64,000 bases of DNA, from contig NZ_JAGHQU010000001.1 in the NCBI RefSeq assembly GCF_017744135.1, forward strand, positions 248,001 through 312,000, written 5' to 3'. Source of the DNA: Endozoicomonas sp. G2_2. Lineage in GTDB: Bacteria > Pseudomonadota > Gammaproteobacteria > Nevskiales > Salinisphaeraceae. Positions 1-64,000 of this stretch are shown here, one piece after another; position 1 is the stretch's first letter; each line of letters begins with the position of its first letter. Under the pieces are notes generated by a model. It was not told the DNA's origin and did no database searches. It was given only the letters and a program-made list of their open reading frames with translations. A program made the position numbers and the translations under genes.

Positions 1-867
1 GCCGGTTTCGCGTTCACGCTCTTGCCGGTGATCGCCCGCACGGCGTATCTGCAGCGCTGGATCGTGGTCTATCTGGTGCCGTTCTTTTCCGTGATGATGT
101 ACTCGCTGACCACGGCCGTCGCGGCGCCGACCGTGTTTGCGTGGGTACTGCTCATTCCCATTCTCTGCCACCTGCTGCTCGGACGCTGGATCGGCGGCGG
201 CGTGGCGGCGTTCTACATGGCGATCGCCGGTGCGATCTTCTTCTGGAAGTTCGGTGTCGACCCCGGTTATGGCAATACCCGGTCGGTCGCCAACGTCGCG
301 CTCGCCTCGGTCTGCATCTTCGGCTTTTCCCATGTCTACGAGATCAGCCGCGAACGTGCCGAGAATCGATTGCGCGAGATCGCGATGACCGATCCTTTGA
401 CCGGGCTGGCGAACCGCGCTCGCCTGGGCGACGTGTTCGCGGCCGAGCGCGCGCGTCACGCCCGGCACGGCGCGCGCCTGTGTCTGCTGATGATCGACCT
501 CGATCATTTCAAGCAGGTCAACGACCGCCATGGCCATGATGCCGGCGACAGGGTGTTGCGCCATGTGGCCGACCGTATCCGCGAGCGTGTGCGGCCAAGT
601 GATGTCGTCTGCCGGCTCGGCGGCGAGGAGTTCTGCATCTTTCTCGCCGATACCGGCGCCGAGCAGGGGCGACACGTGGCCGACGATCTGCGGCATACGA
701 TCGAAACGAGCCCGTTCCGCCATGCGGGTCAGGATATTGCGCTGACAACCAGCATCGGCATCGCGGAACTCGGGCGCGATGGCGATACGCTGGAAGCGTT
801 GTTTGGCGCAGCGGATCGGCGCCTCTACGACGCCAAGCAGTCCGGGCGCAATCGGGTGGTCAGCTGA
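1..867 (+). CDS. Membrane-bound diguanylate cyclase (GGDEF), 5' end outside window
   Basis: Makes c-di-GMP from two GTP at the inner membrane. The frame is open to the window edge. A TTG at 22 could start it, but hydrophobic coding sequence continues upstream, so the true start may lie outside. Counting from that TTG, about three to four hydrophobic helices (residues 10-105) precede a GGDEF domain with an intact RLGGEEF signature (GGEEF at 200-204). An RPSD inhibitory I-site lies five residues upstream, so product feedback is expected. It converges on another cyclase gene on the opposite strand. The N-terminal sensor has no recognised ligand domain, so the signal is unknown. Confidence 0.9.
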   Translation, partial: AGFAFTLLPVIARTAYLQRWIVVYLVPFFSVMMYSLTTAVAAPTVFAWVLLIPILCHLLLGRWIGGGVAAFYMAIAGAIFFWKFGVDPGYGNTRSVANVALASVCIFGFSHVYEISRERAENRLREIAMTDPLTGLANRARLGDVFAAERARHARHGARLCLLMIDLDHFKQVNDRHGHDAGDRVLRHVADRIRERVRPSDVVCRLGGEEFCIFLADTGAEQGRHVADDLRHTIETSPFRHAGQDIALTTSIGIAELGRDGDTLEALFGAADRRLYDAKQSGRNRVVS

Positions 868-883
868 CCGGCCGGCCGGTTTT
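867..883 (+). terminator. Weak terminator-like hairpin
   Basis: A 14-nt palindrome, ACCGGCCGGCCGGT, is followed by TTTT and sits right after the stop of the first cyclase. The stem is only about 5 bp with a 4-nt loop, so it is a modest candidate. Confidence 0.35.
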
Positions 884-885
884 GC

Positions 886-2004
886 TCAGCAGGTGCTGTC
901 GGCGAGTTTCACGCAGTTGCGGCCGGCGGCCTTGGCCGCATAGAGCGCCTTGTCGGCGCGACGCAGGATCGCGTTCGTCTCGTGCGCGGCATCCGCAGCG
1001 CTGGTGGCCACTCCGATAGAAACCGTTACCTCGAAGGCATCGCCCTCGTCGTCGATGAACTTCAGCGCCGCGATGCGTTTGCGAAGCCGGTTGGCTGCGA
1101 TCGAGGCCGCGTCCGCGTTGGTCATCGGCATGATGAGCAAGAATTCCTCGCCGCCGAAGCGGCCGAACGTATCCACGTTGCGGATCAGCCCCTCGACGGC
1201 GGCTGCGCAGTCGCTGAGCACCCGGTCGCCGATTGGATGGCCGCGCTTGTCGTTGATCTGCTTGAAGTAGTCGAGGTCGAACAGGCAGATGCTGAACTGC
1301 GCATCGCCGCGCGCGGCGCGGGCGACCTCGCCCTGGAGTACCTCAATGAGACGGCGGCGGTTGTAGATGCCGGTGAGCTCGTCGCGCACGGCCATGTTGG
1401 AGATCCGCTCCATCGCCTGGTTCAGCTGCAGGTTCTTGCGGCGTAGCGTGCCGCGCAGGCCGCTGATGAAACCGCCGATCATCCCGATCTGCACGAGCAA
1501 AACGCCGAGCGTAATCAGCACGATCCACTCGTTCGGATTGTCGTAGTAGGTCAAATCGCGCCCGCCGGCGAGCAAAAACACCCCGAAATAGCCGGCGAAA
1601 TAGGCCATCGCGGCGGCAAGAAAACGCGGTATGGATAGATCGAGAATGCCGTAGAGCAGCGGCACCATGACGGTCAGAAGGATGCCCGCCCGTACCGGCA
1701 GCGACTCGATCTGGTAGAGCAGATAGACCGCCGGCAGCAGCGGGCTGACCACCTGTATGAACGTCAGGTTGGGTTCGGCGGAGCGCAGGTTCAGATCGCT
1801 GAGAAAGATGACGAAAAAGAATGCCACCACCGCGGCCAGACCGAGCGCGTAGATCAGTGCGGCCGACCAGGCGACGCCGCCCAATGCCGCGGCAGCCGCG
1901 ACCACGAGCGCTTGTAGCACGTACGACGCGCCGGCCATGGCCACGCGTCGCAGGCGAATCTTCTGATGTTCGCGTACCCGTGAACGTTGTTCCTGGCGCA
2001 CCAC
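886..2004 (-). CDS. Membrane diguanylate cyclase (GGDEF)
   Basis: A 372-residue c-di-GMP synthase. About six transmembrane helices span residues 21-182 and form an uncharacterised membrane sensor. A GGDEF domain follows, with the signature GGEEF at 284-288 and an RNVD I-site (275-278) exactly five residues before it. Both catalysis and allosteric product inhibition should therefore be intact. Asp/Phe-rich substrate residues (FDLDYFKQIND) are present. It is transcribed toward the first cyclase in the window. Large overlapping frames on the same stretch are GC-driven shadows. Confidence 0.92.
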   Translation of the reverse strand: MVRQEQRSRVREHQKIRLRRVAMAGASYVLQALVVAAAAALGGVAWSAALIYALGLAAVVAFFFVIFLSDLNLRSAEPNLTFIQVVSPLLPAVYLLYQIESLPVRAGILLTVMVPLLYGILDLSIPRFLAAAMAYFAGYFGVFLLAGGRDLTYYDNPNEWIVLITLGVLLVQIGMIGGFISGLRGTLRRKNLQLNQAMERISNMAVRDELTGIYNRRRLIEVLQGEVARAARGDAQFSICLFDLDYFKQINDKRGHPIGDRVLSDCAAAVEGLIRNVDTFGRFGGEEFLLIMPMTNADAASIAANRLRKRIAALKFIDDEGDAFEVTVSIGVATSAADAAHETNAILRRADKALYAAKAAGRNCVKLADSTC

Positions 2005-2214
2005 GCTCAGGTCCGCTGTGCGTTCGGGCGGCGTGGCGGCCGAGCACCGAGGCGCGGATTCTTGTTTGCTGCCATAGCGTTGTTATCGGCCGGGTCACGG
2101 CCAGTCTTATCCGACGACAGGCCAATAATCGTGCGCGATATTTCGACGCGCCTGCAATTGCCACCCGCGCGCCTGCGCCACAGGCCTTGATAGGCAATGG
2201 TTCGCGCGGCGAGG

Positions 2215-2808
2215 TCAATCCGCTCGCGCGTCATCCTCGTCGCGGTTGCGCGCATCCGGCAGCAGCCCGCGCGCTTCGTCGTAGGACAGCCCGCTGATAC
2301 CCGATTGGGTCATCGACCGCGTCAGCGAGTGCGCGACCGCGAACGCAGAAGCGCGGCGGTAGAAGTCGAACCCGCGCTGGTAGACCGGCAGGACGTCGTC
2401 GACGGTTTCGGCGCGCTCCAGTTTTTCCTCGAAGGCGGCGCGCTTTTGTTCGAGATAGGCCATGAAGTCGCGATCGGCGGCGACCGCGTCGTCCAGCTCG
2501 AGCGTCCACGTCATGTCGTTCTGCAGCACGCATGTTCCGATGAAGCGTCCGGCCACGGCCTCGCTCATCATGCGTGGCGGTGTCAGCGCCAGCCAGAAAT
2601 GCGCGGGTTTGCGATACAGGAAATAGCGCTTGCCGGGCACCGGCTTGAACTTGAATTCGCTTTCGAGCACGAACAGCGACGTGAACAGCTCGGTGCTCAC
2701 CTGGTCGATCTGCTTGGGCGGCACGGTCATGCCGCCCGCGCGCTGTTCGTTCAGCGTGGCGAGCACCAGTGACCCGCCCTTGCCCTGCGGATTGGGATTC
2801 TTGCTCAT
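2215..2808 (-). CDS. DUF2452 family protein
   Basis: A 197-residue soluble protein matching the DUF2452 pattern. It begins with NPNPQGKG and has the conserved block KFKPVPGKRYFLYRK near residues 53-67, followed by an LQNDMTWTLEL block around 95-105. The family has no established function. No signal peptide or membrane segment is visible. It lies 91 nt downstream of the histidine phosphatase gene on the same strand and may share its transcript. The assignment rests on recalled family sequence patterns. Confidence 0.8.
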   Translation of the reverse strand: MSKNPNPQGKGGSLVLATLNEQRAGGMTVPPKQIDQVSTELFTSLFVLESEFKFKPVPGKRYFLYRKPAHFWLALTPPRMMSEAVAGRFIGTCVLQNDMTWTLELDDAVAADRDFMAYLEQKRAAFEEKLERAETVDDVLPVYQRGFDFYRRASAFAVAHSLTRSMTQSGISGLSYDEARGLLPDARNRDEDDARAD

Positions 2809-2899
2809 GGCCTGAAGTCGTTGTCGGATTCGCGAGACTTGCGCTCAGCGTAGGCGATGCGCGCCACGGTTTCAGTGCGCACACAGCGTGGGTCGATGC

Positions 2900-3523
2900 T
2901 CAATCGTCCAGTGGCGCGAGGCGTCCGAGAACCTCGATATCGCCGTCGCGCGGCGCGACGACAACGATCTCGCCGGGCCGGGTGGTCAAACCCGTGAGCG
3001 CGCTGATGTTGACCTGGTGCGTGACCCATATCCGCGCCCCCGAAACCGTGGTGTCGGCCAGCAGGGCGCGGGCGGCGCGCGTCTGTGCGTCGGCGCGGTC
3101 GCGTTGTTCGAAGAAGGAGTTGAGCGCGGGCGTCGGCACGACAGGGCCGAAGCCCAGCAGCCGGGCCGTATCCAGACAGCGGCACCATTGGCTGGATCGC
3201 ACGGTGGCATTGTCGATGCCGTGCGCGCGTATCGATGTGCCGATCGTGCGGGCCTCGGCACGCCCGGCCTCGGACAGATTCCGCTGCGTGCTGCAATCGT
3301 CGACAGAGAAATCGGGCGGATCGCTGAAGCCGGGTGCGCTCGCGTGGCGCATCAACGCGACCGCCTTGCCTTGCGCAAGACGTTGCCATAACGCGGCCGC
3401 CTCGCCCCGCTCGGCAGCCGTGGCCGTACCGGCCAGGCACCCGACGGCGAGAACGAGGCAGAATACGCGTGCCACCAACCCCGGGTGGGCGCGGCGTGTC
3501 TGCGGCAGCTGTGGGTCGCTCAT
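2900..3523 (-). CDS. Exported histidine phosphatase family protein
   Basis: A 207-residue member of the histidine phosphatase (phosphoglycerate mutase-like) superfamily. After an N-terminal hydrophobic signal-like segment (about residues 17-36, ending TATAA), the catalytic LMRHA motif gives the phosphate-accepting His near residue 59. A later VTHQVN supplies the second active-site His. The substrate is not predictable. Family members of this size are often periplasmic acid phosphatases or SixA-like. Same strand as and upstream of the DUF2452 gene, and divergent from the gene at 3643. Confidence 0.82.
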   Translation of the reverse strand: MSDPQLPQTRRAHPGLVARVFCLVLAVGCLAGTATAAERGEAAALWQRLAQGKAVALMRHASAPGFSDPPDFSVDDCSTQRNLSEAGRAEARTIGTSIRAHGIDNATVRSSQWCRCLDTARLLGFGPVVPTPALNSFFEQRDRADAQTRAARALLADTTVSGARIWVTHQVNISALTGLTTRPGEIVVVAPRDGDIEVLGRLAPLDD

Positions 3524-3642
3524 GCGTACAGCTTACGCACGGTGGGTTTTAATCGATGCCGCGCAGGCGCGTTACTGTCAGCCCCTATTCATTGAACGCG
3601 CGTAGGCTGACGGCATTTCAACCGACGTCCGAGTTACCCATC

Positions 3643-4149
3643 ATGAGTTCACAGCACGCGGATCAGGCAGACGACATTCAGGCCGGAACCCTGGCAGAAC
3701 ATCTGCTCTCGGCGCGGCACTTCGACCCCTTCGTCGACGATTGCACGACGCTTGTGGCCGCACAAGTCAAGCGTCGCGGCATGACGATGCGCACCGCGCT
3801 CAGCGTCGTGCAGAAGGTCAAGCCCAACATCCTGGAGCGCACGGTGCGCGAACAGATGCCGGATTTCATTCATGAGCTCGAGCCGTTTTATGCGGCGTAC
3901 GGGCAGGCGGATCCGGCGGGTTTTGCCGCCTATCTGGGCGAGCGCGACGCCCAGGTGGCCGATGCCGTACTCCATGTCGCCGATCGTCGCGCCGAGCGTA
4001 TCCACAGCCGTACCATTCGTTCGGCCTACCAGCGTGTACGCGGGCGCGCACAACGCGAGGTCGTGTCGGTCGTGCCCGATCTGGCGGCGGTCATTCAGCG
4101 TCACCTGCGCCTGTCGCAGACGGCAGAGCAGGGCGCGGCGAACGCCTGA
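3643..4149 (+). CDS. Conserved hypothetical protein (DUF6918-like)
   Basis: 168 residues from the ATG at 3643. An upstream in-frame start adds 29 residues that look non-native. The N-terminal part has a pattern recalled from DUF6918-type proteins: PFVDDCTTLVAAQV, then VKPNILERTVREQMPDFIHELEPFY. The C-terminal half is helical and basic (AERIHSRTIRSAYQRVRGRAQ). No catalytic motif, signal peptide or membrane helix is seen. The function is unknown, and the family assignment is tentative. Divergent from the histidine phosphatase gene 119 nt away. Confidence 0.7.
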   Translation: MSSQHADQADDIQAGTLAEHLLSARHFDPFVDDCTTLVAAQVKRRGMTMRTALSVVQKVKPNILERTVREQMPDFIHELEPFYAAYGQADPAGFAAYLGERDAQVADAVLHVADRRAERIHSRTIRSAYQRVRGRAQREVVSVVPDLAAVIQRHLRLSQTAEQGAANA

Positions 4150-4184
4150 TCGTCGCGGTGCCGGCTCGGCGCTGCGTGAACATG

Positions 4185-4216
4185 AAAAACGCCGCGCCGG
4201 CTTCACCGACGCGGCG
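4185..4216 (-). terminator. Rho-independent terminator of the small exported protein gene
   Basis: Seven-bp GC stem, CGCCGCG (4190-4196) with CGCGGCG (4210-4216). Read leftward it is followed by a run of five T (4189-4185). It sits 37 nt past the stop of the minus-strand gene ending at 4253 and may also stop plus-strand transcripts from the gene ending at 4149. Confidence 0.7.
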
Positions 4217-4252
4217 CTGCTTCGGTTTCATGACGTGTGGTGTGCGCAAAGG

Positions 4253-4546
4253 TTACTGCGCGTAATCCCCACCGTTCTGCGTGCCGGCCCGGGCTGCCGC
4301 TTGCTGCGCATTCGAATGCGTGGCGCTGCTGTCCCGGGCGGTGCCCGAGCGGGCCGTGCGATCCGTATCTTCAGCGTGATAGCTGCCGCGCGGGGCCGGC
4401 TGATCCATCGTTGGAACGGCGCCGTGCCGGTCGGCCGCGGCTTGGTCGGCTCCGGTCTGTGCGACACCTGCGGTCGCGAACAGTAGCGTGACAGCGGTGG
4501 CGCCAGCGGCGAGAGCGCGCTTCAGTGCGTGGTGCTGGAAAAACAT
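4253..4546 (-). CDS. Small exported low-complexity protein
   Basis: 97 residues from the ATG at 4546, chosen because AAGGAGA lies seven bases upstream. A longer in-frame start at 4645 has no such site. Residues 1-30 form a Sec signal peptide (basic HHALKRA, hydrophobic core, cleavage after VAQ or nearby). The mature part is polar, rich in Ala, Thr, Ser, Asp and His, without recognisable domains, and looks disordered. It ends at a good terminator, so it is a monocistronic unit. The function is unknown. Confidence 0.65.
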   Translation of the reverse strand: MFFQHHALKRALAAGATAVTLLFATAGVAQTGADQAAADRHGAVPTMDQPAPRGSYHAEDTDRTARSGTARDSSATHSNAQQAAARAGTQNGGDYAQ

Positions 4547-4840
4547 GGCGTCTCCTTGATTGGCCGGGCCGGCATCTGTCGGTGAAGATGATCGGCCCGT
4601 AAAGTGCGTGTTACATGCACATAGATGGGTCGGCGCCATCGCCATTCAACCCTGACCGAGCGGCGGGTGGCAGGCGATCATCGTTGCGTTGTGCCGGCCG
4701 GCCGTGGTGGATACGACGACACCGTTCCTCGGCGGCGAAAACGGACGCGACGCTGCCCGGGAATTTTTGCCAAAGCTATTGATTCATCGTGGCTTTGGCC
4801 GATAACGGATCAAACGGCGCGTTCGGGCGATGGGAGCACT

Positions 4841-5032
4841 ATGACGCTAGGTGTGGGATCGGTTCTGGGGGTTTCGATTTTCGGCCTGTTATTGCTGGCC
4901 GTGTCCTACGGCTTCGGACGGGGGCAGACACAGCGTTATCGACGCGTCGATCGACATACGGACGGCGCGAACGAGCGTCCGATGGTCGAGCCTGCGGTCG
5001 ATCGGCAAGAGCGCGAACCCGACCGGGATTGA
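4841..5032 (+). CDS. Small single-pass membrane protein
   Basis: 63 residues. The ATG at 4841 has GGGAG six bases upstream, which favours it over the longer frame starting at 4625. Residues 3-25 form one transmembrane helix (LGVGSVLGVSIFGLLLLAV). A short basic then acidic cytoplasmic tail follows, with many Arg, Glu and Asp. No family is recognised. Its size and layout resemble small accessory membrane proteins, but no partner is evident from context. Confidence 0.5.
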   Translation: MTLGVGSVLGVSIFGLLLLAVSYGFGRGQTQRYRRVDRHTDGANERPMVEPAVDRQEREPDRD

Positions 5033-5093
5033 CGACGCCCGCGGCACGCCAGCCTCGCCCGCGCTTGCGGTCAGACCAGGCCGCGTCCGGCGC

Positions 5094-6899
5094 CTAGCGT
5101 GAAACGCCGCGGGTCTGCGCCCAGGCGAGCAGGGCGTCCGGCGCGAGTGGCTTGCTGAACAGATACCCCTGCGCCTGATCGCAGTTCCATTCGAGCAGAC
5201 GGTCGATGGTGCTTTCGTTTTCCACGCCCTCGACGACGACCTGGTATTCCATGTCCTGGGCCAGCCGCACGATCGCGCGGGTCAGGGTCTGGCCGCGCTC
5301 GCTCTGTTCGAGCGCCTGAACGAAACGGCGATCGATCTTGATCTTGCTGACGTTGAGTTTCTGCAGGTAGGACAGGTTGCAGTAGCCGGTGCCGAAGTCG
5401 TCGATCGCGGTCGACACGCCGAAGGCGTGCAGCTGCTCCAGCTTGGGCATCACCGCATCCAGGTCGCGAATCAACGTGCTCTCGGTGAATTCGAGTTCCA
5501 GGCTTTCGCCGGGCAGGCCGTGTTTTTCCAGCCGCTGGCAGACGCGGTTCACCATCTCGTCGTCGGCCAGGTCGTAGGCAGACAGGTTCACCGCGATCTG
5601 CAGGGTCAGGCTCTGTTCCTGCCATGCCACGTGCTGGGCCAGCGCGGCATCGATAACCCAGTTGGTGAGCGGACGCATGAGCGCGGTCTTCTCGGCCGCA
5701 TCGATGAGTTCGATCGGCGAGATTGCGCCGAGCGTCGGGTGGGCCCAGCGCAACAATGCTTCCACGCCGACGCAGGCGCCGGTGCGCAGATCCACCTTGG
5801 GTTGATAGACGAGATGCAGCTGATCGCTGGCGGTCAGTGCGTCGGGCAGATCGGTCAGCAGTTGCAGCTTGCGTTGACGCAGGATGTCGCTTTCCGTCTT
5901 GTAGAACGCCCAGCCGCGTGCGCTTTGCCAGGCGTCGTCCGCGGCCACGGAGGCCTGGCGCAGAATCTCTTCGGCGTGTTCGTTGGAGCGCGCCGTGATC
6001 GTGGTCACCCCGAGCGTTGCGTTGGGCGCGAGCAACAGGCCGACACCGGAATCGAAAGGCTTATGCAATTTCTTGATCAGCGCGTTGAGCTTGCGCTGGA
6101 TACCGGCGCCGATCGAGCCGCTCAGAAAGAAGCCGAACCGGTAGAGGCCGATGCGATACAGATCCCGCTCCGCGCCGATCGCACTCGACAGGCGGTTGAT
6201 GCATTCGATGATGAATTTCTCGGTCTGGGCATGGCCCATCACCTGGGTCAGGTCGTGCATCTGCTTGGGCAGCGCGACATCCGCAATACCGACGACGCGC
6301 ACGGCCGCCGCGGGCTGGTGATCGGCGTGCTGCAGTTCATGGCTGATCTGCTCGATCATGCGCTGGCGGGTATAGACACCGGTGGTGGCGTCCAGATGCC
6401 CGGCCGATTCGCGCATCTTGATCCACGCGGTGACGATGTCGGCGAATTCGCACAGGGTCTTGAGTTCGGCGGCCTGGAAATCGTGACGCGTGCGCGTATC
6501 CAGAACGCAGAGCGTGCCCAGGCTGTAGCCTTCGACTGTACGCAGCGGCACGCCGGCATAGAAGCGGATATGCGTGTCGCCGACCACGAAAGGGTTTTCC
6601 GCGAAACGCGCGTCGAGCGTGGTGTCGTGGACGACGATCACGTTGTCGTCGTTGATCGTGTGCGTGCAGAACGACGCATCGCGCGGCACCTGGTCCATAT
6701 CCACGCCCACGGCGGCCTTGAACCACTGGCGTGTTTCATCGACCAGGGTGATCGAAGCGATGGGCATGTCCAGCAGGCGCGAGGCCAGCTGCGAGATACG
6801 GTCGAAGATCGCGTCCCGCGGCATGTTCAGCAGGTTCGTACGGCGCAGGGCTTCCAGCCGTTCGTTTTCGTTTGCCGGGGTACGAAGGGTTTTCATCAT
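5094..6899 (-). CDS. c-di-GMP phosphodiesterase, GAF-degenerate GGDEF-EAL
   Basis: About 601 residues from the ATG at 6899; the tandem ATG at 6896 is equally possible. Residues 1-160 form a GAF domain of the type near LASRLLDMPIASITLVDE. The central GGDEF domain is degenerate: the signature position reads RIGLYRFGFFL, so it should not make c-di-GMP. The C-terminal EAL domain keeps VEALLRW, ELEFTEST, the DDFGTGY loop with its metal-binding Asp pair, KIDRRF and VEGVE. It should therefore hydrolyse c-di-GMP to pGpG in the cytosol. The GAF domain is the probable signal input. Confidence 0.9.
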   Translation of the reverse strand: MMKTLRTPANENERLEALRRTNLLNMPRDAIFDRISQLASRLLDMPIASITLVDETRQWFKAAVGVDMDQVPRDASFCTHTINDDNVIVVHDTTLDARFAENPFVVGDTHIRFYAGVPLRTVEGYSLGTLCVLDTRTRHDFQAAELKTLCEFADIVTAWIKMRESAGHLDATTGVYTRQRMIEQISHELQHADHQPAAAVRVVGIADVALPKQMHDLTQVMGHAQTEKFIIECINRLSSAIGAERDLYRIGLYRFGFFLSGSIGAGIQRKLNALIKKLHKPFDSGVGLLLAPNATLGVTTITARSNEHAEEILRQASVAADDAWQSARGWAFYKTESDILRQRKLQLLTDLPDALTASDQLHLVYQPKVDLRTGACVGVEALLRWAHPTLGAISPIELIDAAEKTALMRPLTNWVIDAALAQHVAWQEQSLTLQIAVNLSAYDLADDEMVNRVCQRLEKHGLPGESLELEFTESTLIRDLDAVMPKLEQLHAFGVSTAIDDFGTGYCNLSYLQKLNVSKIKIDRRFVQALEQSERGQTLTRAIVRLAQDMEYQVVVEGVENESTIDRLLEWNCDQAQGYLFSKPLAPDALLAWAQTRGVSR

Positions 6900-7102
6900 T
6901 CGGCCGCGATGCGTGAGTTGCAGTGCGCGGATTCGCTCCGCGACAGACTTGTGATGCTCGGACCGGCGACATCGCCATGCCGGCAGATCAGCACCCAACC
7001 CCTATTAACATCGGCGACACACGCCAAAACTGAACGGTTGTCCAAAAACCGGGCCGCAAAGCGAACGTCTGTACGCGTGCGTGAGGCGATACGCACGCCG
7101 CA

Positions 7103-7141
7103 AAAAAGAAAGCCCGGCGTGCCTGTCGAACACGCCGGGCT
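7103..7141 (-). terminator. Rho-independent terminator of the OmpA-like lipoprotein gene
   Basis: Perfect 11-bp stem (7111-7121 with 7131-7141, AGCCCGGCGTG) with a 9-nt loop. On the minus strand it is followed by TTTCTTTTTT. It lies about 35 nt past the stop codon of the gene ending at 7177. Confidence 0.9.
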
Positions 7142-7176
7142 GCAAACGTCGGTGCTCGCCGACGGTATGCGAAGGG

Positions 7177-7848
7177 CTATGGCTTCATGACGTCCAGTTC
7201 GACGCGCCGGTTCTGGGCGCGGCCGGCCGCCGTGTCGTTGCTGGCGACCGGGCGACTTTCGCCGTAGCCCATGGTGGTCAGGCGTGTGCTTTCGATGCCC
7301 TGATCCACGAGGTAGCGCTTGACCGAATCCGCACGATCCTGGGAGAGCTGTTCGTTGTAGCTGTCCGAACCGATGCTGTCGGTGTGTCCGGATACGCGTA
7401 CCGACATCGACGCCGACGACTGTAGCGCCTCGGCCACGTTGTCGAGCCGGCCTTCGGCCTGCGAGGTCAGCCGCGCGGAGTCGAACTCGAAGGTCACGCC
7501 CTTGAGCACGATGGGCGCCTGTTTCTCGATCGGACAGCCGCGCGCGTCGACTTCGGTGCCCATGGGCGTGCCCGGGCAGCGGTCGCGGCTGTTGGGCACG
7601 CCGTCGCCGTCATCGTCGCCATCGGTCTGGGCGACCTGATCGCCGCATTCCGCGCGCATTTCGTTCTTCTCGACGTTTGGGTCGTGCCAGCAGTTGCCGG
7701 CCGCATCCTTGTAGACCTCGCCATCGGGGTTGGTCACGTAGTAGCCACCGTCGGCCTTGTCCGTATCGGGGCTGGCCGCGCACCCGAACAGTCCGAGCAC
7801 GGCCACGCCAACGAGCACCCTGCGGTACCCGGATTGAAGCGTATTCAT
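7177..7848 (-). CDS. OmpA-family outer-membrane lipoprotein with thrombospondin type 3-like repeat
   Basis: 223 residues. The ATG at 7848 has GGAG nine bases upstream. Residues 1-23 are a lipoprotein signal ending in LFGC, with Cys23 the lipidated residue. A short calcium-binding type acidic segment follows (DGDDDGDGVPNSRDRCPGTP, residues about 76-95). The C-terminal OmpA domain (about 115-223) has the peptidoglycan-binding signature SGHTDSIGSDSYNEQLSQDRA and ends NRRVELDV. It should tether the outer membrane to the cell wall. A far longer in-frame reading upstream is an antisense artefact over the lipase gene. Confidence 0.93.
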   Translation of the reverse strand: MNTLQSGYRRVLVGVAVLGLFGCAASPDTDKADGGYYVTNPDGEVYKDAAGNCWHDPNVEKNEMRAECGDQVAQTDGDDDGDGVPNSRDRCPGTPMGTEVDARGCPIEKQAPIVLKGVTFEFDSARLTSQAEGRLDNVAEALQSSASMSVRVSGHTDSIGSDSYNEQLSQDRADSVKRYLVDQGIESTRLTTMGYGESRPVASNDTAAGRAQNRRVELDVMKP

Positions 7849-8132
7849 CGCAATTTCTCCTACTCTATTCTTGTTTATTCTGCGGTGGCGACGAGCCTGT
7901 GCCCGACCACCGGAACGCGATTGTGCTCCCCCCTCGACCCGCTTCATTCTTGAAATCGCGGCCGACAGTGCGGTCTCGTTCGCACGAGCCCGCTGTTGTT
8001 GGAATATCACGGTTTCCCTCAGCGCAGCAATGTCGATGTCCGCGCTCGTGCGCCGGCGCGTTTCGCTTGCATGCTGCGCTTGGCAACGCTGCGTTGCCAA
8101 GCGCATGGCGTATCGACGGCCAGCGCGGTCGT

Positions 8133-9377
8133 TTAATAGGGGTCGGGCGGCGAGAACAGCACCACCGCCACGGTGAGCAGTTCGAACACGAGCAGCGCCC
8201 ATGCCCCTTCGGAGGCCGTGCGTATCAACAGGTAGAACAGGGCAGCGATCGGCGAGACGAGCAGCAGCGCAATCAGGCCCATCGCCACGCGATCCAGTCC
8301 CCGCAGCAGGCGTTCCGATGTTGTCCGGCGATGCGGTAGCGGCCGGAACGTGGTGAAGGCGAGCCGCTCGCCCAGCGGCGCGCCGTAACAGGCGCGCAGA
8401 TGCTGCAGCGAAGAGCGCCCGAGCCAGAGCGTCAGCCGCGTCAGCTGGGCGAACGGCGTGCGCCCGTATGTCGCCAGCGCGTACTGCAGGCGCGTGAGCC
8501 ACGCATCGGCCGATCGTCGCGGGCGCCGAAAGGTGACCGGATCGCGTACCGGCAGTGGCGGTGGCGTGGCGGCATTCGGTTCGAGCTGGGCTACCGCCTG
8601 CGCGTGACCGACATGCCGAAAGCCGAGCCATACGGGCGGTACGGTGGGAACCGGGTCGTCGCCGTTGACCAGGCGAAGCGTGCGATCGCCGAGCGTCGCG
8701 TCCGATGCGGCAAAACCCGCCGGCGTGGCGTTGTAGGCGCTCGCGAAACGCGCCGATCCGACCCGCGGCGCGCCGAGCGTGATCACCGCTTCCACGGGCA
8801 GGGTGTCGGTATCGCGCACGGCGCGGGCGGCGAGCGTGGCGATGGCGCCGCCGAGCGAGTGGCCGACGATCACGCAGCGCGACGCGTCGCCGCGCACCTG
8901 CTGCGCCCATTGCGATACCGGCTCGCGCAGCAGCTGCCAGGCGATGCGAAACCCGGGGTGATAGAACGGCAGCACGGCGAAGTTGAGCAGCCAGTCGAGG
9001 CTCTGATCGGAGCCGCGAAACATGATCCAGGCGCGGCCGTCGAGCGTGAACATCAGCGTCTGCTGACAGCCGCGCGATACGAATCGGACATGGGCACAGC
9101 CGACATCGAGCAACGCGAATTGATCGCCCCAGTCGAGGTCGTGGGAGGCGGCGATCGCCGCACCCACGGCGAACGGCAGCAGGTCGTCCAGCGGGGTGGG
9201 TGCGGGCGCCGGCAACGGTGCCTTGACGCCGCCCAGGGCGAATACGGGGCACGCCGGTGCCGTTGTCGTCGTCGGCGACGGCACATCGATGGCCGTATCG
9301 CCGGGTACCGCGGCACGTGCTTCGGTAGCCGGTGCCGAAGCACGTGCCGGCGGTCTGCGGGTCGATTCGATCTTCAT
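8133..9377 (-). CDS. Class 3 lipase-like membrane-associated hydrolase
   Basis: 414 residues from the ATG at 9377, whose first bases overlap the TGA of the upstream esterase gene (ATGA), implying translational coupling. The alpha/beta-hydrolase fold of lipase class 3 is shown by WIMFRGSD (oxyanion-side strand), the nucleophile elbow VGHSLGGAIA near residue 190, LGAPRVGS after it, and VNGDDPVP with a later His (FRHVGHA). The N-terminus is low-complexity Ala/Pro. The C-terminus has two hydrophobic helices (about 370-410), suggesting membrane attachment. It probably hydrolyses acylglycerol or phospholipid; the substrate is not known. Confidence 0.82.
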   Translation of the reverse strand: MKIESTRRPPARASAPATEARAAVPGDTAIDVPSPTTTTAPACPVFALGGVKAPLPAPAPTPLDDLLPFAVGAAIAASHDLDWGDQFALLDVGCAHVRFVSRGCQQTLMFTLDGRAWIMFRGSDQSLDWLLNFAVLPFYHPGFRIAWQLLREPVSQWAQQVRGDASRCVIVGHSLGGAIATLAARAVRDTDTLPVEAVITLGAPRVGSARFASAYNATPAGFAASDATLGDRTLRLVNGDDPVPTVPPVWLGFRHVGHAQAVAQLEPNAATPPPLPVRDPVTFRRPRRSADAWLTRLQYALATYGRTPFAQLTRLTLWLGRSSLQHLRACYGAPLGERLAFTTFRPLPHRRTTSERLLRGLDRVAMGLIALLLVSPIAALFYLLIRTASEGAWALLVFELLTVAVVLFSPPDPY

Positions 9378-10903
9378 GGCGCGGCGCTCGCATGCAGCGG
9401 GGTCGCATGCGCTGCGAGACGCGGCGTCGCTGCAAGCGGCGTTTCGTGACGTGTCACCGCGCGCCGGTCCGTCGTCAGGGCGTCGCACTGAATGGCAGAC
9501 CAGAGCAGCGCGCCGATTTCGGGCGTCAGCACATCGTTGTGGTCGTGGACGTAGTCGCTGGCGTCGACGACGATGACCTGGTCGCGCGCCGCGCAGGCCG
9601 CGGCGTCGAGACGGGGCGACCGCGTTGTGGGGATATGGAAGATGTCGGCGTGCGCCGGGTCGCGCGCGACATCCAGCCCGCGCTTGCCGCCGATATGCAC
9701 CGCGCGCGACAGGTAGTAGGCCAACGGGTTGGCCTTGTCGTTGTCGGAGGTGGTCATGAGCACCCGCCCCGTCATGCCGGGCAGCCCGGCATACGGATAG
9801 CCTTCGTTGCCCGCCCCGGGAATGAAGCGGTTGGCGCTGAACGCGCCCTGCAGCCCGGCCAGCAGATCGACGCTTTGGTTTGGATGCGGATCGTTTTCGA
9901 GCAGGGCGCGGCTGAATACCGCCCGCGACATGATGCGGGCACCGAAACTGTGGCCGACGGCCACGACCTGCAGGCGTGGCTGCGTATCGGCGAACGCCGC
10001 GCGCAGCTGCAGGCCGAGCCGGTTCACGAGCCAGTTGGCATAGGTGTAGCCGATCTCGTCGGCGTCGTCCGACTTGTTGGCGTAGCCGAACAGCTTGTAG
10101 GCGAGCTGGCGGAGATTAAACCAGCTCTGCCAGCCCCAGACCGAGGGCCAGGTGATGCCGACGACCAGCGGATTGAACGGCGCGACCGCGTCGGTATCGC
10201 GGCGGGCCTGCTCGATCAGCTGGCCGATGATGGCGTTGTAGCGCCGTACTGACTCGGGCTGATCGTTGTCCCAGCCCATCGCGGAAAACACCAGGTGGGT
10301 GTAGGGACGGCCCGCGTCGCGTGCGCTCGCCAGTTTGTATTCGAGATCGCGGGCGAGCGAGCTTTCCAGCGCCTGCCAGCCGCTTTCGTGGAAGTCTTCG
10401 CGCGCCACGACGATGGGCACGTCCGCGCTGGCGCCATAGGTGCGGGCGCCGCGGTCGGCGTAGATGTTGTAGAGAAACCGTGTGCGCATGCGCGGCTGAG
10501 CGGCATGCGCACGGGCGCCGGCCCTGCGGGCCTGTGCCCGGTCGGACTCATAGGCCACGATATGCGACACGAACAGCGCCTTGGCGTTGGCATTGATGGT
10601 CGTGTCGAGATGGGCCGCGCGCCGGGGGTTGGCCGGGTCGGCCGGCAGAAAGCGAAAACGCCGCGCATAGCTTTCGCGTTCGACATAGCCCACGCGTGCC
10701 CGCGGCGATTTCTCCAGCGCCACGATATAGCCTTCGTGGGCAAGGCCTTCCGCAAAGGGCACATCGGCCAGGTAGTGGTAGCGACGGGTCTTCTTGCTGT
10801 CGATATCGAGCCGGGCGGCGACATCGTTGACCCGTTGCGGCCCGGAGCAGGCCACAAGTATCAGCGCGGTGGCTGACCACATCGTGATAACCGTCTTGCC
10901 CAT
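9374..10903 (-). CDS. Lipoprotein alpha/beta hydrolase (putative esterase/lipase)
   Basis: 509 residues. The ATG at 10903 has GGGGAG seven bases upstream. Residues 1-19 form a lipoprotein signal ending LILVAC. A nucleophile elbow VAVGHSFGARIMSRA identifies an alpha/beta hydrolase of the DUF900/lipase-like type; a conserved His is probably in YVHDHNDVL near the C-terminus. HLVFSAMGWDND and PLVVGITWPSVW blocks resemble large uncharacterised membrane-anchored hydrolases. It forms a two-gene operon with the class 3 lipase downstream by a 4-nt ATGA overlap, so the two hydrolases probably act on related lipid or polyester substrates. Confidence 0.75.
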   Translation of the reverse strand: MGKTVITMWSATALILVACSGPQRVNDVAARLDIDSKKTRRYHYLADVPFAEGLAHEGYIVALEKSPRARVGYVERESYARRFRFLPADPANPRRAAHLDTTINANAKALFVSHIVAYESDRAQARRAGARAHAAQPRMRTRFLYNIYADRGARTYGASADVPIVVAREDFHESGWQALESSLARDLEYKLASARDAGRPYTHLVFSAMGWDNDQPESVRRYNAIIGQLIEQARRDTDAVAPFNPLVVGITWPSVWGWQSWFNLRQLAYKLFGYANKSDDADEIGYTYANWLVNRLGLQLRAAFADTQPRLQVVAVGHSFGARIMSRAVFSRALLENDPHPNQSVDLLAGLQGAFSANRFIPGAGNEGYPYAGLPGMTGRVLMTTSDNDKANPLAYYLSRAVHIGGKRGLDVARDPAHADIFHIPTTRSPRLDAAACAARDQVIVVDASDYVHDHNDVLTPEIGALLWSAIQCDALTTDRRAVTRHETPLAATPRLAAHATPLHASAAP

Positions 10904-11272
10904 GCGCCGCTCCCCAGCCGCATGACAGTCGTTGTCGACAGCAACGCGCGGGGCGTGTCCGTCGCGTTTGCCCTGATGAATAAAGAGCACGAAACCGCGA
11001 GGGTGTCCATACCTGCGCGGGTAAAATCCGGTCGCGGCCGGCTCGACCCGCGCCGGTGGGTGGCAAACGCGACCCTCCTGCGGCCCCCGATATCGCGTGC
11101 TGTGCTGCGCCAAACATTCACCAAGTGAATATCGACTATCACGGATATTGACTGTTCGTATCCGCAATCGATGCCTAGAATGCGTGGCAACCGGCTGTCA
11201 TGGTCGGCGCGGCGTCAGCACGCCGCGCCGGCATGCAAACCGGTCACCACATTCATAGCGAGAGGATCGACC
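10904..11272. promoter_or_regulatory. Divergent intergenic region upstream of aceA
   Basis: 369 nt between the divergent hydrolase operon and aceA, with no credible gene. It contains an inverted repeat ATTCAC-CAA-GTGAAT (11116-11130), followed by AATATC and GATATT arms separated by 10 nt (about 11129-11150). The stretch from 11110 to 11185 is distinctly AT-richer than its surroundings, as expected for a promoter. A TAGAAT near 11176 may be a -10 box, but no well-spaced -35 was found. Confidence 0.45.
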
Positions 11273-12871
11273 ATGTCCCAGTATTCCAATGACGTTGATG
11301 CCATCGCGTCGCTGCGCGAAGCACAGGGCAGCGCCTGGGCTGCCATCAACCCGGAACACGCCGCGCGCATGCGCGCCCAGAACCGTTTTCACACCGGTCT
11401 GGATATCGCCAAGCACACCGCCAAGGTGATGCGCGAAGACATGGCGGCCTACGACAAGGATTCGTCGAAGTACACGCAGTCGCTGGGTTGCTGGCACGGC
11501 TTCATCGGCCAGCAGAAGGCGATCTCGATCAAGAAGCACTTCGGCACCCTCAAGCGCAACTATCTGTACCTGTCCGGGTGGATGGTCGCGGCCCTGCGCA
11601 GCGAGTTCGGCCCGCTGCCGGATCAGTCCATGCACGAGAAGACGACCGTGCCGATGCTGATCGAGGAGCTCTATACCTTCCTCAAGCAGGCCGATGCGTG
11701 GGAGCTCAACCACTATTTCCGTGATCTGGAAGCGGCCAAGGAAGCCGGCGACGACGTCGCGGCCAAGAAGGCACAGGAGAAGATCGACAACTTCGAAACC
11801 CACGTCATTCCGATCATCGCGGACATCGACGCCGGCTTCGGCAACGAAGAGGCCACCTATCTGCTGGCCAAGAAAATGATCGAGGCCGGCGCCTGCGCGA
11901 TTCAGATCGAGAACCAGGTCTCGGACGTGAAGCAGTGCGGCCATCAGGACGGCAAGGTCACCGTGCCGCACGCCCAGTTCCTGGCCAAGATCAACGCGGT
12001 GCGTTACGCCTTCCTCGAGCTGGGTGTGGACGACGGCATCATCGTCGCCCGTACCGACAGCCTGGGCGCGGGCCTGACCCAGCAGATCGCCGTCTCCAAC
12101 GAGCCGGGTGACCTGGGCGACCAGTACAACAGCTTCATCGCGGGCGAAGAGATCAAGGACGCTTCGGAAATCAACCCGAACGACGTCGTGATCAAGCAGA
12201 GCGGCAAGCTCGTGCGCCTGCAGCGTCTGGCCTCGGGCCTGTTCGAGTTCCGCAAGGGCACCGGCGAAGACCGCGTGGTCATGGACTGTATCGCCAGCCT
12301 GAAGAACGGCGCCGACCTGCTGTGGATCGAGACCGAGAAGCCGCACGTCAAGCAGATTGGCGGCATGGTCGATCGCATCCGCAAGGAAGTGCCGGATGCC
12401 AAGCTGGTCTACAACAACAGCCCGTCGTTCAACTGGACGCTGAACTTCCGTCAGCAGGTGTACGACGCCTGGGCCGAGGAAGGCAAGGATCTTTCGGCCT
12501 ACGATCGCGACAACCTGATGGACATCAAGTACGACGACACCGAGCTGGGCAAGGTCGCCGACGAGTGGACCCGTGACTTCCAGAAGGAAGGCTCGGCCAA
12601 GGCCGGCATCTTCCATCACCTGATCACGCTGCCGACCTACCACACGGCGGCCCTGTCGACCGATCAGCTGGCCAAGGGCTACTTCGGCGATCTGGGCATG
12701 CTGGCCTATGTGGAAGGCGTGCAGCGCAAGGAAATCCGCGAAGGCATCGCCACCGTGAAGCACCAGGACATGGCCGGTTCCAACATCGGCGATGACCACA
12801 AGGAGTTCTTCTCGCGCGAGAGCGCGCTGAAGGCCGGTGGCAAGGACAACACGATGAACCAGTTCGGCTAG
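11273..12871 (+). CDS. aceA: Isocitrate lyase
   Basis: 532 residues. Cleaves isocitrate to glyoxylate and succinate, the first step of the glyoxylate shunt, needed for growth on acetate, fatty acids or alkanes. It belongs to the longer (about 530 aa) Pseudomonas-type class. The catalytic loop KQCGHQDG places the active-site Cys at residue 222. Mg/substrate-binding residues appear in IADIDAGFGNEEAT (183-195) and IVARTDSLGAG. The ATG at 11273 follows AGAGGATCGACC; a longer frame starting at 11171 lacks support. Flanked downstream by a strong terminator. No malate synthase gene is adjacent. Inverted repeats upstream may be its operator. Confidence 0.97.
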   Translation: MSQYSNDVDAIASLREAQGSAWAAINPEHAARMRAQNRFHTGLDIAKHTAKVMREDMAAYDKDSSKYTQSLGCWHGFIGQQKAISIKKHFGTLKRNYLYLSGWMVAALRSEFGPLPDQSMHEKTTVPMLIEELYTFLKQADAWELNHYFRDLEAAKEAGDDVAAKKAQEKIDNFETHVIPIIADIDAGFGNEEATYLLAKKMIEAGACAIQIENQVSDVKQCGHQDGKVTVPHAQFLAKINAVRYAFLELGVDDGIIVARTDSLGAGLTQQIAVSNEPGDLGDQYNSFIAGEEIKDASEINPNDVVIKQSGKLVRLQRLASGLFEFRKGTGEDRVVMDCIASLKNGADLLWIETEKPHVKQIGGMVDRIRKEVPDAKLVYNNSPSFNWTLNFRQQVYDAWAEEGKDLSAYDRDNLMDIKYDDTELGKVADEWTRDFQKEGSAKAGIFHHLITLPTYHTAALSTDQLAKGYFGDLGMLAYVEGVQRKEIREGIATVKHQDMAGSNIGDDHKEFFSRESALKAGGKDNTMNQFG

Positions 12872-12918
12872 TCGCCGTACGGTACATCACTGTCCGAGTC
12901 GCGACGCCAGTCGCGACG

Positions 12919-12953
12919 AAAAAAAGGCGGGGCCACGCGGCCCCGCCTTTTTT
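12919..12953. terminator. Bidirectional terminator between aceA and a membrane-protein gene
   Basis: Ten-bp stem AGGCGGGGCC (12925-12934) with GGCCCCGCCT (12939-12948), loop ACGC, flanked by A6-7 on the left and T6 on the right. It can therefore end transcripts from both strands: aceA rightward and the gene ending at 13006 leftward. Confidence 0.92.
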
Positions 12954-13005
12954 ATTGGGTTTTATTTCGGTCGTCTGGCTGGCGGTGCGAATCGCACCGC
13001 GCCGC

Positions 13006-13536
13006 TCAGCTCGAGGACTGCTGACGCAGCGACGCGCCGCTGCTCTGGCGGCGCCGCTCGATCGAACGAAAGAAGATCGCGCCGAGCACGATGCCGAGCA
13101 CGCCACCGATCGCATGCGCGGCGGTCAGCGCAATGAGCGAGACGAGCACGACGAACCCCGAGAGCACCAGAATCAGGCCGCGCGCGTGGGTGGTCTTCGG
13201 GCGCGCGTAGAAGGCGCGAAAGAGGGCGCCGCTCACCCCGGCCAGAAAGGCGAGCCCGAACACGCCCGGCCCGCCCAGCGGCGCCTCGCTGGACCAGCGC
13301 AGCATCACCAGCGCCGCGAAGGCGACCAGGCCGTAGCCGAGGCAGATCACGAAGAAGTCCAGTTCCTGGCGGAAATGACTGACCTGCATCACCCCGCCAT
13401 GGCGCTCGCGTTGCGATTGCGCCAGCGCCTTGTCGAGCAGACCCTGTTGCTCCGGCGAGAACTGTGCCTTGTCGCCCAGTCCGCTCAGGCGGTCGATCTT
13501 GTCGCTTAGCGCTTGAAGGTCCGGGTCGAGGCTCAT
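13006..13536 (-). CDS. Hypothetical inner-membrane protein, four TM helices
   Basis: 176 residues. A cytoplasmic, coiled-coil-prone N-terminus (residues 1-55, DLQALSDKIDRL and QQGLLDKALAQSQ) is followed by four hydrophobic segments (about 60-80, 88-106, 118-138, 140-156) and a basic Ser/Arg/Gln tail. No family motif is recognised. It is transcribed alone, toward the aceA terminator. The function is unknown. Confidence 0.7.
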   Translation of the reverse strand: MSLDPDLQALSDKIDRLSGLGDKAQFSPEQQGLLDKALAQSQRERHGGVMQVSHFRQELDFFVICLGYGLVAFAALVMLRWSSEAPLGGPGVFGLAFLAGVSGALFRAFYARPKTTHARGLILVLSGFVVLVSLIALTAAHAIGGVLGIVLGAIFFRSIERRRQSSGASLRQQSSS

Positions 13537-13655
13537 GGCGTACTCCTGATGTCAATGAATCATGCGTTGGCCCCTACTTTCGCATGCCTGCCACCGGAAC
13601 GGCAGGCGACGAATGTCGAGCAATCGGGGCGGTGGGCCGCAAAAGCGGCAGCGCG

Positions 13656-14018
13656 TCACCGGTGGCGATCGGCGTGACACCGCAGCCAGTGGTCGATCAC
13701 GTCGACGATATAGCGCTGTTGTGTATCGTCGAGCGCACGGCCCTTGGCCAGGCCGTGCCAGCGCTCGAGACAGTTGCGACAGCAGGTGCCGGTCGCGTGC
13801 TGGGCGATGAACACCGGGTGGTTGCGCCATGGGGTCTGACGGCCGTCGTTTCGCGGGTGCGCCGGCGCCAGGCGTTCGGCAACGAACTTTTCGGCATGTT
13901 CGCGAACCGTATCCAGCCCGCGCTGTTCCAGATACCCGGCTTCGCGCGGGCCGAGGGCAAAACGGCTGCGAAATCGTGACCGCGCCAGGGCGGTGAACAG
14001 ATCGGTCATGTCGCGCAT
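13656..14018 (-). CDS. DUF4186 family protein
   Basis: 120 residues from the ATG at 14018. The upstream in-frame start at 14135 adds a poorly conserved extension, and no strong ribosome site settles the choice. The sequence follows the DUF4186 pattern closely: FRSRFALGPREAGYLEQRG, then RLAPAHPRNDGRQTP, HPVFIAQHATGTCCRNCL (paired Cys residues and His, likely metal-binding), ERWHGLAKGRAL and a final DVIDHWLRCH. The function is unestablished. Small, cytosolic, with no obvious operon partner. Confidence 0.85.
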   Translation of the reverse strand: MRDMTDLFTALARSRFRSRFALGPREAGYLEQRGLDTVREHAEKFVAERLAPAHPRNDGRQTPWRNHPVFIAQHATGTCCRNCLERWHGLAKGRALDDTQQRYIVDVIDHWLRCHADRHR

Positions 14019-14207
14019 GCCGCAAGGGTAGATCAGGTGCGCGGCCGCACGCACGAGGCGGGCACGCGCGTCTGGCGCCATGGCGGGCAATGGCCCGCAT
14101 TCCGGGATGCTTGTATGGTGAATGTCCAGGATCACGTGCGCCGAGCCGAACGGGGAGCGCGTATCGGCAAGGCGCTGTCTATGGCCCCAGGATCAGGCGA
14201 ATTCGCC

Positions 14208-14675
14208 ATGAACGATGTCACATTGCGTGAACAGCAGCTGGTCGCTCTGCTCGATACCCGCGACTGGCTGACCAATGCGGCCCAGACCTGCGCTTTCATC
14301 GCGCAGCAGTTCGACGCGCTCAACTGGGTCGGGTTCTATCGGCAAAGGCCCGTGAACATGCTGGTGCTCGGGCCTTTTCAGGGGCTACCGGCCTGCAACC
14401 CCATTCCATTCGAACAGGGTGTCTGCGGTAAGGCAGCCCGGACGCGCCAGACCCAGCGCGTGGACGACGTGCATGCCGTGCCCGATCACATCGTCTGTGA
14501 TGCGGCGTCACGCTCGGAGCTCGTGGTCCCGGTGATCGTGGATGACGCGCTCTGGGGCGTGCTCGATATCGACAGCCCGAATCCGGCCCGCTTTTCGACG
14601 GACGATCAACACGCGATCGAACGGCTGTGCCGCGTGTTCGTCGAGGCCAGCGATTTCGAGGCGGTGGCGGCGTGA
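14208..14675 (+). CDS. msrC: Free methionine-(R)-sulfoxide reductase (GAF-type)
   Basis: 155 residues from the ATG at 14208. An in-frame ATG at 14181 is possible. A stand-alone GAF fold that reduces free Met-R-sulfoxide with thioredoxin. The three functional cysteines of fRMsr are present in their known contexts: GLPACNPIPF, GVCGKAA and HIVCDAASRSELVVPV. NWVGFYR and LGPFQG are also typical. Its length matches the family (about 150-165). It is followed six nucleotides later by chaC, suggesting an oxidative-stress/thiol transcription unit. Confidence 0.92.
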   Translation: MNDVTLREQQLVALLDTRDWLTNAAQTCAFIAQQFDALNWVGFYRQRPVNMLVLGPFQGLPACNPIPFEQGVCGKAARTRQTQRVDDVHAVPDHIVCDAASRSELVVPVIVDDALWGVLDIDSPNPARFSTDDQHAIERLCRVFVEASDFEAVAA

Positions 14676-14681
14676 TACGCC

Positions 14682-15440
14682 ATGCGATGCCGGGGCGCGA
14701 CGCCCGCAACGAGGCGTGGCGCGGTGCGTGACGCAGACCGCGCGCCGGGCGATCTGGCCGGCGGTATCACGCGCGAGGTGCTCGAGCGCGACGGCATTCG
14801 CACGGCGTTCGGCGTCCGCCATCCCGATGTGGCGCTCGCCAGCGATGCAGCGCTTCGTAACTCCATTCGCCATACGCTTGCGAAGCGGCCGGATGACGCG
14901 CACGCGCAGGCGACGGCCGGGGTGTGGCTGTTCGGCTATGGTTCGCTGCTCTGGAACCCCTGTGTCGCGGTCGCCGAGTCGCGCATGGCGCGGCTCTACG
15001 GTTTTCATCGTGATTTTCGTCTCAAGCTCGCCTACGGCCGCGGCTCCCCCGAGGCACCCGGGTTGATGCTCGGCCTCGTACCGGGCGGGTCCTGCAACGG
15101 CATGACGCTGCGCGTGAGCGCGTCGGATATCGAACACGAGCTGCTCATGGTCTGGCGCCGGGAGATGCTGACCGGCGTTTACACGCCGCGCTGGCTGACC
15201 GTGCGCACGTCCGCGGGGCCCGTGGCCGCGATTGCATTCGTGGTCAATGCCGCGCATCCCGGTCATTGCCGGCTCGACGACACGCAGGTCGTGCACTTGC
15301 TGGCGACCGGCCACGGCATGATCGGCAGCAGCGCCGACTATCTCGCCAATACGGTCGCGCATCTCGAAGCCGAAGGGATACACGACGGGCGCCTGCAGAC
15401 GCTGCACGAGCGGGTCCAGCGCTCAAGGTTGTCCTCGTGA
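14682..15440 (+). CDS. chaC: Glutathione-specific gamma-glutamylcyclotransferase (ChaC family)
   Basis: Up to 252 residues. Cleaves glutathione to 5-oxoproline and Cys-Gly in the cytosol. The GVWLFGYGSLLWNP motif (family YGSL loop) is at about 80-93, RGSPEAPGLMLGL follows, and the catalytic Glu lies in the WRREMLTGVY segment. The E. coli protein starts at the position matching ITREVLERDG (residue 29 here), so a GTG at 14724 may be the true start. Directly downstream of msrC with a 6-nt gap, so probably co-transcribed in thiol metabolism. Confidence 0.88.
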   Translation: MRCRGATPATRRGAVRDADRAPGDLAGGITREVLERDGIRTAFGVRHPDVALASDAALRNSIRHTLAKRPDDAHAQATAGVWLFGYGSLLWNPCVAVAESRMARLYGFHRDFRLKLAYGRGSPEAPGLMLGLVPGGSCNGMTLRVSASDIEHELLMVWRREMLTGVYTPRWLTVRTSAGPVAAIAFVVNAAHPGHCRLDDTQVVHLLATGHGMIGSSADYLANTVAHLEAEGIHDGRLQTLHERVQRSRLSS

Positions 15441-15533
15441 CCGCCGATACTCTTTTGAAGACAAGTCATCTGCGTGCGCGGCGCGCGCCAGGCCCATGAT
15501 CATCGTGCCTGCATGCATGAGAAGGGGCATGCG

Positions 15534-18131
15534 ATGCCCACAGCCATGAACCCCGATACGCCGGATATCAGCAGCCTGGTGGCGCTGGTCTCGGATTTCT
15601 ACTGGGAGCAGGATGCGGCCGGCCGGTTCGTGCAGGTCAGCGGCAGCGCGGTCGATGCCGGCACCATCGCGGCCGATTCGTGGCTCGGATCCACGGCGAT
15701 CGAACTCGGGCTGGGTGCGATCGACGAGAGCGGGTGGCCCAGGCCCGACGACGCCGACCTTGCGCCCATACGCGAGCGCGTTGTGTCGTGGTTGCAGCGC
15801 GACGGCAACGTGCGTCATCTGCGGATCAGCGCACAACCGATGTTCGACGACCACGGTCACGCGGCAGGCTGGCGCGGACTGGCCCGCGACGTCACGGCCG
15901 AACGTTCGCGCTTCAGCGAACTGCGGCAGTTGCGCGCCGCGATCGATGCCTCGCACATCATGATATTCGTCATCGACCGCCAGACGATGCATTTCGTGTT
16001 CGTGAACCAGCGCGCCTGCGAACTGGTCGGCTGCGATCGCGATACGCTGCTGGCCACGCCGCCGCATACCCTGCTGATGCTCGATCGCGACCTGCTGGAG
16101 CGCGAATACGACCAGGTGATCGCGCAGGGCGGGCAGACCAAGGAAAACCGCAGCCGGCGCAGCGATGGGCGTCTGTCGGTGGTCGAGGAGCACCGGCGCG
16201 CGCTGTTCGTGGATGGCCGCTGGCTGATCGTGAGCGCGGTGAACGACATCAGTCAGCGCAAGCAGGCGGAACTGGCCCGCGATCGCATGAGCCGCATGTA
16301 TGCCTCGCTGAGCGCGACCAACGAGGCGATTCTGCGGGCGAGCACGCCCCAGGATCTCTATCAGCAGGTCTGCGATACGGCGGTGACCGGCGTCGACATC
16401 GTGATCGTGTCGATCCTGCTCGCGTCGACGGATGGGGAGGCGCTCGACGTGACCGCCAGCGCCGGCGCGACCGCCGACCAGATACGCGGGGCCCAGATAT
16501 CACTCGCGGCCGGCGCGCAGCCGCGCGGTCTCGCGGATCGCTGTTTTCATGCCGTGATGCCACAGGTCAGCGATGATTATTTCGAGGACCGGCGCACCCA
16601 AGCGTGGCGTGAAATCGCGGCCGATGCCGGTATCCGTTCGGCCGCCGCGGTACCGATTCTGCGTGGGAACAAGCCGATCGGCGTGATCTTTCTGGCGTCG
16701 CGCCTGCGGCGTGCCTTCGACGCCGACGGCGTGCGCCTGCTGGAACGTATGGCGCAAAATCTCGTGTTCGCGCTCGAGAACTTCGAGCACGAGGCCCAGC
16801 GCGAGGCCGGCGAAAAGCATATCGAGTTTCTGGCCACCCACGATGCGCTGACGAGCCTGCCCAATCGCACGCTTTTCAATCAGTCGCTGGCGATGGCGAT
16901 CGAGTCCGCACGCCGGCACCGGCGCGCCTTCGCACTTCTGTTCATCGATCTCGACCGCTTCAAGACGATCAACGACTCGCTCGGCCACGAGGCCGGCGAT
17001 CAGCTGTTGATCACCATCGGCGAGCGGCTGTCGCTATCGGTGCGCGCCAGTGACGTGGTCGCCCGTATCGGCGGCGACGAATTCCTGATCCTGGTCAACG
17101 ATGTAAAGCACGGCGAAGATGCCGCCAAACTCGCCCGGACAATCCTCGCCAAGATTCTGGAACCGGTAGAACTGCAGGGCCAGGAATACCGGGTGACCAC
17201 CAGCATCGGGATCGCGCTCTACCCCAACGACGCGCTCGATGCCTCGAGCCTGATGAAACATGCCGACATGGCCATGTACCGGGCCAAGGAAGAGGGCAAG
17301 AACACCTACGAGTTCTATTCGTCGCAGCTCAAGCGCCGTTCGCTCAAGCGCATCAAGCTCGAGAATCATCTGCGTCAGGCGCTGGAGCGCGGCGAGTTCG
17401 AGCTGGCCTATCAGGCCAAGATCAGCCTGGCGGACGAGCGCATCATCGGCGTCGAAGCGTTGCTGCGATGGCACAACGACGAGCTGGGCGAAGTCACGCC
17501 CACCCAGTTTCTGCCGCTCGCAGAAGAGGTCGGCCTGATCATTCCGATCGGGCGCTGGGTGCTGGAAACGGCCTGCGAACAGAATATGGCGTGGCAACGT
17601 CAGGGCATGCCGGCGCTGCGCATGGCGGTGAATCTGTCGCCTGCGCAATTTTCCGATCACCAGCTGGTCGATCATCTGCAAGCCGTGCTCGAGCGCACCG
17701 GCATGCCGGCGAATCTGCTCGAACTCGAGATCACGGAAACAGCGGTGATGCACGATATTCGCCGCGCGCTGGCGTTGCTCGCGCAGATCAAGCGGCTGGG
17801 CGTGTTCATCTCCATCGACGATTTCGGCACCGGCTATTCCTCACTCACCCAGTTGCGCCAGCTGCCCGTCGACAGCCTGAAGATTGATCGCTCCTTCATC
17901 CGCGAGCTGTCGTCGAATACCACGGACCAGTCCATCGCGCGCGCGATCATCACGATGGGCAAGAACCTCAGCCTCAACGTCATCGCCGAAGGCGTGGAAA
18001 CCGCCGAGCAGCAGGATTTTCTGCGGGCCCAGGATTGCGACGATATGCAGGGCTACTACTTCAGCCGGCCCGGCGATTCGTCGGCGTTCGCCAATCTCGT
18101 GCGCAGCCACGACGTGCGCAAGGCGCTTTAG
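15534..18131 (+). CDS. PAS-PAS-GAF-GGDEF-EAL dual c-di-GMP protein
   Basis: 865 residues. The ATG at 15534 is preferred because GAAGGGG lies six bases upstream. Two PAS-like domains (about 10-125, 135-255) are followed by a GAF domain (270-430), then a GGDEF domain with an intact RIGGDEFLIL signature and an RASD I-site, then an EAL domain with VEALLRW, LEITETAVM, DDFGTGYSS, KIDRSF and AEGVET. Both catalytic sites look functional, so net activity cannot be read from sequence. No membrane segment is seen, so it is a soluble sensor with several possible ligand inputs. Confidence 0.93.
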   Translation: MPTAMNPDTPDISSLVALVSDFYWEQDAAGRFVQVSGSAVDAGTIAADSWLGSTAIELGLGAIDESGWPRPDDADLAPIRERVVSWLQRDGNVRHLRISAQPMFDDHGHAAGWRGLARDVTAERSRFSELRQLRAAIDASHIMIFVIDRQTMHFVFVNQRACELVGCDRDTLLATPPHTLLMLDRDLLEREYDQVIAQGGQTKENRSRRSDGRLSVVEEHRRALFVDGRWLIVSAVNDISQRKQAELARDRMSRMYASLSATNEAILRASTPQDLYQQVCDTAVTGVDIVIVSILLASTDGEALDVTASAGATADQIRGAQISLAAGAQPRGLADRCFHAVMPQVSDDYFEDRRTQAWREIAADAGIRSAAAVPILRGNKPIGVIFLASRLRRAFDADGVRLLERMAQNLVFALENFEHEAQREAGEKHIEFLATHDALTSLPNRTLFNQSLAMAIESARRHRRAFALLFIDLDRFKTINDSLGHEAGDQLLITIGERLSLSVRASDVVARIGGDEFLILVNDVKHGEDAAKLARTILAKILEPVELQGQEYRVTTSIGIALYPNDALDASSLMKHADMAMYRAKEEGKNTYEFYSSQLKRRSLKRIKLENHLRQALERGEFELAYQAKISLADERIIGVEALLRWHNDELGEVTPTQFLPLAEEVGLIIPIGRWVLETACEQNMAWQRQGMPALRMAVNLSPAQFSDHQLVDHLQAVLERTGMPANLLELEITETAVMHDIRRALALLAQIKRLGVFISIDDFGTGYSSLTQLRQLPVDSLKIDRSFIRELSSNTTDQSIARAIITMGKNLSLNVIAEGVETAEQQDFLRAQDCDDMQGYYFSRPGDSSAFANLVRSHDVRKAL

Positions 18132-18343
18132 CGACGCGCAAAGCCCCGGCCACCGTAGTGGTCGCGGCGCTGGCTCGACGCGGTGTTGCGTTTGCTGAGG
18201 GGCCATCGCCATTGAAAGTACGTTCAGGGCCTCTATATCCCGCTGCAGATACAAAGCGCATGCGCGATGCGGTAGACCGTGAAGTCGTCTTGCCGTCTAC
18301 GCGCTGTGTGGCATTTTTCAAGCATGTATACGGGAGCCTCGAC

Positions 18344-19720
18344 ATGGCCCAGACGCAACAGACGATCAATCCCGCCAACGGCGAAGTCATCGCGACCTAC
18401 GAACTGGCCAGCGACGAACAGGCGCTGCAGACGCTGCGCGATTCGCACGAGGCGTTTCTGAAGTGGCGCACCACCACACTGGAAGAGCGCGGCGGCATTC
18501 TGCGCGAAATCGCCAAGCGGCTGCGTGCCGGCAAGGACGACTATGCCGCGCTCATGACCCGCGAGATGGGCAAGCCGATCTCGCAGGGCGGCGATGAAAT
18601 CGAGCTTTGTGCCGCGATCTGTGAATACACCGCCGATACCGCGGCCGACGAGCTCGGCGACGAGGAGCGCGCGCTCGACGGCGGCCGTGCGCTGATCAGC
18701 TATCAGCCGCAGGGCGTGATTCTCGGCATTCAGCCCTGGAACTTCCCGTTCTATCAGGTCATTCGCTACAGCATCGCCAATATCATGGCGGGCAACACGG
18801 TCTTGCTGAAGCATGCGCCGAACGTCTGGGGCGCCGCCCTCGAGATCGAGAAGGTGTTCCGCGAAGCCGGCCTGCCGGAAAACGTCTTTCGCACCCTGCT
18901 CATCGATGCCGAACAGACCGGCCAGCTCATCGCGCATGAATACGTGCGCGGCGTGACGCTGACCGGCAGCCCGAAGGCGGGCGCGGCCGTGGCCGCTAAG
19001 GCCGGCCAGCACCTGAAGAAATCGGTGCTGGAGCTGGGCAGCAACGACGCCTATCTGGTGCTGGACGACGCGGATATCGACCGTGCGGTCGAAACCTGTG
19101 CCCAGGGCCGGATCTACAACAACGGCGAGACCTGCGTGGCGGCCAAGCGTTTCATCGTGGTCGATTCGGTGTACGAGTCGTTCCGCGACAAATTCGTCGA
19201 ACGCATGCGCCAGGTCGAGTACGGCGATCCGACCGACCCGAACACGGTGCTCGGTCCGATCGCCCGCGAAGATCTGCGCGATACCCTGCACGATCTGGTC
19301 ACGCGTTCGATCGATGCCGGCGCGACCTGCGTGTTCGGTGGCGAGCTGCCGGAGGGGCCGGGCTATTTCTACCCGGCGACGGTGCTGGAAGATCTCGCAC
19401 CGGGCATGCCCGCCTACGACGAGGAGCTGTTCGGCCCGGTCGCATCGTTGATCCGTGTCGCCGACGAGGACGAAGCCATTCGCGTGGCGAATGACTCGCG
19501 CTACGGTCTGGGTGGCGGCATCTTTTCGAAGGACGAAAAGCGTGCCATCGATATCGCACGCAATCTGTTCGATACCGGCATGGTCAACATCAACGGCTAT
19601 CGCCTGGCGCAGCCACATCTGCCGTTCGGCGGCGTCAAGGACAGCGGCTATGGCCGTGAACACGGCGGCTTCGGCATGAAGGAATTCGTGAACGCGAAGG
19701 CCGTGATGATCGTGGACTAG
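18344..19720 (+). CDS. NAD(P)-dependent aldehyde dehydrogenase, succinate-semialdehyde type
   Basis: 458 residues. The ATG at 18344 has GGGAG eight bases upstream. The frame extends to 18035, but that part overlaps the end of the preceding c-di-GMP gene. Closest in length and motifs to the E. coli Sad/YneI subgroup: the cofactor site IQPWNFPFYQ (129-138), LTGSPKAGAAVAAKAG (207-221), catalytic Glu230 in LELGSND and nucleophile Cys264 in NNGETCVAAKRF. It probably oxidises succinate semialdehyde to succinate; a broader aldehyde range cannot be excluded. It ends at a strong terminator and stands alone. Confidence 0.9.
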   Translation: MAQTQQTINPANGEVIATYELASDEQALQTLRDSHEAFLKWRTTTLEERGGILREIAKRLRAGKDDYAALMTREMGKPISQGGDEIELCAAICEYTADTAADELGDEERALDGGRALISYQPQGVILGIQPWNFPFYQVIRYSIANIMAGNTVLLKHAPNVWGAALEIEKVFREAGLPENVFRTLLIDAEQTGQLIAHEYVRGVTLTGSPKAGAAVAAKAGQHLKKSVLELGSNDAYLVLDDADIDRAVETCAQGRIYNNGETCVAAKRFIVVDSVYESFRDKFVERMRQVEYGDPTDPNTVLGPIAREDLRDTLHDLVTRSIDAGATCVFGGELPEGPGYFYPATVLEDLAPGMPAYDEELFGPVASLIRVADEDEAIRVANDSRYGLGGGIFSKDEKRAIDIARNLFDTGMVNINGYRLAQPHLPFGGVKDSGYGREHGGFGMKEFVNAKAVMIVD

Positions 19721-19750
19721 CGCCGGGTTGCGTGACCCGCTGCGTAGTCG

Positions 19751-19785
19751 ACGCCCGTATCTCGATCGAGATACGGGCGTTTTTA
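19751..19785 (+). terminator. Rho-independent terminator after the aldehyde dehydrogenase gene
   Basis: A perfect 30-nt palindrome (19751-19780) beginning ACGCCCGTATCTCG gives a 13-bp stem with a 4-nt loop, followed directly by TTTTATTG. It lies 30 nt after the stop codon. Confidence 0.93.
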
Positions 19786-19804
19786 TTGCGTGGCGGTGCG
19801 CGCG

Positions 19805-21025
19805 TCAGGCGTGCGGCTTGAGCACGAGCGAGCGGCTGTCGGCAAGCAGCGGCGGGAACACGCGGTTGCGCCCGTTGCGCTTGGCGATATAAAGCGCCGC
19901 GTCCGCGCCGTCGACCAGCTCGGAGATCCGGTAGCGGGCCAGATGACCGGCCATGGCGCCCACGCTCACCGTCACGTCGTCGTGATCCGAGGCACGCACG
20001 TGAGGAATACGAAAGCCTTCGATGGCGCGGCGCAGGCGCTCGGCAATGCGTACGGCATCGGCCAGGTCGGCGTCGTAGAGCAGGATGAGAAACTCTTCGC
20101 CGCCGTACCGGATCGCCAGATCGTTCTCGTTGCGCAGCTGCGCGGCGATGGCGCCGGCAATGCGCTTGAGACAGGTGTCGCCGGCCGGGTGGCCGTAGTG
20201 GTCGTTGAACGCCTTGAAGTGGTCGACATCGACCATGAGGGCACCGACGCTGAGTTCATGCACGTTCTCGACGCCCGCGCCGTAGAGTTCGTCGATACGC
20301 TTTTCGAGCTGGTAGCGGTTGGACAGGCCGGTGAGCGCATCGCGGTTCGCGGCGAGTTCCGCGTCCTCGCGCTGTAGACGATCACGCAGATGGCGCAGAA
20401 AACCGTAGCGCGCGTCCCGCTCCATCCAGAAGTTCGCGCTCAGGGTCAGATAGCCGATGCTCACGATCGCGGCCATCCCGACGAGCTTGCTCGCGAACGG
20501 TTCGGCAGAGGGCAGAACCACCCAGAGATACCCGGCGACGAGCATCGTCGTCGCCGCGAGTGCGAAACGGAAATCCAGACGTTGGGACACATTGGCGTAG
20601 ATCACCGTCAGCAGCACGAGATATTGATAGTGCTGCGCGGCGGGATGGTTGATGTTGATCGAATAGATGAAAAGAATCTGGGCCGCCATGGCGAGCGGTA
20701 CGGACATTGCAAGCGTCTCGCGCAGCCACAGCCGGGGCTCGCCACGAATGGTGAAGCCCACGAACAGCAACAGCGGCGTCACCAGGGCCAGATGGCAGAA
20801 GGCCGCGAGTAGAAACGTCTGCGGCAAAAGCAGAAAGTCGGCGACGAGCAGCAGGTTATAGAGCAAAAGCGACGGCAGTATGGTGCTCGCGATCAGACGC
20901 GCCCGATAACGCCGCGAATACCCCTCGTAGGCCTGTTCTACCGGGGCCGGAAAACGCACCCGGCGATGACCCCGCTCGGCGATGCAGCGCTCCACAAGGA
21001 GTCGCTCGACTGTCTGTGTGGACAT
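19805..21025 (-). CDS. Membrane diguanylate cyclase (GGDEF)
   Basis: 406 residues from the ATG at 21025. A TTG 12 codons upstream (21061) is the alternative. Six hydrophobic helices lie between about residues 45 and 205. The GGDEF domain has a RYGGEEFLILLYD signature and VDVDHFKAFND. The I-site position reads NEND with the Arg shifted one residue (RNEND), so product inhibition may be lost. The stop lies just beyond the dehydrogenase terminator, and the two genes are convergent. It makes c-di-GMP; the sensed signal is unknown. Confidence 0.9.
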   Translation of the reverse strand: MSTQTVERLLVERCIAERGHRRVRFPAPVEQAYEGYSRRYRARLIASTILPSLLLYNLLLVADFLLLPQTFLLAAFCHLALVTPLLLFVGFTIRGEPRLWLRETLAMSVPLAMAAQILFIYSININHPAAQHYQYLVLLTVIYANVSQRLDFRFALAATTMLVAGYLWVVLPSAEPFASKLVGMAAIVSIGYLTLSANFWMERDARYGFLRHLRDRLQREDAELAANRDALTGLSNRYQLEKRIDELYGAGVENVHELSVGALMVDVDHFKAFNDHYGHPAGDTCLKRIAGAIAAQLRNENDLAIRYGGEEFLILLYDADLADAVRIAERLRRAIEGFRIPHVRASDHDDVTVSVGAMAGHLARYRISELVDGADAALYIAKRNGRNRVFPPLLADSRSLVLKPHA

Positions 21026-21320
21026 CGCGGTCTTGGCAACCGTCTTGTTCGAACCCGGCAACGACTATTAGCACGCGCTTACCGGAATCGGGACGGTGGG
21101 CTGGCGTGCCGACGGCCAGGGCGTGCGCGGTTCGCCCGGGCCCGGTCGGCAAGCGTCGGTTTTAAGCGGGAAAACTCGATTCGCCCGGTTTCGGTTCCGG
21201 AAAATTGAAAATCGGTCGTTCTCGTTCGTGGGCGCGATACGTGGCGGGCATGCTGTAAATTCGCGCGACAGCCGCCGGGCGCGGTGACCGGCGGCCTTGT
21301 CGTCGCGCACGACCGTGCGG

Positions 21321-22883
21321 CTAGTGCGCGGGCACAAGCCCCTGGCTGCGTGCCATGGCATAGGCCGCCTTCGGCCCGGTCCAGAGCGATGGCAGCAGTA
21401 CCAGCGACACCGGGATCGCGGTGATCACGATCAATTGCTGCAGGGCGCTGATCTGGCCCTGGCCCATGGTGAGCAGAATCGCGGCCATGATGGCCATGGT
21501 GATCCCCCAGAACGCGCGCATCGCAGGCGCTGGCTCGTCGTGCCCGGCGTTGACCACGGCGATCGCATAGCTCATGGAATCGCCCGTGGTGGCAACGAAT
21601 ATCGAGGTGAGCACCATGATCGCCAGCGCCATGACGGCGCCGCCCGGCAAAGCCTGGGCGATGGTCAGCGTGGCCACGTCGAACTTGAAATCGGCCAGCG
21701 CGTCGCTGAGATCGAACACGCCGGTCATCTGATAGTGGATGCCCGAGCCACCGAGCAGCGTGAACCAGAGGGTGGTGGCGATCGGCGCGAGAATGGCCAC
21801 CGATACGATCATCTGGCGGATGGTGCGTCCGCGCGAGATCCGCGCCACGAAAATCGCCATCAGCGGGCCATAGCCGAGAAACCAGGCAAAGAAAAAGACG
21901 GTCCACCACTTCATCCACCAGGCCGGCGCGGTCTGCGATGTCATCGTCGCCATGGTGAAGAACGAGCCGAGATAGTCGCCGAACGCCTGGGCATAGGCGT
22001 TGACCAGGAACAGCGTCGGGCCGAAAACGAAGATCACCGCCGCGATCGCCAGCGCCAAGAAGACGTTGAACCGGCTCAGGGTCTGGATGCCGCGGTCGAT
22101 GCCCGTGACCGCCGACGTGACGTAGACCGCGCCCAGTACGGCGAGGATCGACAGCTGGGTCGGCAGACCCTCGGCGAGGCCGAAGATCTCGTGTAGGCCG
22201 TAGCTGACCTGCGTTGCGAGAAAGCCGATCGGCCCCACGGTGCCGGCCACCACGGCGATGATGCAGACTGCATCGACCACGCTGCCGACAGGGCTGTGTA
22301 CCACGCGCTTGCCCAGAACCGGCAGCAGCAGACTACGCGGACGCAGCGGCTCGCCCTGATCGTAATGCACATGCGCCAGTACCACGGCGGTCAGAGAACC
22401 GAGAATGGCCCAGGCGAGAAAGCCCCAGTGCATGAACGACTGCGCGAGCGCGCCGGAAATGGCGGCCGCGGTCCCGGCCTGCGTATCGAACGCGGGCGGC
22501 GTGGTGAGGAAATGATAGACCGGCTCACCGGCGGCGAAGAACACCCCGCCGCCCGCGAGCAGCGTACACATGATGATCGACAGCCACTTGAAGGTGCTCA
22601 GCTCGGGCGTGTCGACCCCGCCGATACGGGCGTTCGCCGCCGGCGTGCAGGCTACGCCGAGGCCGATGAAGAAGGTCGCCAGCAGTAGCAGTTCGAAATA
22701 GGTGCCGAGCGTTGCGGCAGTCCAGGCGAAACCGGTCGAGATGGCGCCGGCGACGCCTTCGAGGTCGTAGAGCGAAAGGCCGACGAACACGAGCACGAAA
22801 CCGATGCTCAGTGCCAGCGTGATCGGATCGCCCCAGCGGGAGGCCGTGGTGCGGTCGAGGGCAGGCGCGGCTGCTTGATTCAT
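21321..22883 (-). CDS. BCCT family osmolyte transporter
   Basis: 520 residues from the ATG at 22883 (GGAAA nine bases upstream); a longer frame from 22949 is less likely. A betaine/choline/carnitine transporter with 12 predicted helices. The BCCT signature is clear: an aromatic-rich WWMKWWTVFFFAWFLGYGP segment followed by LMAIFVARISRGRTIR. It imports quaternary-amine osmoprotectants with Na+ or H+. No long regulatory C-terminal domain is present. No betaine synthesis genes are adjacent. With the orphan OpuAC protein and the MscS channels it supports a saline lifestyle. Confidence 0.95.
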   Translation of the reverse strand: MNQAAAPALDRTTASRWGDPITLALSIGFVLVFVGLSLYDLEGVAGAISTGFAWTAATLGTYFELLLLATFFIGLGVACTPAANARIGGVDTPELSTFKWLSIIMCTLLAGGGVFFAAGEPVYHFLTTPPAFDTQAGTAAAISGALAQSFMHWGFLAWAILGSLTAVVLAHVHYDQGEPLRPRSLLLPVLGKRVVHSPVGSVVDAVCIIAVVAGTVGPIGFLATQVSYGLHEIFGLAEGLPTQLSILAVLGAVYVTSAVTGIDRGIQTLSRFNVFLALAIAAVIFVFGPTLFLVNAYAQAFGDYLGSFFTMATMTSQTAPAWWMKWWTVFFFAWFLGYGPLMAIFVARISRGRTIRQMIVSVAILAPIATTLWFTLLGGSGIHYQMTGVFDLSDALADFKFDVATLTIAQALPGGAVMALAIMVLTSIFVATTGDSMSYAIAVVNAGHDEPAPAMRAFWGITMAIMAAILLTMGQGQISALQQLIVITAIPVSLVLLPSLWTGPKAAYAMARSQGLVPAH

Positions 22884-23155
22884 GAGGTCTATTTCCGGGC
22901 GAAACGGGGCGAACGTCGCATCGGTATCCAGGGCGAAAGCCGGGGCCAAAATTCAGCCATCGCCTTATGGCGACCGGCGCGGCGCATCGGTCGACGGTGA
23001 AGAAGTTCGCGTGACGCCACGCGTTGCGACGCCGGTCCCCGTGGCAGCGGTCGTGCTGCACTGCAAAATTAATGATCGCATCATACAGCAGGGCGCAAGC
23101 GACGCCGTGCCGCGGTTAGCCGGCGCCTGACACGGGTTGCCTCGGCGGCATGGCG

Positions 23156-23578
23156 TCAGTCGTCGCGCGAAGGGCGGCCACGCAACGCCTTGGTTCGGCC
23201 GCGCTTGGTCTTTTGATCCATGCGCTTGCGCTTCGCCCGCCGCGACGGCCGCGTGGGCTTGCGCCGGCGTGCGACGGCGGTAGCGCTGCGTATGATCGCC
23301 TGAAGACGGGCGAGCGCGTCTTCGCGATTCTTGTCCTGACTGCGAAACTGCTGCGCCTTGATCACGACGACGCCGTCGCGGGTGATCCGCCGGTCGCGTC
23401 GCGCCAGCAGCCGTTCCTTGTACATATCCGGCAGCGAGGACGCGCGGATATCGAACCGCAGATGCACCGCGGTTGCGACCTTGTTGACGTTCTGGCCGCC
23501 AGCGCCCGATGCGCGTACGGCGTGCCACTCGATCTCGCCGTCGTCGAGGCTGACTTGATTGGATATCGATAGCGCCAT
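23156..23578 (-). CDS. arfB: Ribosome-rescue peptidyl-tRNA hydrolase ArfB
   Basis: 140 residues, same size as E. coli ArfB (YaeJ). Hydrolyses peptidyl-tRNA on stalled ribosomes lacking a stop codon. The release-factor GGQ motif is in RASGAGGQNVNKVATAVHLRF (Gln at about 29). The C-terminal tail from residue 103 is strongly basic (RRRKPTRPSRRAKRKR), as needed for insertion into the empty mRNA channel. No other ribosome-rescue gene is nearby. Confidence 0.96.
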   Translation of the reverse strand: MALSISNQVSLDDGEIEWHAVRASGAGGQNVNKVATAVHLRFDIRASSLPDMYKERLLARRDRRITRDGVVVIKAQQFRSQDKNREDALARLQAIIRSATAVARRRKPTRPSRRAKRKRMDQKTKRGRTKALRGRPSRDD

Positions 23579-23587
23579 GCCGTCAGC

Positions 23588-23950
23588 CTAGTCGATTTCC
23601 GGTCGCACCTGCCCGGTGGCCCGCTGCGACAACAAAAACCGTGTTGTCGGTACATTGCCCGCCAGGGCGGGCCGCGAACAGGCGCACATGGCCTCGGCCA
23701 GCGCCGCGTCGCCGGCGAGCCGCAACCGGAAAGCCACCATCCAGCCGACCGCCATGTGGACGAAATCGCCGAACACGATCAGCCCGTGTTGGGGCTGCGC
23801 GTTCGGCAGCATCCCGCCCATCGGGGCGCCGACGAAGCCCCGGGCATCCCGTTTATCCGGGTTCGAAGGCGCCTTTCCCGGCAGATCTGTTTTGCCGGGC
23901 CACGCAATCGCACCCGGCTGCCCATTGCCTACGGGCCGCCATGCAGGCAT
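23588..23950 (-). CDS. Hypothetical protein upstream of arfB (uncertain)
   Basis: A 120-codon frame ending nine bases before arfB on the same strand. The second half is not typical of GC-shadow translations: GFVGAPMGGMLPN, then HGLIVFGDFVHMAVGWMV with one amphipathic hydrophobic stretch, and two adjacent Cys. The first half is rich in Pro, Gly and Lys. No family is recognised and no convincing ribosome site is seen. If it is not a gene, the 441 nt between arfB and the hydrolase at 24020 hold only the divergent promoters. Confidence 0.3.
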   Translation of the reverse strand: MPAWRPVGNGQPGAIAWPGKTDLPGKAPSNPDKRDARGFVGAPMGGMLPNAQPQHGLIVFGDFVHMAVGWMVAFRLRLAGDAALAEAMCACSRPALAGNVPTTRFLLSQRATGQVRPEID

Positions 23951-24019
23951 CGCCGGTTGTTTTGGCCGCCTACCACCCCAAGGTCGAAAACAGGTTTCGA
24001 AAACAATCGGGATACAGCC

Positions 24020-24853
24020 ATGGCGTTCCTGGAAGTCGATCGCGAGAACAACGCGCCCGTCGAGCTCTATTACGAGGACCACGGCAGCGGCAAGCCGGTG
24101 GTGCTCATCCACGGCTGGCCGCTGAGCGGGCGTTCCTGGGAGAAGCAGGTCCCGGCACTGGTTGAGGCCGGGCATCGCGTGATCACCTACGATCGCCGCG
24201 GTTTTGGCAAATCCTCGCAGCCCTGGACGGGTTATGACTACGACACCTTCGCCAGGGATCTGAGCACGCTGCTCGAGCATCTCGACCTCAACGAAGTCAC
24301 CCTGGTGGGCTTTTCCATGGGCGGCGGCGAAGTGGCACGCTATATCGGCACCTATGGCAGCGCGCGCGTGGCCAAGGCCGTGCTCGCGGCGGCCGTACCG
24401 CCCTATCTGTACAAGGCGGATGACAACCCCGACGGCGGTCTCGACGACGCCACCATCGAGCAGTTCGAGAACGGCGTGAAAAGCGACCGGCTCGCGTTCT
24501 TCGAGGACTTCGCCACCAATTTCTTCTCGACCGAGGGCGGTGGGCTGCTCGTGAGCGAAGCCAGCCGCCAGTACCATCGCGATATCGCGTGGTTCGCCTC
24601 GCCGAAGGGCACCCTCGACTGCATCGGCGCATTCGGGCGGACGGACTTTCGCGACGACCTCGCCAAGTTCGACGTGCCCACGCTTGTCATCCACGGCGAT
24701 TCCGACGGCATCGTGCCTTTCGAGGTCAGCGGCAAGCGTTCTGTCGACGCCATCGCTGACAGCTCGCTGGCACTGATCGAAGGCGGGCCGCACGGCATCA
24801 ATGCCACGCACCCGGAGGCGTTCAACAAGGCACTGCTGGATTTCATCGGCTAG
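24020..24853 (+). CDS. Alpha/beta hydrolase, non-heme chloroperoxidase type
   Basis: 277 residues from the ATG at 24020 (CGGGA nine bases upstream). It has the cofactor-free haloperoxidase/esterase pattern: HGWPLSGRSWEKQ (oxyanion region), YDRRGFGKSSQPW, nucleophile Ser98 in VGFSMGGGE, the acid in IHGDSDGIVPFE and the catalytic His in GGPHGIN. These enzymes are mostly esterases or perhydrolases, and the natural substrate is unknown. The protein is somewhat acidic. It ends at a strong hairpin terminator. Confidence 0.9.
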   Translation: MAFLEVDRENNAPVELYYEDHGSGKPVVLIHGWPLSGRSWEKQVPALVEAGHRVITYDRRGFGKSSQPWTGYDYDTFARDLSTLLEHLDLNEVTLVGFSMGGGEVARYIGTYGSARVAKAVLAAAVPPYLYKADDNPDGGLDDATIEQFENGVKSDRLAFFEDFATNFFSTEGGGLLVSEASRQYHRDIAWFASPKGTLDCIGAFGRTDFRDDLAKFDVPTLVIHGDSDGIVPFEVSGKRSVDAIADSSLALIEGGPHGINATHPEAFNKALLDFIG

Positions 24854-24879
24854 CGCGACCGAGAACAGTCGATTGCAAT

Positions 24880-24907
24880 AAGGGCGGCCCAGGGGCCGCC
24901 CTTTTTC
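24880..24907 (+). terminator. Rho-independent terminator after the alpha/beta hydrolase gene
   Basis: Ten-bp stem AAGGGCGGCC (24880-24889) with GGCCGCCCTT (24894-24903), 4-nt loop, then TTTC. It lies between the convergent hydrolase and MscS genes and probably serves mainly the plus strand. Confidence 0.85.
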
Positions 24908-24918
24908 ATGCCGCTGGC

Positions 24919-25848
24919 CTAGCCGGGGTCGTCGCCGCCGGATGTCGCGGTCGGCGTGGTGCCGATCAACGGCAGGGGTTGCGCGAAGGTCAGCGTGCGA
25001 TAGGGGAACGGGATCTCGATGCCCGCGGCGTCGAGCGCCGCCTTCACGGCCACCACGATCTCGCTGCGCGAGCGGCGCACCCCAAGCGGCGTGGCGTCGC
25101 ACCACCAGGTCACCTCGATATCCATACTGCTGTCGCCGAAGCCGTGGGCGAAGATCTGTACCGGCTGGCCCGCGATGACCGTGTCGCAGCCGGTCACCGC
25201 CGTCTCGATGACCGTCAGTGCCGCGGCAAGATCTTCGCCATAGGCCACGCCTGTCATCACCGTGATACGCCGCATGGGCCGGTCGGTCAGCACTTCGGTC
25301 GGGTTCTGGAACAGCTTCGAGTTGGGCACGAGCAGCAGTTCGCCGCTTACCTTGCGCAGCAGGGTCATGCGGATATTGATCTGTTCGACCCGCCCGAAGA
25401 TATCGCCCGACCGGATGAAGTCGCCGCTTTCGAACGGATACTTCCAGAGCATGAGCATGCCGGCGAAAAAATTCTCGAAGGTGTCGCGGAACGCGAACCC
25501 GACCGCAACCGACAGCAGCCCGAGCCCGCCGAGCGCCTTGGTCGGTGAAAGGCCGGGAAAGACGACGATAGCGGCCAGCAACAGGCCCAGCCCCCAGATG
25601 CCCAGCGCCAGCAGGCGCTCGATCAGACGGCGCAACGAGGCCCGTGCGCGGCGGCCCACGATCAGCGCGGCCGCCCGCTGACCGAGCCAGGCCGCACCCC
25701 AGGTCAGTAGAAGTATGAGCAGCCCGAGGCCCAGAAAAGGCAGGTGATCGACGAAATCGCCCCAGGCGACGAGAACGGTATCGCGGACCGAGCCGACGAC
25801 TTCGTCCAGGGAATCGGGCGCGGCCTGTGCTTGCTCAGTCGACGCCAT
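24919..25848 (-). CDS. Small-conductance mechanosensitive channel (MscS family)
   Basis: 309 residues. The ATG at 25848 follows GGGGGA at five bases. Transmembrane helices are at about residues 35-60, 80-98 and 100-125. The pore helix is of the ALGGLGLLSVAVGFAF type, followed by DTFENFFAGMLML and the beta domain FESGDFIRSGDIFGRVEQINIRMT. It releases osmolytes from the cytoplasm during hypo-osmotic shock. A short hydrophilic C-terminus follows. It is one of two intact MscS genes plus one fragment in this window. Confidence 0.93.
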   Translation of the reverse strand: MASTEQAQAAPDSLDEVVGSVRDTVLVAWGDFVDHLPFLGLGLLILLLTWGAAWLGQRAAALIVGRRARASLRRLIERLLALGIWGLGLLLAAIVVFPGLSPTKALGGLGLLSVAVGFAFRDTFENFFAGMLMLWKYPFESGDFIRSGDIFGRVEQINIRMTLLRKVSGELLLVPNSKLFQNPTEVLTDRPMRRITVMTGVAYGEDLAAALTVIETAVTGCDTVIAGQPVQIFAHGFGDSSMDIEVTWWCDATPLGVRRSRSEIVVAVKAALDAAGIEIPFPYRTLTFAQPLPLIGTTPTATSGGDDPG

Positions 25849-25995
25849 GGGATCCCCCGATGCCTGGCTAATCGGCCATGGCGGCATTGTTATCGGCGCC
25901 GGGCGTGCTGGCAAGCATCGGCATGGTGCGGCGAAGCGCCAGCGGCTTCGCCAATCGATTAAAAGCGTGAACGGGTGAATCCAAACGCCTCATTG

Positions 25996-26011
25996 CTGTA
26001 TATCATTACAG
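25996..26011 (+). promoter_or_regulatory. LexA (SOS) box overlapping the radical-SAM gene start
   Basis: The sequence CTGTATATCATTACAG matches the gammaproteobacterial LexA operator CTGT-N8-ACAG in all eight fixed positions. It ends two bases before the ATG at 26014. TATCAT within it could serve as a -10 box, which would put the transcript start at or next to the ATG. Confidence 0.8.
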
Positions 26012-26013
26012 CT

Positions 26014-27291
26014 ATGGAAATCCTGCGAAAACTCGAGATTCTGGCGGACGCCGCCAAGTACGACGCTTCCTGCTCCTCAAGCGGCACGCGGTCGCGCCAT
26101 TCACTCGGTGGCAAGGGCGTGGGTTCGAGCGAGGGTTCGGGTATCTGTCACGCGTATGCGCCAGACGGGCGCTGTATTTCGCTGCTCAAGATTCTGCTCA
26201 CGAATTTCTGTATCTACGAATGCAGCTACTGCATCAACCGGAACTCGTCCGGCGTGCAACGTGCGCGCTTCACGGTCGACGAGGTGGTGCGCCTGACGCT
26301 TGATTTCTACAAGCGCAACTATATCGAAGGGCTGTTTCTGAGCTCGGGCGTGATCCAGAGCCCCGACTACACGATGGCGCAGCTGGTCGAGGTGGCGCGC
26401 CAGCTGCGCCGGGATCACGACTTTCGCGGTTATATCCATCTCAAGACGATTCCCGATGCCGACGGCGAGCTGCTGGCCGAGGCCGGGCGCTTTGCCGATC
26501 GGTTGTCGATCAATGTCGAACTGCCCACGCAGATCGCGCTCGACGACCTAGCGCCGGAGAAGGATCACCGCACGATCAAGCTGTCGATGGCGCGTATCCG
26601 CGCGCGCCAGGACGAGGACGCCGAACAGCGCCGTGCCGCCCGGCGCGTAACGAGCCTGTCACCCAAACCCAGGACGCTGCCGCGATTCGCCCCGGCGGGT
26701 CAGTCCACGCAGATGATCGTCGGCGCCGAACCGTCGACGGACGCCCAGATACTGTCGACGACCGCGCAGCTGTATTCGTCCTACAAGCTCAAGCGCGTCT
26801 ATTTTTCGGCCTTCTCGCCAATCGCCGATGCCTCGTCGAAACTGCCCGCGCGGCGCACGCCGCTGATGCGCGAGCATCGGCTGTATCAGTCCGACTGGCT
26901 GATCCGCTTCTACGGCTACGGCCACGAAGAAATCACCGCGGGTTCGGACGATACCGCGGCCGCGGGGATGCTCGATCTCGATGTGGATCCGAAGCTGGGT
27001 TGGGCACTGCGCAATCGCGGCTTCTTTCCCGTGGATCTCAATCGGGCATCGCGCGAGCAGCTGCTGCGTGTGCCCGGCCTCGGGGTCAAATCGGTCAACA
27101 AGCTGCTCAAGATCCGCCGCTGGCAGAAGATTCGGCTCGAGGATCTCGTCGCCCTCAAGGCCGGGGTCAAAAAAGCCATGCCTTTCATCGTGTGTGCCAA
27201 TCATCATCCCGGCCTTCAGGAGACGCCGAGCGCGCTCTTGCGCGCCCGTTTCGCGCCACCGACGGTCGCGCAACAGGCGTTCGATTTCTAG
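26014..27291 (+). CDS. Putative DNA modification/repair radical SAM protein
   Basis: 425 residues from the ATG at 26014. The family typically begins with a K-ILADAAKYDASCSSSG block, matching this start; a GTG at 25975 would read through the LexA box. The 4Fe-4S radical SAM triad is CIYECSYC (Cys at about 69, 73 and 76). The C-terminus has a helix-hairpin-helix DNA-binding segment (LLRVPGLGVKSVNKLL). It matches the family named putative DNA modification/repair radical SAM protein, usually paired with the gene found downstream. The reaction is unknown. SOS regulation is predicted from the LexA box. Confidence 0.88.
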   Translation: MEILRKLEILADAAKYDASCSSSGTRSRHSLGGKGVGSSEGSGICHAYAPDGRCISLLKILLTNFCIYECSYCINRNSSGVQRARFTVDEVVRLTLDFYKRNYIEGLFLSSGVIQSPDYTMAQLVEVARQLRRDHDFRGYIHLKTIPDADGELLAEAGRFADRLSINVELPTQIALDDLAPEKDHRTIKLSMARIRARQDEDAEQRRAARRVTSLSPKPRTLPRFAPAGQSTQMIVGAEPSTDAQILSTTAQLYSSYKLKRVYFSAFSPIADASSKLPARRTPLMREHRLYQSDWLIRFYGYGHEEITAGSDDTAAAGMLDLDVDPKLGWALRNRGFFPVDLNRASREQLLRVPGLGVKSVNKLLKIRRWQKIRLEDLVALKAGVKKAMPFIVCANHHPGLQETPSALLRARFAPPTVAQQAFDF

Positions 27292-27301
27292 GGTGGCGAG
27301 C

Positions 27302-28783
27302 ATGGACAGGCAACCGTCACTGTTCGGCGAAGCCGAGACCGCCAGCACACAGGTCGTGGCCCGGTTTGCGCCGCACTTCGACGCATGGAAAGTGCAGGCG
27401 CGCCGGCTGCTATCGGACGAGACGTCGCCTGAGCACGTTTGGTGGGAAGCCGACGGTGAACGAGCGGCCGTGTCGCCACCCGCCGAGCCCGCGTCGACGC
27501 CACGTGTTCCCAAGGCTTTCGTGAACATGGCACGGGCGGCCAGCTGTCATCGTAGCGAGGACCGCTGGGCGCTCCTGTATACGGTGCTCTGGCGGATTAC
27601 CCATGGCGAGCGTCACCTGATGCAGCTCGGCGGCGATCCGGACGTGGCACGGCTTACGCGCTACGCCAAGGCGGTGCGCCGGGACGTACACAAGATGAAG
27701 GCTTTCGTGCGATTTCGCGCGGTGCTCGAGCCCGACAGCGAGGACTGCGAGCCGCGGTATGTGGCCTGGTTCGAGCCGGAGCACGGCATCGTCGAGTACG
27801 CCAGCGGCTTCTTCAAACGCCGCTTTGCCAATATGCGCTGGTCCATTCTCACGCCGATGGGCTGTGCCCACTGGGAGGGTGCCGGCGAAGTCTGGTTTTC
27901 GGCGGCGGTCGATAAAGGCGCAGCACCCCGGGGCGATGCCCTCGAAGACGCCTGGCGGATCTACTACCGCAGCATATTCAATCCCGCGCGCGTCAAGATT
28001 CGGGCGATGCAGTCGGAAATGCCGCAGAAATACTGGAAGAACATGCCCGAGGCGCACTTGATCCCGGCGCTGATCCGGGACGCCGACCGGCGCGTGGCCG
28101 ACATGGAGCGCCAGACCCGCGAGCAGGACGCGCCGCGTTGCGGGCCGCGCCCTGCAAGCCCGGATACCGAGAACGCCGCTGCGATCGCGCGTGCGACGCC
28201 CGCCTCGATCGAGCGTCTGGCGCTCCAGGCGAAGACCTGCCGCAACTGTGCACTCTGGCAGCCGGCCACGCAGACCGTATTCGGGGAAGGGCCCAGCGAT
28301 GCGCGCATCATGCTCGTCGGCGAGCAGCCGGGCGATCACGAGGACCTCTCGGGCCGGCCGTTCGTCGGGCCGGCCGGGCAGTTGCTCGACCGTGCCCTCG
28401 CGGATGCGGGACTCGAGCGCGAGCGACTCTATCTCACCAACACCGTGAAGCACTTCAAGTTCGACAGTCGCGGCAAGACGCGCCTGCATTCCACGCCGGA
28501 CGACACCGAGGTGCGCGCCTGCAAGCCCTGGCTGGATAGCGAAATAGGGCTCGTCGATCCGGAGCTGGTCATCTGCCTCGGTGCCACGGCGGCGCGGGCG
28601 CTGCTGGGGCGCGCCGCTCGTGTCACGCGCGATCGCGGGCGCCCGATCGCATGGCAGGACCGCCGCTACTTACTTACCGTGCATCCCTCGTATCTGTTGC
28701 GTCGCGGCCATGCGGCGGCCAATGCGCCCGACTACCGGCGTTTCGTGAGCGATCTGTCCCAGGCGTTGCGCTGGTCGGCGTGA
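27302..28783 (+). CDS. Fusion of TIGR03915-type DNA-metabolism domain with UdgX-like uracil-DNA glycosylase
   Basis: 493 residues; the ATG at 27302 is 10 nt after the radical-SAM stop, so one operon. Residues about 20-270 match the DNA-metabolism protein family that accompanies the radical SAM partner (LLYTVLWRITHGE, MKAFVRFRAV, FFKRRFANMRWSILTP). Residues about 300-490 are a family-4/UdgX uracil-DNA glycosylase with GEQPGDHED (340-348), GRPFVGPAGQLLD, Fe-S cysteines C313, C316, C407 and C425, and TVHPSYLLR. The UdgX R-loop reads KTRLH (392-396), keeping His396, the residue that forms the covalent DNA bond in UdgX. It should act in uracil-DNA repair under SOS control. Confidence 0.88.
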   Translation: MDRQPSLFGEAETASTQVVARFAPHFDAWKVQARRLLSDETSPEHVWWEADGERAAVSPPAEPASTPRVPKAFVNMARAASCHRSEDRWALLYTVLWRITHGERHLMQLGGDPDVARLTRYAKAVRRDVHKMKAFVRFRAVLEPDSEDCEPRYVAWFEPEHGIVEYASGFFKRRFANMRWSILTPMGCAHWEGAGEVWFSAAVDKGAAPRGDALEDAWRIYYRSIFNPARVKIRAMQSEMPQKYWKNMPEAHLIPALIRDADRRVADMERQTREQDAPRCGPRPASPDTENAAAIARATPASIERLALQAKTCRNCALWQPATQTVFGEGPSDARIMLVGEQPGDHEDLSGRPFVGPAGQLLDRALADAGLERERLYLTNTVKHFKFDSRGKTRLHSTPDDTEVRACKPWLDSEIGLVDPELVICLGATAARALLGRAARVTRDRGRPIAWQDRRYLLTVHPSYLLRRGHAAANAPDYRRFVSDLSQALRWSA

Positions 28784-28895
28784 CCGGGCCCGATGCGCCG
28801 CATCCGGTTGGCTCGGTTTGGCTGGACGCGTTTCGACGTCGGTGCCGCTTATCGCGGCGCGCAGGGCTCGCGTGCCGCTGAAGGCGCAGGTCCGG

Positions 28896-28926
28896 GCATA
28901 AAAAAACCGCCCTCATCGAGGGCGGT
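28896..28926 (-). terminator. Rho-independent terminator of the PEP-CTERM gene
   Basis: Perfect 9-bp stem ACCGCCCTC (28906-28914) with GAGGGCGGT (28918-28926), 3-nt loop, followed on the minus strand by seven T. It lies 42 nt past the stop of the gene ending at 28968. Confidence 0.93.
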
Positions 28927-28967
28927 AACTCTGCACACGGGTTCTTCTTGCGTTCGTGGGGTCGCGT

Positions 28968-29738
28968 TCAGATCGCGAGCGTGGTGTCGTCGGAGCGGCG
29001 CGATCGACGAGCCGCCACACCGACGCCGATCAGGCCGAGGCCGAAGAGCGCGAGCGCCAGTTCCGAGGGTTCCGGCACGTTGACGGAGTAGATCGACTCG
29101 GCGATGAACACGAAGTCCTGGAAGTCCTGGTCGGAGCCCGGAAGGAAGGTGTCTTCCCAGCCGAAAATATACTCGTTGGAGCCCCACGCCCCAGCCGCGC
29201 TGTTACCGACCTGAATGATTTCGTCATCGTTACCCTGGTAGGCGACCATGTACTGGTTGCCATCGTCGTTCAGGCCCGGGCTCGAGTAGAAGATACCGTT
29301 CGGGGTGTCGAGGTAGAACCCGAACAGCGAGTCCGAGAAGAACGTGCCGGTCGCGTTGCCCAGGCCGAGAACGACCTGGTTCGAGGTGTCGAAGCCGATC
29401 ACCTGCTGGGAGCCGGTCGAGGCAGAGCCGTTGTAGAGCTCGACCCGGTTGGTCTTGTCGGCCGCGTCGAAAATGCCCAGCGCGTTGGACCCCGAGTTTG
29501 CCGTGATCTCGATGATGATCTGGCTGAAGCTGCCGCCCGAGCCCTGGACTTTCCAGAAGCTGCTCGGTGTGTACTGGTCGGCGTTCACATCGATGAAGTT
29601 GTCGCCGTCGACCGCGATGTCGCCGAGGATCTGCTGGAGCGATGTTTCGCTGCCGGTCTGTACGGTAACCGCAAACGCCTGGCCGGCAAGAAGCAGCGAG
29701 CCCGCGGTTACGGTGAGTAGATGTCTGAAAATTTTCAT
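28968..29738 (-). CDS. PEP-CTERM sorting-domain protein with DUF4114-like domain
   Basis: 256 residues. It has a Sec signal peptide (residues 1-23, cleaving after AFA). The C-terminal exosortase signal is complete: VPEPSELALALFGLGLIG hydrophobic helix then basic RRSRRS. It is therefore exported, anchored, and processed by an exosortase encoded elsewhere. The central part is rich in Gly, Ser, Asn and Asp. FGWEDTFLPGSDQDFQDFVF resembles the calcium-type motif of DUF4114. Such proteins associate with exopolysaccharide or floc formation. Codon use is richer in Asn, Ile and Gln than its neighbours. It is a single-gene unit with its own sigma-54-type promoter and terminator. Confidence 0.9.
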   Translation of the reverse strand: MKIFRHLLTVTAGSLLLAGQAFAVTVQTGSETSLQQILGDIAVDGDNFIDVNADQYTPSSFWKVQGSGGSFSQIIIEITANSGSNALGIFDAADKTNRVELYNGSASTGSQQVIGFDTSNQVVLGLGNATGTFFSDSLFGFYLDTPNGIFYSSPGLNDDGNQYMVAYQGNDDEIIQVGNSAAGAWGSNEYIFGWEDTFLPGSDQDFQDFVFIAESIYSVNVPEPSELALALFGLGLIGVGVAARRSRRSDDTTLAI

Positions 29739-29812
29739 GGTGCTTTCCCTGCTTGCCCGTGGGTTGCGAATCCACTTGGTTGCGTGCGGCGAAGTGCCGG
29801 CAGGGCAGGTAA

Positions 29813-29828
29813 AGCAAGCGGTGTGCCA
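29813..29828 (-). promoter_or_regulatory. Sigma-54 (RpoN) promoter of the PEP-CTERM gene
   Basis: On the minus strand the sequence TGGCACACCGCTTGCT matches the -24/-12 consensus TGGCAC-N5-TTGCW at every fixed position, with the required 10 nt between GG and GC. The start would fall near 29802, leaving a leader of about 60 nt. PEP-CTERM genes are known to be driven by RpoN with the PrsK/PrsR system. Confidence 0.85.
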
Positions 29829-30231
29829 GTGTTCAAGTTATTGAAAAATGGTAATAAAGTTGCACGCCTAATGTTCGCAGGGCCGCGTGTGTAAGACGCG
29901 TCGACGCTTTTACTGGCGAGCGCCGCGCGGATCTCGGTGGACGACAACGCGCGGTCGGCATGCCGCGCTCGATGGCGCGGTCCGACATAAGCGCAAGTGC
30001 ATGAAAAATTGTGTTTTCTGTTGCACGACGAGAGCGCGTCCCGGCGTCTCGCCGCAAGCTGCGAATGCGTGCCGCCGACCTGTGTCGTCGCGTAAGCTTT
30101 GGCGACATGTGATCGATCGCCGTGTGATCGTTGGCGACGAAAAACGACGCCGAAATGGGTGTTCGTCGCCATACATGACAACGCCATATCCCGGTAGCCT
30201 GCGATAACGACATAAAACGAAAGGAAAAAAC
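29829..30231. other. Intergenic region with no gene seen
   Basis: About 400 nt between the sigma-54 promoter and the SDR gene. The first 50 nt (to about 29878) are AT-rich, suitable for an enhancer-binding region. The short frames here have no ribosome sites or family resemblance. No repeat or RNA gene is recognised. Confidence 0.5.
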
Positions 30232-31161
30232 ATGCCCGGTTGGGACATTGCGGACATCCCCCATCTCACAGGCCGGACTGCGGTCGTAACGGGCGCGAAC
30301 AGCGGCCTGGGGCTGGAAACGGCGCGTGCGCTCGCTGGCGCCGGTGCGCAGGTGGTTTTGGCCTGTCGCAACATCGGCAAGGGCGAGCATGCGGCCGAAC
30401 AGATTCGCCGCGACCACCCGGCGGCGCGCCTGCAAGTCATGCCGCTGGATCTTGCCGACTTGTCGAGCGTCGAATCGTTTGTCGCGGATCTGTGTGCGAG
30501 TCACGAACGGCTGGATATGCTGGTCAACAATGCGGGTGTCATGGCGTTGCCCTTGCGCCGCACGGCCGATGGGTTCGAGATGCAGATCGGCACCAACCAC
30601 CTCGGCCACTTCGCACTGACGGGCCGTTTGCTGGACCGGCTCCGGGCCACACCCGGCGCGCGAGTGGTCACCGTGTCGAGTCTGGCCCATACGTTCGGGC
30701 GTATCGATACCGACGACCTCAACTGGAATACGCGCGGCTACAAGCGCTGGCTGGCCTATGGCCAGGCCAAGCTCGCCAACCTGATGTTCGCGCTGGAGTT
30801 CGACCGGCGCCTGCGTGCTGCCGGGGTGGACGTGATCAGTGCAGCCGCCCATCCCGGCTATGCCGCGACCCACCTGCAGCTCGCGGGGCCCGAAATGAGC
30901 GGCTCGCGGCTTGCGGCGACGGGTATGCGGCTGGCCAACCGCGTGTTCGCGCAGTCGCAGCGCCGGGGTGCCTTGCCGAGTCTCTATGCGGCGACCGCGA
31001 ACGACGTATGCGGTGGTGACTATTTCGGCCCCGACGGGCTGCGCGAGTTCTGGGGCAAGCCTACGCGGGTGAAACCCGCGGGGCGCGCGTTGAAGCGGGA
31101 CACCGCCGCGCGGCTCTGGGCCGTATCCGAGCAGCTCACCGGCGTGGCCTACGGCATCTGA
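30232..31161 (+). CDS. Short-chain dehydrogenase/reductase (retinol-dehydrogenase-like)
   Basis: 309 residues; ribosome site AAAGGA upstream of the ATG at 30232. Classical SDR with the NAD(P) loop TGANSGLG (residues 20-27), LDLADL, NNAGVMA, the catalytic Ser in TVSSLAH and YxxxK in YGQAK, plus HPGYAATHL. Arg in ACRN after the second strand suggests NADPH preference. The length and WxxxDIP start resemble the bacterial retinol dehydrogenase/WW-oxidoreductase-like group. The substrate is unknown. Confidence 0.9.
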   Translation: MPGWDIADIPHLTGRTAVVTGANSGLGLETARALAGAGAQVVLACRNIGKGEHAAEQIRRDHPAARLQVMPLDLADLSSVESFVADLCASHERLDMLVNNAGVMALPLRRTADGFEMQIGTNHLGHFALTGRLLDRLRATPGARVVTVSSLAHTFGRIDTDDLNWNTRGYKRWLAYGQAKLANLMFALEFDRRLRAAGVDVISAAAHPGYAATHLQLAGPEMSGSRLAATGMRLANRVFAQSQRRGALPSLYAATANDVCGGDYFGPDGLREFWGKPTRVKPAGRALKRDTAARLWAVSEQLTGVAYGI

Positions 31162-31225
31162 GGTTTCAACGCCCTGCGAAACGGGTCGGGCCTCGTCATG
31201 GGGGCCATGCACGGGCATGATCGTT

Positions 31226-31256
31226 AACGCCCGGTCAACGCCCGGTCAACGCCCGG
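31226..31256 (+). repeat. Short tandem repeat, 11-bp unit
   Basis: AACGCCCGGTC is repeated 2.8 times in the leader of the HTH regulator gene, 36 nt before its start. It may be a slippage product or a regulator-binding array. Confidence 0.6.
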
Positions 31257-31291
31257 AACGCGCACGACACCGCGCAAACACAGGAGCATGC

Positions 31292-31951
31292 ATGGCACGC
31301 AAACGCGAGGGTGAGCGCAGCAGTCTGCTCGGACAAGTCACCAGCTTGACCAGCAGCCTGTCCAAGAGCGCGTTGAGTGCGCTTGCCAGCCGTGTGGGCG
31401 GTCTTACGCTCGACATCGGCCGTACGATCATCCTGGATCGCGCCCAGCGCCGGCTGCTGTCCGAAGAGCAGCGGGCGTGGATGGTACGCGCCGGCGAGGC
31501 GATTCAGGACGCGCGCCAGACGGCCGGACTGTCGCGCGACGATCTGGCGCGTGCGCTGGACCTGGAGGACAAGACCGTTCTGCAGGCCATGGAGCAGGGC
31601 TCGGCTACAGTGTCCTTCGACATGATTCTGCGCCTGACGTCGCTGCTCGCGCGCAACGACCCCATCCCGTTCCTGATTCAGCTCGTGCGCGGCTTCAATC
31701 CGCGTTTGTGGGCGCTGGCCGAGGACTGGGGCGTGGGCCGGTTGCCGACCATGGTCGAGCGCGATCGCAAGTGGATCAACATATATCGCGGCAACGAGGC
31801 GGCGCGCCAGCTGCCGGAGGCCGATTTCGACGAGGTGATCGCCTTCTGTGAAAGCGCGCTAACCATGGCCGTACAGTTCAAACAGACCGGTCGAGCGCCC
31901 AGCGTCGCGCCGCGGCCGGGCACCGACGACACGGACGAACCCGGCCGCTGA
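31292..31951 (+). CDS. XRE-like helix-turn-helix protein
   Basis: 219 residues; the ATG at 31292 has AGGAG seven bases upstream. A longer start at 31217 is unlikely. After a Ser/Leu-rich helical N-terminus, residues about 64-125 form an XRE-type HTH: MVRAGEAIQDARQTAGLSRDDLARALDLEDKTVLQAMEQG (split here only for description). The C-terminal domain (130-200) contains a WALAEDWGVGRLPT segment of unknown role. It is likely a DNA-binding regulator. It converges with the crotonase gene with a 6-nt gap. Confidence 0.75.
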   Translation: MARKREGERSSLLGQVTSLTSSLSKSALSALASRVGGLTLDIGRTIILDRAQRRLLSEEQRAWMVRAGEAIQDARQTAGLSRDDLARALDLEDKTVLQAMEQGSATVSFDMILRLTSLLARNDPIPFLIQLVRGFNPRLWALAEDWGVGRLPTMVERDRKWINIYRGNEAARQLPEADFDEVIAFCESALTMAVQFKQTGRAPSVAPRPGTDDTDEPGR

Positions 31952-31957
31952 GGCCGC

Positions 31958-32725
31958 TCATATTCCGTCGAAGCGCCCGCCACGGCCGGCGCCGTGCGCG
32001 AAGCGATCGGCGCCGTCTGCCGCCTGATCGATGGATTGCAGCCCGTGGCGGAATTCGTTGGCGAGTGCGGCGTCGTGATCGAGCGACCACTGCTCGATCG
32101 CCGAGGCGCGATCGTGGCGCATACAGTCCTGCGGAAAACCCGCGATCTGCTGGGCGAGTTCGAGCGCTGAATCGAGTGCGCTGCCGTCATCGACCACGCG
32201 ATTGGCCAGTCCCCAGGCCAGCGCCTCCTCGGCACCGACCGCGCGGCCGGTCAGGATCATGTCCATCGCGCGCGAGGCGCCGATGAGCCGCGGCAGGCGC
32301 ACGGTGCCGCCGTCTATCAGCGGCACGCCCCAACGCCGACAGAACACGCCGAACACCGCCGAGCGTTCCATCACCCGCAGGTCGCACCAGCAGGCCAGTT
32401 CCAACCCGCCGGCGACCGCCGCACCGGCCACTGCGGCGATCACCGGCTTGGAAAGGCGCATGCGGCTCGGGCCCATCGGCGCATCGCCGTCCGGATCGAC
32501 GCGGTTGCGCCGCTCGCCCGAAGCCACCGCCTTGAGATCGGCGCCGGCACAGAAATGGCCGCCCGTGCCGGACAGGATGGCGACGCGCGATGCGTCGTCC
32601 GCTTCGAATTCGCGGAATGCGGCGGTGAGCGCTTCGGCGGTGGGGCGATCCACGGCATTGCGTGCCTCGGCTCGATCGATTCTCACGATGAAGATCGCGT
32701 CGCGATGTTCGGTGGTCACGGTCAT
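31958..32725 (-). CDS. Crotonase / enoyl-CoA hydratase family protein
   Basis: 255 residues from the ATG at 32725. It has the crotonase fold with the oxyanion-hole segment GGHFCAGADLKAVAS and a second region KPVIAAVAGAAVAGGLELACWCDLR. The Glu of LEL is present. The usual second catalytic Glu region reads GVPLIDGGTVRLPRLIG, with Asp-Gly-Gly in place of the common Pro-Glu. Hydratase activity is therefore uncertain, and isomerase or hydrolase roles are possible. It lies 31 nt after the methyltransferase gene on the same strand and is probably co-transcribed. Confidence 0.87.
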   Translation of the reverse strand: MTVTTEHRDAIFIVRIDRAEARNAVDRPTAEALTAAFREFEADDASRVAILSGTGGHFCAGADLKAVASGERRNRVDPDGDAPMGPSRMRLSKPVIAAVAGAAVAGGLELACWCDLRVMERSAVFGVFCRRWGVPLIDGGTVRLPRLIGASRAMDMILTGRAVGAEEALAWGLANRVVDDGSALDSALELAQQIAGFPQDCMRHDRASAIEQWSLDHDAALANEFRHGLQSIDQAADGADRFAHGAGRGGRFDGI

Positions 32726-32756
32726 GGGTGGTTTCCGCTCGAAGGGGTCGCCGCGG

Positions 32757-33368
32757 TCAGACGGCTTCGCCCCAGTAGTTGTAGGTGAGCACGCGCGGGC
32801 CCGGGATATAGCCCTGTTGCAGGTCGTCGACCTTGAAACCGGCCGCTTCGAGCAGCGCCGGCACGTCACGATCCATATGGCAATCGCCGGCGATACGTCG
32901 CCAGGCGGGTGTCAGGCGGCGCTGCCAGCGCGCGATCGACGGTTCCGGCGCCAGGCCGTGTTCGCAGAACAGCAGCCGACCACCGGGCCGCAGCGTGCGC
33001 TTCATCTCGCGCAGGGCGGCAACGGGATCAGGGATGCTGCACAGGGTGTAGGTGAGCACCACGGTATCGAAGCGATCGTTTTCGACCGGTATCCGTTCGG
33101 CAGACAGGGCCAGCAGTTCGAGGTCCAGGCCGGTGCCGCACAGGCGTTTGCGGGTGGTTCGGTTCATCTGGCTCGCCGGGTCAAGCCCCCAGATGCGCTC
33201 GATATGTTCGGCGCGATAATGCGGCAGGTTGAGTCCGGTGCCGATACCCACTTCCAGCACTTCGCCGCGCGCCAGCGGCACGATCCTGTCGCGCTGGCGG
33301 CGGACCGGGCGCACGCCGCAGGCCAAATCCAGCAGGCGCGGCAGGCAATAGCGTTCGTAGAAAGTCAT
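32757..33368 (-). CDS. Class I SAM-dependent methyltransferase
   Basis: 203 residues. Motif I is VLEVGIGTGLNLPHY (residues about 37-51), the acidic loop is WGLDPASQM, and LTYTLCSIPDP plus LRPGGRLLFCEHG complete the SAM-binding fold. The pattern and YYER/FYERY start resemble methyltransferase-like 7/UbiE-related enzymes. The methyl acceptor cannot be predicted. It heads a likely two-gene unit with the crotonase gene. Confidence 0.87.
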   Translation of the reverse strand: MTFYERYCLPRLLDLACGVRPVRRQRDRIVPLARGEVLEVGIGTGLNLPHYRAEHIERIWGLDPASQMNRTTRKRLCGTGLDLELLALSAERIPVENDRFDTVVLTYTLCSIPDPVAALREMKRTLRPGGRLLFCEHGLAPEPSIARWQRRLTPAWRRIAGDCHMDRDVPALLEAAGFKVDDLQQGYIPGPRVLTYNYWGEAV

Positions 33369-33487
33369 GGTCGGCCAATGAAAATACAGATTCTACGTTT
33401 AGCATGCGCGGCACCGGCGTCGCCGGCCGGGGTTGAATCGCTAGGATTCAAGGGCACGTTCAAGATTAGTCCAAGCGAGGTGCGGCC

Positions 33488-34144
33488 ATGCAAACAATCA
33501 AGATTGATCTGGTATCCGATGTCGTCTGCCCCTGGTGCGCCATCGGCGATGCGCGTTTACAGCAGGCGATGGATCGCCTCGCTAACGACTATGCCTTGGA
33601 AGTGGAATGGCATCCGTTTTTGCTCAACCCGGACGTGCCGCCCGAAGGGCGCGACATCCTGGAGCATTTGAGCGTGAAGTACGGCCGCAGCGAAGAGGAA
33701 ATGAAAGCCGCGCAGCACGACATCATCGGTGCCGCGCGCGAGCTGGGGCTGAACTTCGAGCAAGCGCTGGAACGCCGTTCCTGGCGCACTTTCGATACCC
33801 ATCGCGTACTGGCCTATGCCAAGGAACAGGGGCAGGACGCCGCCTTCAACCGCGCCCTGTTCGAAGCCTACTTCGGCCGCGCCGAAAGCCCGACCGATCC
33901 CGAGGTGCTGGTGCCGATCGCCGAATCCCTGGGGCTGGACGGCGCCCGCGTGCGCGACATACTGGCCTCGAACGAGTACGCCGAACAGGTCGAACGCGAG
34001 ATCGCGTACTGGCAGTCGCTGGGCGTGTCGTCGGTACCGTCGTTCATCGTCGACAACAAGTACCTGCTCGCCGGTGCCCAGCCGCCCGATGCGCTGGCCG
34101 ATGCCCTGCGTCAGATTGCCGGCGAGCGCACCGCCGGCGCCTGA
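33488..34144 (+). CDS. DsbA-family oxidoreductase (FrnE-like)
   Basis: 218 residues, ribosome site GAGGTG nine bases upstream. A thioredoxin fold with an N-terminal CPWC active site (VVCPWCAIG, Cys at 14 and 17), no signal peptide, and a GVSSVPSFIVDN cis-Pro segment. It is of the cytosolic FrnE/polyketide-biosynthesis thiol oxidoreductase type. It probably catalyses disulfide exchange or isomerisation in the cytoplasm; the partner is unknown. It converges with the MscS gene. Confidence 0.92.
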   Translation: MQTIKIDLVSDVVCPWCAIGDARLQQAMDRLANDYALEVEWHPFLLNPDVPPEGRDILEHLSVKYGRSEEEMKAAQHDIIGAARELGLNFEQALERRSWRTFDTHRVLAYAKEQGQDAAFNRALFEAYFGRAESPTDPEVLVPIAESLGLDGARVRDILASNEYAEQVEREIAYWQSLGVSSVPSFIVDNKYLLAGAQPPDALADALRQIAGERTAGA

Positions 34145-34158
34145 GCGTTAGATGGCCA

Positions 34159-35250
34159 CTATTCAGTCGTGTTGGCCGGCGGGCGCGTGGGTTCGGGTAC
34201 GTCGGTGTCGCTGACCCGCGCACGCACGTTGGGCAGATAGGCTGGATATTCGCGCTGGATGAAGTCCAGCAGTGCTTCGCGGATACGACAGCGCAGATGC
34301 CAGAGTTCGATCGAATCGTTCGCGCTCATGAGAAAACGAATCTGCATCGCATGCTCGCCGGATTCGACGACCTGTGTCGTGCCGATGAGTTCGTCCCAGG
34401 CGCCGTCGGCCTTTAGCAGACGTTCGAACTCCGCGCGCAGCGGCGGCACCGGCATGCGATAGTCCAGCCACATGAAGACGGGGCCCATGAGGCTGGTCGG
34501 GCGTCGTGTCCAGTTCTCGAACGGGTTCTCGATGAACCACTGCAGCGGCACGATCAGGCGGCGCAGATCCCAGGTACGCAGCACCACATAGGTGGTGGTG
34601 ACTTCCTCGACCCAGCACCACTCGTCCTTGAACTTGAGCACGTCCTCGATGCGAAACGGCTGCGACAGCGCGATCTGCAGCCCGGCCAGCAGGTTGGACA
34701 GCACCGGCCGCGCCGCAAAACCGATGATCAGGCCGCCGATGCCGGCCGAGGCGAGCAGACTGGTACCCAGCTGGCGGATCGAGGGAAACGTCATCAGCGC
34801 GGCCGAGATGCCGATGATGGCCACCAGCACAGTCAGCCCGCGGGTGAGAAAACGCGCCTGCGTCTCGACCCGGCGCGCGACGTGATGGCGGCCCTCGACC
34901 GCCGGGTTGAGGCGAACGATCACGTCGCCGATGGCCGTGATCGCCTTCAGGGCTGCCCAGGTCAGCGCCAGGATGAGGCACAGGCTATTGATATGCCTTA
35001 GCGCGGCCATCCACGGCACGCCGTGGTCGCTGGCATGCCAGACCGCCTGCAGCGCCAGCAGAAAGACGACCACGCCACCGGCGCGATCGCACTGCTGGAG
35101 AAATTCGCGCGCAATGGCGCGGCGCTGGATCAGCCGATAACCCAGGCGAACGAGCAGTGCGTAGATCGCCGTTGCGGCGACTGCGGTCCCGAAACCGGCG
35201 AACAGGGTGACGGCCCAGGCGCTCACGCTGGGATCTATCGCATCGAGCAT
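34159..35250 (-). CDS. Mechanosensitive ion channel (MscS family, long N-terminus)
   Basis: 363 residues. The ATG at 35250 has GGAG seven bases upstream and is preferred over ATGs at 35337 and 35292. About five transmembrane helices (residues 8-30, 50-68, 78-98, 130-150, 155-175) precede the pore region LGTSLLASAGIGGLIIGFAARPVLSNLLAG and the beta domain PFRIEDVLKFKDEWCWVEEVTTTYVVLRTWDLRRLIVP. It is a YbdG/YnaI-like gated osmolyte channel. Stop and start signals show no coupling to neighbours. Confidence 0.9.
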   Translation of the reverse strand: MLDAIDPSVSAWAVTLFAGFGTAVAATAIYALLVRLGYRLIQRRAIAREFLQQCDRAGGVVVFLLALQAVWHASDHGVPWMAALRHINSLCLILALTWAALKAITAIGDVIVRLNPAVEGRHHVARRVETQARFLTRGLTVLVAIIGISAALMTFPSIRQLGTSLLASAGIGGLIIGFAARPVLSNLLAGLQIALSQPFRIEDVLKFKDEWCWVEEVTTTYVVLRTWDLRRLIVPLQWFIENPFENWTRRPTSLMGPVFMWLDYRMPVPPLRAEFERLLKADGAWDELIGTTQVVESGEHAMQIRFLMSANDSIELWHLRCRIREALLDFIQREYPAYLPNVRARVSDTDVPEPTRPPANTTE

Positions 35251-35372
35251 TACGCGCTCCGTGGCCGGACGTTTCTCCGGCGCGCAGGACATGACCAGGT
35301 GCCATGCAGTTTCCCTGCCATCGGCCGGCGCTGGCAATCACCGCCGTGCGGCGTCGCGCCGCGGCGTGTGTC

Positions 35373-36353
35373 CTAGGTGAGCATGGCGCCGAGCGAATAC
35401 AGCCCGAAGCAGGCGCCCACCAGCAGGGCCGAGGCGAGCGTGACCAGTGTGCCGTTCACACAGTACTTGATGGTGGTGTAACGCCCCGGGTTGGTCTGCT
35501 TGAGTTCGCGCGTGTTCGACAGCACCGGCGCCAGCTTGGCGAACACCGTGTTTGCCAGGCCCCGTTCGTCCTCGGCCGTGTTGGGAACCACCGTGGCGCG
35601 CATCAAACCCTTGTAGAAGACGTTGACCAGCGGACCGACGATACGGGTGGGCCGTTCCACATCGCACATGAGGATCACACGATCCTCCTGGGCGTCGTTG
35701 TGCGCGTAGTGCAGATAGGTCTCGTCGAACAGCAGGGCCTTGCCGTCGCGCCAGGAGTAGTTCTCGCCGTCGATATTGATATAGCAGGGATCGGCGTTCG
35801 GCGTGGCCAGGCCGAGGTGGTAGCGCAGCGAGCAGGCCGCGGGATCGGCATGGCGGGTGAGCTTCGAGCCCACCGGCAGCACCGAAAACATGGCGCCGTT
35901 CACGCAGGACACGCCCTCGAGCAGGCGCGTCGTCTGCGGGCACAGGCGTTTGGCCGAATTATGCGTGGTGCCGTACCAGCGCAGATAGAACTTGCGCCAG
36001 CCGTACTTGTGAAAGGTGCGAAAACCGATGTCGTACTGACCGCCGGCCGCGTCCTGGGTGGTCTGTTCGAACACCGCGTTATGGTGCATCGCCAGCGCTT
36101 CTTCACGGATCACGCGCCAGTTGCGCTGAATGACGTCCAACTCCGGAAAGCGATCGAGATCCATGATCGGCTGCCGAGCGCGGCGCTGGGTGAACAGATA
36201 AAGCAGGCAGTTGAGTGGGCTGAAGATGGGCCAGCCCTTGCGCAGATACTGCTTGAAACTGTCGTAGCGGACGGCGCCGCGAAAGCGGTAGACATAAACA
36301 ATCGAGCCGGCCACGAAGGTGAACAGGCACGCGAAGGTCAGCAATAAAGGCAC
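35373..36353 (-). CDS. lpxO: Lipid A hydroxylase LpxO (Asp/Asn beta-hydroxylase family)
   Basis: 326 residues from a GTG at 36353, chosen because AGGGAG lies five bases upstream and the family starts directly with the membrane helix (residues 2-22). A Fe(II)/2-oxoglutarate enzyme that 2-hydroxylates the secondary acyl chain of lipid A at the inner membrane. Alignment by eye to Salmonella LpxO is strong: YDIGFRTFHKYGWRKFYLRWY, LCPQTTRLLE, GSKLTRHADPAACSLRYHLGL (His and Asp iron ligands), SWRDGKALLFDET (second His region YLHYAHN) and DRVILMCDVERP. A C-terminal hydrophobic helix (about 305-323) is also typical. Confidence 0.92.
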   Translation of the reverse strand: MPLLLTFACLFTFVAGSIVYVYRFRGAVRYDSFKQYLRKGWPIFSPLNCLLYLFTQRRARQPIMDLDRFPELDVIQRNWRVIREEALAMHHNAVFEQTTQDAAGGQYDIGFRTFHKYGWRKFYLRWYGTTHNSAKRLCPQTTRLLEGVSCVNGAMFSVLPVGSKLTRHADPAACSLRYHLGLATPNADPCYINIDGENYSWRDGKALLFDETYLHYAHNDAQEDRVILMCDVERPTRIVGPLVNVFYKGLMRATVVPNTAEDERGLANTVFAKLAPVLSNTRELKQTNPGRYTTIKYCVNGTLVTLASALLVGACFGLYSLGAMLT

Positions 36354-36443
36354 ATCGACTCCCTGGGCATGGCGTAGGCGCCCCTCGACGGCGGCGCATG
36401 ACGACATGCAGATCGAAAGCGAACCCGCACCGTGCATATCGCC

Positions 36444-36471
36444 TTATTAGTACGGCATCAAGCATGTACAA
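36444..36471 (-). promoter_or_regulatory. Candidate sigma-70 promoter for lpxO
   Basis: On the minus strand, TTGTAC (36471-36466) and TAATAA (36449-36444) are separated by 16 nt, an acceptable -35/-10 pair. It is about 85 nt before the GTG start. The rest of the 336-nt gap (36354-36689) shows no gene. Confidence 0.5.
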
Positions 36472-36689
36472 CGCAGCTATCGATCGGTGTGCGAGCGCGC
36501 CGCCTGGCGTTGCCTGTGGGATCGGGTATGTTGTGGACAATACGTTCAGCGTCGCGCCAGCCGGGTTGCGCCACGCTGTCGCCTCGCCGCGGGCGATGGG
36601 GGCGCCTGTGGATTCGCCGTAATGTTTGGTTCGTGCATGGTTCGTCGAGGTCGGACCCGAAGCACGGTATCGATAAAGGGAGAGGTTTC

Positions 36690-38420
36690 TTGAACAACGA
36701 TTGCGCGTCATCCAGACGCCGTATGGCGGCCTGTGTCGGCCTGCTTCTGTTGCCGCTCGTGCTGGGCGGCTGTGTATGGCAGGCGGCACAGTTCTGGGTT
36801 GCCGGCGAGCAGGTCGAACTGCGCGAGACCGATGCCGACGAGCGCCCCGCGCCCGACGACAAGCCGAAACTGCTGATTCTCGCGATCGACGGTATCGACC
36901 GGCACCTGCTCTACCGGATGCTCGAGGAGGGCCGGCTGCCCGAGCTTGCGAAGCTTCTCGGCGGCACCGGCGACGAATTTCCGAATGCCTATTTCGAGCG
37001 CTCGATGGTGAGCGTGCTGCCGTCCTCGACGGCCGTGTCCTGGGCAACCACCGTCACCGGCAAGACGCCCGCCGAGCATGGCGTGGCCGGCAACGAGTAC
37101 TTCGTGCGCGACACCGGCGAGTACGCCGCGCCGGTGCCGGTCACGATCTCGAACGCGGTTCAGGTGCTCAAGATCTATACCGAAGGCTATGCCAACGACC
37201 TGCTCGAAGTGCCCACCGTTTATGAACGCATGCGCGAGGACGACCCGGGCGTGCGCGTCTGGGTGGGCATGCATCAGTTCTACAGCGGCGCGGATCGTCT
37301 GATTCTCACCGATCGCACCGCCATGCTCGAGGCGTTCGAGTCGTATTTTCAGGAGCATGTGCTGTCGCGCCTGACCGGCGCCGAAACGCTGTCGCTGTTT
37401 CGTGAACTCGACGAGGAAGTCGTCGAGAACATGGACGACCTGATGGAAAGCGAGCCGGCCGCGGACGTGATCACCATCTACATGCCGGGGCTGGATCATT
37501 ACGCCCATATCGCGGATCGCGACCCGGACGAATCCCGGGCCGAATATCTGGAAAAGGCGATTGAGCCGATGATGAAATCGCTGCGCGAAACGCTGGAGGA
37601 GACCGGCGCGCTCGATGATCGCTACGTGTTGCTGACCTCCGACCACGGCCATACGCGGGTGACCCACGACGACCGGCATTCGCTGGGTATCGATGGCGAC
37701 GGCGAACCGGCACAGGTGCTCGAAAAGGCCGGCTTCACCCTGCGGCCGTTCGAGCTTGAAGTGGATGACGACGTCTTCTTCGACAGCGTGCTCGCCTACC
37801 AGGGCGCACTCGCCTACGTCTACGTGGCCGATCGCAGTACCTGCGCGAGCGGCGAAACCCCCTGCGACTGGTCCGAACCGGCGCGCAACCAGGACATCGA
37901 AGCCGTCGCCGAGGCGTTCTGGGACAACAACGAGACGGGCGATCTGGTGCCCGATATGCGCGACACCCTGGACATGGTGTTGGTCCGTACCCGAGCCTCG
38001 GCGGCCGGCGAGGGCGACGTGTTCGAGGTCTATCTGGGCGACGGCCGGACGCAGCGGCTCGCCGACTATCTCGCCGAACACCCGCATCCGAACTATGTGC
38101 AGATGCCCGAGCGCCTGCAGGCGCTGGCCAGCGGCAAGCACGGCGACCGCGCAGGCGACGTGATTCTCGTCGCCCACAACGGTGACCGCGATCGCGCCGA
38201 CGAGCGCTTCTATTTCGCCTCGCCGTACCAGTCTTGGCACGGCAGCCCGTCGCATCGCGATTCCGACATCCCGCTCATCGTTGCCCATCGCGACCACAGC
38301 ACGGACGAGATCCGGCAGCGCGTCGACGCCGTTCTGAAAGGCGAGGCCAGTCAGCGGCTGATCGGCGAGTTGATCCTGCGTCTGCGCGCGGGCGAGGCAA
38401 CGCCAGCCGACGGCCGCTAG
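36690..38420 (+). CDS. Alkaline-phosphatase superfamily lipoprotein (type I phosphodiesterase-like)
   Basis: 576 residues from a TTG at 36690, which has GGAGAGG five bases upstream and starts directly before a lipoprotein signal (LLLPLVLGGC, Cys at about 27). The longer frame from 36432 is not signal-like. Two-metal residues of the superfamily are visible: ILAIDGIDRHLL, nucleophile region VLPSSTAVSWATTVTGKTPAEHG, YMPGLDHYAH, LLTSDHGHT and WHGSPSH. It should be a periplasm-facing phosphodiesterase or pyrophosphatase. The protein is notably acidic. No neighbour explains its substrate. Confidence 0.87.
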   Translation: MNNDCASSRRRMAACVGLLLLPLVLGGCVWQAAQFWVAGEQVELRETDADERPAPDDKPKLLILAIDGIDRHLLYRMLEEGRLPELAKLLGGTGDEFPNAYFERSMVSVLPSSTAVSWATTVTGKTPAEHGVAGNEYFVRDTGEYAAPVPVTISNAVQVLKIYTEGYANDLLEVPTVYERMREDDPGVRVWVGMHQFYSGADRLILTDRTAMLEAFESYFQEHVLSRLTGAETLSLFRELDEEVVENMDDLMESEPAADVITIYMPGLDHYAHIADRDPDESRAEYLEKAIEPMMKSLRETLEETGALDDRYVLLTSDHGHTRVTHDDRHSLGIDGDGEPAQVLEKAGFTLRPFELEVDDDVFFDSVLAYQGALAYVYVADRSTCASGETPCDWSEPARNQDIEAVAEAFWDNNETGDLVPDMRDTLDMVLVRTRASAAGEGDVFEVYLGDGRTQRLADYLAEHPHPNYVQMPERLQALASGKHGDRAGDVILVAHNGDRDRADERFYFASPYQSWHGSPSHRDSDIPLIVAHRDHSTDEIRQRVDAVLKGEASQRLIGELILRLRAGEATPADGR

Positions 38421-38473
38421 CCGGCGTGGCGACTGATAGTCTCGTGTCACCACGCTGAAACCGCTGCGCCATC

Positions 38474-40000
38474 ATGACTGCTACTCCTACCGATTCCGCC
38501 CCGTCGCCGCGTATCGCCATTATCGGCACCGGTTTCGGTGGGCTGTGCATGGCGATGCAGCTCGTGCGCGCGGGGATCCGCTCGTTCACCCTGTTCGAGA
38601 AGGCAAAGACGCTGGGCGGTACCTGGCGCGATAACACCTACCCGGGCGCGGCCTGCGACGTGCAGTCGCATCTGTATTCCTATTCCTTCGAGCCGAAGAG
38701 CGACTGGTCTCGCAAGTTCGGTACGCAGGCCGAGATTCGCCAGTACCTCGAAGACTGCGCCCGCAAGTACGATCTCTACGGCCATATCCGGTTCGAATCC
38801 GAGGTCAGCGGTGCGGTGTTCGACGACGCGCTGCAGAACTGGCGTCTGGATCTGGCCACGGGCGTCAGCGATGTCTTCGATGTCGTGATCACCGCCTGCG
38901 GTCAGCTCAATCGGCCCGCGTGGCCGAACATTCCCGGGCTTGACGCGTTCGCGGGGCCGAGCTTCCACTCCGCGCGCTGGGATCACACGGTCGATCTGCG
39001 CGGCCGGCACGTCGCCGTGATCGGCACTGGCGCCAGCGCGATACAGTTCGTGCCCCGAATCGTCGACCGCGTCGGACGGCTCAAGTTGTTCCAGCGTTCG
39101 GGGGCCTGGGTCGTGTCCAAACCCGATCGCCCGTTCAAGCGGTTCGAACAGCGGTTGTTCGCGCGCTTTCCGCTGCTCGACCGGGTGTACCGCACGCTCA
39201 TCTACTGGAAGAACGAAAGCCGGGCGCTTGCCTTCACCCGTTTCGGCTTTCTGCTCGAGACATTCGCCTGGAAAGCGCGGTTCGAGGCCTGGCGCCAGAT
39301 GCGCGATGCCGACAAGCGGCGGCGGCTCATTCCCGATTACAAGATCGGCTGCAAGCGCATTCTGCTCGCCAGCGACTGGTATCCAGCGATCGATCGCGAC
39401 AATCTAGACCTGATTACCGACGATATCGACCATATCGAGGCCGACGCCGTGGTCACCAAGGACGGTACGCGGCATGCCGCCGACGTGCTGATCTACGGCA
39501 CCGGATTTCAGGCCACCGATTTCCTCGCGCCGATGGCGATCACGGGCCGCAATGGCGCCAGTCTGAACGCCGCGTGGCGCGACGGCGCGGAGGCTTACAA
39601 GGGCATCAGCGTGTCCGGTTTTCCGAACCTGTTCATTCTCTACGGCCCGAACACCAATCTGGCTCATAGCTCGATTGTGTTCATGCTCGAATCGCAGGTG
39701 CGCTACGTCATGCAGTGCATCGAGACGCTACGCGAGCCGGCGGTCGCGACCATGGACGTGCGCGCGGACCGCCAGCAGGCCTACAACCGGGATGTCCAGG
39801 AACGTCTCGACGGCACGGTGTGGACCGCCGGTTGCGACTCCTGGTACACGACGGCGTCGGGCAAGCAGACCAACAACTGGCCCGATTTCACCTTTGCCTT
39901 TCGGCGCATGACCGCTCGGCTGACGCGCGAGGACTATGCACTCGAAGCCCCGCGCCGCGCGCCGCATGGCCAGCCCGCGCCCCGGGCCGACAGCGGATGA
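38474..40000 (+). CDS. Flavin-dependent Baeyer-Villiger-type monooxygenase
   Basis: 508 residues. FAD-binding GTGFGG at 18-23, GGTWRDNTYPGAACD, NADPH-binding GTGASA, and the Baeyer-Villiger fingerprint FAGPSFHSARWD (consensus FxGxxxHxxxW[PD]) are all present, as is the late FILYGPNTNLAHSS block. It should insert oxygen next to a carbonyl (ketone to ester), as in cyclohexanone or hydroxyacetophenone monooxygenases; the substrate is not predictable. Its TGA overlaps the ATG of the downstream DUF3253 gene. Confidence 0.92.
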   Translation: MTATPTDSAPSPRIAIIGTGFGGLCMAMQLVRAGIRSFTLFEKAKTLGGTWRDNTYPGAACDVQSHLYSYSFEPKSDWSRKFGTQAEIRQYLEDCARKYDLYGHIRFESEVSGAVFDDALQNWRLDLATGVSDVFDVVITACGQLNRPAWPNIPGLDAFAGPSFHSARWDHTVDLRGRHVAVIGTGASAIQFVPRIVDRVGRLKLFQRSGAWVVSKPDRPFKRFEQRLFARFPLLDRVYRTLIYWKNESRALAFTRFGFLLETFAWKARFEAWRQMRDADKRRRLIPDYKIGCKRILLASDWYPAIDRDNLDLITDDIDHIEADAVVTKDGTRHAADVLIYGTGFQATDFLAPMAITGRNGASLNAAWRDGAEAYKGISVSGFPNLFILYGPNTNLAHSSIVFMLESQVRYVMQCIETLREPAVATMDVRADRQQAYNRDVQERLDGTVWTAGCDSWYTTASGKQTNNWPDFTFAFRRMTARLTREDYALEAPRRAPHGQPAPRADSG

Positions 40001-40299
40001 GCACGGCGTTCGATACCGACAGTGCCCACGCGCGCGAGAGGATCGCGGCAACGATCGACCGCCTTCTCACCCGGCGCGGACCCGGCAAGACCATCTGTCC
40101 CTCCGAAGTGGCACGCCAGCTGGCCGCGGACGAGGGCGTTGCCGAACCCGAGCAGTGGCGGGCGCTGATGCCCGCGGTTCGGCGTGTGGCCGGCGAGCGG
40201 GCCGCCGCCGGCGATCTCGTCATCACCCAGCGTGGCGAACCGGTCGATAGCGCCACCGCGCGTGGACCGGTGCGGATCGCACGCGCGAAAAGGCCCTAG
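39997..40299 (+). CDS. DUF3253 family protein
   Basis: 100 residues. The ATG at 39997 overlaps the monooxygenase stop (ATGA), so translation is coupled. The pattern matches DUF3253, a small winged-helix-like family: RIAATIDRLLTRRGPGKTICPSEVARQL then WRALMPAVRRVAGERAAAGDLVITQRG and PVRIARA. It is probably nucleic-acid binding or structural, with no proven role. Its stop codon overlaps that of the MscS fragment on the other strand. Confidence 0.87.
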   Translation: MSTAFDTDSAHARERIAATIDRLLTRRGPGKTICPSEVARQLAADEGVAEPEQWRALMPAVRRVAGERAAAGDLVITQRGEPVDSATARGPVRIARAKRP

Positions 40300-40697
40300 T
40301 CGCCCGCACGTTCGGCCGGACCGTCGGTGGAGCGCCGCGCGTCGTTGTGTTTCGGCGGCAGGCTGCGGTGCCAGACGTCGAGTTGCGGGAAGGCGATCGT
40401 CACGCCGTTTTCGCGGAAAGCCTCGTCGATGGCGAAGTTGAGATCCGAGATCACGAAGAAGCGGCGCGTCACGTCGCGAATGAAACAGCGCAGCTCGAAA
40501 TCCAGCGTGGAATCGCCGAAGCCGCGAAACAACGCGACCGGTTTGGGGATGCCCGCCTGGCCCTCGCTGAGCACGTCCTTGTGTCGGTTGGCCACCTCGA
40601 CCAGCAGCCGTTCCACCAGGCGCACATCGCTGCCATAGGCCACGTCGACCGGGCAGCTGATCCGCCCATAGCGGTCGCGCAGGTTCCAGTTCTTCAC
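40296..40697 (-). pseudogene. 5'-truncated MscS-family channel remnant
   Basis: The 133-codon frame encodes only the C-terminal cytosolic part of an MscS channel: NWNLRDRYGRISCPVDVAYGSDVRLVERLL then PVALFRGFGDSTLDFELRCFI and VTIAFPQLDVWHR. An in-frame TAG sits directly before the GTG that opens it (GTG at 40697). No pore helix or membrane segment is encoded upstream. A stand-alone gene is unlikely. The break coincides with the truncated kinase on the other side of a 130-bp scar. Confidence 0.82.
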
Positions 40698-40829
40698 CTA
40701 CAGGGTGAGCACTCGGAATTCGGCACTACTACGTTGGTGCGTTGCAGGGTCTGGATTCCTGGTCTCGATTCCAGTCGCGCGAAGCGGACGCGACGTACAA
40801 ACCTTTCGGTTTCGCCGAACATCATATAG
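40698..40829. other. Scar between two truncated genes
   Basis: About 130 nt that belong to neither remnant, slightly AT-richer than its surroundings. It contains CTGGA and TCCAG arms near 40750-40775 and no transposase fragment. No target-site duplication was found by eye. It probably marks a deletion or recombination junction. Confidence 0.5.
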
Positions 40830-41294
40830 TTGCCGCGGCGTATCGGTGCGGATGGCGTTCTGGGCAGCCAGCAATACGCTGCGCCGGAATACTTCACCGG
40901 CGGACAGGGCACGGTGCGTTCGGATATCTACGCGCTCGGGGTGATCACCTACCAGATGCTTACCGGGCGGTTGCCCTACGGGCCGGGCGCCGCGCGTGCG
41001 CGCAGTCGTCGTGATCTCAACCGGCTGACCTATCCGAGCGCGATTGCCTTCAACGAGGACGTACCGCTTTGGGTGGACGCAGCGCTACGCAAGGCACTGC
41101 ATCCGAACCCGAGCCAGCGTTACGCGGAAGTCGCCGAGTTCGTCTATGACCTGCGCCACCCGCGCGGCAATCTGGTCGCCGATCACGAGCTGCCGCTGAT
41201 CGAGCGTGATCCGAACCGATTCTGGAAGGGCTTGTCGGCCTTGCTCGGCATGGTGGTGGTCGGGCTGCTCGTGTATATCGGCCGCGTCTTGTAG
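40830..41294 (+). pseudogene. 5'-truncated Ser/Thr protein kinase remnant with C-terminal TM helix
   Basis: Encodes only the C-lobe of a Hanks-type kinase: LGSQQYAAPEYF (activation-segment end, APE), SDIYALGVITYQMLTGRLPYG (subdomain IX), and NPSQRYAEVAEFVYDLRHP (subdomain XI). A terminal membrane helix GLSALLGMVVVGLLVYIG follows. The ATP loop, catalytic Lys and HRD/DFG parts are missing, and an in-frame TAG precedes the first possible TTG. The intact family is usually a longer fused phosphatase-kinase protein. Confidence 0.82.
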
Positions 41295-41400
41295 ACCTAC
41301 GGCTCTCAACGGTCGTCACCTGATCCATGGCGATTCGATAGCATTGAGGCCGCGGCCCGATGTGCGGATTTGTCGTCGACCGTGCTGCCCGGACAGGCGA

Positions 41401-42639
41401 TCAACCCAGCGCCGGCCGGTGAATCGCCGGCACGCGATCACCGAACAGGGCCTGTAGCTGATCGATCTGTGCCTGCCGGCCAGCGCGCTCGGCGCGCTTG
41501 CGCCCGCCGGGCAAGAACCGGGCGCCGGCGTGATAGGCCAGGGTGGCCGGCGCCCGCATTGCCGGATACCACGGCAGTACCCAGTCGGGCAGGCCGAGAT
41601 CGCGCATGCCCTGGCGGTCGACGAATAGCCGCGTGATGCTCACATGGCGGGCGCGTATGTACTGGCCGCGAAGCCAGGCGAAGTCGGGGTAGGGGCGATC
41701 GAGGGGTTCGTTCATGAGCGCTTTGCCGAGCTGAGCACTCGATGCATCGGGCGGCGCCTGGCTCAGCAGCACATGGTAGAGCAGACGCCGGCCGTCCTGT
41801 TCGTCTTGGGGCAGCCAGCATTCCGCGACGCCCATCAGCCAGCCGATATAGCGCCACAGGTGCATTACCGCCTGGCCATCCGCCTTCGACAGGGGAACAC
41901 CGAGCACGCGTGTGCCGAGTAGAAAGATCACGCTGAAGCCGAGCTGCGTGGCGAGCATGTCGGCCCGGTTGACCGGAATTCCCCAGATGTCGGTACGCCA
42001 GTCCGGCTTGTTTTGAACGTTCCGGCGGATGAGGGCGTGGATCAGGCGCACCTGAAGGGTGTTCTTGAAGCCGGCGCCAGAGCGGGCCATGCCGCCGGCG
42101 CTTGTGCAGTCGATCCACCACGCCGTGGTCTCGGCCAGGCGGCGCTGTGCCCCACGTTCGAGGCTGCCCGTGGCGATCAGCGTCTGATTGATGCCGGCAG
42201 CCTGATAACCCAGCATCAAGGCCACGTCGCGCAGCGCATTCAGACCGGGTTGGCCGGTGCGACGACACACACGCGCACCGTGCTCCAGCAAGTCGTCGTC
42301 GACCCAGGCCGGTCGTTCTCGAACGTGATCGCACAACGACTGTAGCGCCGGCGGCGCACCGGGCACGGTGTCCATGCCACGCGCGATGGCAGTTTGCAGC
42401 AGAGCTCGCTTTTCCCGGCGTGCGCTCGGGGTGGTGTCGTCGTGGAGCCAGGCCACGACGTTATCCATCAGCGGGTCGCCATGCATGAGCGCTTGCCCGA
42501 GCGCCTGCCAGCGTTCTGGCGTGGGTTCCGGGTCGCCGCGAACCGTGCGCCGAACCGATCGCGCGATCCGGCGGCTGCGCGCCATATCGCTGCCATGACG
42601 GCTGGGGATGTCGACGGTGTCTGCATTGCGTTTCTGCAT
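41401..42639 (-). CDS. MpaB/latex-clearing-type oxygenase (DUF2236)
   Basis: 412 residues. It matches the DUF2236 family, which includes rubber oxygenase Lcp and MpaB: a central all-helical heme-type domain with GFKNTLQVRLIHALIRR (conserved Lys/Arg and proximal-type His), NRADMLATQLGFSVIF, LWRYIGWLMGVAE and a C-terminal YHAGARFLPGGRKRAERA tail. No signal peptide is present, so it is probably cytosolic or membrane-associated. It may oxidise polyisoprenoid or related lipids; this is inferred from the family only. Divergent from a TetR gene across a palindromic operator, so it is probably repressed by it. Confidence 0.85.
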   Translation of the reverse strand: MQKRNADTVDIPSRHGSDMARSRRIARSVRRTVRGDPEPTPERWQALGQALMHGDPLMDNVVAWLHDDTTPSARREKRALLQTAIARGMDTVPGAPPALQSLCDHVRERPAWVDDDLLEHGARVCRRTGQPGLNALRDVALMLGYQAAGINQTLIATGSLERGAQRRLAETTAWWIDCTSAGGMARSGAGFKNTLQVRLIHALIRRNVQNKPDWRTDIWGIPVNRADMLATQLGFSVIFLLGTRVLGVPLSKADGQAVMHLWRYIGWLMGVAECWLPQDEQDGRRLLYHVLLSQAPPDASSAQLGKALMNEPLDRPYPDFAWLRGQYIRARHVSITRLFVDRQGMRDLGLPDWVLPWYPAMRAPATLAYHAGARFLPGGRKRAERAGRQAQIDQLQALFGDRVPAIHRPALG

Positions 42640-42681
42640 GGTTGGCCCGTTCTCGCGTTGGCAACATGAGTTTTCGACGTT

Positions 42682-42703
42682 AATGTGAGTAATTACTCAC
42701 ATT
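42682..42703. promoter_or_regulatory. Perfect 22-bp palindrome, likely TetR operator
   Basis: Half-site AATGTGAGTAA followed directly by its exact reverse complement, in the 78-nt divergent gap between the oxygenase and tetR starts, 14 bp before the tetR ATG. Placement and symmetry are typical of an autoregulated TetR operator controlling both genes. Confidence 0.8.
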
Positions 42704-42717
42704 CAACTCATCTTTTC

Positions 42718-43335
42718 ATGCGCAAGACGCCCCGCCAGGCGCGGGCCCGACGCCGTGTCGAAACGCTTGTCGATGCGACCGCGATCGAGATCGCCCGGCG
42801 CGGTCTGGTCGAAACGACGACCAACCACGTGGCCGCCCGGGCCGGCGTGAGTATCGGTTCGCTTTACCAGTACTTCGAGGACAAGGACGACCTCGTGATC
42901 GCGGTCATCGAAAGCCTCAGCGCGGAAATCATCGATGCTGTCGAGACCGCGTTCGCGGATGTCATGGCGGCGGATACCCGGGCGGCCGTCGAGAAACTGC
43001 TGCGGGCGACGCTGTCGATGGTCGATCGTCGACCCGAGCTATATCTCGAGCTGATGCGTCACTGGCAGGTCGCGGGCGTGATGACCGTCATCGAAGCCCT
43101 CGAAGTGCACGCCGCAGAAGTCTGTCGCCGCTATATATTGCGCCACCACGACCGGTTGCAGATCGAGGATCTGAGGCCGGTGCTATTCGTCGTGGTCAAT
43201 GGCACGCTTTTTCCGGTCATGCGCTATCTGGGTACGGCCGATCCGGGCTTCGATCGCGAGGCATTGATCGCGTCGCTCAGCGATATGGTGGCCGGCTACG
43301 TCGAAACCGCGCTGGCGCGACCCGTGGGGCGCTGA
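42718..43335 (+). CDS. TetR/AcrR family transcriptional regulator
   Basis: 205 residues from the ATG at 42718. The frame opens at 42685, but that would place the operator inside the gene. The N-terminal HTH is RRGLVETTTNHVAARAGVSIGSLYQYFEDKDDLV (residues about 27-60, the classic TetR recognition helix region). The C-terminal ligand domain is helical (TetR_C-like, WQVAGVMTVIEALE). It probably represses itself and the divergent MpaB-type oxygenase through the 22-bp palindrome and responds to a hydrophobic ligand. Confidence 0.92.
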   Translation: MRKTPRQARARRRVETLVDATAIEIARRGLVETTTNHVAARAGVSIGSLYQYFEDKDDLVIAVIESLSAEIIDAVETAFADVMAADTRAAVEKLLRATLSMVDRRPELYLELMRHWQVAGVMTVIEALEVHAAEVCRRYILRHHDRLQIEDLRPVLFVVVNGTLFPVMRYLGTADPGFDREALIASLSDMVAGYVETALARPVGR

Positions 43336-43481
43336 GCCCGCGACCGGACCGTGGCGAACGTAGGCGAGGGGCCCGTGAGTGTCTCTTGCGAGTCCCTGTA
43401 GCGGGCTTCGAGGGGTGTGTTACCGCGTAATGCCCCACGGTTACCGTGACGACGCGCGATGCCATCGCACGCGGCGCGGCG

Positions 43482-44240
43482 TTAATCCCCCGCGCCGATA
43501 GGATGGCCGAAGCCAACACGGCCCAGGCCGGGCCATTTGATCGACAGGGCCTTCGGATTGAGACCCCAGACCAGGCCGAGCAGATTGATTTCGACGCCTT
43601 CGTCCTGCGCGGCAAGCCCCCCGAGCGCACCGAATAGCGACAGCTGATAGCCGGTTCCGCTTGGCGCGCGGGCCAGGACTCCGCCGTCGAGATAATCCTT
43701 GCCGATCGCCGTGGCCGGCAGCGCGACGTGGAGTTCGGGCACGCGGCGCACCAGCCATGCGGTGAAGGTATTGCTGTTCGGCCCGGGCCAGATGCGGTAG
43801 TCGGCGTAGGGATACTGCGGCAGCAGTCTATCGATGCGGCGGATTGCGTTCGCTGCGACCTCGCCGCGCAGATCGAGCAGCAGATCGGGCGTCGCGCCCA
43901 CCCATCGGCGGTCCGGCAGACCGGTTCGAGAGGTCAGTGCCGGCCGGTTCCAGCCGGTGACCTGGTGGACAGAGTAATGCGGCGCGCCGGCGGCTTTGGT
44001 CGCGACCCAGGTATGCACCGCGAACAGCCCACGCCAGCTGAACGCCCGCGCCGCATAGATCTGTACCACGGCTTCCGGGGTTTCGGCGGCCGCGGGTGCT
44101 AAACCCGTCGCCGAGCGGTCCGCGGCGTGCCAAGGCGTGCCGAGCCGTACCTCGTCGCTGGCGAGCATGAACAATGGGCCCGAAACCAGCATGCCGGTAA
44201 CGAGCAGCAGGCTGATCAACCAGGGTCTGGCGGCGTGCAT
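43482..44240 (-). CDS. DUF3750 family membrane-anchored protein
   Basis: 252 residues from the ATG at 44240. An N-terminal hydrophobic helix (about 7-27) acts as anchor or signal. The DUF3750 pattern is present: VQIYAARAFSWRGLFAVHTW, VHQVTGWNRPA, GEVAANAIRRIDRLLPQYPY, YRIWPGPNSNTFTAWLVRRVPEL and FGALGGLAAQDEGVEINLLGLVWGLNPKALSIKWPGLGRVGF (a conserved C-terminal hydrophobic part). The function is unknown. It lies 31 nt after ytoQ on the same strand. Confidence 0.88.
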   Translation of the reverse strand: MHAARPWLISLLLVTGMLVSGPLFMLASDEVRLGTPWHAADRSATGLAPAAAETPEAVVQIYAARAFSWRGLFAVHTWVATKAAGAPHYSVHQVTGWNRPALTSRTGLPDRRWVGATPDLLLDLRGEVAANAIRRIDRLLPQYPYADYRIWPGPNSNTFTAWLVRRVPELHVALPATAIGKDYLDGGVLARAPSGTGYQLSLFGALGGLAAQDEGVEINLLGLVWGLNPKALSIKWPGLGRVGFGHPIGAGD

Positions 44241-44271
44241 GCCGGCGCGATCCGCTGTGAGGGTGCGTGGC

Positions 44272-44736
44272 TCAGGTCTGTGTCGTGACGTACTTGAGTA
44301 CCTCGACAACCTGTTCCGGCGTCTGCGCCCAGGCCATGGCGGAGGCGTCCACTTCCTTGAGCGGGTGGACGATGTCTTCGCCGTGCAGAGTGATGTAGGG
44401 GCGACCGAGCGCGGCGCAGTAGCCGGCATCGAAGGCCGCGTTCCATTGCTTGTACTGGTCGCCGAAACGGATCACGGCGATATCGCAGTTCTCGATCAGC
44501 GTCTTGGTGCGCATGCCGTTGACCTTGGAGGACTGGTGATCGCGCCAGAAGTTGTTCTCCGGCTTGCCCAGCACGTCGCCGGCAGCGTCGCTGGCGGGAT
44601 GATCGGTGACCGGCGCAACAAAGGTCAGCGGCAAGCCGTTGTCCTGCGCGCCCTGACGGATCTGGTCGCGCCAGTCGGTATGGATTTCGCCGGAGAGATA
44701 GATCGTCCAGTCCATGGCGGTGGCGTGGTGGCTCAT
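44272..44736 (-). CDS. ytoQ: YtoQ family protein
   Basis: 154 residues; the ATG at 44736 has AAGGA seven bases upstream. A second ATG seven codons in (44715) begins the conserved part. Family blocks: WTIYLSGEIHTDWR, FVAPVTDHPASD, NNFWRDHQSSKVNGMRTKTLI, ADIAVIRFGDQYKQWN-type segment, AGYCAALGRPYITLH. The fold is related to nucleoside 2-deoxyribosyltransferases, but no activity is established. Probably co-transcribed with the DUF3750 gene. Confidence 0.92.
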   Translation of the reverse strand: MSHHATAMDWTIYLSGEIHTDWRDQIRQGAQDNGLPLTFVAPVTDHPASDAAGDVLGKPENNFWRDHQSSKVNGMRTKTLIENCDIAVIRFGDQYKQWNAAFDAGYCAALGRPYITLHGEDIVHPLKEVDASAMAWAQTPEQVVEVLKYVTTQT

Positions 44737-44962
44737 GCGTGGTCCTTGTCGATAGAAAACGTGCCGGTCCCGCGGCTCGCTGCCGACGGTCGCGCCGCGC
44801 AAGCGTACTGCATGGTGCTCCCGGCGGCCATGGCACCCGGGTGACAGGCCGGCGGATGAGCCTTGCCCTGCTCGGATCGGCGTATCGCGTCCTGCCTTGC
44901 GGCGCGCATCCAGATCGCGAACACTCGGGTAACCCAACTGCAACCCCAGTGATGGCGCCGCC

Positions 44963-45862
44963 ATGAAGCGATTTCTCCCTGTTCTGATGACGGCCGTGTT
45001 CGCGGCCATGAGCCTGTCCAGCGTCCCGGCTGCGGCAGCGCAAGCCGAGCCGATCCGGATTTATGTCGATGAATATGCGGAAGGCCAGGTGATGAGCCAT
45101 GTCGCCAAGCAGGTCATCGAAACCACCTACGATGTCCCGGTCGAGCTGAAGATGGTCGCGGTCGGGCCGGCGTTTCTTGGCGTGGCCAACGATGATCGCT
45201 CGCTGTTTCTCGTGGCGTGGCTGCCGCGAACCCACGGCGCCTATATGGATCGCGTGGGTGACGACGTCGACAATCTCGGCGAGCTGTTCGACGGCGCACG
45301 CCTGGGCTGGGCCGTGCCGGCCTACGTACCGGAAGACGCGTTGGCCAGCATCGCGGACATGAAGGACCCAGCGGTAGCCGAGAAGCTCGGCGGCTCGATC
45401 CAGGGCATTTCCGCCGGCGCCGGGCTGATGCAGGTATCCAAGGAAACGATCGACGGCTACGGCCTGGATGACGACTACCGCCTGATCACCGCCAGCAGTG
45501 CGGCGATGACGGCCGCCCTCAAGCGCGCCATCGACAACAAGGAATGGATCGCGGTTACCGCCTGGAGCCCGCACTGGATGTGGGAACGCTTCGACCTGCG
45601 CTATCTGGACGACCCCAAAGGCGTGCTCGGCGGGCGCGAACATGTGGACGCGATCGCCAGCAAGGGCCTCGCCAAGAGCGAACCCGAAGTGCACGCCATG
45701 CTCAAGCGCATGCACTACACGCTGGACCAGATCAACACGGCGCTGGTGAACGCGGAAGAGACATCCTATGCCGAAGCGGCGCAGACGTTCATCGACGAAC
45801 ATCCGGACGTCATTGCCGAATGGACGGGCCGCGGCGCGCAGAACCAGAGCGCGGGGAACTGA
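44963..45862 (+). CDS. Glycine betaine-type ABC substrate-binding protein (OpuAC family), orphan
   Basis: 299 residues with a Sec signal peptide (1-28, cleaving after AAA). The OpuAC fold is seen in IRIYVDEYAEGQVMSHVAKQVIE, LGVANDDRSLFLVAWLP, GISAGAGLMQVSKETI and AWSPHWMWERFDLRYLDDP; the Trp-rich stretch is typical of quaternary-amine binding. It would bind betaine-like solutes in the periplasm. No permease or ATPase is adjacent, so it must use a system encoded elsewhere or act as a sensor. Convergent with the unknown gene at 45922. Confidence 0.9.
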   Translation: MKRFLPVLMTAVFAAMSLSSVPAAAAQAEPIRIYVDEYAEGQVMSHVAKQVIETTYDVPVELKMVAVGPAFLGVANDDRSLFLVAWLPRTHGAYMDRVGDDVDNLGELFDGARLGWAVPAYVPEDALASIADMKDPAVAEKLGGSIQGISAGAGLMQVSKETIDGYGLDDDYRLITASSAAMTAALKRAIDNKEWIAVTAWSPHWMWERFDLRYLDDPKGVLGGREHVDAIASKGLAKSEPEVHAMLKRMHYTLDQINTALVNAEETSYAEAAQTFIDEHPDVIAEWTGRGAQNQSAGN

Positions 45863-45921
45863 TCGTGGCGCGGGGCCGATGACGCAGGCCGGCGGCCTCG
45901 TTCGGAGCCGTCGTCGCCCGG

Positions 45922-46599
45922 CTAGTTATTATCGACCGCGCCGATTCGCTCGCCTTCGCGCCAGGGCAGGGTCGAGAGCGCGATTCGCCAGCCGTCGTCA
46001 CGGCGCTTGGCGAAGCTGATCTCGACGGCCGCGCGCTGGGCGAGCTCAGCGTCGGTGAGCGTAGCGGAGTCGGCGAGTAGATCGTGGCTTGCGATAACTG
46101 CTCGGCGCGGGGTAATCGCCATCGCGTAATTGCCGGTTTGCAGCCAGACAGGCAGGCCATCGTTGTCGAAGCGCGCGATCGGCTCGGACGGCGCGGCGCG
46201 CGTCACACCGACCCACACCTCGCGGTAGCGGCCGTCGGGGTGACGTTCTTCGAGCGTGTCGTCGTCGAGAAAACGCGTCACGCCGACGTCCTTCTCCAGG
46301 CCCGGCGAGAGATCGATCAACCGGTGCCAGGTGCAGAAGCGGCCCTCTACACGGGTGATGCCGGAGAATGCCGTCTGGCGTGCGAGCCAGAGCAGTTGTT
46401 CGCGACTGCAATCACCGATCGTACTAACGCCGGTGAAATCCGGCCGGTCGGCGGGCACGCGCAGGTCCGCATGCCAGTCGCCGGCCTGCAGCCAGTAGAC
46501 CTGGGTATCGCGATCCACGAACGCCGGCTCGCCCTCGGCGGGTTCGGCATAGAGCGTGCGCTGCCAGAGGCCGTGATAGATCGTCGGCACGTGGCCCAC
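45922..46599 (-). CDS. Conserved protein of unknown function coupled to the 2OG oxygenase gene
   Basis: 225 residues from a GTG at 46599, only 2 nt after the TGA of the oxygenase gene, so translation is probably coupled. No signal peptide or membrane helix. The sequence alternates short beta-like stretches (TQVYWLQAGDWHADLRVPADRP, EGRFCTWHRLIDLSP, REVWVGVTRA, LPVWLQTGNYAMAI), suggesting a beta-barrel, lipocalin-like small-molecule binding fold. That is only a visual inference. No family was recognised with confidence. Its role probably relates to the oxygenase. Confidence 0.72.
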   Translation of the reverse strand: MGHVPTIYHGLWQRTLYAEPAEGEPAFVDRDTQVYWLQAGDWHADLRVPADRPDFTGVSTIGDCSREQLLWLARQTAFSGITRVEGRFCTWHRLIDLSPGLEKDVGVTRFLDDDTLEERHPDGRYREVWVGVTRAAPSEPIARFDNDGLPVWLQTGNYAMAITPRRAVIASHDLLADSATLTDAELAQRAAVEISFAKRRDDGWRIALSTLPWREGERIGAVDNN

Positions 46600-46601
46600 G
46601 C

Positions 46602-47651
46602 TCAGGCCTCGTCCTTGTGGCGGGCGTGCTGGCCAAGCGTGCCGGCGCCCCGCGCGCCTTTCGGCAGTTCGATTTCACCGTTTGCCAGGCGCTTTTTCAG
46701 GTAGTTGAAGGTCTGGATCGTCTGCGCCCAGAGATGATCGCCGGCCGAGAGCGGTTCGTAGTGCGGCGTCTCGCCGTCATCCAGCAGTGCAGGCAGCGGA
46801 GCCACTTCGGCGTGATAGTCGGCCGCGAAGAACAGCGGAAAACTGTAGCGCTCTTCCTTGACCTTGCGTACGCGATGGGAGGTGGCGACGAACGCACCGT
46901 TGGTCCATATCTCGAGCATGTCGCCGATGTTCACCACCAGCGCATCCTCGCGATAGGGCACGTCGATCCATTCGCCGGCGCCGTTCATCACTTCCAGGCC
47001 GGGCGCGGTCGGGCGCAGCAGGGTGAAGCACTCGTAGTCGGTATGCGCGCCGATGCCCTGGGCGTCAGTGGCGTCCGGGTCGAACGGGTAATGGATCAGG
47101 CGCAGCTGGCTGGGCGGTTCGTTGACCATGCCGAGCAGGGCGTCGGTTTGCAGGCCCAGGGCCTGTTCGAAGCCGCGCATCAGGGCACGGCCGACGTCGA
47201 ACACGTCCCGGTAATAGGCATAGACATCGTCCGCGAAACCTTCGAGATCGGGCCAGACGTTGGCGCCTATCATCGGCGTGCCGGCTTTCACTTCGGGATG
47301 GTCGTCGGCCAGTTCGAACGACAGATCGAAGGCTTCCTTGGCGTCGGCCTTGCTCGGGTCCGGGGCTTCCTCGCCGGCGGGGACATAGCCGCGGTGATTG
47401 TTCGACTTGCCGATGTAGTAGTCCATCTTGCGTTCCAGCGGCAGGTCGAAGAAGCGTTTGGCCTGATCGAACAGCGCCTGCTGGGTGGCGTCGGCAATGC
47501 CATGGTTCACGACATAGAAGAAGCCCACGTCGCGGGCGGCGCGGCCCAGTTCTTCGGCCGTGGCCGCTTGTGCCGCGGTGTCTCTGCCGAGCAGCGGAGC
47601 GATGTCGATGGCGGGGATGGATTCGAAGGCGGTGGGTTGGCGGGTGGTCAT
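46602..47651 (-). CDS. 2-oxoglutarate/Fe(II) oxygenase, isopenicillin N synthase family
   Basis: 349 residues; AGAGG lies eight bases before the ATG. The N-terminal DIOX_N-type part holds IPAIDIAPLLG and GFFYVVNHGI. The catalytic jelly roll has the iron ligands GAHTDYECF (His-x-Asp, near 200-205) and TSHRV (His near 257), and the 2OG-binding RYSF. The family includes ethylene-forming and arginine/homoarginine-hydroxylating enzymes, some of which release guanidine. Since it lies downstream of a guanidine carboxylase, action on a guanidino compound is a reasonable but untested inference. It is separated from the carboxylase by an 875-nt non-coding region. Confidence 0.9.
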   Translation of the reverse strand: MTTRQPTAFESIPAIDIAPLLGRDTAAQAATAEELGRAARDVGFFYVVNHGIADATQQALFDQAKRFFDLPLERKMDYYIGKSNNHRGYVPAGEEAPDPSKADAKEAFDLSFELADDHPEVKAGTPMIGANVWPDLEGFADDVYAYYRDVFDVGRALMRGFEQALGLQTDALLGMVNEPPSQLRLIHYPFDPDATDAQGIGAHTDYECFTLLRPTAPGLEVMNGAGEWIDVPYREDALVVNIGDMLEIWTNGAFVATSHRVRKVKEERYSFPLFFAADYHAEVAPLPALLDDGETPHYEPLSAGDHLWAQTIQTFNYLKKRLANGEIELPKGARGAGTLGQHARHKDEA

Positions 47652-47844
47652 TTCAAACCTCTGGATTCGTGTTTGGTCGTCGGTTGTTCGGTGGGCGTAA
47701 TTTGCGTCGTTCTGAGTTCGCCACGGTTGGTTCGCCGGATCGCTTTGGCTTTAGGCGTGCGTTTCGTCTGGTACGTGCGTGTCGTGAAGTTTCCAGCTTG
47801 AAAACGGGCGTGTTGGATCAACAGCAAGGGTTTGATCGACTTGG
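47652..47844. other. Leader region of the oxygenase gene
   Basis: 193 nt, T-rich on the plus strand, between the oxygenase start and the 610-bp inverted-repeat element. It probably carries the oxygenase promoter, but no clear -35/-10 pair was identified. Complementary arms GATCAA and TTTGATC flank position 47828. Confidence 0.4.
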
Positions 47845-48454
47845 GGTTTCGCACTGCTGTGCGAGCCACTTTTATTTGCTCGCCCAAATAAAAGTGGCCA
47901 AAAAAAGGCGCCCTGTCTTGCGTCGGCGCTTTGCGCCGATGCCCTTCCATCACGGCCCGCAAGCGGGACGGCCGGAAACTCGCTGCGCTCAAACATCCGG
48001 CCGTCCCTGGTCTATTGACGTGGCCGCTTGCGGCCCGCGCTGCTCGGCGCTACGCCCAAGGGAACCCAATACAAACGAAGACCGGCTCGCTGACGCTTCG
48101 CCAACATCGCGAAGCGATCTTCGTCGGACGAGGCCGCAGGCGAGTTCGACCGGAACGCAGCCGCGGGATCCCATTTCTGGCCGGTAGCCGTTCCAACGAT
48201 CGGCGCCGCGCCTGTATTCGGGCCCCGTGTGAAGCGACGAGAAGCACAGGGCCGGAGGGTGTCCGGCGCACGCGCCGGTGCGGCCAGCTGTTTGAGCGTC
48301 GCCAAAGCGACGCGAGTTCTGGCCGCATCCCTTCGGACCGAGCATCGCAGTGCACCGGCGCGCTTCGCGCCGGCGCGTAACCCGGGTGTCTTTTCTCTTG
48401 GTCACTTCTCTTTGGACAAGCAAAGAGAAGTGACTCGCACAGCAGTGCGAAACC
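47845..48454. repeat. 610-bp non-coding element with about 70-bp terminal inverted repeats and dense hairpins
   Basis: The outermost 21 bp are exact inverted copies (47845-47865 and 48434-48454). They are followed on each side by a 13-bp hairpin with a 6-nt loop: left CCACTTTTATTTG (47866-47878) pairing with 47885-47897, right TCACTTCTCTTTG (48402-48414) pairing with 48421-48433. Similarity continues to 47913 and 48384. The two stem copies differ at three positions, each compensated on the partner arm. Inside are further perfect hairpins (TCGGCGC-TTT-GCGCCGA at 47923; a 12-bp stem 47965-47976/47996-48007; GGCCGC-TT-GCGGCC at 48022; others near 48297 and 48355). No credible protein is encoded. 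Confidence 0.85.
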
Positions 48455-48526
48455 AAAGGAACGACGAACTCGCGAGTACCGAAAGGCGCAGGGCCTAAAA
48501 CAGTGGCCTTTGCACTCTGCCCAACG

Positions 48527-51500
48527 TCAAACATCACCAGTATCAAGAATTACCACCGGCTGTCCCGCGGCCACGGCGCCGCCTTCAGCAATCGGCAGGC
48601 GCGCAACGCGCCCGGCCTGGCGAGCGACGATCTCGACCTCCATCTTCATGGACTCCACGAGCGCGACGACCTGGCCGTCCTCGACGTCTTCACCCTCGGC
48701 AACCTGAAGCTTCCAGAGACTGCCGGAAACCGGGCTGTCCACGCCGGTCTCGTTCGCCGCCAGTTCGGCGGTTTCGCTGACTTCGGGCGTATTGTCCTCG
48801 AAGGTGAACTGGCCGTTGGCCCGCCAGCGGGCCATTTCTTCCTGGAAGGCCTGTTCGCGCTGTTCGCGAAACGCGGCGATCTCGTCGCGGACCGGCTCCA
48901 GCGCGGCTTCGTGTTCGGCGAGCGAGAACTTAACCGTTTCGGTCTTGAGATCGAAACGGCCGTGGATGAACTCGCGGCGGATCTCGGTGAGCTCGTCGTG
49001 GCTGACTTCGTAGAAACGCAGTTGGTCGAAGAAGCGCAGCAGCCACGGGTTCTCGAAGTGCCGCGTCTCGCGATAGCGGTTCCACATCTGCAGCGTGCGG
49101 CCCACAAATTGATAGCCGCCGGGGCCTTCCATGCCGTAGACGCACAGATAGGCGCCGCCGATGCCGACCGAGTTCTCGGCAGTCCAGGTGCGGGCCGGAT
49201 TGTACTTGGTGGTGACCAGGCGCTGGCGCGGATCGAGCGGCGTGGCAACCGGCGCGCCGAGATAGACATCGCCCAGGCCCATGACCAGATAGCGAGCGTC
49301 AAAGACGATATCGCGGATATCGTCCTGGCTATTCAGGCCGTTGATACGCTTGATGAAATCCAGGTTGCTCGGGCACCAGGGCGCGTCCGGTCGCACACTG
49401 CGCTGGTACTTGTCGATGGCTTCCTGGCAGGCGGGGTCGTCCCAGGACAGCGGCAGGTGCACCACCCGCGATTCGACGGTGAGGTCTTCCACGTCGCGTA
49501 GCTCGCGCTCGGCGGCTTCCAAATGCGCGAGCAGGGTGTGGAGCGCGAGCACGTTCGGATCGTAATGAATCTGCAGCGAGCGGATGCCCGGCGTGAGTTC
49601 GGCCATGCCGTCGAGCGGGTGCTTCTGAAGCCAGAGCATCCAGGCGTGGGCGCGAAAACGCAGGGCGATATCGAGCTGCATTTCGCCGAATTCGATCAGC
49701 AGGAATTCGTCGCCCGCGCGGCGATAGACCAGCCGCTCGCCCGCCGTGGCCGCATCCAGCTCGCGCAGGATCGGGCTGTCCCGGTCTTCGGAGAACGCGG
49801 GCTTCGGCGTTTCGGCGAGCGTTTCCAGCAGCGTTTGCTGGCGTTCGTCGATGGCGCGCGCGGTCGCCAGCGATACGGGCACGAAGCGTACGGTATCGCC
49901 GGCGGCGAGCTGGCCGAGTTTCCAGCGCTCGGCGCGTACCGTGGTCGCCGGACAGACGAAGCCGCCGAGCGAGGGGCCGTCCGGGCCGAGGATGACTGGC
50001 ATATCGCCGGTGAAATCGATGGTGCCGAAGGCGTAGGCGTTGTCGTGGATGTTTGAGGGGTGCAGGCCCGCCTCGCCGCCGTCCTCGCGAGCCCATTCCG
50101 GCCGGGGGCCGATCAGGCGTACGCCGGTACGGTTGGAGTTGAAGTGCACTTCCCAGTCGGTCGCGAAGATCGTGTCGATATCGTCTTCGGTGAAGAAATC
50201 CGGCGCGCCGTGGGGACCGTAGAGCACGGCGATCTGCCAGTGCCGGCCGGTTTTTTCGTTCGGCCTGCCGTATTCGGGCTGCAGATCGGCAGCCAGTTCG
50301 GCAGGTTCGACTGCATCGAGCGCGGCCAGCGGCAGCACGTCGCCGCTGCGCAGCGCCCGCCCGGCATGGCCGCCGAACTGGCCGAGGGTGAAGGTCGAGC
50401 GCGAACCGAGATAGGCCGGGCAATCGATGCCGCCACGAATCAAAAGATAGCAGCGCGCGCCGCCGTCGATCTTGCCGAGCTTGAGTTCGGCGCCGGCGGC
50501 GACGTCGAGTACTTGCCAGGTCTCGACGGTTTCGCCGTCGAGCGTGGCGGCGATCGGCGGGCCGGCGAGCACGATCTGGGTCGCGCGGTTGAAGCGCAGC
50601 TGCGGGCCGGTGAGGGTGATTTCCAGCCCCGCGGCGTCGGGGGTGTTGTCGAGCAGCCGGTTGCCGAGTTTGAACGACCAGTCGTCGAACGGGCCGGACG
50701 GCGGCACGCCCACGTCCCAATGGCCGGTACGGCCGGGCACGTCCTGAATGGTGGTCATGGTGCCGGCATCGAGCACTTCGATGGTCGGCGGCGCCCAGGC
50801 CAGATCGGCCAGCCAGCGGGTATGGATATCGGCCTCGGCAAAGCGCGTATCGCGCAGGACGTGGGCCAGCCAGGTTCGATTGGTTTCGATGCCGTAGACG
50901 GCGCTTTGTTCGAGTGTTTCGGCCAGACGAGCCCGCGCCGTGTCGCGATCGGGTGCGTGCACGATGACCTTGGCGAGCATCGGGTCGAAAAGCGGCGAGA
51001 TTTCCAGCCCGGCCTCGATGGAATGATCGATCCGCCGATCGTCGCCGGTCGGGAATTCGACCCGGGTAAGCAGGCCGGCACTGGGGCGAAAATCCTGGTG
51101 CGGATCCTCGGCGTAAAGTCGTGCCTGAATGGCGTGGCCGCGCGGGGCGAGATTGGCGGTGAGCGTGTCGAGATCGCCGAGTTCGCCGGCGCCGAGACGT
51201 ACCATCCAATCGACGATATCCACGCCGTAGACTTCCTCGGTCACGCCGTGCTCGACCTGCAGGCGGGTGTTCATCTCCAGAAAGAAGAAATCCTCGCGCG
51301 CGGCGTCGTAGATGAATTCCACCGTGCCCGCGCTGCGGTAATTCACCGCCTCGCCGAGGCGTACAGCCGTATCCAGTAGCGACATACGCACGGCGTCGGG
51401 CAGGGCAGGCGCGGGGCATTCTTCCAGCACTTTCTGGTTACGGCGCTGGGTCGAGCAATCCCGCTCGCCGATGGCCGCGACGCGGCCCTCGCCGTCGCCG

Positions 51501-52138
51501 AAGATCTGGACTTCCAGATGCCGGGCCTTCGCGATATAGGCTTCGACGAATACGCCGGCATCGCCGAAGTTGCGTTGGCCGAGGCCACGTACGGAATCGA
51601 AGGCGCGGCTGAGTTCAGCCTCGGTCTCGCAGACCTGCATGCCGATACCGCCGCCACCGGCGGTGGACTTGAGCATTACCGGATAGCCGATACGCTCGGC
51701 CTCCGCTTTGGCTTGTTCGACGTCGTCGAGCAAGCCCGAGCCCGGCACGAGCGGAACGTTCGCGTTTTCGGCGATCTTGCGTGCTTCGTGTTTGAGCCCG
51801 AACGCATGGACCTGTTGGGCGGTGGGGCCTAGAAAGCTGAGCCCCGCGGCTTCGCAGGCGGCGATGAAATCCTCGTTCTCGGAGAGAAAGCCATAGCCGG
51901 GGTGGATAGCCTCGGCGCCGGCCTCGGCGGCGATGGCGAGCAGGCGGTCGCGATCGAGATAGGTATCGCTCGCACCGCCGCTGCCCAGCGAGTAGGCCTC
52001 GTCGGCCTCCTGCACGAACAGGGCATCGCGGTCGGCTTCGGCATAGACGGCCACCGAGGCCACGCCGAGCGCCTTCAGGCTGCGTTGGATACGACGGGCG
52101 ATTGCACCGCGATTGGCGATCAGAACTTTGTTGAACAT
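48527..52138 (-). CDS. Biotin-dependent guanidine carboxylase (urea carboxylase family)
   Basis: 1203 residues from the ATG at 52138. It carboxylates guanidine (or urea) with ATP and bicarbonate. Domains: biotin carboxylase (1-450: MFNKVLIANRGAIARRI, the STAGGGGIGMQ ATP loop, EMNTRLQVEHGVTE); KipA/KipI-like carboxyltransferase domain (about 460-1090); and a C-terminal biotin carrier domain with ESMKME, biotinyl Lys1165. The carboxyltransferase reads NGLNSQDD with Asn936, where I recall urea carboxylases having Asp. A guanidine riboswitch and two DUF1989 genes upstream favour guanidine as the substrate. No allophanate hydrolase domain is fused. The start is 317 nt from the preceding operon gene because of an inserted repeat element. 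Confidence 0.93.
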   Translation of the reverse strand: MFNKVLIANRGAIARRIQRSLKALGVASVAVYAEADRDALFVQEADEAYSLGSGGASDTYLDRDRLLAIAAEAGAEAIHPGYGFLSENEDFIAACEAAGLSFLGPTAQQVHAFGLKHEARKIAENANVPLVPGSGLLDDVEQAKAEAERIGYPVMLKSTAGGGGIGMQVCETEAELSRAFDSVRGLGQRNFGDAGVFVEAYIAKARHLEVQIFGDGEGRVAAIGERDCSTQRRNQKVLEECPAPALPDAVRMSLLDTAVRLGEAVNYRSAGTVEFIYDAAREDFFFLEMNTRLQVEHGVTEEVYGVDIVDWMVRLGAGELGDLDTLTANLAPRGHAIQARLYAEDPHQDFRPSAGLLTRVEFPTGDDRRIDHSIEAGLEISPLFDPMLAKVIVHAPDRDTARARLAETLEQSAVYGIETNRTWLAHVLRDTRFAEADIHTRWLADLAWAPPTIEVLDAGTMTTIQDVPGRTGHWDVGVPPSGPFDDWSFKLGNRLLDNTPDAAGLEITLTGPQLRFNRATQIVLAGPPIAATLDGETVETWQVLDVAAGAELKLGKIDGGARCYLLIRGGIDCPAYLGSRSTFTLGQFGGHAGRALRSGDVLPLAALDAVEPAELAADLQPEYGRPNEKTGRHWQIAVLYGPHGAPDFFTEDDIDTIFATDWEVHFNSNRTGVRLIGPRPEWAREDGGEAGLHPSNIHDNAYAFGTIDFTGDMPVILGPDGPSLGGFVCPATTVRAERWKLGQLAAGDTVRFVPVSLATARAIDERQQTLLETLAETPKPAFSEDRDSPILRELDAATAGERLVYRRAGDEFLLIEFGEMQLDIALRFRAHAWMLWLQKHPLDGMAELTPGIRSLQIHYDPNVLALHTLLAHLEAAERELRDVEDLTVESRVVHLPLSWDDPACQEAIDKYQRSVRPDAPWCPSNLDFIKRINGLNSQDDIRDIVFDARYLVMGLGDVYLGAPVATPLDPRQRLVTTKYNPARTWTAENSVGIGGAYLCVYGMEGPGGYQFVGRTLQMWNRYRETRHFENPWLLRFFDQLRFYEVSHDELTEIRREFIHGRFDLKTETVKFSLAEHEAALEPVRDEIAAFREQREQAFQEEMARWRANGQFTFEDNTPEVSETAELAANETGVDSPVSGSLWKLQVAEGEDVEDGQVVALVESMKMEVEIVARQAGRVARLPIAEGGAVAAGQPVVILDTGDV

Positions 52139-52215
52139 GGCTCGATTTCGCTCGGACGCGGGTCGTCCCGCATGTTTCTCAAGGCGCACGAGTCGTCCCG
52201 TGGCCGAAGACGGTT

Positions 52216-52435
52216 GTCCGCAAATGAACGCGAATGAGCGCCAATAAAAGGAAGACCTTTATCCACAGATTTCACAGATGACACAGATTCGAAGAAGAAA
52301 ATAGGATCTTTAATCTGTGGAATCTTTCTAATCTGTGGATAGTCTTCGAAGAACGAAGCTGTCGGCGGCGAGGCGCGCGCCGACCCGTTCAAACGCGTTC
52401 TTCTATTTGCGTTTTTTTTGCGTTCATCGGCGGAC
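52216..52435. repeat. 220-bp intergenic palindromic element (CACAGATT-type)
   Basis: AT-rich block between the DUF1989 gene and the carboxylase gene. Ends are inverted: GTCCGC-AAATGAACGC on the left (from 52216) and the reverse complement GTCCGC-CGATGAACGC on the right (ending 52435). The inner arms ATCCACAGATT (52261) and AATCTGTGGAT (about 52330-52340) are exact inverted copies, and CACAGAT recurs three times between 52264 and 52288. Base composition is sharply unlike the neighbours. It resembles widely dispersed proteobacterial intergenic repeats. Confidence 0.75.
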
Positions 52436-52455
52436 GAAAACCTTGGAACCGGCTA

Positions 52456-53094
52456 TCAATCCCAGATCAGAACTTCCAGCGGCGTCGGGTTGAAGCCGCT
52501 GCAGGGGTTGTTGAGCTGCGGGCAGTTGGAGATGAGCACGACGACGTCCATCTCGGCGATCATTTCCACGTACTTGCCCGGCCCGGAAATGCCGTCGTCG
52601 AAATACAACTCGCCGTTAGCGGTCACCGGCACGTTCATGAAGAAATTGATGTTGTGCGCGATATCGCGCTTGGTGATGCCGTATTCGGGATGATTGGCGA
52701 TCGCCAGCATCCAGTTGTCGCGGCAGGAGTGCATATGCCGCTTTTCCAGGTCGTAGCGCACCGTGTTGGATTCGCTGGCGCAGGCGCCGCCGAGGGTGTC
52801 GTGGCGCCCGCAGGTATCGGCGCTGATGGTCAGCATCACGTTGTTGAGATTCGAACGCAGCTCGGTGCCGGTGGTGAGATAGACCTTGCCCTGTTCACGC
52901 ACGGTATCGACCGCGCTGTAACGCTCGGACGGATCGTTCGCGTTGAAGAACAGGGTGTCGGCGGCCTCGTTGCCTTCGACATCGACGATGCGGATTGTCT
53001 GGCCGGCCTTTACCGTGCCGATGTAGTGGTCGCCGGCATCGATGAGCTGGCGAAAGACCGCGTTCTCCTCGCGCTGTGGGCTTGCGATGGTCAT
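52456..53094 (-). CDS. DUF1989 urea-carboxylase-associated protein 2 (carboxyguanidine deiminase subunit)
   Basis: 212 residues; the ATG at 53094 has AAGGAG seven bases upstream. It belongs to the DUF1989 family: [23 protein letters not shown], then [29 protein letters not shown] (conserved Cys/His, possible metal site), [10 protein letters not shown] and [14 protein letters not shown]. Paired DUF1989 proteins next to guanidine carboxylase form the heteromeric carboxyguanidine deiminase that yields allophanate and ammonia. It follows its partner gene after 22 nt. A repeat element separates it from the carboxylase. Confidence 0.93.
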
Positions 53095-53116
53095 GGCGTG
53101 CTCCTTGTCGACTATT

Positions 53117-53839
53117 TCAGGCGGCGCCCAGGTGGTAGAGACGGTTGTTGGCAAAGCCGCGGGCGTTTTCCTCGCAGTGCTGCCAGCAGACGTCGTTCTC
53201 GTCCGGCGGCGGCGCGGTGCCGAGGGCGATATCCACGCCGCGCTTGGGGTATTCGCGGGCCGGGTCGAGCGGGTGCGGGCAGGTGTGCAGGGCCACGAGC
53301 GTGTCCATCTCGAAGCGCAAGGTGACCGAATCGCCGGCCTTGCAGTGGCCGGGCACGAACGACAGGTTGCCCTCGTCGTCGGCCGCGATCTTCGAAAACA
53401 GATTCAGGTTCGCTGCGAGGTCACGCTTGCCGAGCCCGTACTTGGCCAGCTCGATCAGAAAGCTGTCGTGGCCGGTCTGGGTGCGGTCGTTGAGCGCGGC
53501 CTGGAAGCTGACCGGCTGCCAGCCTTTTTCGATGAGATGGCGTTCGTGCAGGTTGCCGCCGACGGCGTCGTGCCAGCCCAGATCGTCCTCGATGATCGAG
53601 GCGAAGATACGGCCCATGTCCGAGTACAGACAGTTGCCGCGAGTGAGCTTGAAGGTGTGCTGGCACTTGAGCGTATCCGGCAGGTTGAGCCGTTCCAGCA
53701 GGTTTTCCGGGTTGTACATGAGCATGCCGACGTTGGTATCCGGCGCGCTCGCGGTAAGCGTCATGGTGGTGCCGCGACGCAGGCGCAGCGACCAGTGCTG
53801 GCCGCCGGGCAGGTGGGTCTGATAGGCGGGTTCGCTCAC
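53117..53839 (-). CDS. DUF1989 urea-carboxylase-associated protein 1 (carboxyguanidine deiminase subunit)
   Basis: 240 residues from a GTG at 53839 that overlaps the ATPase gene stop (GTGA), so it is translationally coupled. DUF1989 blocks: [59 protein letters not shown], and [13 protein letters not shown]. It is expected to be the other subunit of carboxyguanidine deiminase, acting right after the carboxylase. It was long annotated only as urea-amidolyase-associated. Confidence 0.93.
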
Positions 53840-54609
53840 GATGTCATGTCCTCCTGAATTCGTTCGGCCTGGGAAGGCGCGTCCTCGCGGTTGCGTTCCA
53901 CGTCCAGGTCGTAGGTGATGGTGGCGCCATAGGCCTGTGGCGCCTGCGGGTCGTCACGCCACTTGTCGAAGACCCACACGCGCGTGCCCAGCGCGAAGGC
54001 TTCCTCGATGTCGTGGGTGATCATGAAAATGGTCAGCTTTTGTTCGCGCCAGAGCTTGCCGACGAGGTCGTGCATGTCCTGGCGGATGCCCGGGTCGAGC
54101 GCGCCGAAGGGTTCGTCCAGCAGCAGGATGCGCGGCTTCATCATCAGCGCCTGGGCGATCGCCAGACGCTGCTGCATGCCGCCGGACAGCTCGTGCGGGT
54201 ATTTGTCCAGCGCGTGCTGCAGGCCCAGCTGGGTGAGGCGTTCCAATGCCGCCTCTCGGGCCTTGCGACGGCCGGGGCCGAACAGCTTGCCGAACAGGCG
54301 CGAGCGCGACAGTTCCTCGGCGATGATGGTATTGCCGAGTACGGTGAGATGCGGGAACACCGAATATTTCTGGAACACCACACCGCGATCCGGGCCTGGC
54401 TCGCCGGGGATCGGCTTATCGTCGACGCGCAGCTGGCCCTTGGTGATCGACTCCGTGCCGAGCATCATTTTCAGAAACGTCGTCTTGCCACAGCCCGAGG
54501 CACCGACAATCGTCACGAACTCGCCGGGCTCGACGGTGAAATTGAGCCGTTCCAGCACCACGTCGTCGCCGTAGTGTTTTTCGAGGCCCTTGGCTTCTAC
54601 GAGGCTCAT
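53836..54609 (-). CDS. ABC transporter ATP-binding protein (guanidine/amine importer)
   Basis: 257 residues. Walker A GASGCGKTT, Q-loop VFQKYSVFPHLTV, signature LSGGMQQRLAIAQAL, Walker B ILLLDEPFGALD and switch His in FMITHDIEEAF. It is of the nitrate/sulfonate/taurine importer type (SsuB/TauB). The ATG at 54609 overlaps the permease stop (ATGA), and its stop overlaps the next gene's GTG, so the three genes are tightly coupled. The riboswitch context implies it powers uptake of guanidine or a guanidine-yielding compound. Confidence 0.94.
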   Translation of the reverse strand: MSLVEAKGLEKHYGDDVVLERLNFTVEPGEFVTIVGASGCGKTTFLKMMLGTESITKGQLRVDDKPIPGEPGPDRGVVFQKYSVFPHLTVLGNTIIAEELSRSRLFGKLFGPGRRKAREAALERLTQLGLQHALDKYPHELSGGMQQRLAIAQALMMKPRILLLDEPFGALDPGIRQDMHDLVGKLWREQKLTIFMITHDIEEAFALGTRVWVFDKWRDDPQAPQAYGATITYDLDVERNREDAPSQAERIQEDMTS

Positions 54610-55433
54610 GAGGCGGCCTTTTCGTCGACGTGATACCAGGGAAACGACCAGCGCGAGATCCACAGCAGGGCCTGGTCGATGATGAAGGCGAGCAAGGTGA
54701 TCCAGGCCACATAAGGCAGGATCACGTCCATGGCCAGATAGCGACGCACCAGAAAGATGCGATAGCCCAGGCCTTCCTGGGCCGCGATCGCTTCGGCCGC
54801 GATCAGGAACAGCCAGGCGCTGCCGAGCGCCAGCCGGGTGGCCGCGATCAGACGCGGCGTAAGCTGGGGCAAGAGCACGCGAATCATCACCTGCCAGGAA
54901 TTCGCGCCCAGCGTCTGTGCCTTGATGCGCTGCTCGTCCGGCAGGCGCAGGGCCTCGCCGGTGAGGTCGCGGATCAGAAACGGGGTGATGCCGATGATGA
55001 TCAGCACGATCTTGGCCATCTCGCCGGTACCGAAGGCGATGAACAGGATCGGCAGGATCGCCAGCGGCGGAATCAGCGACACCACCGTGATCAGCGGCGA
55101 GAACGGCGCCCGGAACAGCGGCAGACCTCCGCTGAACAGACCGAAGAACAGCGCCGCGAGCGCGCTGATCGCCACACCGATGCCAAGCCGCTCGAGGCTT
55201 GCAAAGGTATCCGCCCACAGCGGAATACTGCCGGTGCGCACGTTCGCCTCGGTGGCCAGCCCGTAGAAGGTCTCGCCCATGGCGGCCGGCGAGGGCAGCA
55301 GCCGGTCGTTCGGGTTCTCCGCCAGCCGCGCGCTGGACGCGCTCAGGTAGACGAAGGCGATCAGCATGAACGGCAGCAATGCCAGCGCGACGCGCGCCGG
55401 GCGCTTGGGCTTGAGATTGATCAGGCGCTTCAT
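54606..55433 (-). CDS. ABC transporter permease (guanidine/amine importer)
   Basis: 275 residues, five to six transmembrane helices, SsuC/TauC-type inner-membrane permease. The EAA loop that contacts the ATPase is EALRLPDEQRIKAQTLGANSW at about 160-180, with the conserved Gly. The N-terminus is basic (MKRLINLKPKRPARVAL) before the first helix. It is separated from the binding-protein gene by 69 nt containing a strong hairpin and coupled to the ATPase gene by ATGA. Confidence 0.94.
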   Translation of the reverse strand: MKRLINLKPKRPARVALALLPFMLIAFVYLSASSARLAENPNDRLLPSPAAMGETFYGLATEANVRTGSIPLWADTFASLERLGIGVAISALAALFFGLFSGGLPLFRAPFSPLITVVSLIPPLAILPILFIAFGTGEMAKIVLIIIGITPFLIRDLTGEALRLPDEQRIKAQTLGANSWQVMIRVLLPQLTPRLIAATRLALGSAWLFLIAAEAIAAQEGLGYRIFLVRRYLAMDVILPYVAWITLLAFIIDQALLWISRWSFPWYHVDEKAAS

Positions 55434-55462
55434 GAAGAAATCCTTGGAACGATCGGTTCGGA

Positions 55463-55490
55463 CCGGCCGCGGCCTGACAGCCGCGGCCGG
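55463..55490 (-). terminator. Intercistronic hairpin between binding protein and permease genes
   Basis: Perfect 11-bp stem CCGGCCGCGGC (55463-55473) with GCCGCGGCCGG (55480-55490), 6-nt loop, no T run. Such hairpins after binding-protein genes usually protect the upstream mRNA from 3' decay, giving more binding protein than permease. Confidence 0.6.
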
Positions 55491-55502
55491 CGGTATGCCG
55501 CT

Positions 55503-56573
55503 CTATTGCGCCTGGTCGTAGTCTTCGGTATAGCTCGGGTCGAAGCGCAGCTGCACGTTCGATTCGCTGCCGTAGACGCCGGCCGGGTTCTCGATGCCCA
55601 CGAAATCCGGCCCGGGCGCGCCGGCGCCAAGCAGGCCGTGCTTGTAGCTGAACTCGGCCACCCGCTGCATGGTGTCGAGCAGCTCCTGGCTATTCATGAG
55701 CTTCGCGGCTTCGGCCGGGTCGGTGTACAGATGCGTGGCCTCGAGCTGCTTCTTGTAGCCGGCCAGATCGGTGCCGGCGGCCTCGGCCATGGCCGACAGC
55801 GCCGGCTCGTCACCGGCGGCGATCTTGTCCATCACCTCGTACCAGGCGCCCACCAGCGCCTTGCCGAAATCCGGATTGGCGGCGAGCGTTTCGGTGTTGA
55901 CCACCATCATGTCCAGAATCTCGCGCGGGATTTCGTGCGAGGTGAATACGACATGCGCGTCCGGCATGTCGGCGATGCTCATCAGCTGCGGGTTCCACGC
56001 GGCCACCGCATCGACATCGTCGTTGGCGAACACGCCGACGATGTCGGCATCGGAGGTGTTTACCGTCTCGACGTCACGTTCGGACAGGCCCACGCTCTCC
56101 AGCGCCCGCGCCAGGAAATAGTGGGAGACGCTGAACTGCACGAGATTGACCTTGCGGCCCGCAATGTCGGCCAGGTTGTCGCTGCCCTTGAGCACGACGC
56201 CGTCGTTGCCGTCGGAATAATCGTTGATGATCAGCGCAGTGGAGTCCACGCCGCTGGCCGCAGGGAGCGTCAACGCGTCCATGTTGGTCATCGCGCAGCC
56301 GTCGACGTTGCCCGAGGTGTACTGGTTGATCGACTCGACATAGTCGTTGACCTGCACCAGGTCGATGCTGATGTCGTACTTGTCGGCCCACTTGTCGAGG
56401 ATGCCGCTGGAATCGGCATAGCTCCACGGCATCCAGCCGGCATAGATCGACCAGCACACGCTGAAGCTGTCGCGCGGGCCGCTGGCCGCGCTGGCTTGGC
56501 TCAGTGGGGACAGCGCGAGCGCGCCAATGAGCACGAGACGTGCGAGTGGGGCGATACGGGAACGGGCGGGCAT
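55503..56573 (-). CDS. ABC transporter substrate-binding protein (guanidine/amine importer)
   Basis: 356 residues with a Sec signal peptide (1-29, cleaving after ASA). The periplasmic fold of the nitrate/taurine/guanidine type shows in FSVCWSIYAGWMPWSYADSSGILDKWADKYDI and MTNMDALTLPAASGVDSTALI. It is the first gene behind the guanidine-I riboswitch; GGAGG lies four bases before the ATG. It should deliver guanidine or a related nitrogen compound to the permease. The mature protein is acidic. Confidence 0.93.
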   Translation of the reverse strand: MPARSRIAPLARLVLIGALALSPLSQASAASGPRDSFSVCWSIYAGWMPWSYADSSGILDKWADKYDISIDLVQVNDYVESINQYTSGNVDGCAMTNMDALTLPAASGVDSTALIINDYSDGNDGVVLKGSDNLADIAGRKVNLVQFSVSHYFLARALESVGLSERDVETVNTSDADIVGVFANDDVDAVAAWNPQLMSIADMPDAHVVFTSHEIPREILDMMVVNTETLAANPDFGKALVGAWYEVMDKIAAGDEPALSAMAEAAGTDLAGYKKQLEATHLYTDPAEAAKLMNSQELLDTMQRVAEFSYKHGLLGAGAPGPDFVGIENPAGVYGSESNVQLRFDPSYTEDYDQAQ

Positions 56574-56635
56574 GAGGCCTCCGGTTTCGGCTGAAAAGAC
56601 GCGGGGGTACCGACAAGCAGCGCGCTGCTCGGTGA

Positions 56636-56745
56636 CCTCCCGGGCTTTTATCCCGCCGTGTAACCTGCGCCGGCGTGCCGGTCGGCAGGTCGAGTGCTCT
56701 CGGTCCAGGCGTTGCGTTCTTGAGCAACCGGAACCCTAGCGCTCC
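56636..56745 (-). ncRNA. Guanidine-I riboswitch (ykkC class) aptamer
   Basis: On the minus strand the hallmark conserved blocks appear in order: GCTAGGGTTCCGG (56740-56728), CTGGACCGAGAG (near 56708-56697), and ACACGGCGGGATAAAAGCCC (about 56662-56643) followed by GGGAGG. These are the invariant segments of the guanidine-I aptamer; spacing and the variable stem between blocks two and three fit. It lies about 65 nt upstream of the binding-protein ATG. Guanidine binding should turn on the importer-deiminase-carboxylase operon. The expression platform is not certain: no classic terminator is evident, although an imperfect ACCGA...TCGGT hairpin follows. Confidence 0.95.
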
Positions 56746-56814
56746 ATTGGAAACCTGATTGTTCGCGACAGCGCGAGCTGCCGGTACCCGTTGTACTTCG
56801 TTCACCCTGGTGGG

Positions 56815-56830
56815 TGCAGGATCCCTGCCA
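56815..56830 (-). promoter_or_regulatory. Sigma-54-type promoter of the guanidine operon
   Basis: The minus-strand sequence TGGCAGGGATCCTGCA has TGGCA at -24 and TGCA at -12 with exactly 10 nt between the invariant GG and GC. It differs from consensus at two non-invariant positions. The predicted start near 56804 leaves about 60 nt before the riboswitch. RpoN control suits a nitrogen-scavenging operon. Confidence 0.65.
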
Positions 56831-56915
56831 AATGATGTTCCAGGCGCGCAATCAGCGGGTTACGACGGGCACGCCGTGGCCGTCCACGCGTTGCTCTCTA
56901 GCCTGCGGGTGCGAT

Positions 56916-56945
56916 CGCACCAACGCGGCGCACCGAAACCGTGCA
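56916..56945 (-). promoter_or_regulatory. Tandem NtrC-like binding sites
   Basis: Two overlapping matches to TGCACC-N5-GGTGCA: CGCACC-AACGC-GGCGCA (56916-56932) and CGCACC-GAAAC-CGTGCA (56929-56945), each 10 of 12 fixed bases. They sit roughly 110-140 bp upstream of the predicted sigma-54 start, the usual NtrC enhancer distance, just after the preceding gene's stop. Confidence 0.55.
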
Positions 56946-56950
56946 GGTCG

Positions 56951-57781
56951 CTAGGGCCGGGAGCGCTCCACACGAATATGCTGGGCGCGCATATGACGAG
57001 CGAGGTCGACCAGTTCGCCAATGCTGTCAACCACGGCGTCGGGCCGGTGCGGGTGGCGCACGGTGCCGGGAAAGATCTTGTCGATCCAGTCCTGATCCCA
57101 GCCGGCGCCGTTGTAGAACACCGCCGCCACGCCGGCGCGCTTGGCGGCGACCACGTCGGTGGTGGAATCGCCCACATACCAGGTGTGCTCATCGGCTGCG
57201 CGCCCGATCTGTTCCAGCGCCTTGAGGAGCAGGTCGGGGTGCGGCTTGCGGTGTTTCACGTCGCTGCCGCAGGTCATGGTGTCGAACAGGTCCTGCCAGC
57301 CGGTGCCGTCGACGATTGCCAGCTCGTGGTTCATGAACTCGCGGTTGCGGTTGGAGATCAGCCCGAGCGTGATGTCGAGGTCGCGCAGATACTGCAGGTT
57401 CTCGCGAATGTCGGGTTCCAGCGGCGTGACTTCGCCGACGTATTTGCGATACGACTCGTCGAAAGCGCCATGCGCGCGGCGTTTGGCGTCGGGGTTGTCG
57501 CCGAACAACACTTCGAAGATGTCGGTGCGCGAGATCTTGCGTTCGGCCACGATGCGCGGATGCAGGGCGCGGTTGTCGCGCACGTACTTGACCAGCTTCG
57601 CGTCCTCGACCGTCTTGGATTCGTCCGGGGCGAGCAGTTCGTCGAGCAGGCCGAGACTCTCGAGACGCGGCAGCACGTCGTCCACGGCGTGATACATGGC
57701 GTCGTGGGTGTCGACCAGCGTGGCGTGCCAGTCGATGAGGATGGTCGTCGGTTCAGCGTGGGGCAGCTGCAGAATGCTCAT
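56951..57781 (-). CDS. HAD-superfamily hydrolase with atypical DxH motif I
   Basis: 276 residues. The HAD core is clear: motif I ILIDWHATLVDT (Asp17-Trp-His19), motif II LISNRNREF, motif III Lys in VKHRKPHPDL, and motif IV YVGDSTTDVVAA. A helical cap inserts at about 28-125. The second Asp of the usual DxD phosphatase motif is His here, so general acid-base chemistry must differ. Phosphonatases also deviate at this position (DxA). The substrate is unknown. It lies upstream of the guanidine operon on the same strand but outside its promoter, so a link is not implied. Confidence 0.85.
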   Translation of the reverse strand: MSILQLPHAEPTTILIDWHATLVDTHDAMYHAVDDVLPRLESLGLLDELLAPDESKTVEDAKLVKYVRDNRALHPRIVAERKISRTDIFEVLFGDNPDAKRRAHGAFDESYRKYVGEVTPLEPDIRENLQYLRDLDITLGLISNRNREFMNHELAIVDGTGWQDLFDTMTCGSDVKHRKPHPDLLLKALEQIGRAADEHTWYVGDSTTDVVAAKRAGVAAVFYNGAGWDQDWIDKIFPGTVRHPHRPDAVVDSIGELVDLARHMRAQHIRVERSRP

Positions 57782-57888
57782 GCGCGGCGTGTCGGCGTCG
57801 ATGAATCAAGCCGCGATTGTGCCTCATACCGGAACCCGGCGGTGTGGGCCGGCGCCCCGCAAAACACCGGGGCGCCGCCGGCGGCCGG

Positions 57889-58563
57889 TCAGCTCGGCAG
57901 GGCCCCGGACTGCTTGGCCTTGTGGGTGGAGATGGCGTCCATCAGGCCCGGTGCGAGCACGTCGTGCGGGGGCAGGCCGAGCTCGCGCAGCCGGTCACGA
58001 ATCGCGCTCATGTTGTCCGGGTTCTCGCCGGTCTCGATGATCGACGACACGAAGGCCGCGAACTGTGGCTCCGACCAGCCGGCCTCGTCCGAGAGTTCGG
58101 TATGTACGAAGTCCAGTCCGTGGAACGGATGATTCTGGTCTTCGATACGCCCGAACATGTGCACGCCACAGGCCTTGCAGGCGTGACGCTGGATCGCCGC
58201 CGATGTGTCGACGATCTCGAGCTTGTCCTCGCCGGCTTCGACGCTCACCGCGTCACGCGAGACCACGGCGATGACCGCAAAACGTGCGCCCTGGGGTTTC
58301 CAGCACTTGCTGCAGCCGCAGGCGTGGTTGTGTGCGGTCTGGGCCGCCACTTTCACCTTCACCGGGTTGCAGCTGCAATGACAGGTCAACGTGCCGCCGC
58401 CGAAGTCGTCCTTGCCCGGCTTGAAGCCTTCGTCGACCGAAGGGTGTATGGATGGCTTGCCGCTCGCGGTGAGGCCCGGGCTCCTGGGGGTCGACGGCGA
58501 ACCGCCGGGGGGCGTGTCGTTCGTGTTCTTGCCGGTGAGCGCGTCGATGATCTTCTTGAACAT
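57889..58563 (-). CDS. Glutathione-dependent formaldehyde-activating enzyme family (Gfa) protein
   Basis: 224 residues; the ATG at 58563 has AGGAG eight bases upstream. The frame begins 50 codons earlier, but without support. The Gfa/CENP-V fold has its zinc-binding cysteines: [23 protein letters not shown] and [33 protein letters not shown] and [20 protein letters not shown] match the true S-(hydroxymethyl)glutathione synthase subgroup. It combines formaldehyde with glutathione for detoxification. No glutathione-dependent formaldehyde dehydrogenase is adjacent. Confidence 0.9.
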
Positions 58564-58702
58564 GTCCCTCTCCTGCCGATGCTCGCATGGTTTTGTTCTA
58601 TTCATGCGCGCCGAATGCGTACACACGGCGGCGCCGCCCGCTGTATCGCGGGCTTCGACCACTATCGACCTGAATATGGACCCTGTCCAATAGGGATTGA
58701 TG

Positions 58703-58735
58703 GCGCCACGCATAACGGCTGGTTATGCGTGGCGC
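58703..58735. terminator. Strong hairpin downstream of prc
   Basis: Perfect 14-bp stem GCGCCACGCATAAC (58703-58716) with its complement at 58722-58735, 5-nt loop. It lies about 75 nt past the prc stop, without a T run on either side. It may mark the 3' end of the prc mRNA. Confidence 0.5.
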
Positions 58736-58808
58736 GCTTTGAGACCGGCCGTGAAATGCCGGCGGGGCGGCCAGGCACGCGCACAACGGCGGCGTGCCGA
58801 TCGGCGTC

Positions 58809-60929
58809 CTAGGCGGCGCCGGCCTGCTTGTCGCGGATGAATGCTTCGACCAGATCGAGAAGTACGCGGGCGCTTTCGGTCTGGTAGGCGTCGATCTCGT
58901 CGGGGTCGGCGCCGGGACGGGCCCCGAGCTCTTCTTCCTGCGGGCTGTCGCCTTCCTCGCTCTCCTCGAACGCCGCATAGTCCTCGAACGGGGTCTTGCC
59001 GGTCGCCTCGCGGTGCTTGTTGGCGAGTTCCAGGCTTTGCTGCTTGAGCGCTTCCTGCTCGGCCCGGCGCTCCTCGAGATTCAGCGAAACCCGTGTCTTC
59101 TCGGTCTGCTGCCGCGCGAGATGGATACGGTTGACCCGGTACTGGTAGTCGGGATCGTCCTCGACACGCATGCGATGGCCGCGCTCGAGCGTATCCATGA
59201 GCTGGGCGATCTCGTCGGAGTAGGGGAAGGTCGTGGGCTTGATGCGATCCCACGGCAGCGCGTTGGGTAGCGCGCTCTCGCCGATCTTGGTCGGGTCGAC
59301 CGCCGCGGGGAAGGTAATGTCCGGCGTCACGCCGCGGTCCTGGGTGGACTCGCCGGTTACGCGATAAAACTTCGCCTGGGTGAGCTTGATCTGGCCTTCC
59401 GACAGCGGCATGAGCGTCTGGACGGTGCCCTTGCCGAAGGTCTGGCCACCGAGCACGATCGCGCGGCCGTAGTCCTGCAGCGCGCCGGCCACGATTTCCG
59501 AAGCCGAGGCCGACAGGCGGTTGACCATGATCGCCAGCGGCCCGTCGTAGACCGGCCCGTCGTTGCGGTCGCCCAGCACCTGCACGTTGCCGTCGGCGTC
59601 TCGAATCTGGACCGCCGGCACGGAGTTCATGAACAGACCGGTCAGCTTCATGGCTTCGCCGAGGGCGCCGCCACCGTTGTTGCGCAGGTCAAGCACGATG
59701 CCCGCGAGTTCGTCGTTCTTCTTGAGCTCCTCAATGAGCTGCTTCACGTCCTTGGCCGTGCCGTTGTAGAACGAGGGCAGGGTGATGAGCCCGACCTCGA
59801 CCTGCTGACCATCGCGCTCGAGCTCGATGATCTGCTTGCGCGCGGCCTGATCCTTGAGCTCGATCTTGTCGCGCACGAGGGTGACGGTTCGCGTCTGGCT
59901 GTTGTCGGCGGGCGAGATCTGCAGGCGAACGGTCGAACCCTTTTCGCCGCGGATCAACTGCACCGTCTCGTCCAGGCGCATGCCGACCACGTCGGTGAAT
60001 TCGCCTTCCTTGCCCTGGCCGACCGCGATGATGCGATCGGTGGGCTTGAGCTTGCCGGACTTCGCTGCCGGGCCGCCGGGAATCAGGCGTACCAGCTCGG
60101 CGTAGCCGTTCTTGCTGCGCAGCTCGGCACCGATGCCCTGCAGCTGCAGGTTCATGTCGATGTTGAAATCCTCGGACCGCCGCGGCGAGAAGTAGTCCGT
60201 ATGCGGATCGTAGCTGTGCGTGTACGCGTCCATGTACGCCGAGAAGGCATCCATGGGCTCGGTCTGGCGCAGCTGCTTGAGTTCGTTGGAATAGCGCTGG
60301 GTCAGGCGTTTCTCGATCTCGGCGGTGTCGAGTTCGTTGAGCTTGAGATTAATGACCTGGTTTTCCAGCTGCTGTGTCCACAGCGCTTCGCGTTCGGCCG
60401 CCGTCGCCGGCCAGGGCGCGTTTTCGCGGTCGACGTCGAAGCTCTCGTCGTCGTCGAGGTTGAGGCTTTCGATGCCCTGCTCGATACGGGCCAGTGCCCA
60501 CTGATCGATCTGGATGCGGCGCTTCTGATAGGTGTTGTAGATATCGAAGGCCGCGCGCGTCTGACCTTCCTTGAGTTCGTCGTCCAGGGCGTGGGCGTAC
60601 TTGTCGCGCAGGCGTTCGATGTCTTCCTGCAGGAAAACGCCGCGCGTGCCGTCGAGTTCCTCGAGATACGCGTTGAAGAATTTCTCCGAGAACGCGTCGT
60701 CGAGCTTCACCTTGTTGTAGTGGTTTTCCTGCAGTTGCTTGACGATCTCGCGGTCGATCTCGTCCTGGTTGGATTCGGGCACCAGCGGGGTGTAGCCCTC
60801 CGCCGTGCCGCCGCCCGCGTCCGGTACCGGCTCGGGGTCGGCGGGGGAATCCGCCGCGCAGCCGGATTGCGCGAAGACGAACAGGGCGATCAGAAGAAAC
60901 AGTGCAAGCTTGCGCATGAAGGAACTCAT
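58809..60929 (-). CDS. prc: Carboxy-terminal (tail-specific) protease Prc
   Basis: 706 residues, close to E. coli Prc (682). It has a lipoprotein-like signal (FLLIALFVFAQSGC, Cys at about 23), so it may be membrane-anchored in the periplasm. Order: N-terminal helical domain (45-240), PDZ domain (around 255-330, GIGAELRSKNGYAELVRLIPGGPA), and protease core with Ser in LSASASEIVAGALQDYGRA and Lys in GGQTFGKGTVQTL. The C-terminal DUF3340-type helical domain ends near 690. It degrades or trims periplasmic proteins such as murein hydrolases. An ATG four codons in (60917) is an alternative start. Confidence 0.95.
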   Translation of the reverse strand: MSSFMRKLALFLLIALFVFAQSGCAADSPADPEPVPDAGGGTAEGYTPLVPESNQDEIDREIVKQLQENHYNKVKLDDAFSEKFFNAYLEELDGTRGVFLQEDIERLRDKYAHALDDELKEGQTRAAFDIYNTYQKRRIQIDQWALARIEQGIESLNLDDDESFDVDRENAPWPATAAEREALWTQQLENQVINLKLNELDTAEIEKRLTQRYSNELKQLRQTEPMDAFSAYMDAYTHSYDPHTDYFSPRRSEDFNIDMNLQLQGIGAELRSKNGYAELVRLIPGGPAAKSGKLKPTDRIIAVGQGKEGEFTDVVGMRLDETVQLIRGEKGSTVRLQISPADNSQTRTVTLVRDKIELKDQAARKQIIELERDGQQVEVGLITLPSFYNGTAKDVKQLIEELKKNDELAGIVLDLRNNGGGALGEAMKLTGLFMNSVPAVQIRDADGNVQVLGDRNDGPVYDGPLAIMVNRLSASASEIVAGALQDYGRAIVLGGQTFGKGTVQTLMPLSEGQIKLTQAKFYRVTGESTQDRGVTPDITFPAAVDPTKIGESALPNALPWDRIKPTTFPYSDEIAQLMDTLERGHRMRVEDDPDYQYRVNRIHLARQQTEKTRVSLNLEERRAEQEALKQQSLELANKHREATGKTPFEDYAAFEESEEGDSPQEEELGARPGADPDEIDAYQTESARVLLDLVEAFIRDKQAGAA

Positions 60930-61148
60930 TGATTGGCTGAATCGGCAGCCCGTTGCGTACCCATCCGCAGGCCGCGCCCGGACGATTGCGCGAATTTCCA
61001 GGGCGCTGCCGCAGATTTATCGTGTACCGGCATTATCGCGCGCCGGTTTCACGATACACGAATTTTTCCCCTGTACCGGAGCGGAAGAATACGGATCTTT
61101 TGTCTGAATGCATCGCTTATTTACCGGACAACGGTCAAGCTGCGCCGT

Positions 61149-62123
61149 TCACGACCCGATCCCGGCAGCCTCGGCCGGGCCGCCGCCCGGCAGCCTGAAA
61201 AACGTCAATTCGTGCTTGTTGTACGCCAGATGCAAAAGCCGCGCGCCGTCAATGGCATAGAATCGTGCCAGGGTCTCGAATGCGACGTTGCCCTGACATT
61301 TGACGGTCAGGATCACGCCGGCGCGCGGGCAGGCGCTGCACCAGTAGTCTGCCAGTTCCAGCAGCCGTTCGGGGTAGGCGATCAGGTCGGAGCAGATCCA
61401 GTCCGGCGTGCCGACGTCGGCCACGCGCAACGCGAACGCGTCGCCGCGGCGATGGCTGATGCGTGGATGGGCGGCTATTTCCGGGGCCAGCGGCGCACGG
61501 TCGATGGAGATCACGTCAGCGCCGAGCGATGCCATGACCCAGCTCCAGCCGCCCGGCGCCGCGCCGAGGTCCAGACACCGTTCGCCCGCCTGCGGCCAAC
61601 GCCGTGCCAGTGTGAGCGCTTCCCAGGCCTTGAGATAGGCGCGGTTCGGCGGATTGTCACGGTCTTCCACGAACGCCGGCTCGCCGTCGGCGAAGGCGCT
61701 GCTGGTGGTGGGCGCGGCAATCAGCCGGTTGCGGTCGATCAACGTCCACGCGCCCAGCGGGGCATCGGGCGGCGCGCTGGGGAATTCCAGCGGCCGAAAG
61801 CGGATCGCCGGCAGCTTGTCGGCGATCAGGCGGGCACGCCGGTGGTGGCCTGTCGAATGCAGGGCCCAGTTGCGTTGCAGCGACTTGAGCGCGCGCACGC
61901 CATCGCCGATGGATTCGATCGCGATCTCGCGCGGATCCAGCCAGCTCGTCTGTGCCCATGCCGCGGGTGCGCGATGGCCGCGACTGAATACCAGCCGCTG
62001 GCGCACGCCGCTGATCTCGGCGCCGCGATGGACAAGTTCGTCACAGAGCGCGTCCACGCGGTCGACGGCGGCCAGATGCACGGCGTCATAGTCGGCGGCG
62101 GCGGGCGTGTCGGTCGGGTGCAT
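61149..62123 (-). CDS. rlmM: 23S rRNA 2'-O-methyltransferase RlmM (FtsJ-type)
   Basis: 324 residues, somewhat shorter than E. coli RlmM (366). It methylates the ribose of C2498 in 23S rRNA. The SAM motif is CLDLGAAPGGWSWVMASLGADVISIDRAPL. The catalytic set is consistent with the FtsJ KDKE tetrad: Asp in WICSDLIAYPE, Lys in LTVKCQGN and Glu in NKHELTFFRLP. The N-terminal region corresponds to the THUMP/substrate domain, partly divergent. It lies 25 nt downstream of the TauE/SafE gene, so the two are probably co-transcribed. Confidence 0.9.
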   Translation of the reverse strand: MHPTDTPAAADYDAVHLAAVDRVDALCDELVHRGAEISGVRQRLVFSRGHRAPAAWAQTSWLDPREIAIESIGDGVRALKSLQRNWALHSTGHHRRARLIADKLPAIRFRPLEFPSAPPDAPLGAWTLIDRNRLIAAPTTSSAFADGEPAFVEDRDNPPNRAYLKAWEALTLARRWPQAGERCLDLGAAPGGWSWVMASLGADVISIDRAPLAPEIAAHPRISHRRGDAFALRVADVGTPDWICSDLIAYPERLLELADYWCSACPRAGVILTVKCQGNVAFETLARFYAIDGARLLHLAYNKHELTFFRLPGGGPAEAAGIGS

Positions 62124-62148
62124 GCGCGCGGTCGATATCCGGACGGTG

Positions 62149-62877
62149 TCAGCCGATCACCAGGCGCAGCGCGGGCAGCAGCAGGATGAGCGCCAGCGCG
62201 CGGGCGAAGGTCTTCTGGTTCACCTTGTAGTGCAGTCGATGGCCGACAAGAATGCCGGCCACGATGCCCGGCACGGTAAGCAATGCCATGAGCGCCAGCT
62301 CCGCGTTGAGCAGGCCGAGCTGGAAATAGACGATGTTCTGCATGAGCGTGCCGAACAGAAACGCCATCGTCAGCACCGCCCGTGCGATTTTCTTCGGGTA
62401 GCGCAGGCTCACGTAGATCAACAGCGGTATGGGCGACACGCCCACGGCGCCGACAATGATGCCGGCAACCAGCCCGCAGCCGGCCAGGCCCGCGTCGTCG
62501 CGCCGTGACAGGGCGGGCGCCTCTTCCGGCGTGGGTGTGCGCCAGAGCATCAGCGCGACATAGACCAGAATCACCGTGCCGAGGCCGCGCCGCAGCAGGT
62601 CCGGCGGCAGCACGGCCAGCAGCTGGGCGCCGATGGCGATGCCCAGCGACAGGCCCACGGCCGCGATCGGTCCGCGGCGCCAGTCCATCTCGTGGCGGGT
62701 GAGCCAGGCCAGCATGAGGTTGGGCACCAGCACGACCATGGCCACCACCGGAATGACCTCGCGGAACGGAAACAGCATCACCAGCAGCGTGGCGGTGAGC
62801 GTGCCCGAGCCGAAGCCGGTCAGACCCTGTGCGCAGGCGCCGGCCAGCGCAGCCAGATTGAAGAGCAGAATCTGCAA
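62149..62877 (-). CDS. Sulfite exporter TauE/SafE family permease
   Basis: 242 residues from a TTG at 62877, which puts the first helix (LQILLFNLAALAGACAQG) at the N-terminus as usual. The frame extends to 63021 with 48 basic residues that look non-native, and the start is not certain. About seven to eight helices; family features are QGLTGFGSGTLTATL in the first repeat and GVSPIPLLIYVSLRYP with PGIVAGILVGHRL in the second. It moves a small organic or sulfur-containing anion across the inner membrane; the substrate is unknown. Transcribed together with rlmM. Confidence 0.87.
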   Translation of the reverse strand: MQILLFNLAALAGACAQGLTGFGSGTLTATLLVMLFPFREVIPVVAMVVLVPNLMLAWLTRHEMDWRRGPIAAVGLSLGIAIGAQLLAVLPPDLLRRGLGTVILVYVALMLWRTPTPEEAPALSRRDDAGLAGCGLVAGIIVGAVGVSPIPLLIYVSLRYPKKIARAVLTMAFLFGTLMQNIVYFQLGLLNAELALMALLTVPGIVAGILVGHRLHYKVNQKTFARALALILLLPALRLVIG

Positions 62878-63083
62878 AGCCGTGTCTCGTCGATGGATGG
62901 TCGCGCCGCGCAGAGCGCGCAAGGGTAACCGTTCGTGCCGACGGCATATAGCGTATCGCCATCGAACACGGCCGGCGTGCCGGGTGGGCACTGCCGCGCG
63001 GCGGGTGTCGGCGGCGCGCATCGGTAAGATGGGCGTTCTGGTTCGTCGAAAAGGTCGCCGTGGTCGGCGGCGGCTCGCTGCGC

Positions 63084-64000
63084 ATGTATCGCCTGCAAAA
63101 CCTCGCCGCTCTCGAACGCCTGGCCGACAGCCTGCGCGTGCTGGTCGCCCTCACGGGGGTGATCTTCTATACCGGCCTGCGCGACAACCCGCACGAACTC
63201 ATCCCGCTGGTGCTCGGCGTGATCGCCAGCGCAATCGCGGAGACCGACGACAGCTGGCGCAAACGAACCACTGCGCTGCTGGTCACGCTGGCCTGTTTCA
63301 GCCTGGCGGCGCTTACCGTCGAAGGGCTGTTCGAAATGCCCTGGCTGTTCGGGCTCGCGCTGTTCGCGGGCTGTTTCGTGCTGGTGATGATGGGGGCGGT
63401 GAGCGGGCGCTATGCGACCATCGCCAACGCCACGCTGCTGCTGGCTGTCTACACCATGATTGGCGTCGATCAGCACGCCATGCCCGATGCGCCGTTCTGG
63501 CGCGAGCCGATGCTGCTGGTTGCAGGTGCCGCCTGGTACGGGCTGCTCGCGCTGCTGTGGAACGCGATCTTCGTGCACCGGCCGGTGCGCCATGCGCTGG
63601 CGCGGCTCTACGATGCGCTGGGGGCGTACCTCGACGGCAAGGCACGACTGTTCGAGCCGGTGCGCGAGCCCGATATCGCCGGCAAACGCATGGCGCTGGC
63701 GCAGATCAATGCGCGGGTGGTCGCCGCGCTCAACGACACCCGGCTGGCGCTGATCGACCGGCTCGAAGGCCGGCGCTCGCGTTCCGCGATGGACGAAAAC
63801 CTGCGCCTGTATCTGGCTGCCCAGGATATTCACGAGCGTGCGAGTTCATCGCATTACCCGTATCAGGCACTGACCCGCGCCTTCTTTCACAGCGATCTGA
63901 TGTTTCGCTGCGAACGCCTGCTGCGCCGTATGGGCGATGCTTGCCGGCGCCGTGGCGGGGCGCTGCGCGTTGGCGATACCTTTACCGATGCCGGCCCGGT
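63084..64000 (+). CDS. yccS: YccS-like FUSC-family inner-membrane protein, 3' end outside window
   Basis: An open frame of at least 305 codons running off the window, starting at the ATG at 63084 (a GTG at 63060 with AAAAGG upstream is the alternative). The family start pattern matches: LAALERLADSLRVLVALTGVIFY, LIPLVLGVIASAIAETDDSW, LVTLACFSLAALTVEGLF, NATLLLAVYTMIGVD, AWYGLLALLWNAIFVHRPVRHALARLY and YQALTRAFFHSDLMFRCERL. Six helices are followed by a cytosolic helical domain, with a second membrane half expected beyond the window. The role is unproven; related proteins are aromatic-acid exporters. Divergent from the TauE/SafE gene. Confidence 0.9.
   Translation, partial: MYRLQNLAALERLADSLRVLVALTGVIFYTGLRDNPHELIPLVLGVIASAIAETDDSWRKRTTALLVTLACFSLAALTVEGLFEMPWLFGLALFAGCFVLVMMGAVSGRYATIANATLLLAVYTMIGVDQHAMPDAPFWREPMLLVAGAAWYGLLALLWNAIFVHRPVRHALARLYDALGAYLDGKARLFEPVREPDIAGKRMALAQINARVVAALNDTRLALIDRLEGRRSRSAMDENLRLYLAAQDIHERASSSHYPYQALTRAFFHSDLMFRCERLLRRMGDACRRRGGALRVGDTFTDAGP

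Follow-up and report, generated by a model that had tools for sequence, protein, structure and literature searches.

What kind of element occupies positions 47845-48454 of the window, the whole stretch of 64,000 nt of DNA that was analysed? The initial annotation had read this 610-base repeat as a non-autonomous mobile element or a structured RNA. That reading was partly right, and both of its halves found support: the mobile half by copy number, presence or absence at two orthologous sites and paired ends, and the structured half by strong covariation. The two-unit build, the pseudoknot with its putative triple helix, the conserved flanks and the wide range had been missed.

Extent and copies of the element

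The 610-base repeat consists of two head-to-head units, each read outward. Terminal inverted repeats, a feature of IS-derived MITEs, are present: the arms (47845-47906 and 48393-48454) are 62 nt long and 84% complementary, and the first 21 bases are identical between the two ends, as first described. The end hairpins at 47865-47898 and 48401-48434 are fully paired, with the 6-nt loops and the three differing, always compensated pairs noticed earlier; the stems measure 14 bp, not the 13 bp given then. Further inverted repeats were found in the interior, in line with the hairpins reported there. Long ORFs overlap the element, yet in none of the 29 copies that could be examined did a simple codon-usage gene caller predict a gene, which agrees with the earlier view that no protein is encoded.

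The borders first drawn were too narrow. In the alignment of 26 full-length copies, conservation reached ~47807 on the left and ~48482 on the right, about 28-38 bp beyond 47845-48454, and the whole element with its outer conserved flanks therefore spans approximately 47807-48482. The left outer flank (47807-47844, minus strand; GAGTNTTTGAATCAACGG..CTTGG type) is conserved among copies and the right outer flank (48455-48482, plus strand; AAAGGAACGACGAACTCGCGAGTAC) is kept in the aligned copies, while one copy (C29:217608) carries the left-type flank on both sides. The outer borders are fuzzy, and a comparison by eye found no match to the intergenic sequences of related genomes; no exact target duplication was defined.

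The repeat is not single-copy. Thirty diverged copies, including that of the window, were found in the window's genome (G000), 29 with two ends and one with a single end. Besides the window copy, 25 near-full-length copies and one partial copy matched at 71-86% identity, and three shorter copies were matched piecewise. By length, 26 copies had at least 590 bases, three had ~500-550 bases and one had the single end. The mean pairwise identity of the 26 aligned copies was 0.77 (range 0.68-0.88, 70-bp flanks included). A covariance model of the 71-nt end, built from the genome's own copies, yielded 59 matches in G000, all of them ends of these elements (29 pairs and one single); scoring covered 150 of 1,937 first-look candidates, and weak solo ends may have escaped it.

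Predicted pseudoknot and triple helix at the ends

Read outward, each end has the order S1 - L1 - S2 - loop - S2' - H1. Comparison of the ends indicates that each can form an H-type pseudoknot, in which the loop of the 14-bp hairpin pairs with the upstream strand S1, together with a major-groove triple helix. The compensated hairpin noticed earlier forms only one part of this larger pseudoknot unit.

The right unit (48236-48454, plus strand) was matched by both the core model and the end model (G000:C11:296384-296454:+). Its S1 strand TGTC (48387-48390) pairs with the loop bases GACA (48415-48418), and its L1 linker TTTTCTCTTG (48391-48400) is the proposed third strand of the triple helix, TTTCTCTT fitting the S2' strand AAAGAGAA in parallel register at 8 of 8 positions. 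The S2 hairpin (48401-48434, loop 48415-48420) is followed by the H1 hairpin (48435-48450). The left unit (47845-48048, minus strand), read leftward as core and then pseudoknot end, was likewise matched by the core model and the end model (G000:C11:295845-295913:-). Here S1 (47907-47912) and the L1 linker TTTTTTTG together occupy 47899-47912; this L1 is shorter than in most copies and the triplex match is 6 of 8. The loop of the left S2 hairpin (47879-47884) pairs with S1, and the left H1 hairpin, TCGCAC-loop-GTGCGA at 47849-47864, shows one covarying pair across the 26 copies. No promoter-like site was found in the central stretch (48049-48235), which separates the 5' ends of the units.

Loop and S1 covary as TGTC/GACA, TGCC/GGCA, CGCC/GGCG, TATC/GATA and others. 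Pairing between them was possible in 119 of 137 distinct ends, compared to 46.6% (sd 2.8) when loops were shuffled, with no such pairing scored in the remaining 18 ends; outside the genus it was possible in 66 of 78 ends, compared to 38.3% (sd 4.6).

The pyrimidine linker L1 matches the purine strand S2' in parallel register (T.A-T, C.G-C, and G opposite T), the arrangement that a triple helix in the major groove demands. Among the 137 distinct ends, the mean match was 7.28 of 8 positions, compared to 6.40 (sd 0.047) for shuffled controls; it fell to 6.64 with L1 reversed and to 6.58 as a Watson-Crick antiparallel duplex. As the sequences are related, the shuffled controls for this match, for the loop pairing and for the core overstate significance. 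A full 8-of-8 match was found in 74 ends, versus 13 (L1 reversed) and 11 (antiparallel duplex). Outside the genus, the match was 7.47 versus 6.65 (sd 0.066) shuffled, 6.67 reversed and 6.67 antiparallel, with 8 of 8 in 57 ends versus 7 and 10, respectively. A duplex between L1 and the stem in place of the triplex was rejected for its poorer fit. At the best register, A faced T in 810 of 827 cases, G faced C in 137 of 160 and T faced G in 23 of 27 (133 ends, rows scoring below 5 omitted). Of 26 C bases in S2', 14 faced C and 11 faced T. With a single register fixed for all ends, the same set gave 746/833, 107/167 and 19/30 for A to T, G to C and T to G. G opposite a T-A inversion is the known third-strand choice in pyrimidine-motif triplexes.

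The first triplex count used 188 ends, of which 184 were parsed and 133 were distinct, with duplicates and about eight weaker matches omitted. The recount took every full-length match at E 0.01 or better, 224 ends in all, of which 9 could not be parsed and 137 were distinct; the figures hardly changed. An earlier module finder that worked without the end model admitted false positives and was dropped.

Core fold and strand preference

Upstream of each pseudoknot lies a core composed of GCCGAG, the stems P2 (GCAUC/GAAGC, with a conserved A.A mismatch), P3 and P4, which are stacked, and an apex, often TGTYTGAG..GCGAGTT. The core model (R2) detected both cores of the window: the left one (47946-48048, minus strand; P2-P3-P4 stems, apex TGTTTGAG..GCGAGTT) at 31.5 bits (E 3.3e-7) and the right one (48236-48352, plus strand; CGAGAAGC..CGAGCATCGCAG) at 48.3 bits (E 3e-11). 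Among 52 core units, string matching found TGTTTGAG in 15 and TGTCTGAG in 16, and a second apex type made of two hairpins occurs in Methylomonas and others.

Covariation in the core was above that of shuffled alignments. It was 0.616 compared to 0.177 (sd 0.020) shuffled and 0.11-0.26 when slid, in 19 units picked by apex sequence. In 52 model-found units from 34 loci, it was 0.738 compared to 0.167 (sd 0.011); these loci were chosen because they had matched in an earlier search of 92 loci, and the 52-row alignment was fitted to its model, with 20 rows from G000 and two rows repeating training rows. Interior helices also covary among G000's own copies. The structure of the element, as read from covariation, is well supported. 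No curated RNA family searched reached its threshold on the element: Rfam 15 gave only sub-threshold microRNA matches for the window stretch and one further unit (L104; E 0.39 and 0.65), and at gathering score two matches in 16 loci, both away from the end modules.

Wobble pairs favoured the strand read outward. In S2, G.U cells outnumbered A.C cells 73 to 12 on this strand, 45 of the 73 at one stem position; outside the genus, the bias was smaller (25 to 6, with 11 G.U at that position), and in the core the numbers were 33 and 10. This bias points to single-stranded RNA or DNA as the probable functional form.

Arrangement and genomic sites

Copies occur mostly as outward-facing pairs. The loci fetched because they matched, many from this genus, contained 91 pairs of neighbouring ends no more than 2.2 kb apart, of which 83 faced outward, and the spacing of most end pairs was ~270-630 bases.

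The presence of the element differs between related species at the two sites tested. At the window site, it lies between genes for a biotin-dependent carboxylase and a 2OG-Fe(II) oxygenase (Pfam) in G000 and two related genomes (G003 and G005), and the same genes are ~60 and 74 bp apart without an element in G011 and G012. At the second site, downstream of an MgtE gene (Pfam), the element is present in G000, degraded in G012 and reduced to a remnant in G011; no end match was found in the 1,500 bases fetched from the other 11 of 14 genomes, the next gene following directly in G005, G004 and G008, and other sequence standing there in G003, G007 and G002. Loss of copies could explain such differences as well. 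When G003 is compared with G005, the orthologous element has hardly changed in one half and differs in the other, including the whole end module, which suggests exchange between element copies.

Copies in G000 lay between convergent genes in 17 of 29 cases, with 11 in tandem and 1 in divergent settings (simple codon-model gene calls), compared to 48 convergent, 131 tandem and 48 divergent background neighbour pairs in the same loci (element pairs <1 kb included). This excess would suit a bidirectional 3'-end module that serves the host. Read-through of each convergent gene would then yield RNA that includes the far unit in sense orientation, and the triple helix would shield or end this RNA, much as eukaryotic ENE elements protect poly(A) tails. 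The outward strand is also the one favoured by the G.U bias, and in a Pasteurella multocida record a complete 458-bp element (L123:2608-3065), close beside xerC, separates dapF from a DUF484 gene. We nevertheless hold a host-serving module to be unlikely, as related species do without the element at the same gene pairs, the copy number within the genome is high, and two copies already have ordinary terminators beside them (by eye). One terminator-like site was found, compared to a mean of 1.6 in shuffles, and no promoter-like site; an intrinsic terminator or promoter was rejected for want of any excess above shuffled sequence.

Low-GC genes lie between two units in Methylomonas and in G165, where some cases may be two neighbouring elements. 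They encode a NYN protein, a methyltransferase, membrane and unknown proteins, and one RAYT beside REP-like repeats. Nine outward-facing pairs are more than 800 bp apart, each of which may be one gene-holding element or two neighbours; L177 looks like more than one element. In three Methylomonas species (L166, L177 and L190), the facing ends are exactly 1784 bp apart and the middles share no long match.

Among the ORFs of the long end pairs examined (12 run against Pfam, others judged by eye), the only transposase-like one was the REP-flanked RAYT of L166, and no full-length IS with the same ends was seen. An ordinary MITE moved by a dsDNA transposase, its hairpins acting merely as cruciforms or binding sites, would account for the long terminal inverted repeats and the intergenic, multi-copy occurrence. 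Recognition of dsDNA would need neither the one-strand bias of G.U over A.C nor the parallel third-strand match, and with the scarcity of transposase-like ORFs among those inspected this makes such a MITE very improbable.

Range across genomes

All 14 genomes of the genus, G000 included, and 26 of 41 relatives in all had matches to the element, and copies of the same type were found in contigs of Salinisphaera japonica and S. hydrothermalis, which makes Salinisphaera the probable source of the window. The end model matched at least 91 of 369 genomes drawn across the class, a lower bound since 13 candidates were scored per genome.

A hairpin-only DNA pattern detected at least 118 stretches in GTDB species genomes. 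Among the matches listed, with those at locus edges omitted, 112 of 115 distinct ones had a linker match (score 7-8): 72 in Pseudomonadota, 19 in Bacillota, 9 in Bacteroidota, 7 in Thermodesulfobacteriota, 1 each in Myxococcota and Latescibacterota, and 3 unassigned. The opposite side of the hairpin gave a linker match in 1 of the 115 listed, a weak control, given that this side of the stem is pyrimidine, and for loop pairing among the matches listed the counts were 95 against 34. Several pattern matches are MAG contigs, and where a phylum is represented by a single contig, misbinning may be the cause. The end also occurs in one Fusobacteriota record (Ilyobacter). The core gave no good match in 32 end-hairpin loci of Bacillota, Bacteroidota, Latescibacterota and Fusobacteriota (one weak, E 0.038); with no match in 31 of these 32, the end fold is the only part shown beyond the Proteobacteria-like groups. 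Judged by these matches, relatives of the end fold occur in at least six bacterial phyla, and the core was found only in Proteobacteria-like groups.

A phage origin was rejected, as no phage record matched. The pattern found 2 viral contigs, of which one, an IMG/VR contig (L119), contains a full unit and may be host or prophage-border DNA. A plasmid element was also rejected, the 610-base query having no match there; the 55-base end was found in 14 of 72,556 plasmid records, all typed non-mobilizable. In E. coli, no match to the 55-base end was found in 20,395 records.

Relation to known repeats and structured RNAs

REPINs resemble the element in having two inverted, structured halves as the dispersed unit, compensatory changes and intergenic sites, as reported in the open-access text of PMC3116915. 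They differ in that their REPs measure 20-40 bp and the units of the element ~200-220 nt; the element also has a pseudoknot with a triplex match and tips without GTAG, and some genomes that carry it have no Y1 match. By eye, no GTAG-tagged REP hairpins of 20-40 bp were found at the tips of the 59 ends, which read GGTTTCGC or one or two tip bases fewer. The TIRs of TIRtrons, according to the open-access text of PMC3733652, likewise form moderately abundant families of long inverted repeats with no relation to REPs; the reported ones enclose a Y1 gene and some have GGGGWSAS in common. Neither feature was seen here, and the element may still overlap with these TIRs.

A RAYT-type (Y1) transposase that acts on folded ssDNA might move the element in the manner of a REPIN or a TIRtron. 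This reading would draw further on the location of REPs downstream of and between convergent genes and on RAYT-like genes bordered by long TIRs that bear no relation to GTAG REPs, both reported in the same text (PMC3733652). Y1 is commoner in genomes with the element (72 of 91 versus 169 of 278, not corrected for genome size or kinship), and one Methylomonas element (L166) encloses a RAYT. This is the one case seen here of a tyrosine transposase gene flanked by the repeat, and the gene sits inside apparent GTAG REPs of its own (by eye). Nineteen of the 91 element genomes, including the single-contig G400 with 11 ends, had no Y1_Tnp match, so a RAYT is not required for the presence of the element. 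The RAYT partner suggested by the initial annotation was not borne out in G000 either: no copy is adjoined by one, and of two Y1 matches, C11:230526 is ~49 kb from the nearest copy and C22:392 is on a copy-free contig. Together with the GTAG-free tips, these data render movement by a RAYT quite unlikely.

Structured MITEs such as ERIC, Bcr1 and NEMIS share with the element a non-coding, structured and multi-copy nature; the open-access text of PMC3733652 gives them 70-300 bp with TIRs of 15-30 bp, whereas the element is mostly 350-700 bp and its end fold has relatives in several phyla.

Telomerase RNA and the SAM-II and preQ1-II riboswitches contain H-type pseudoknots with a major-groove triplex and are single functional RNAs. 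The predicted end module has their S1-L1-S2 topology, with L1 as pyrimidine strand on the S2 purine strand and a parallel L1:S2' correspondence read from sequence covariation; unlike them, its fold caps both ends of a repeat. OLE, GOLLD and ROOL are large ornate RNAs, long, highly structured and bacterial, with an obscure role; to our knowledge they do not occur as many-copy head-to-head pairs. The element is likewise long and highly structured, but it is many-copy and head-to-head and has no Rfam match.

Searches of the open-access literature, together with passages of PMC2267715, PMC10969869, PMC8632094, PMC6429828, PMC3733652 and PMC3116915, yielded no description of the element in their text. 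Any novelty would lie in the architecture, head-to-head units with predicted triplex caps; in being a palindromic repeat with dispersed copies, the element has much in common with REPINs and MITEs.

Proposed explanation

On balance, we consider it probable that this dispersed repeat is a non-autonomous mobile element, and that an enzyme acting in trans recognises its folded ends. The outward strand would fold when single-stranded, either as RNA or as ssDNA during replication, and the folded ends would then be the recognition substrate of the trans-supplied enzyme. Copying or excision would require both ends, so that the pair would be the unit of selection; the interior would be mostly free, which would allow relatives to hold unrelated genes there. 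Copies would survive chiefly downstream of genes, where their presence costs the host least.

If this explanation is right, bacteria widely carry a structured nucleic acid in the form of a common intergenic repeat without a curated RNA family, and its triple helices would be natural and replicated, with a base code (A to T, G to C, T to G) readable from evolution. It would also raise the question of which enzyme reads the folded, triplex-capped ends, and whether it does so on RNA or ssDNA. Only tentatively do we propose a new class of mobile element, whose mobile form would be a structured RNA or folded ssDNA: two head-to-head units capped by triple-helix pseudoknots, amplified in trans, with caps in several phyla and foreign genes carried between them. 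Such a class would correspond, in bacteria, to a SINE or to a cassette carrier.

Additional observations

Seven Burkholderia records were matched; in one of B. cepacia, an end module (L124:2994-3068) lies between annotated aceF and lpdA. In G121, L088-L092 and L078, many of the 12 listed ends are bordered, by eye, by dRS3/CGTC-REP-like palindromes (ctggattcc..ggaatgacg). Element ends form a tandem array with a period of ~749 bp in Pseudoalteromonas (L121:2250, 2999, 3747), and four end modules of the same score and orientation were found in G287 (L080 and L081), for which the end model detected no partner. In G302, the sequence just outside the right H1 is tandemly repeated (L102:4691 onward). 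A RAGATH-18 RNA match (L160:2046-2107) was located ~720 bases from an end module in a Selenomonadaceae contig.
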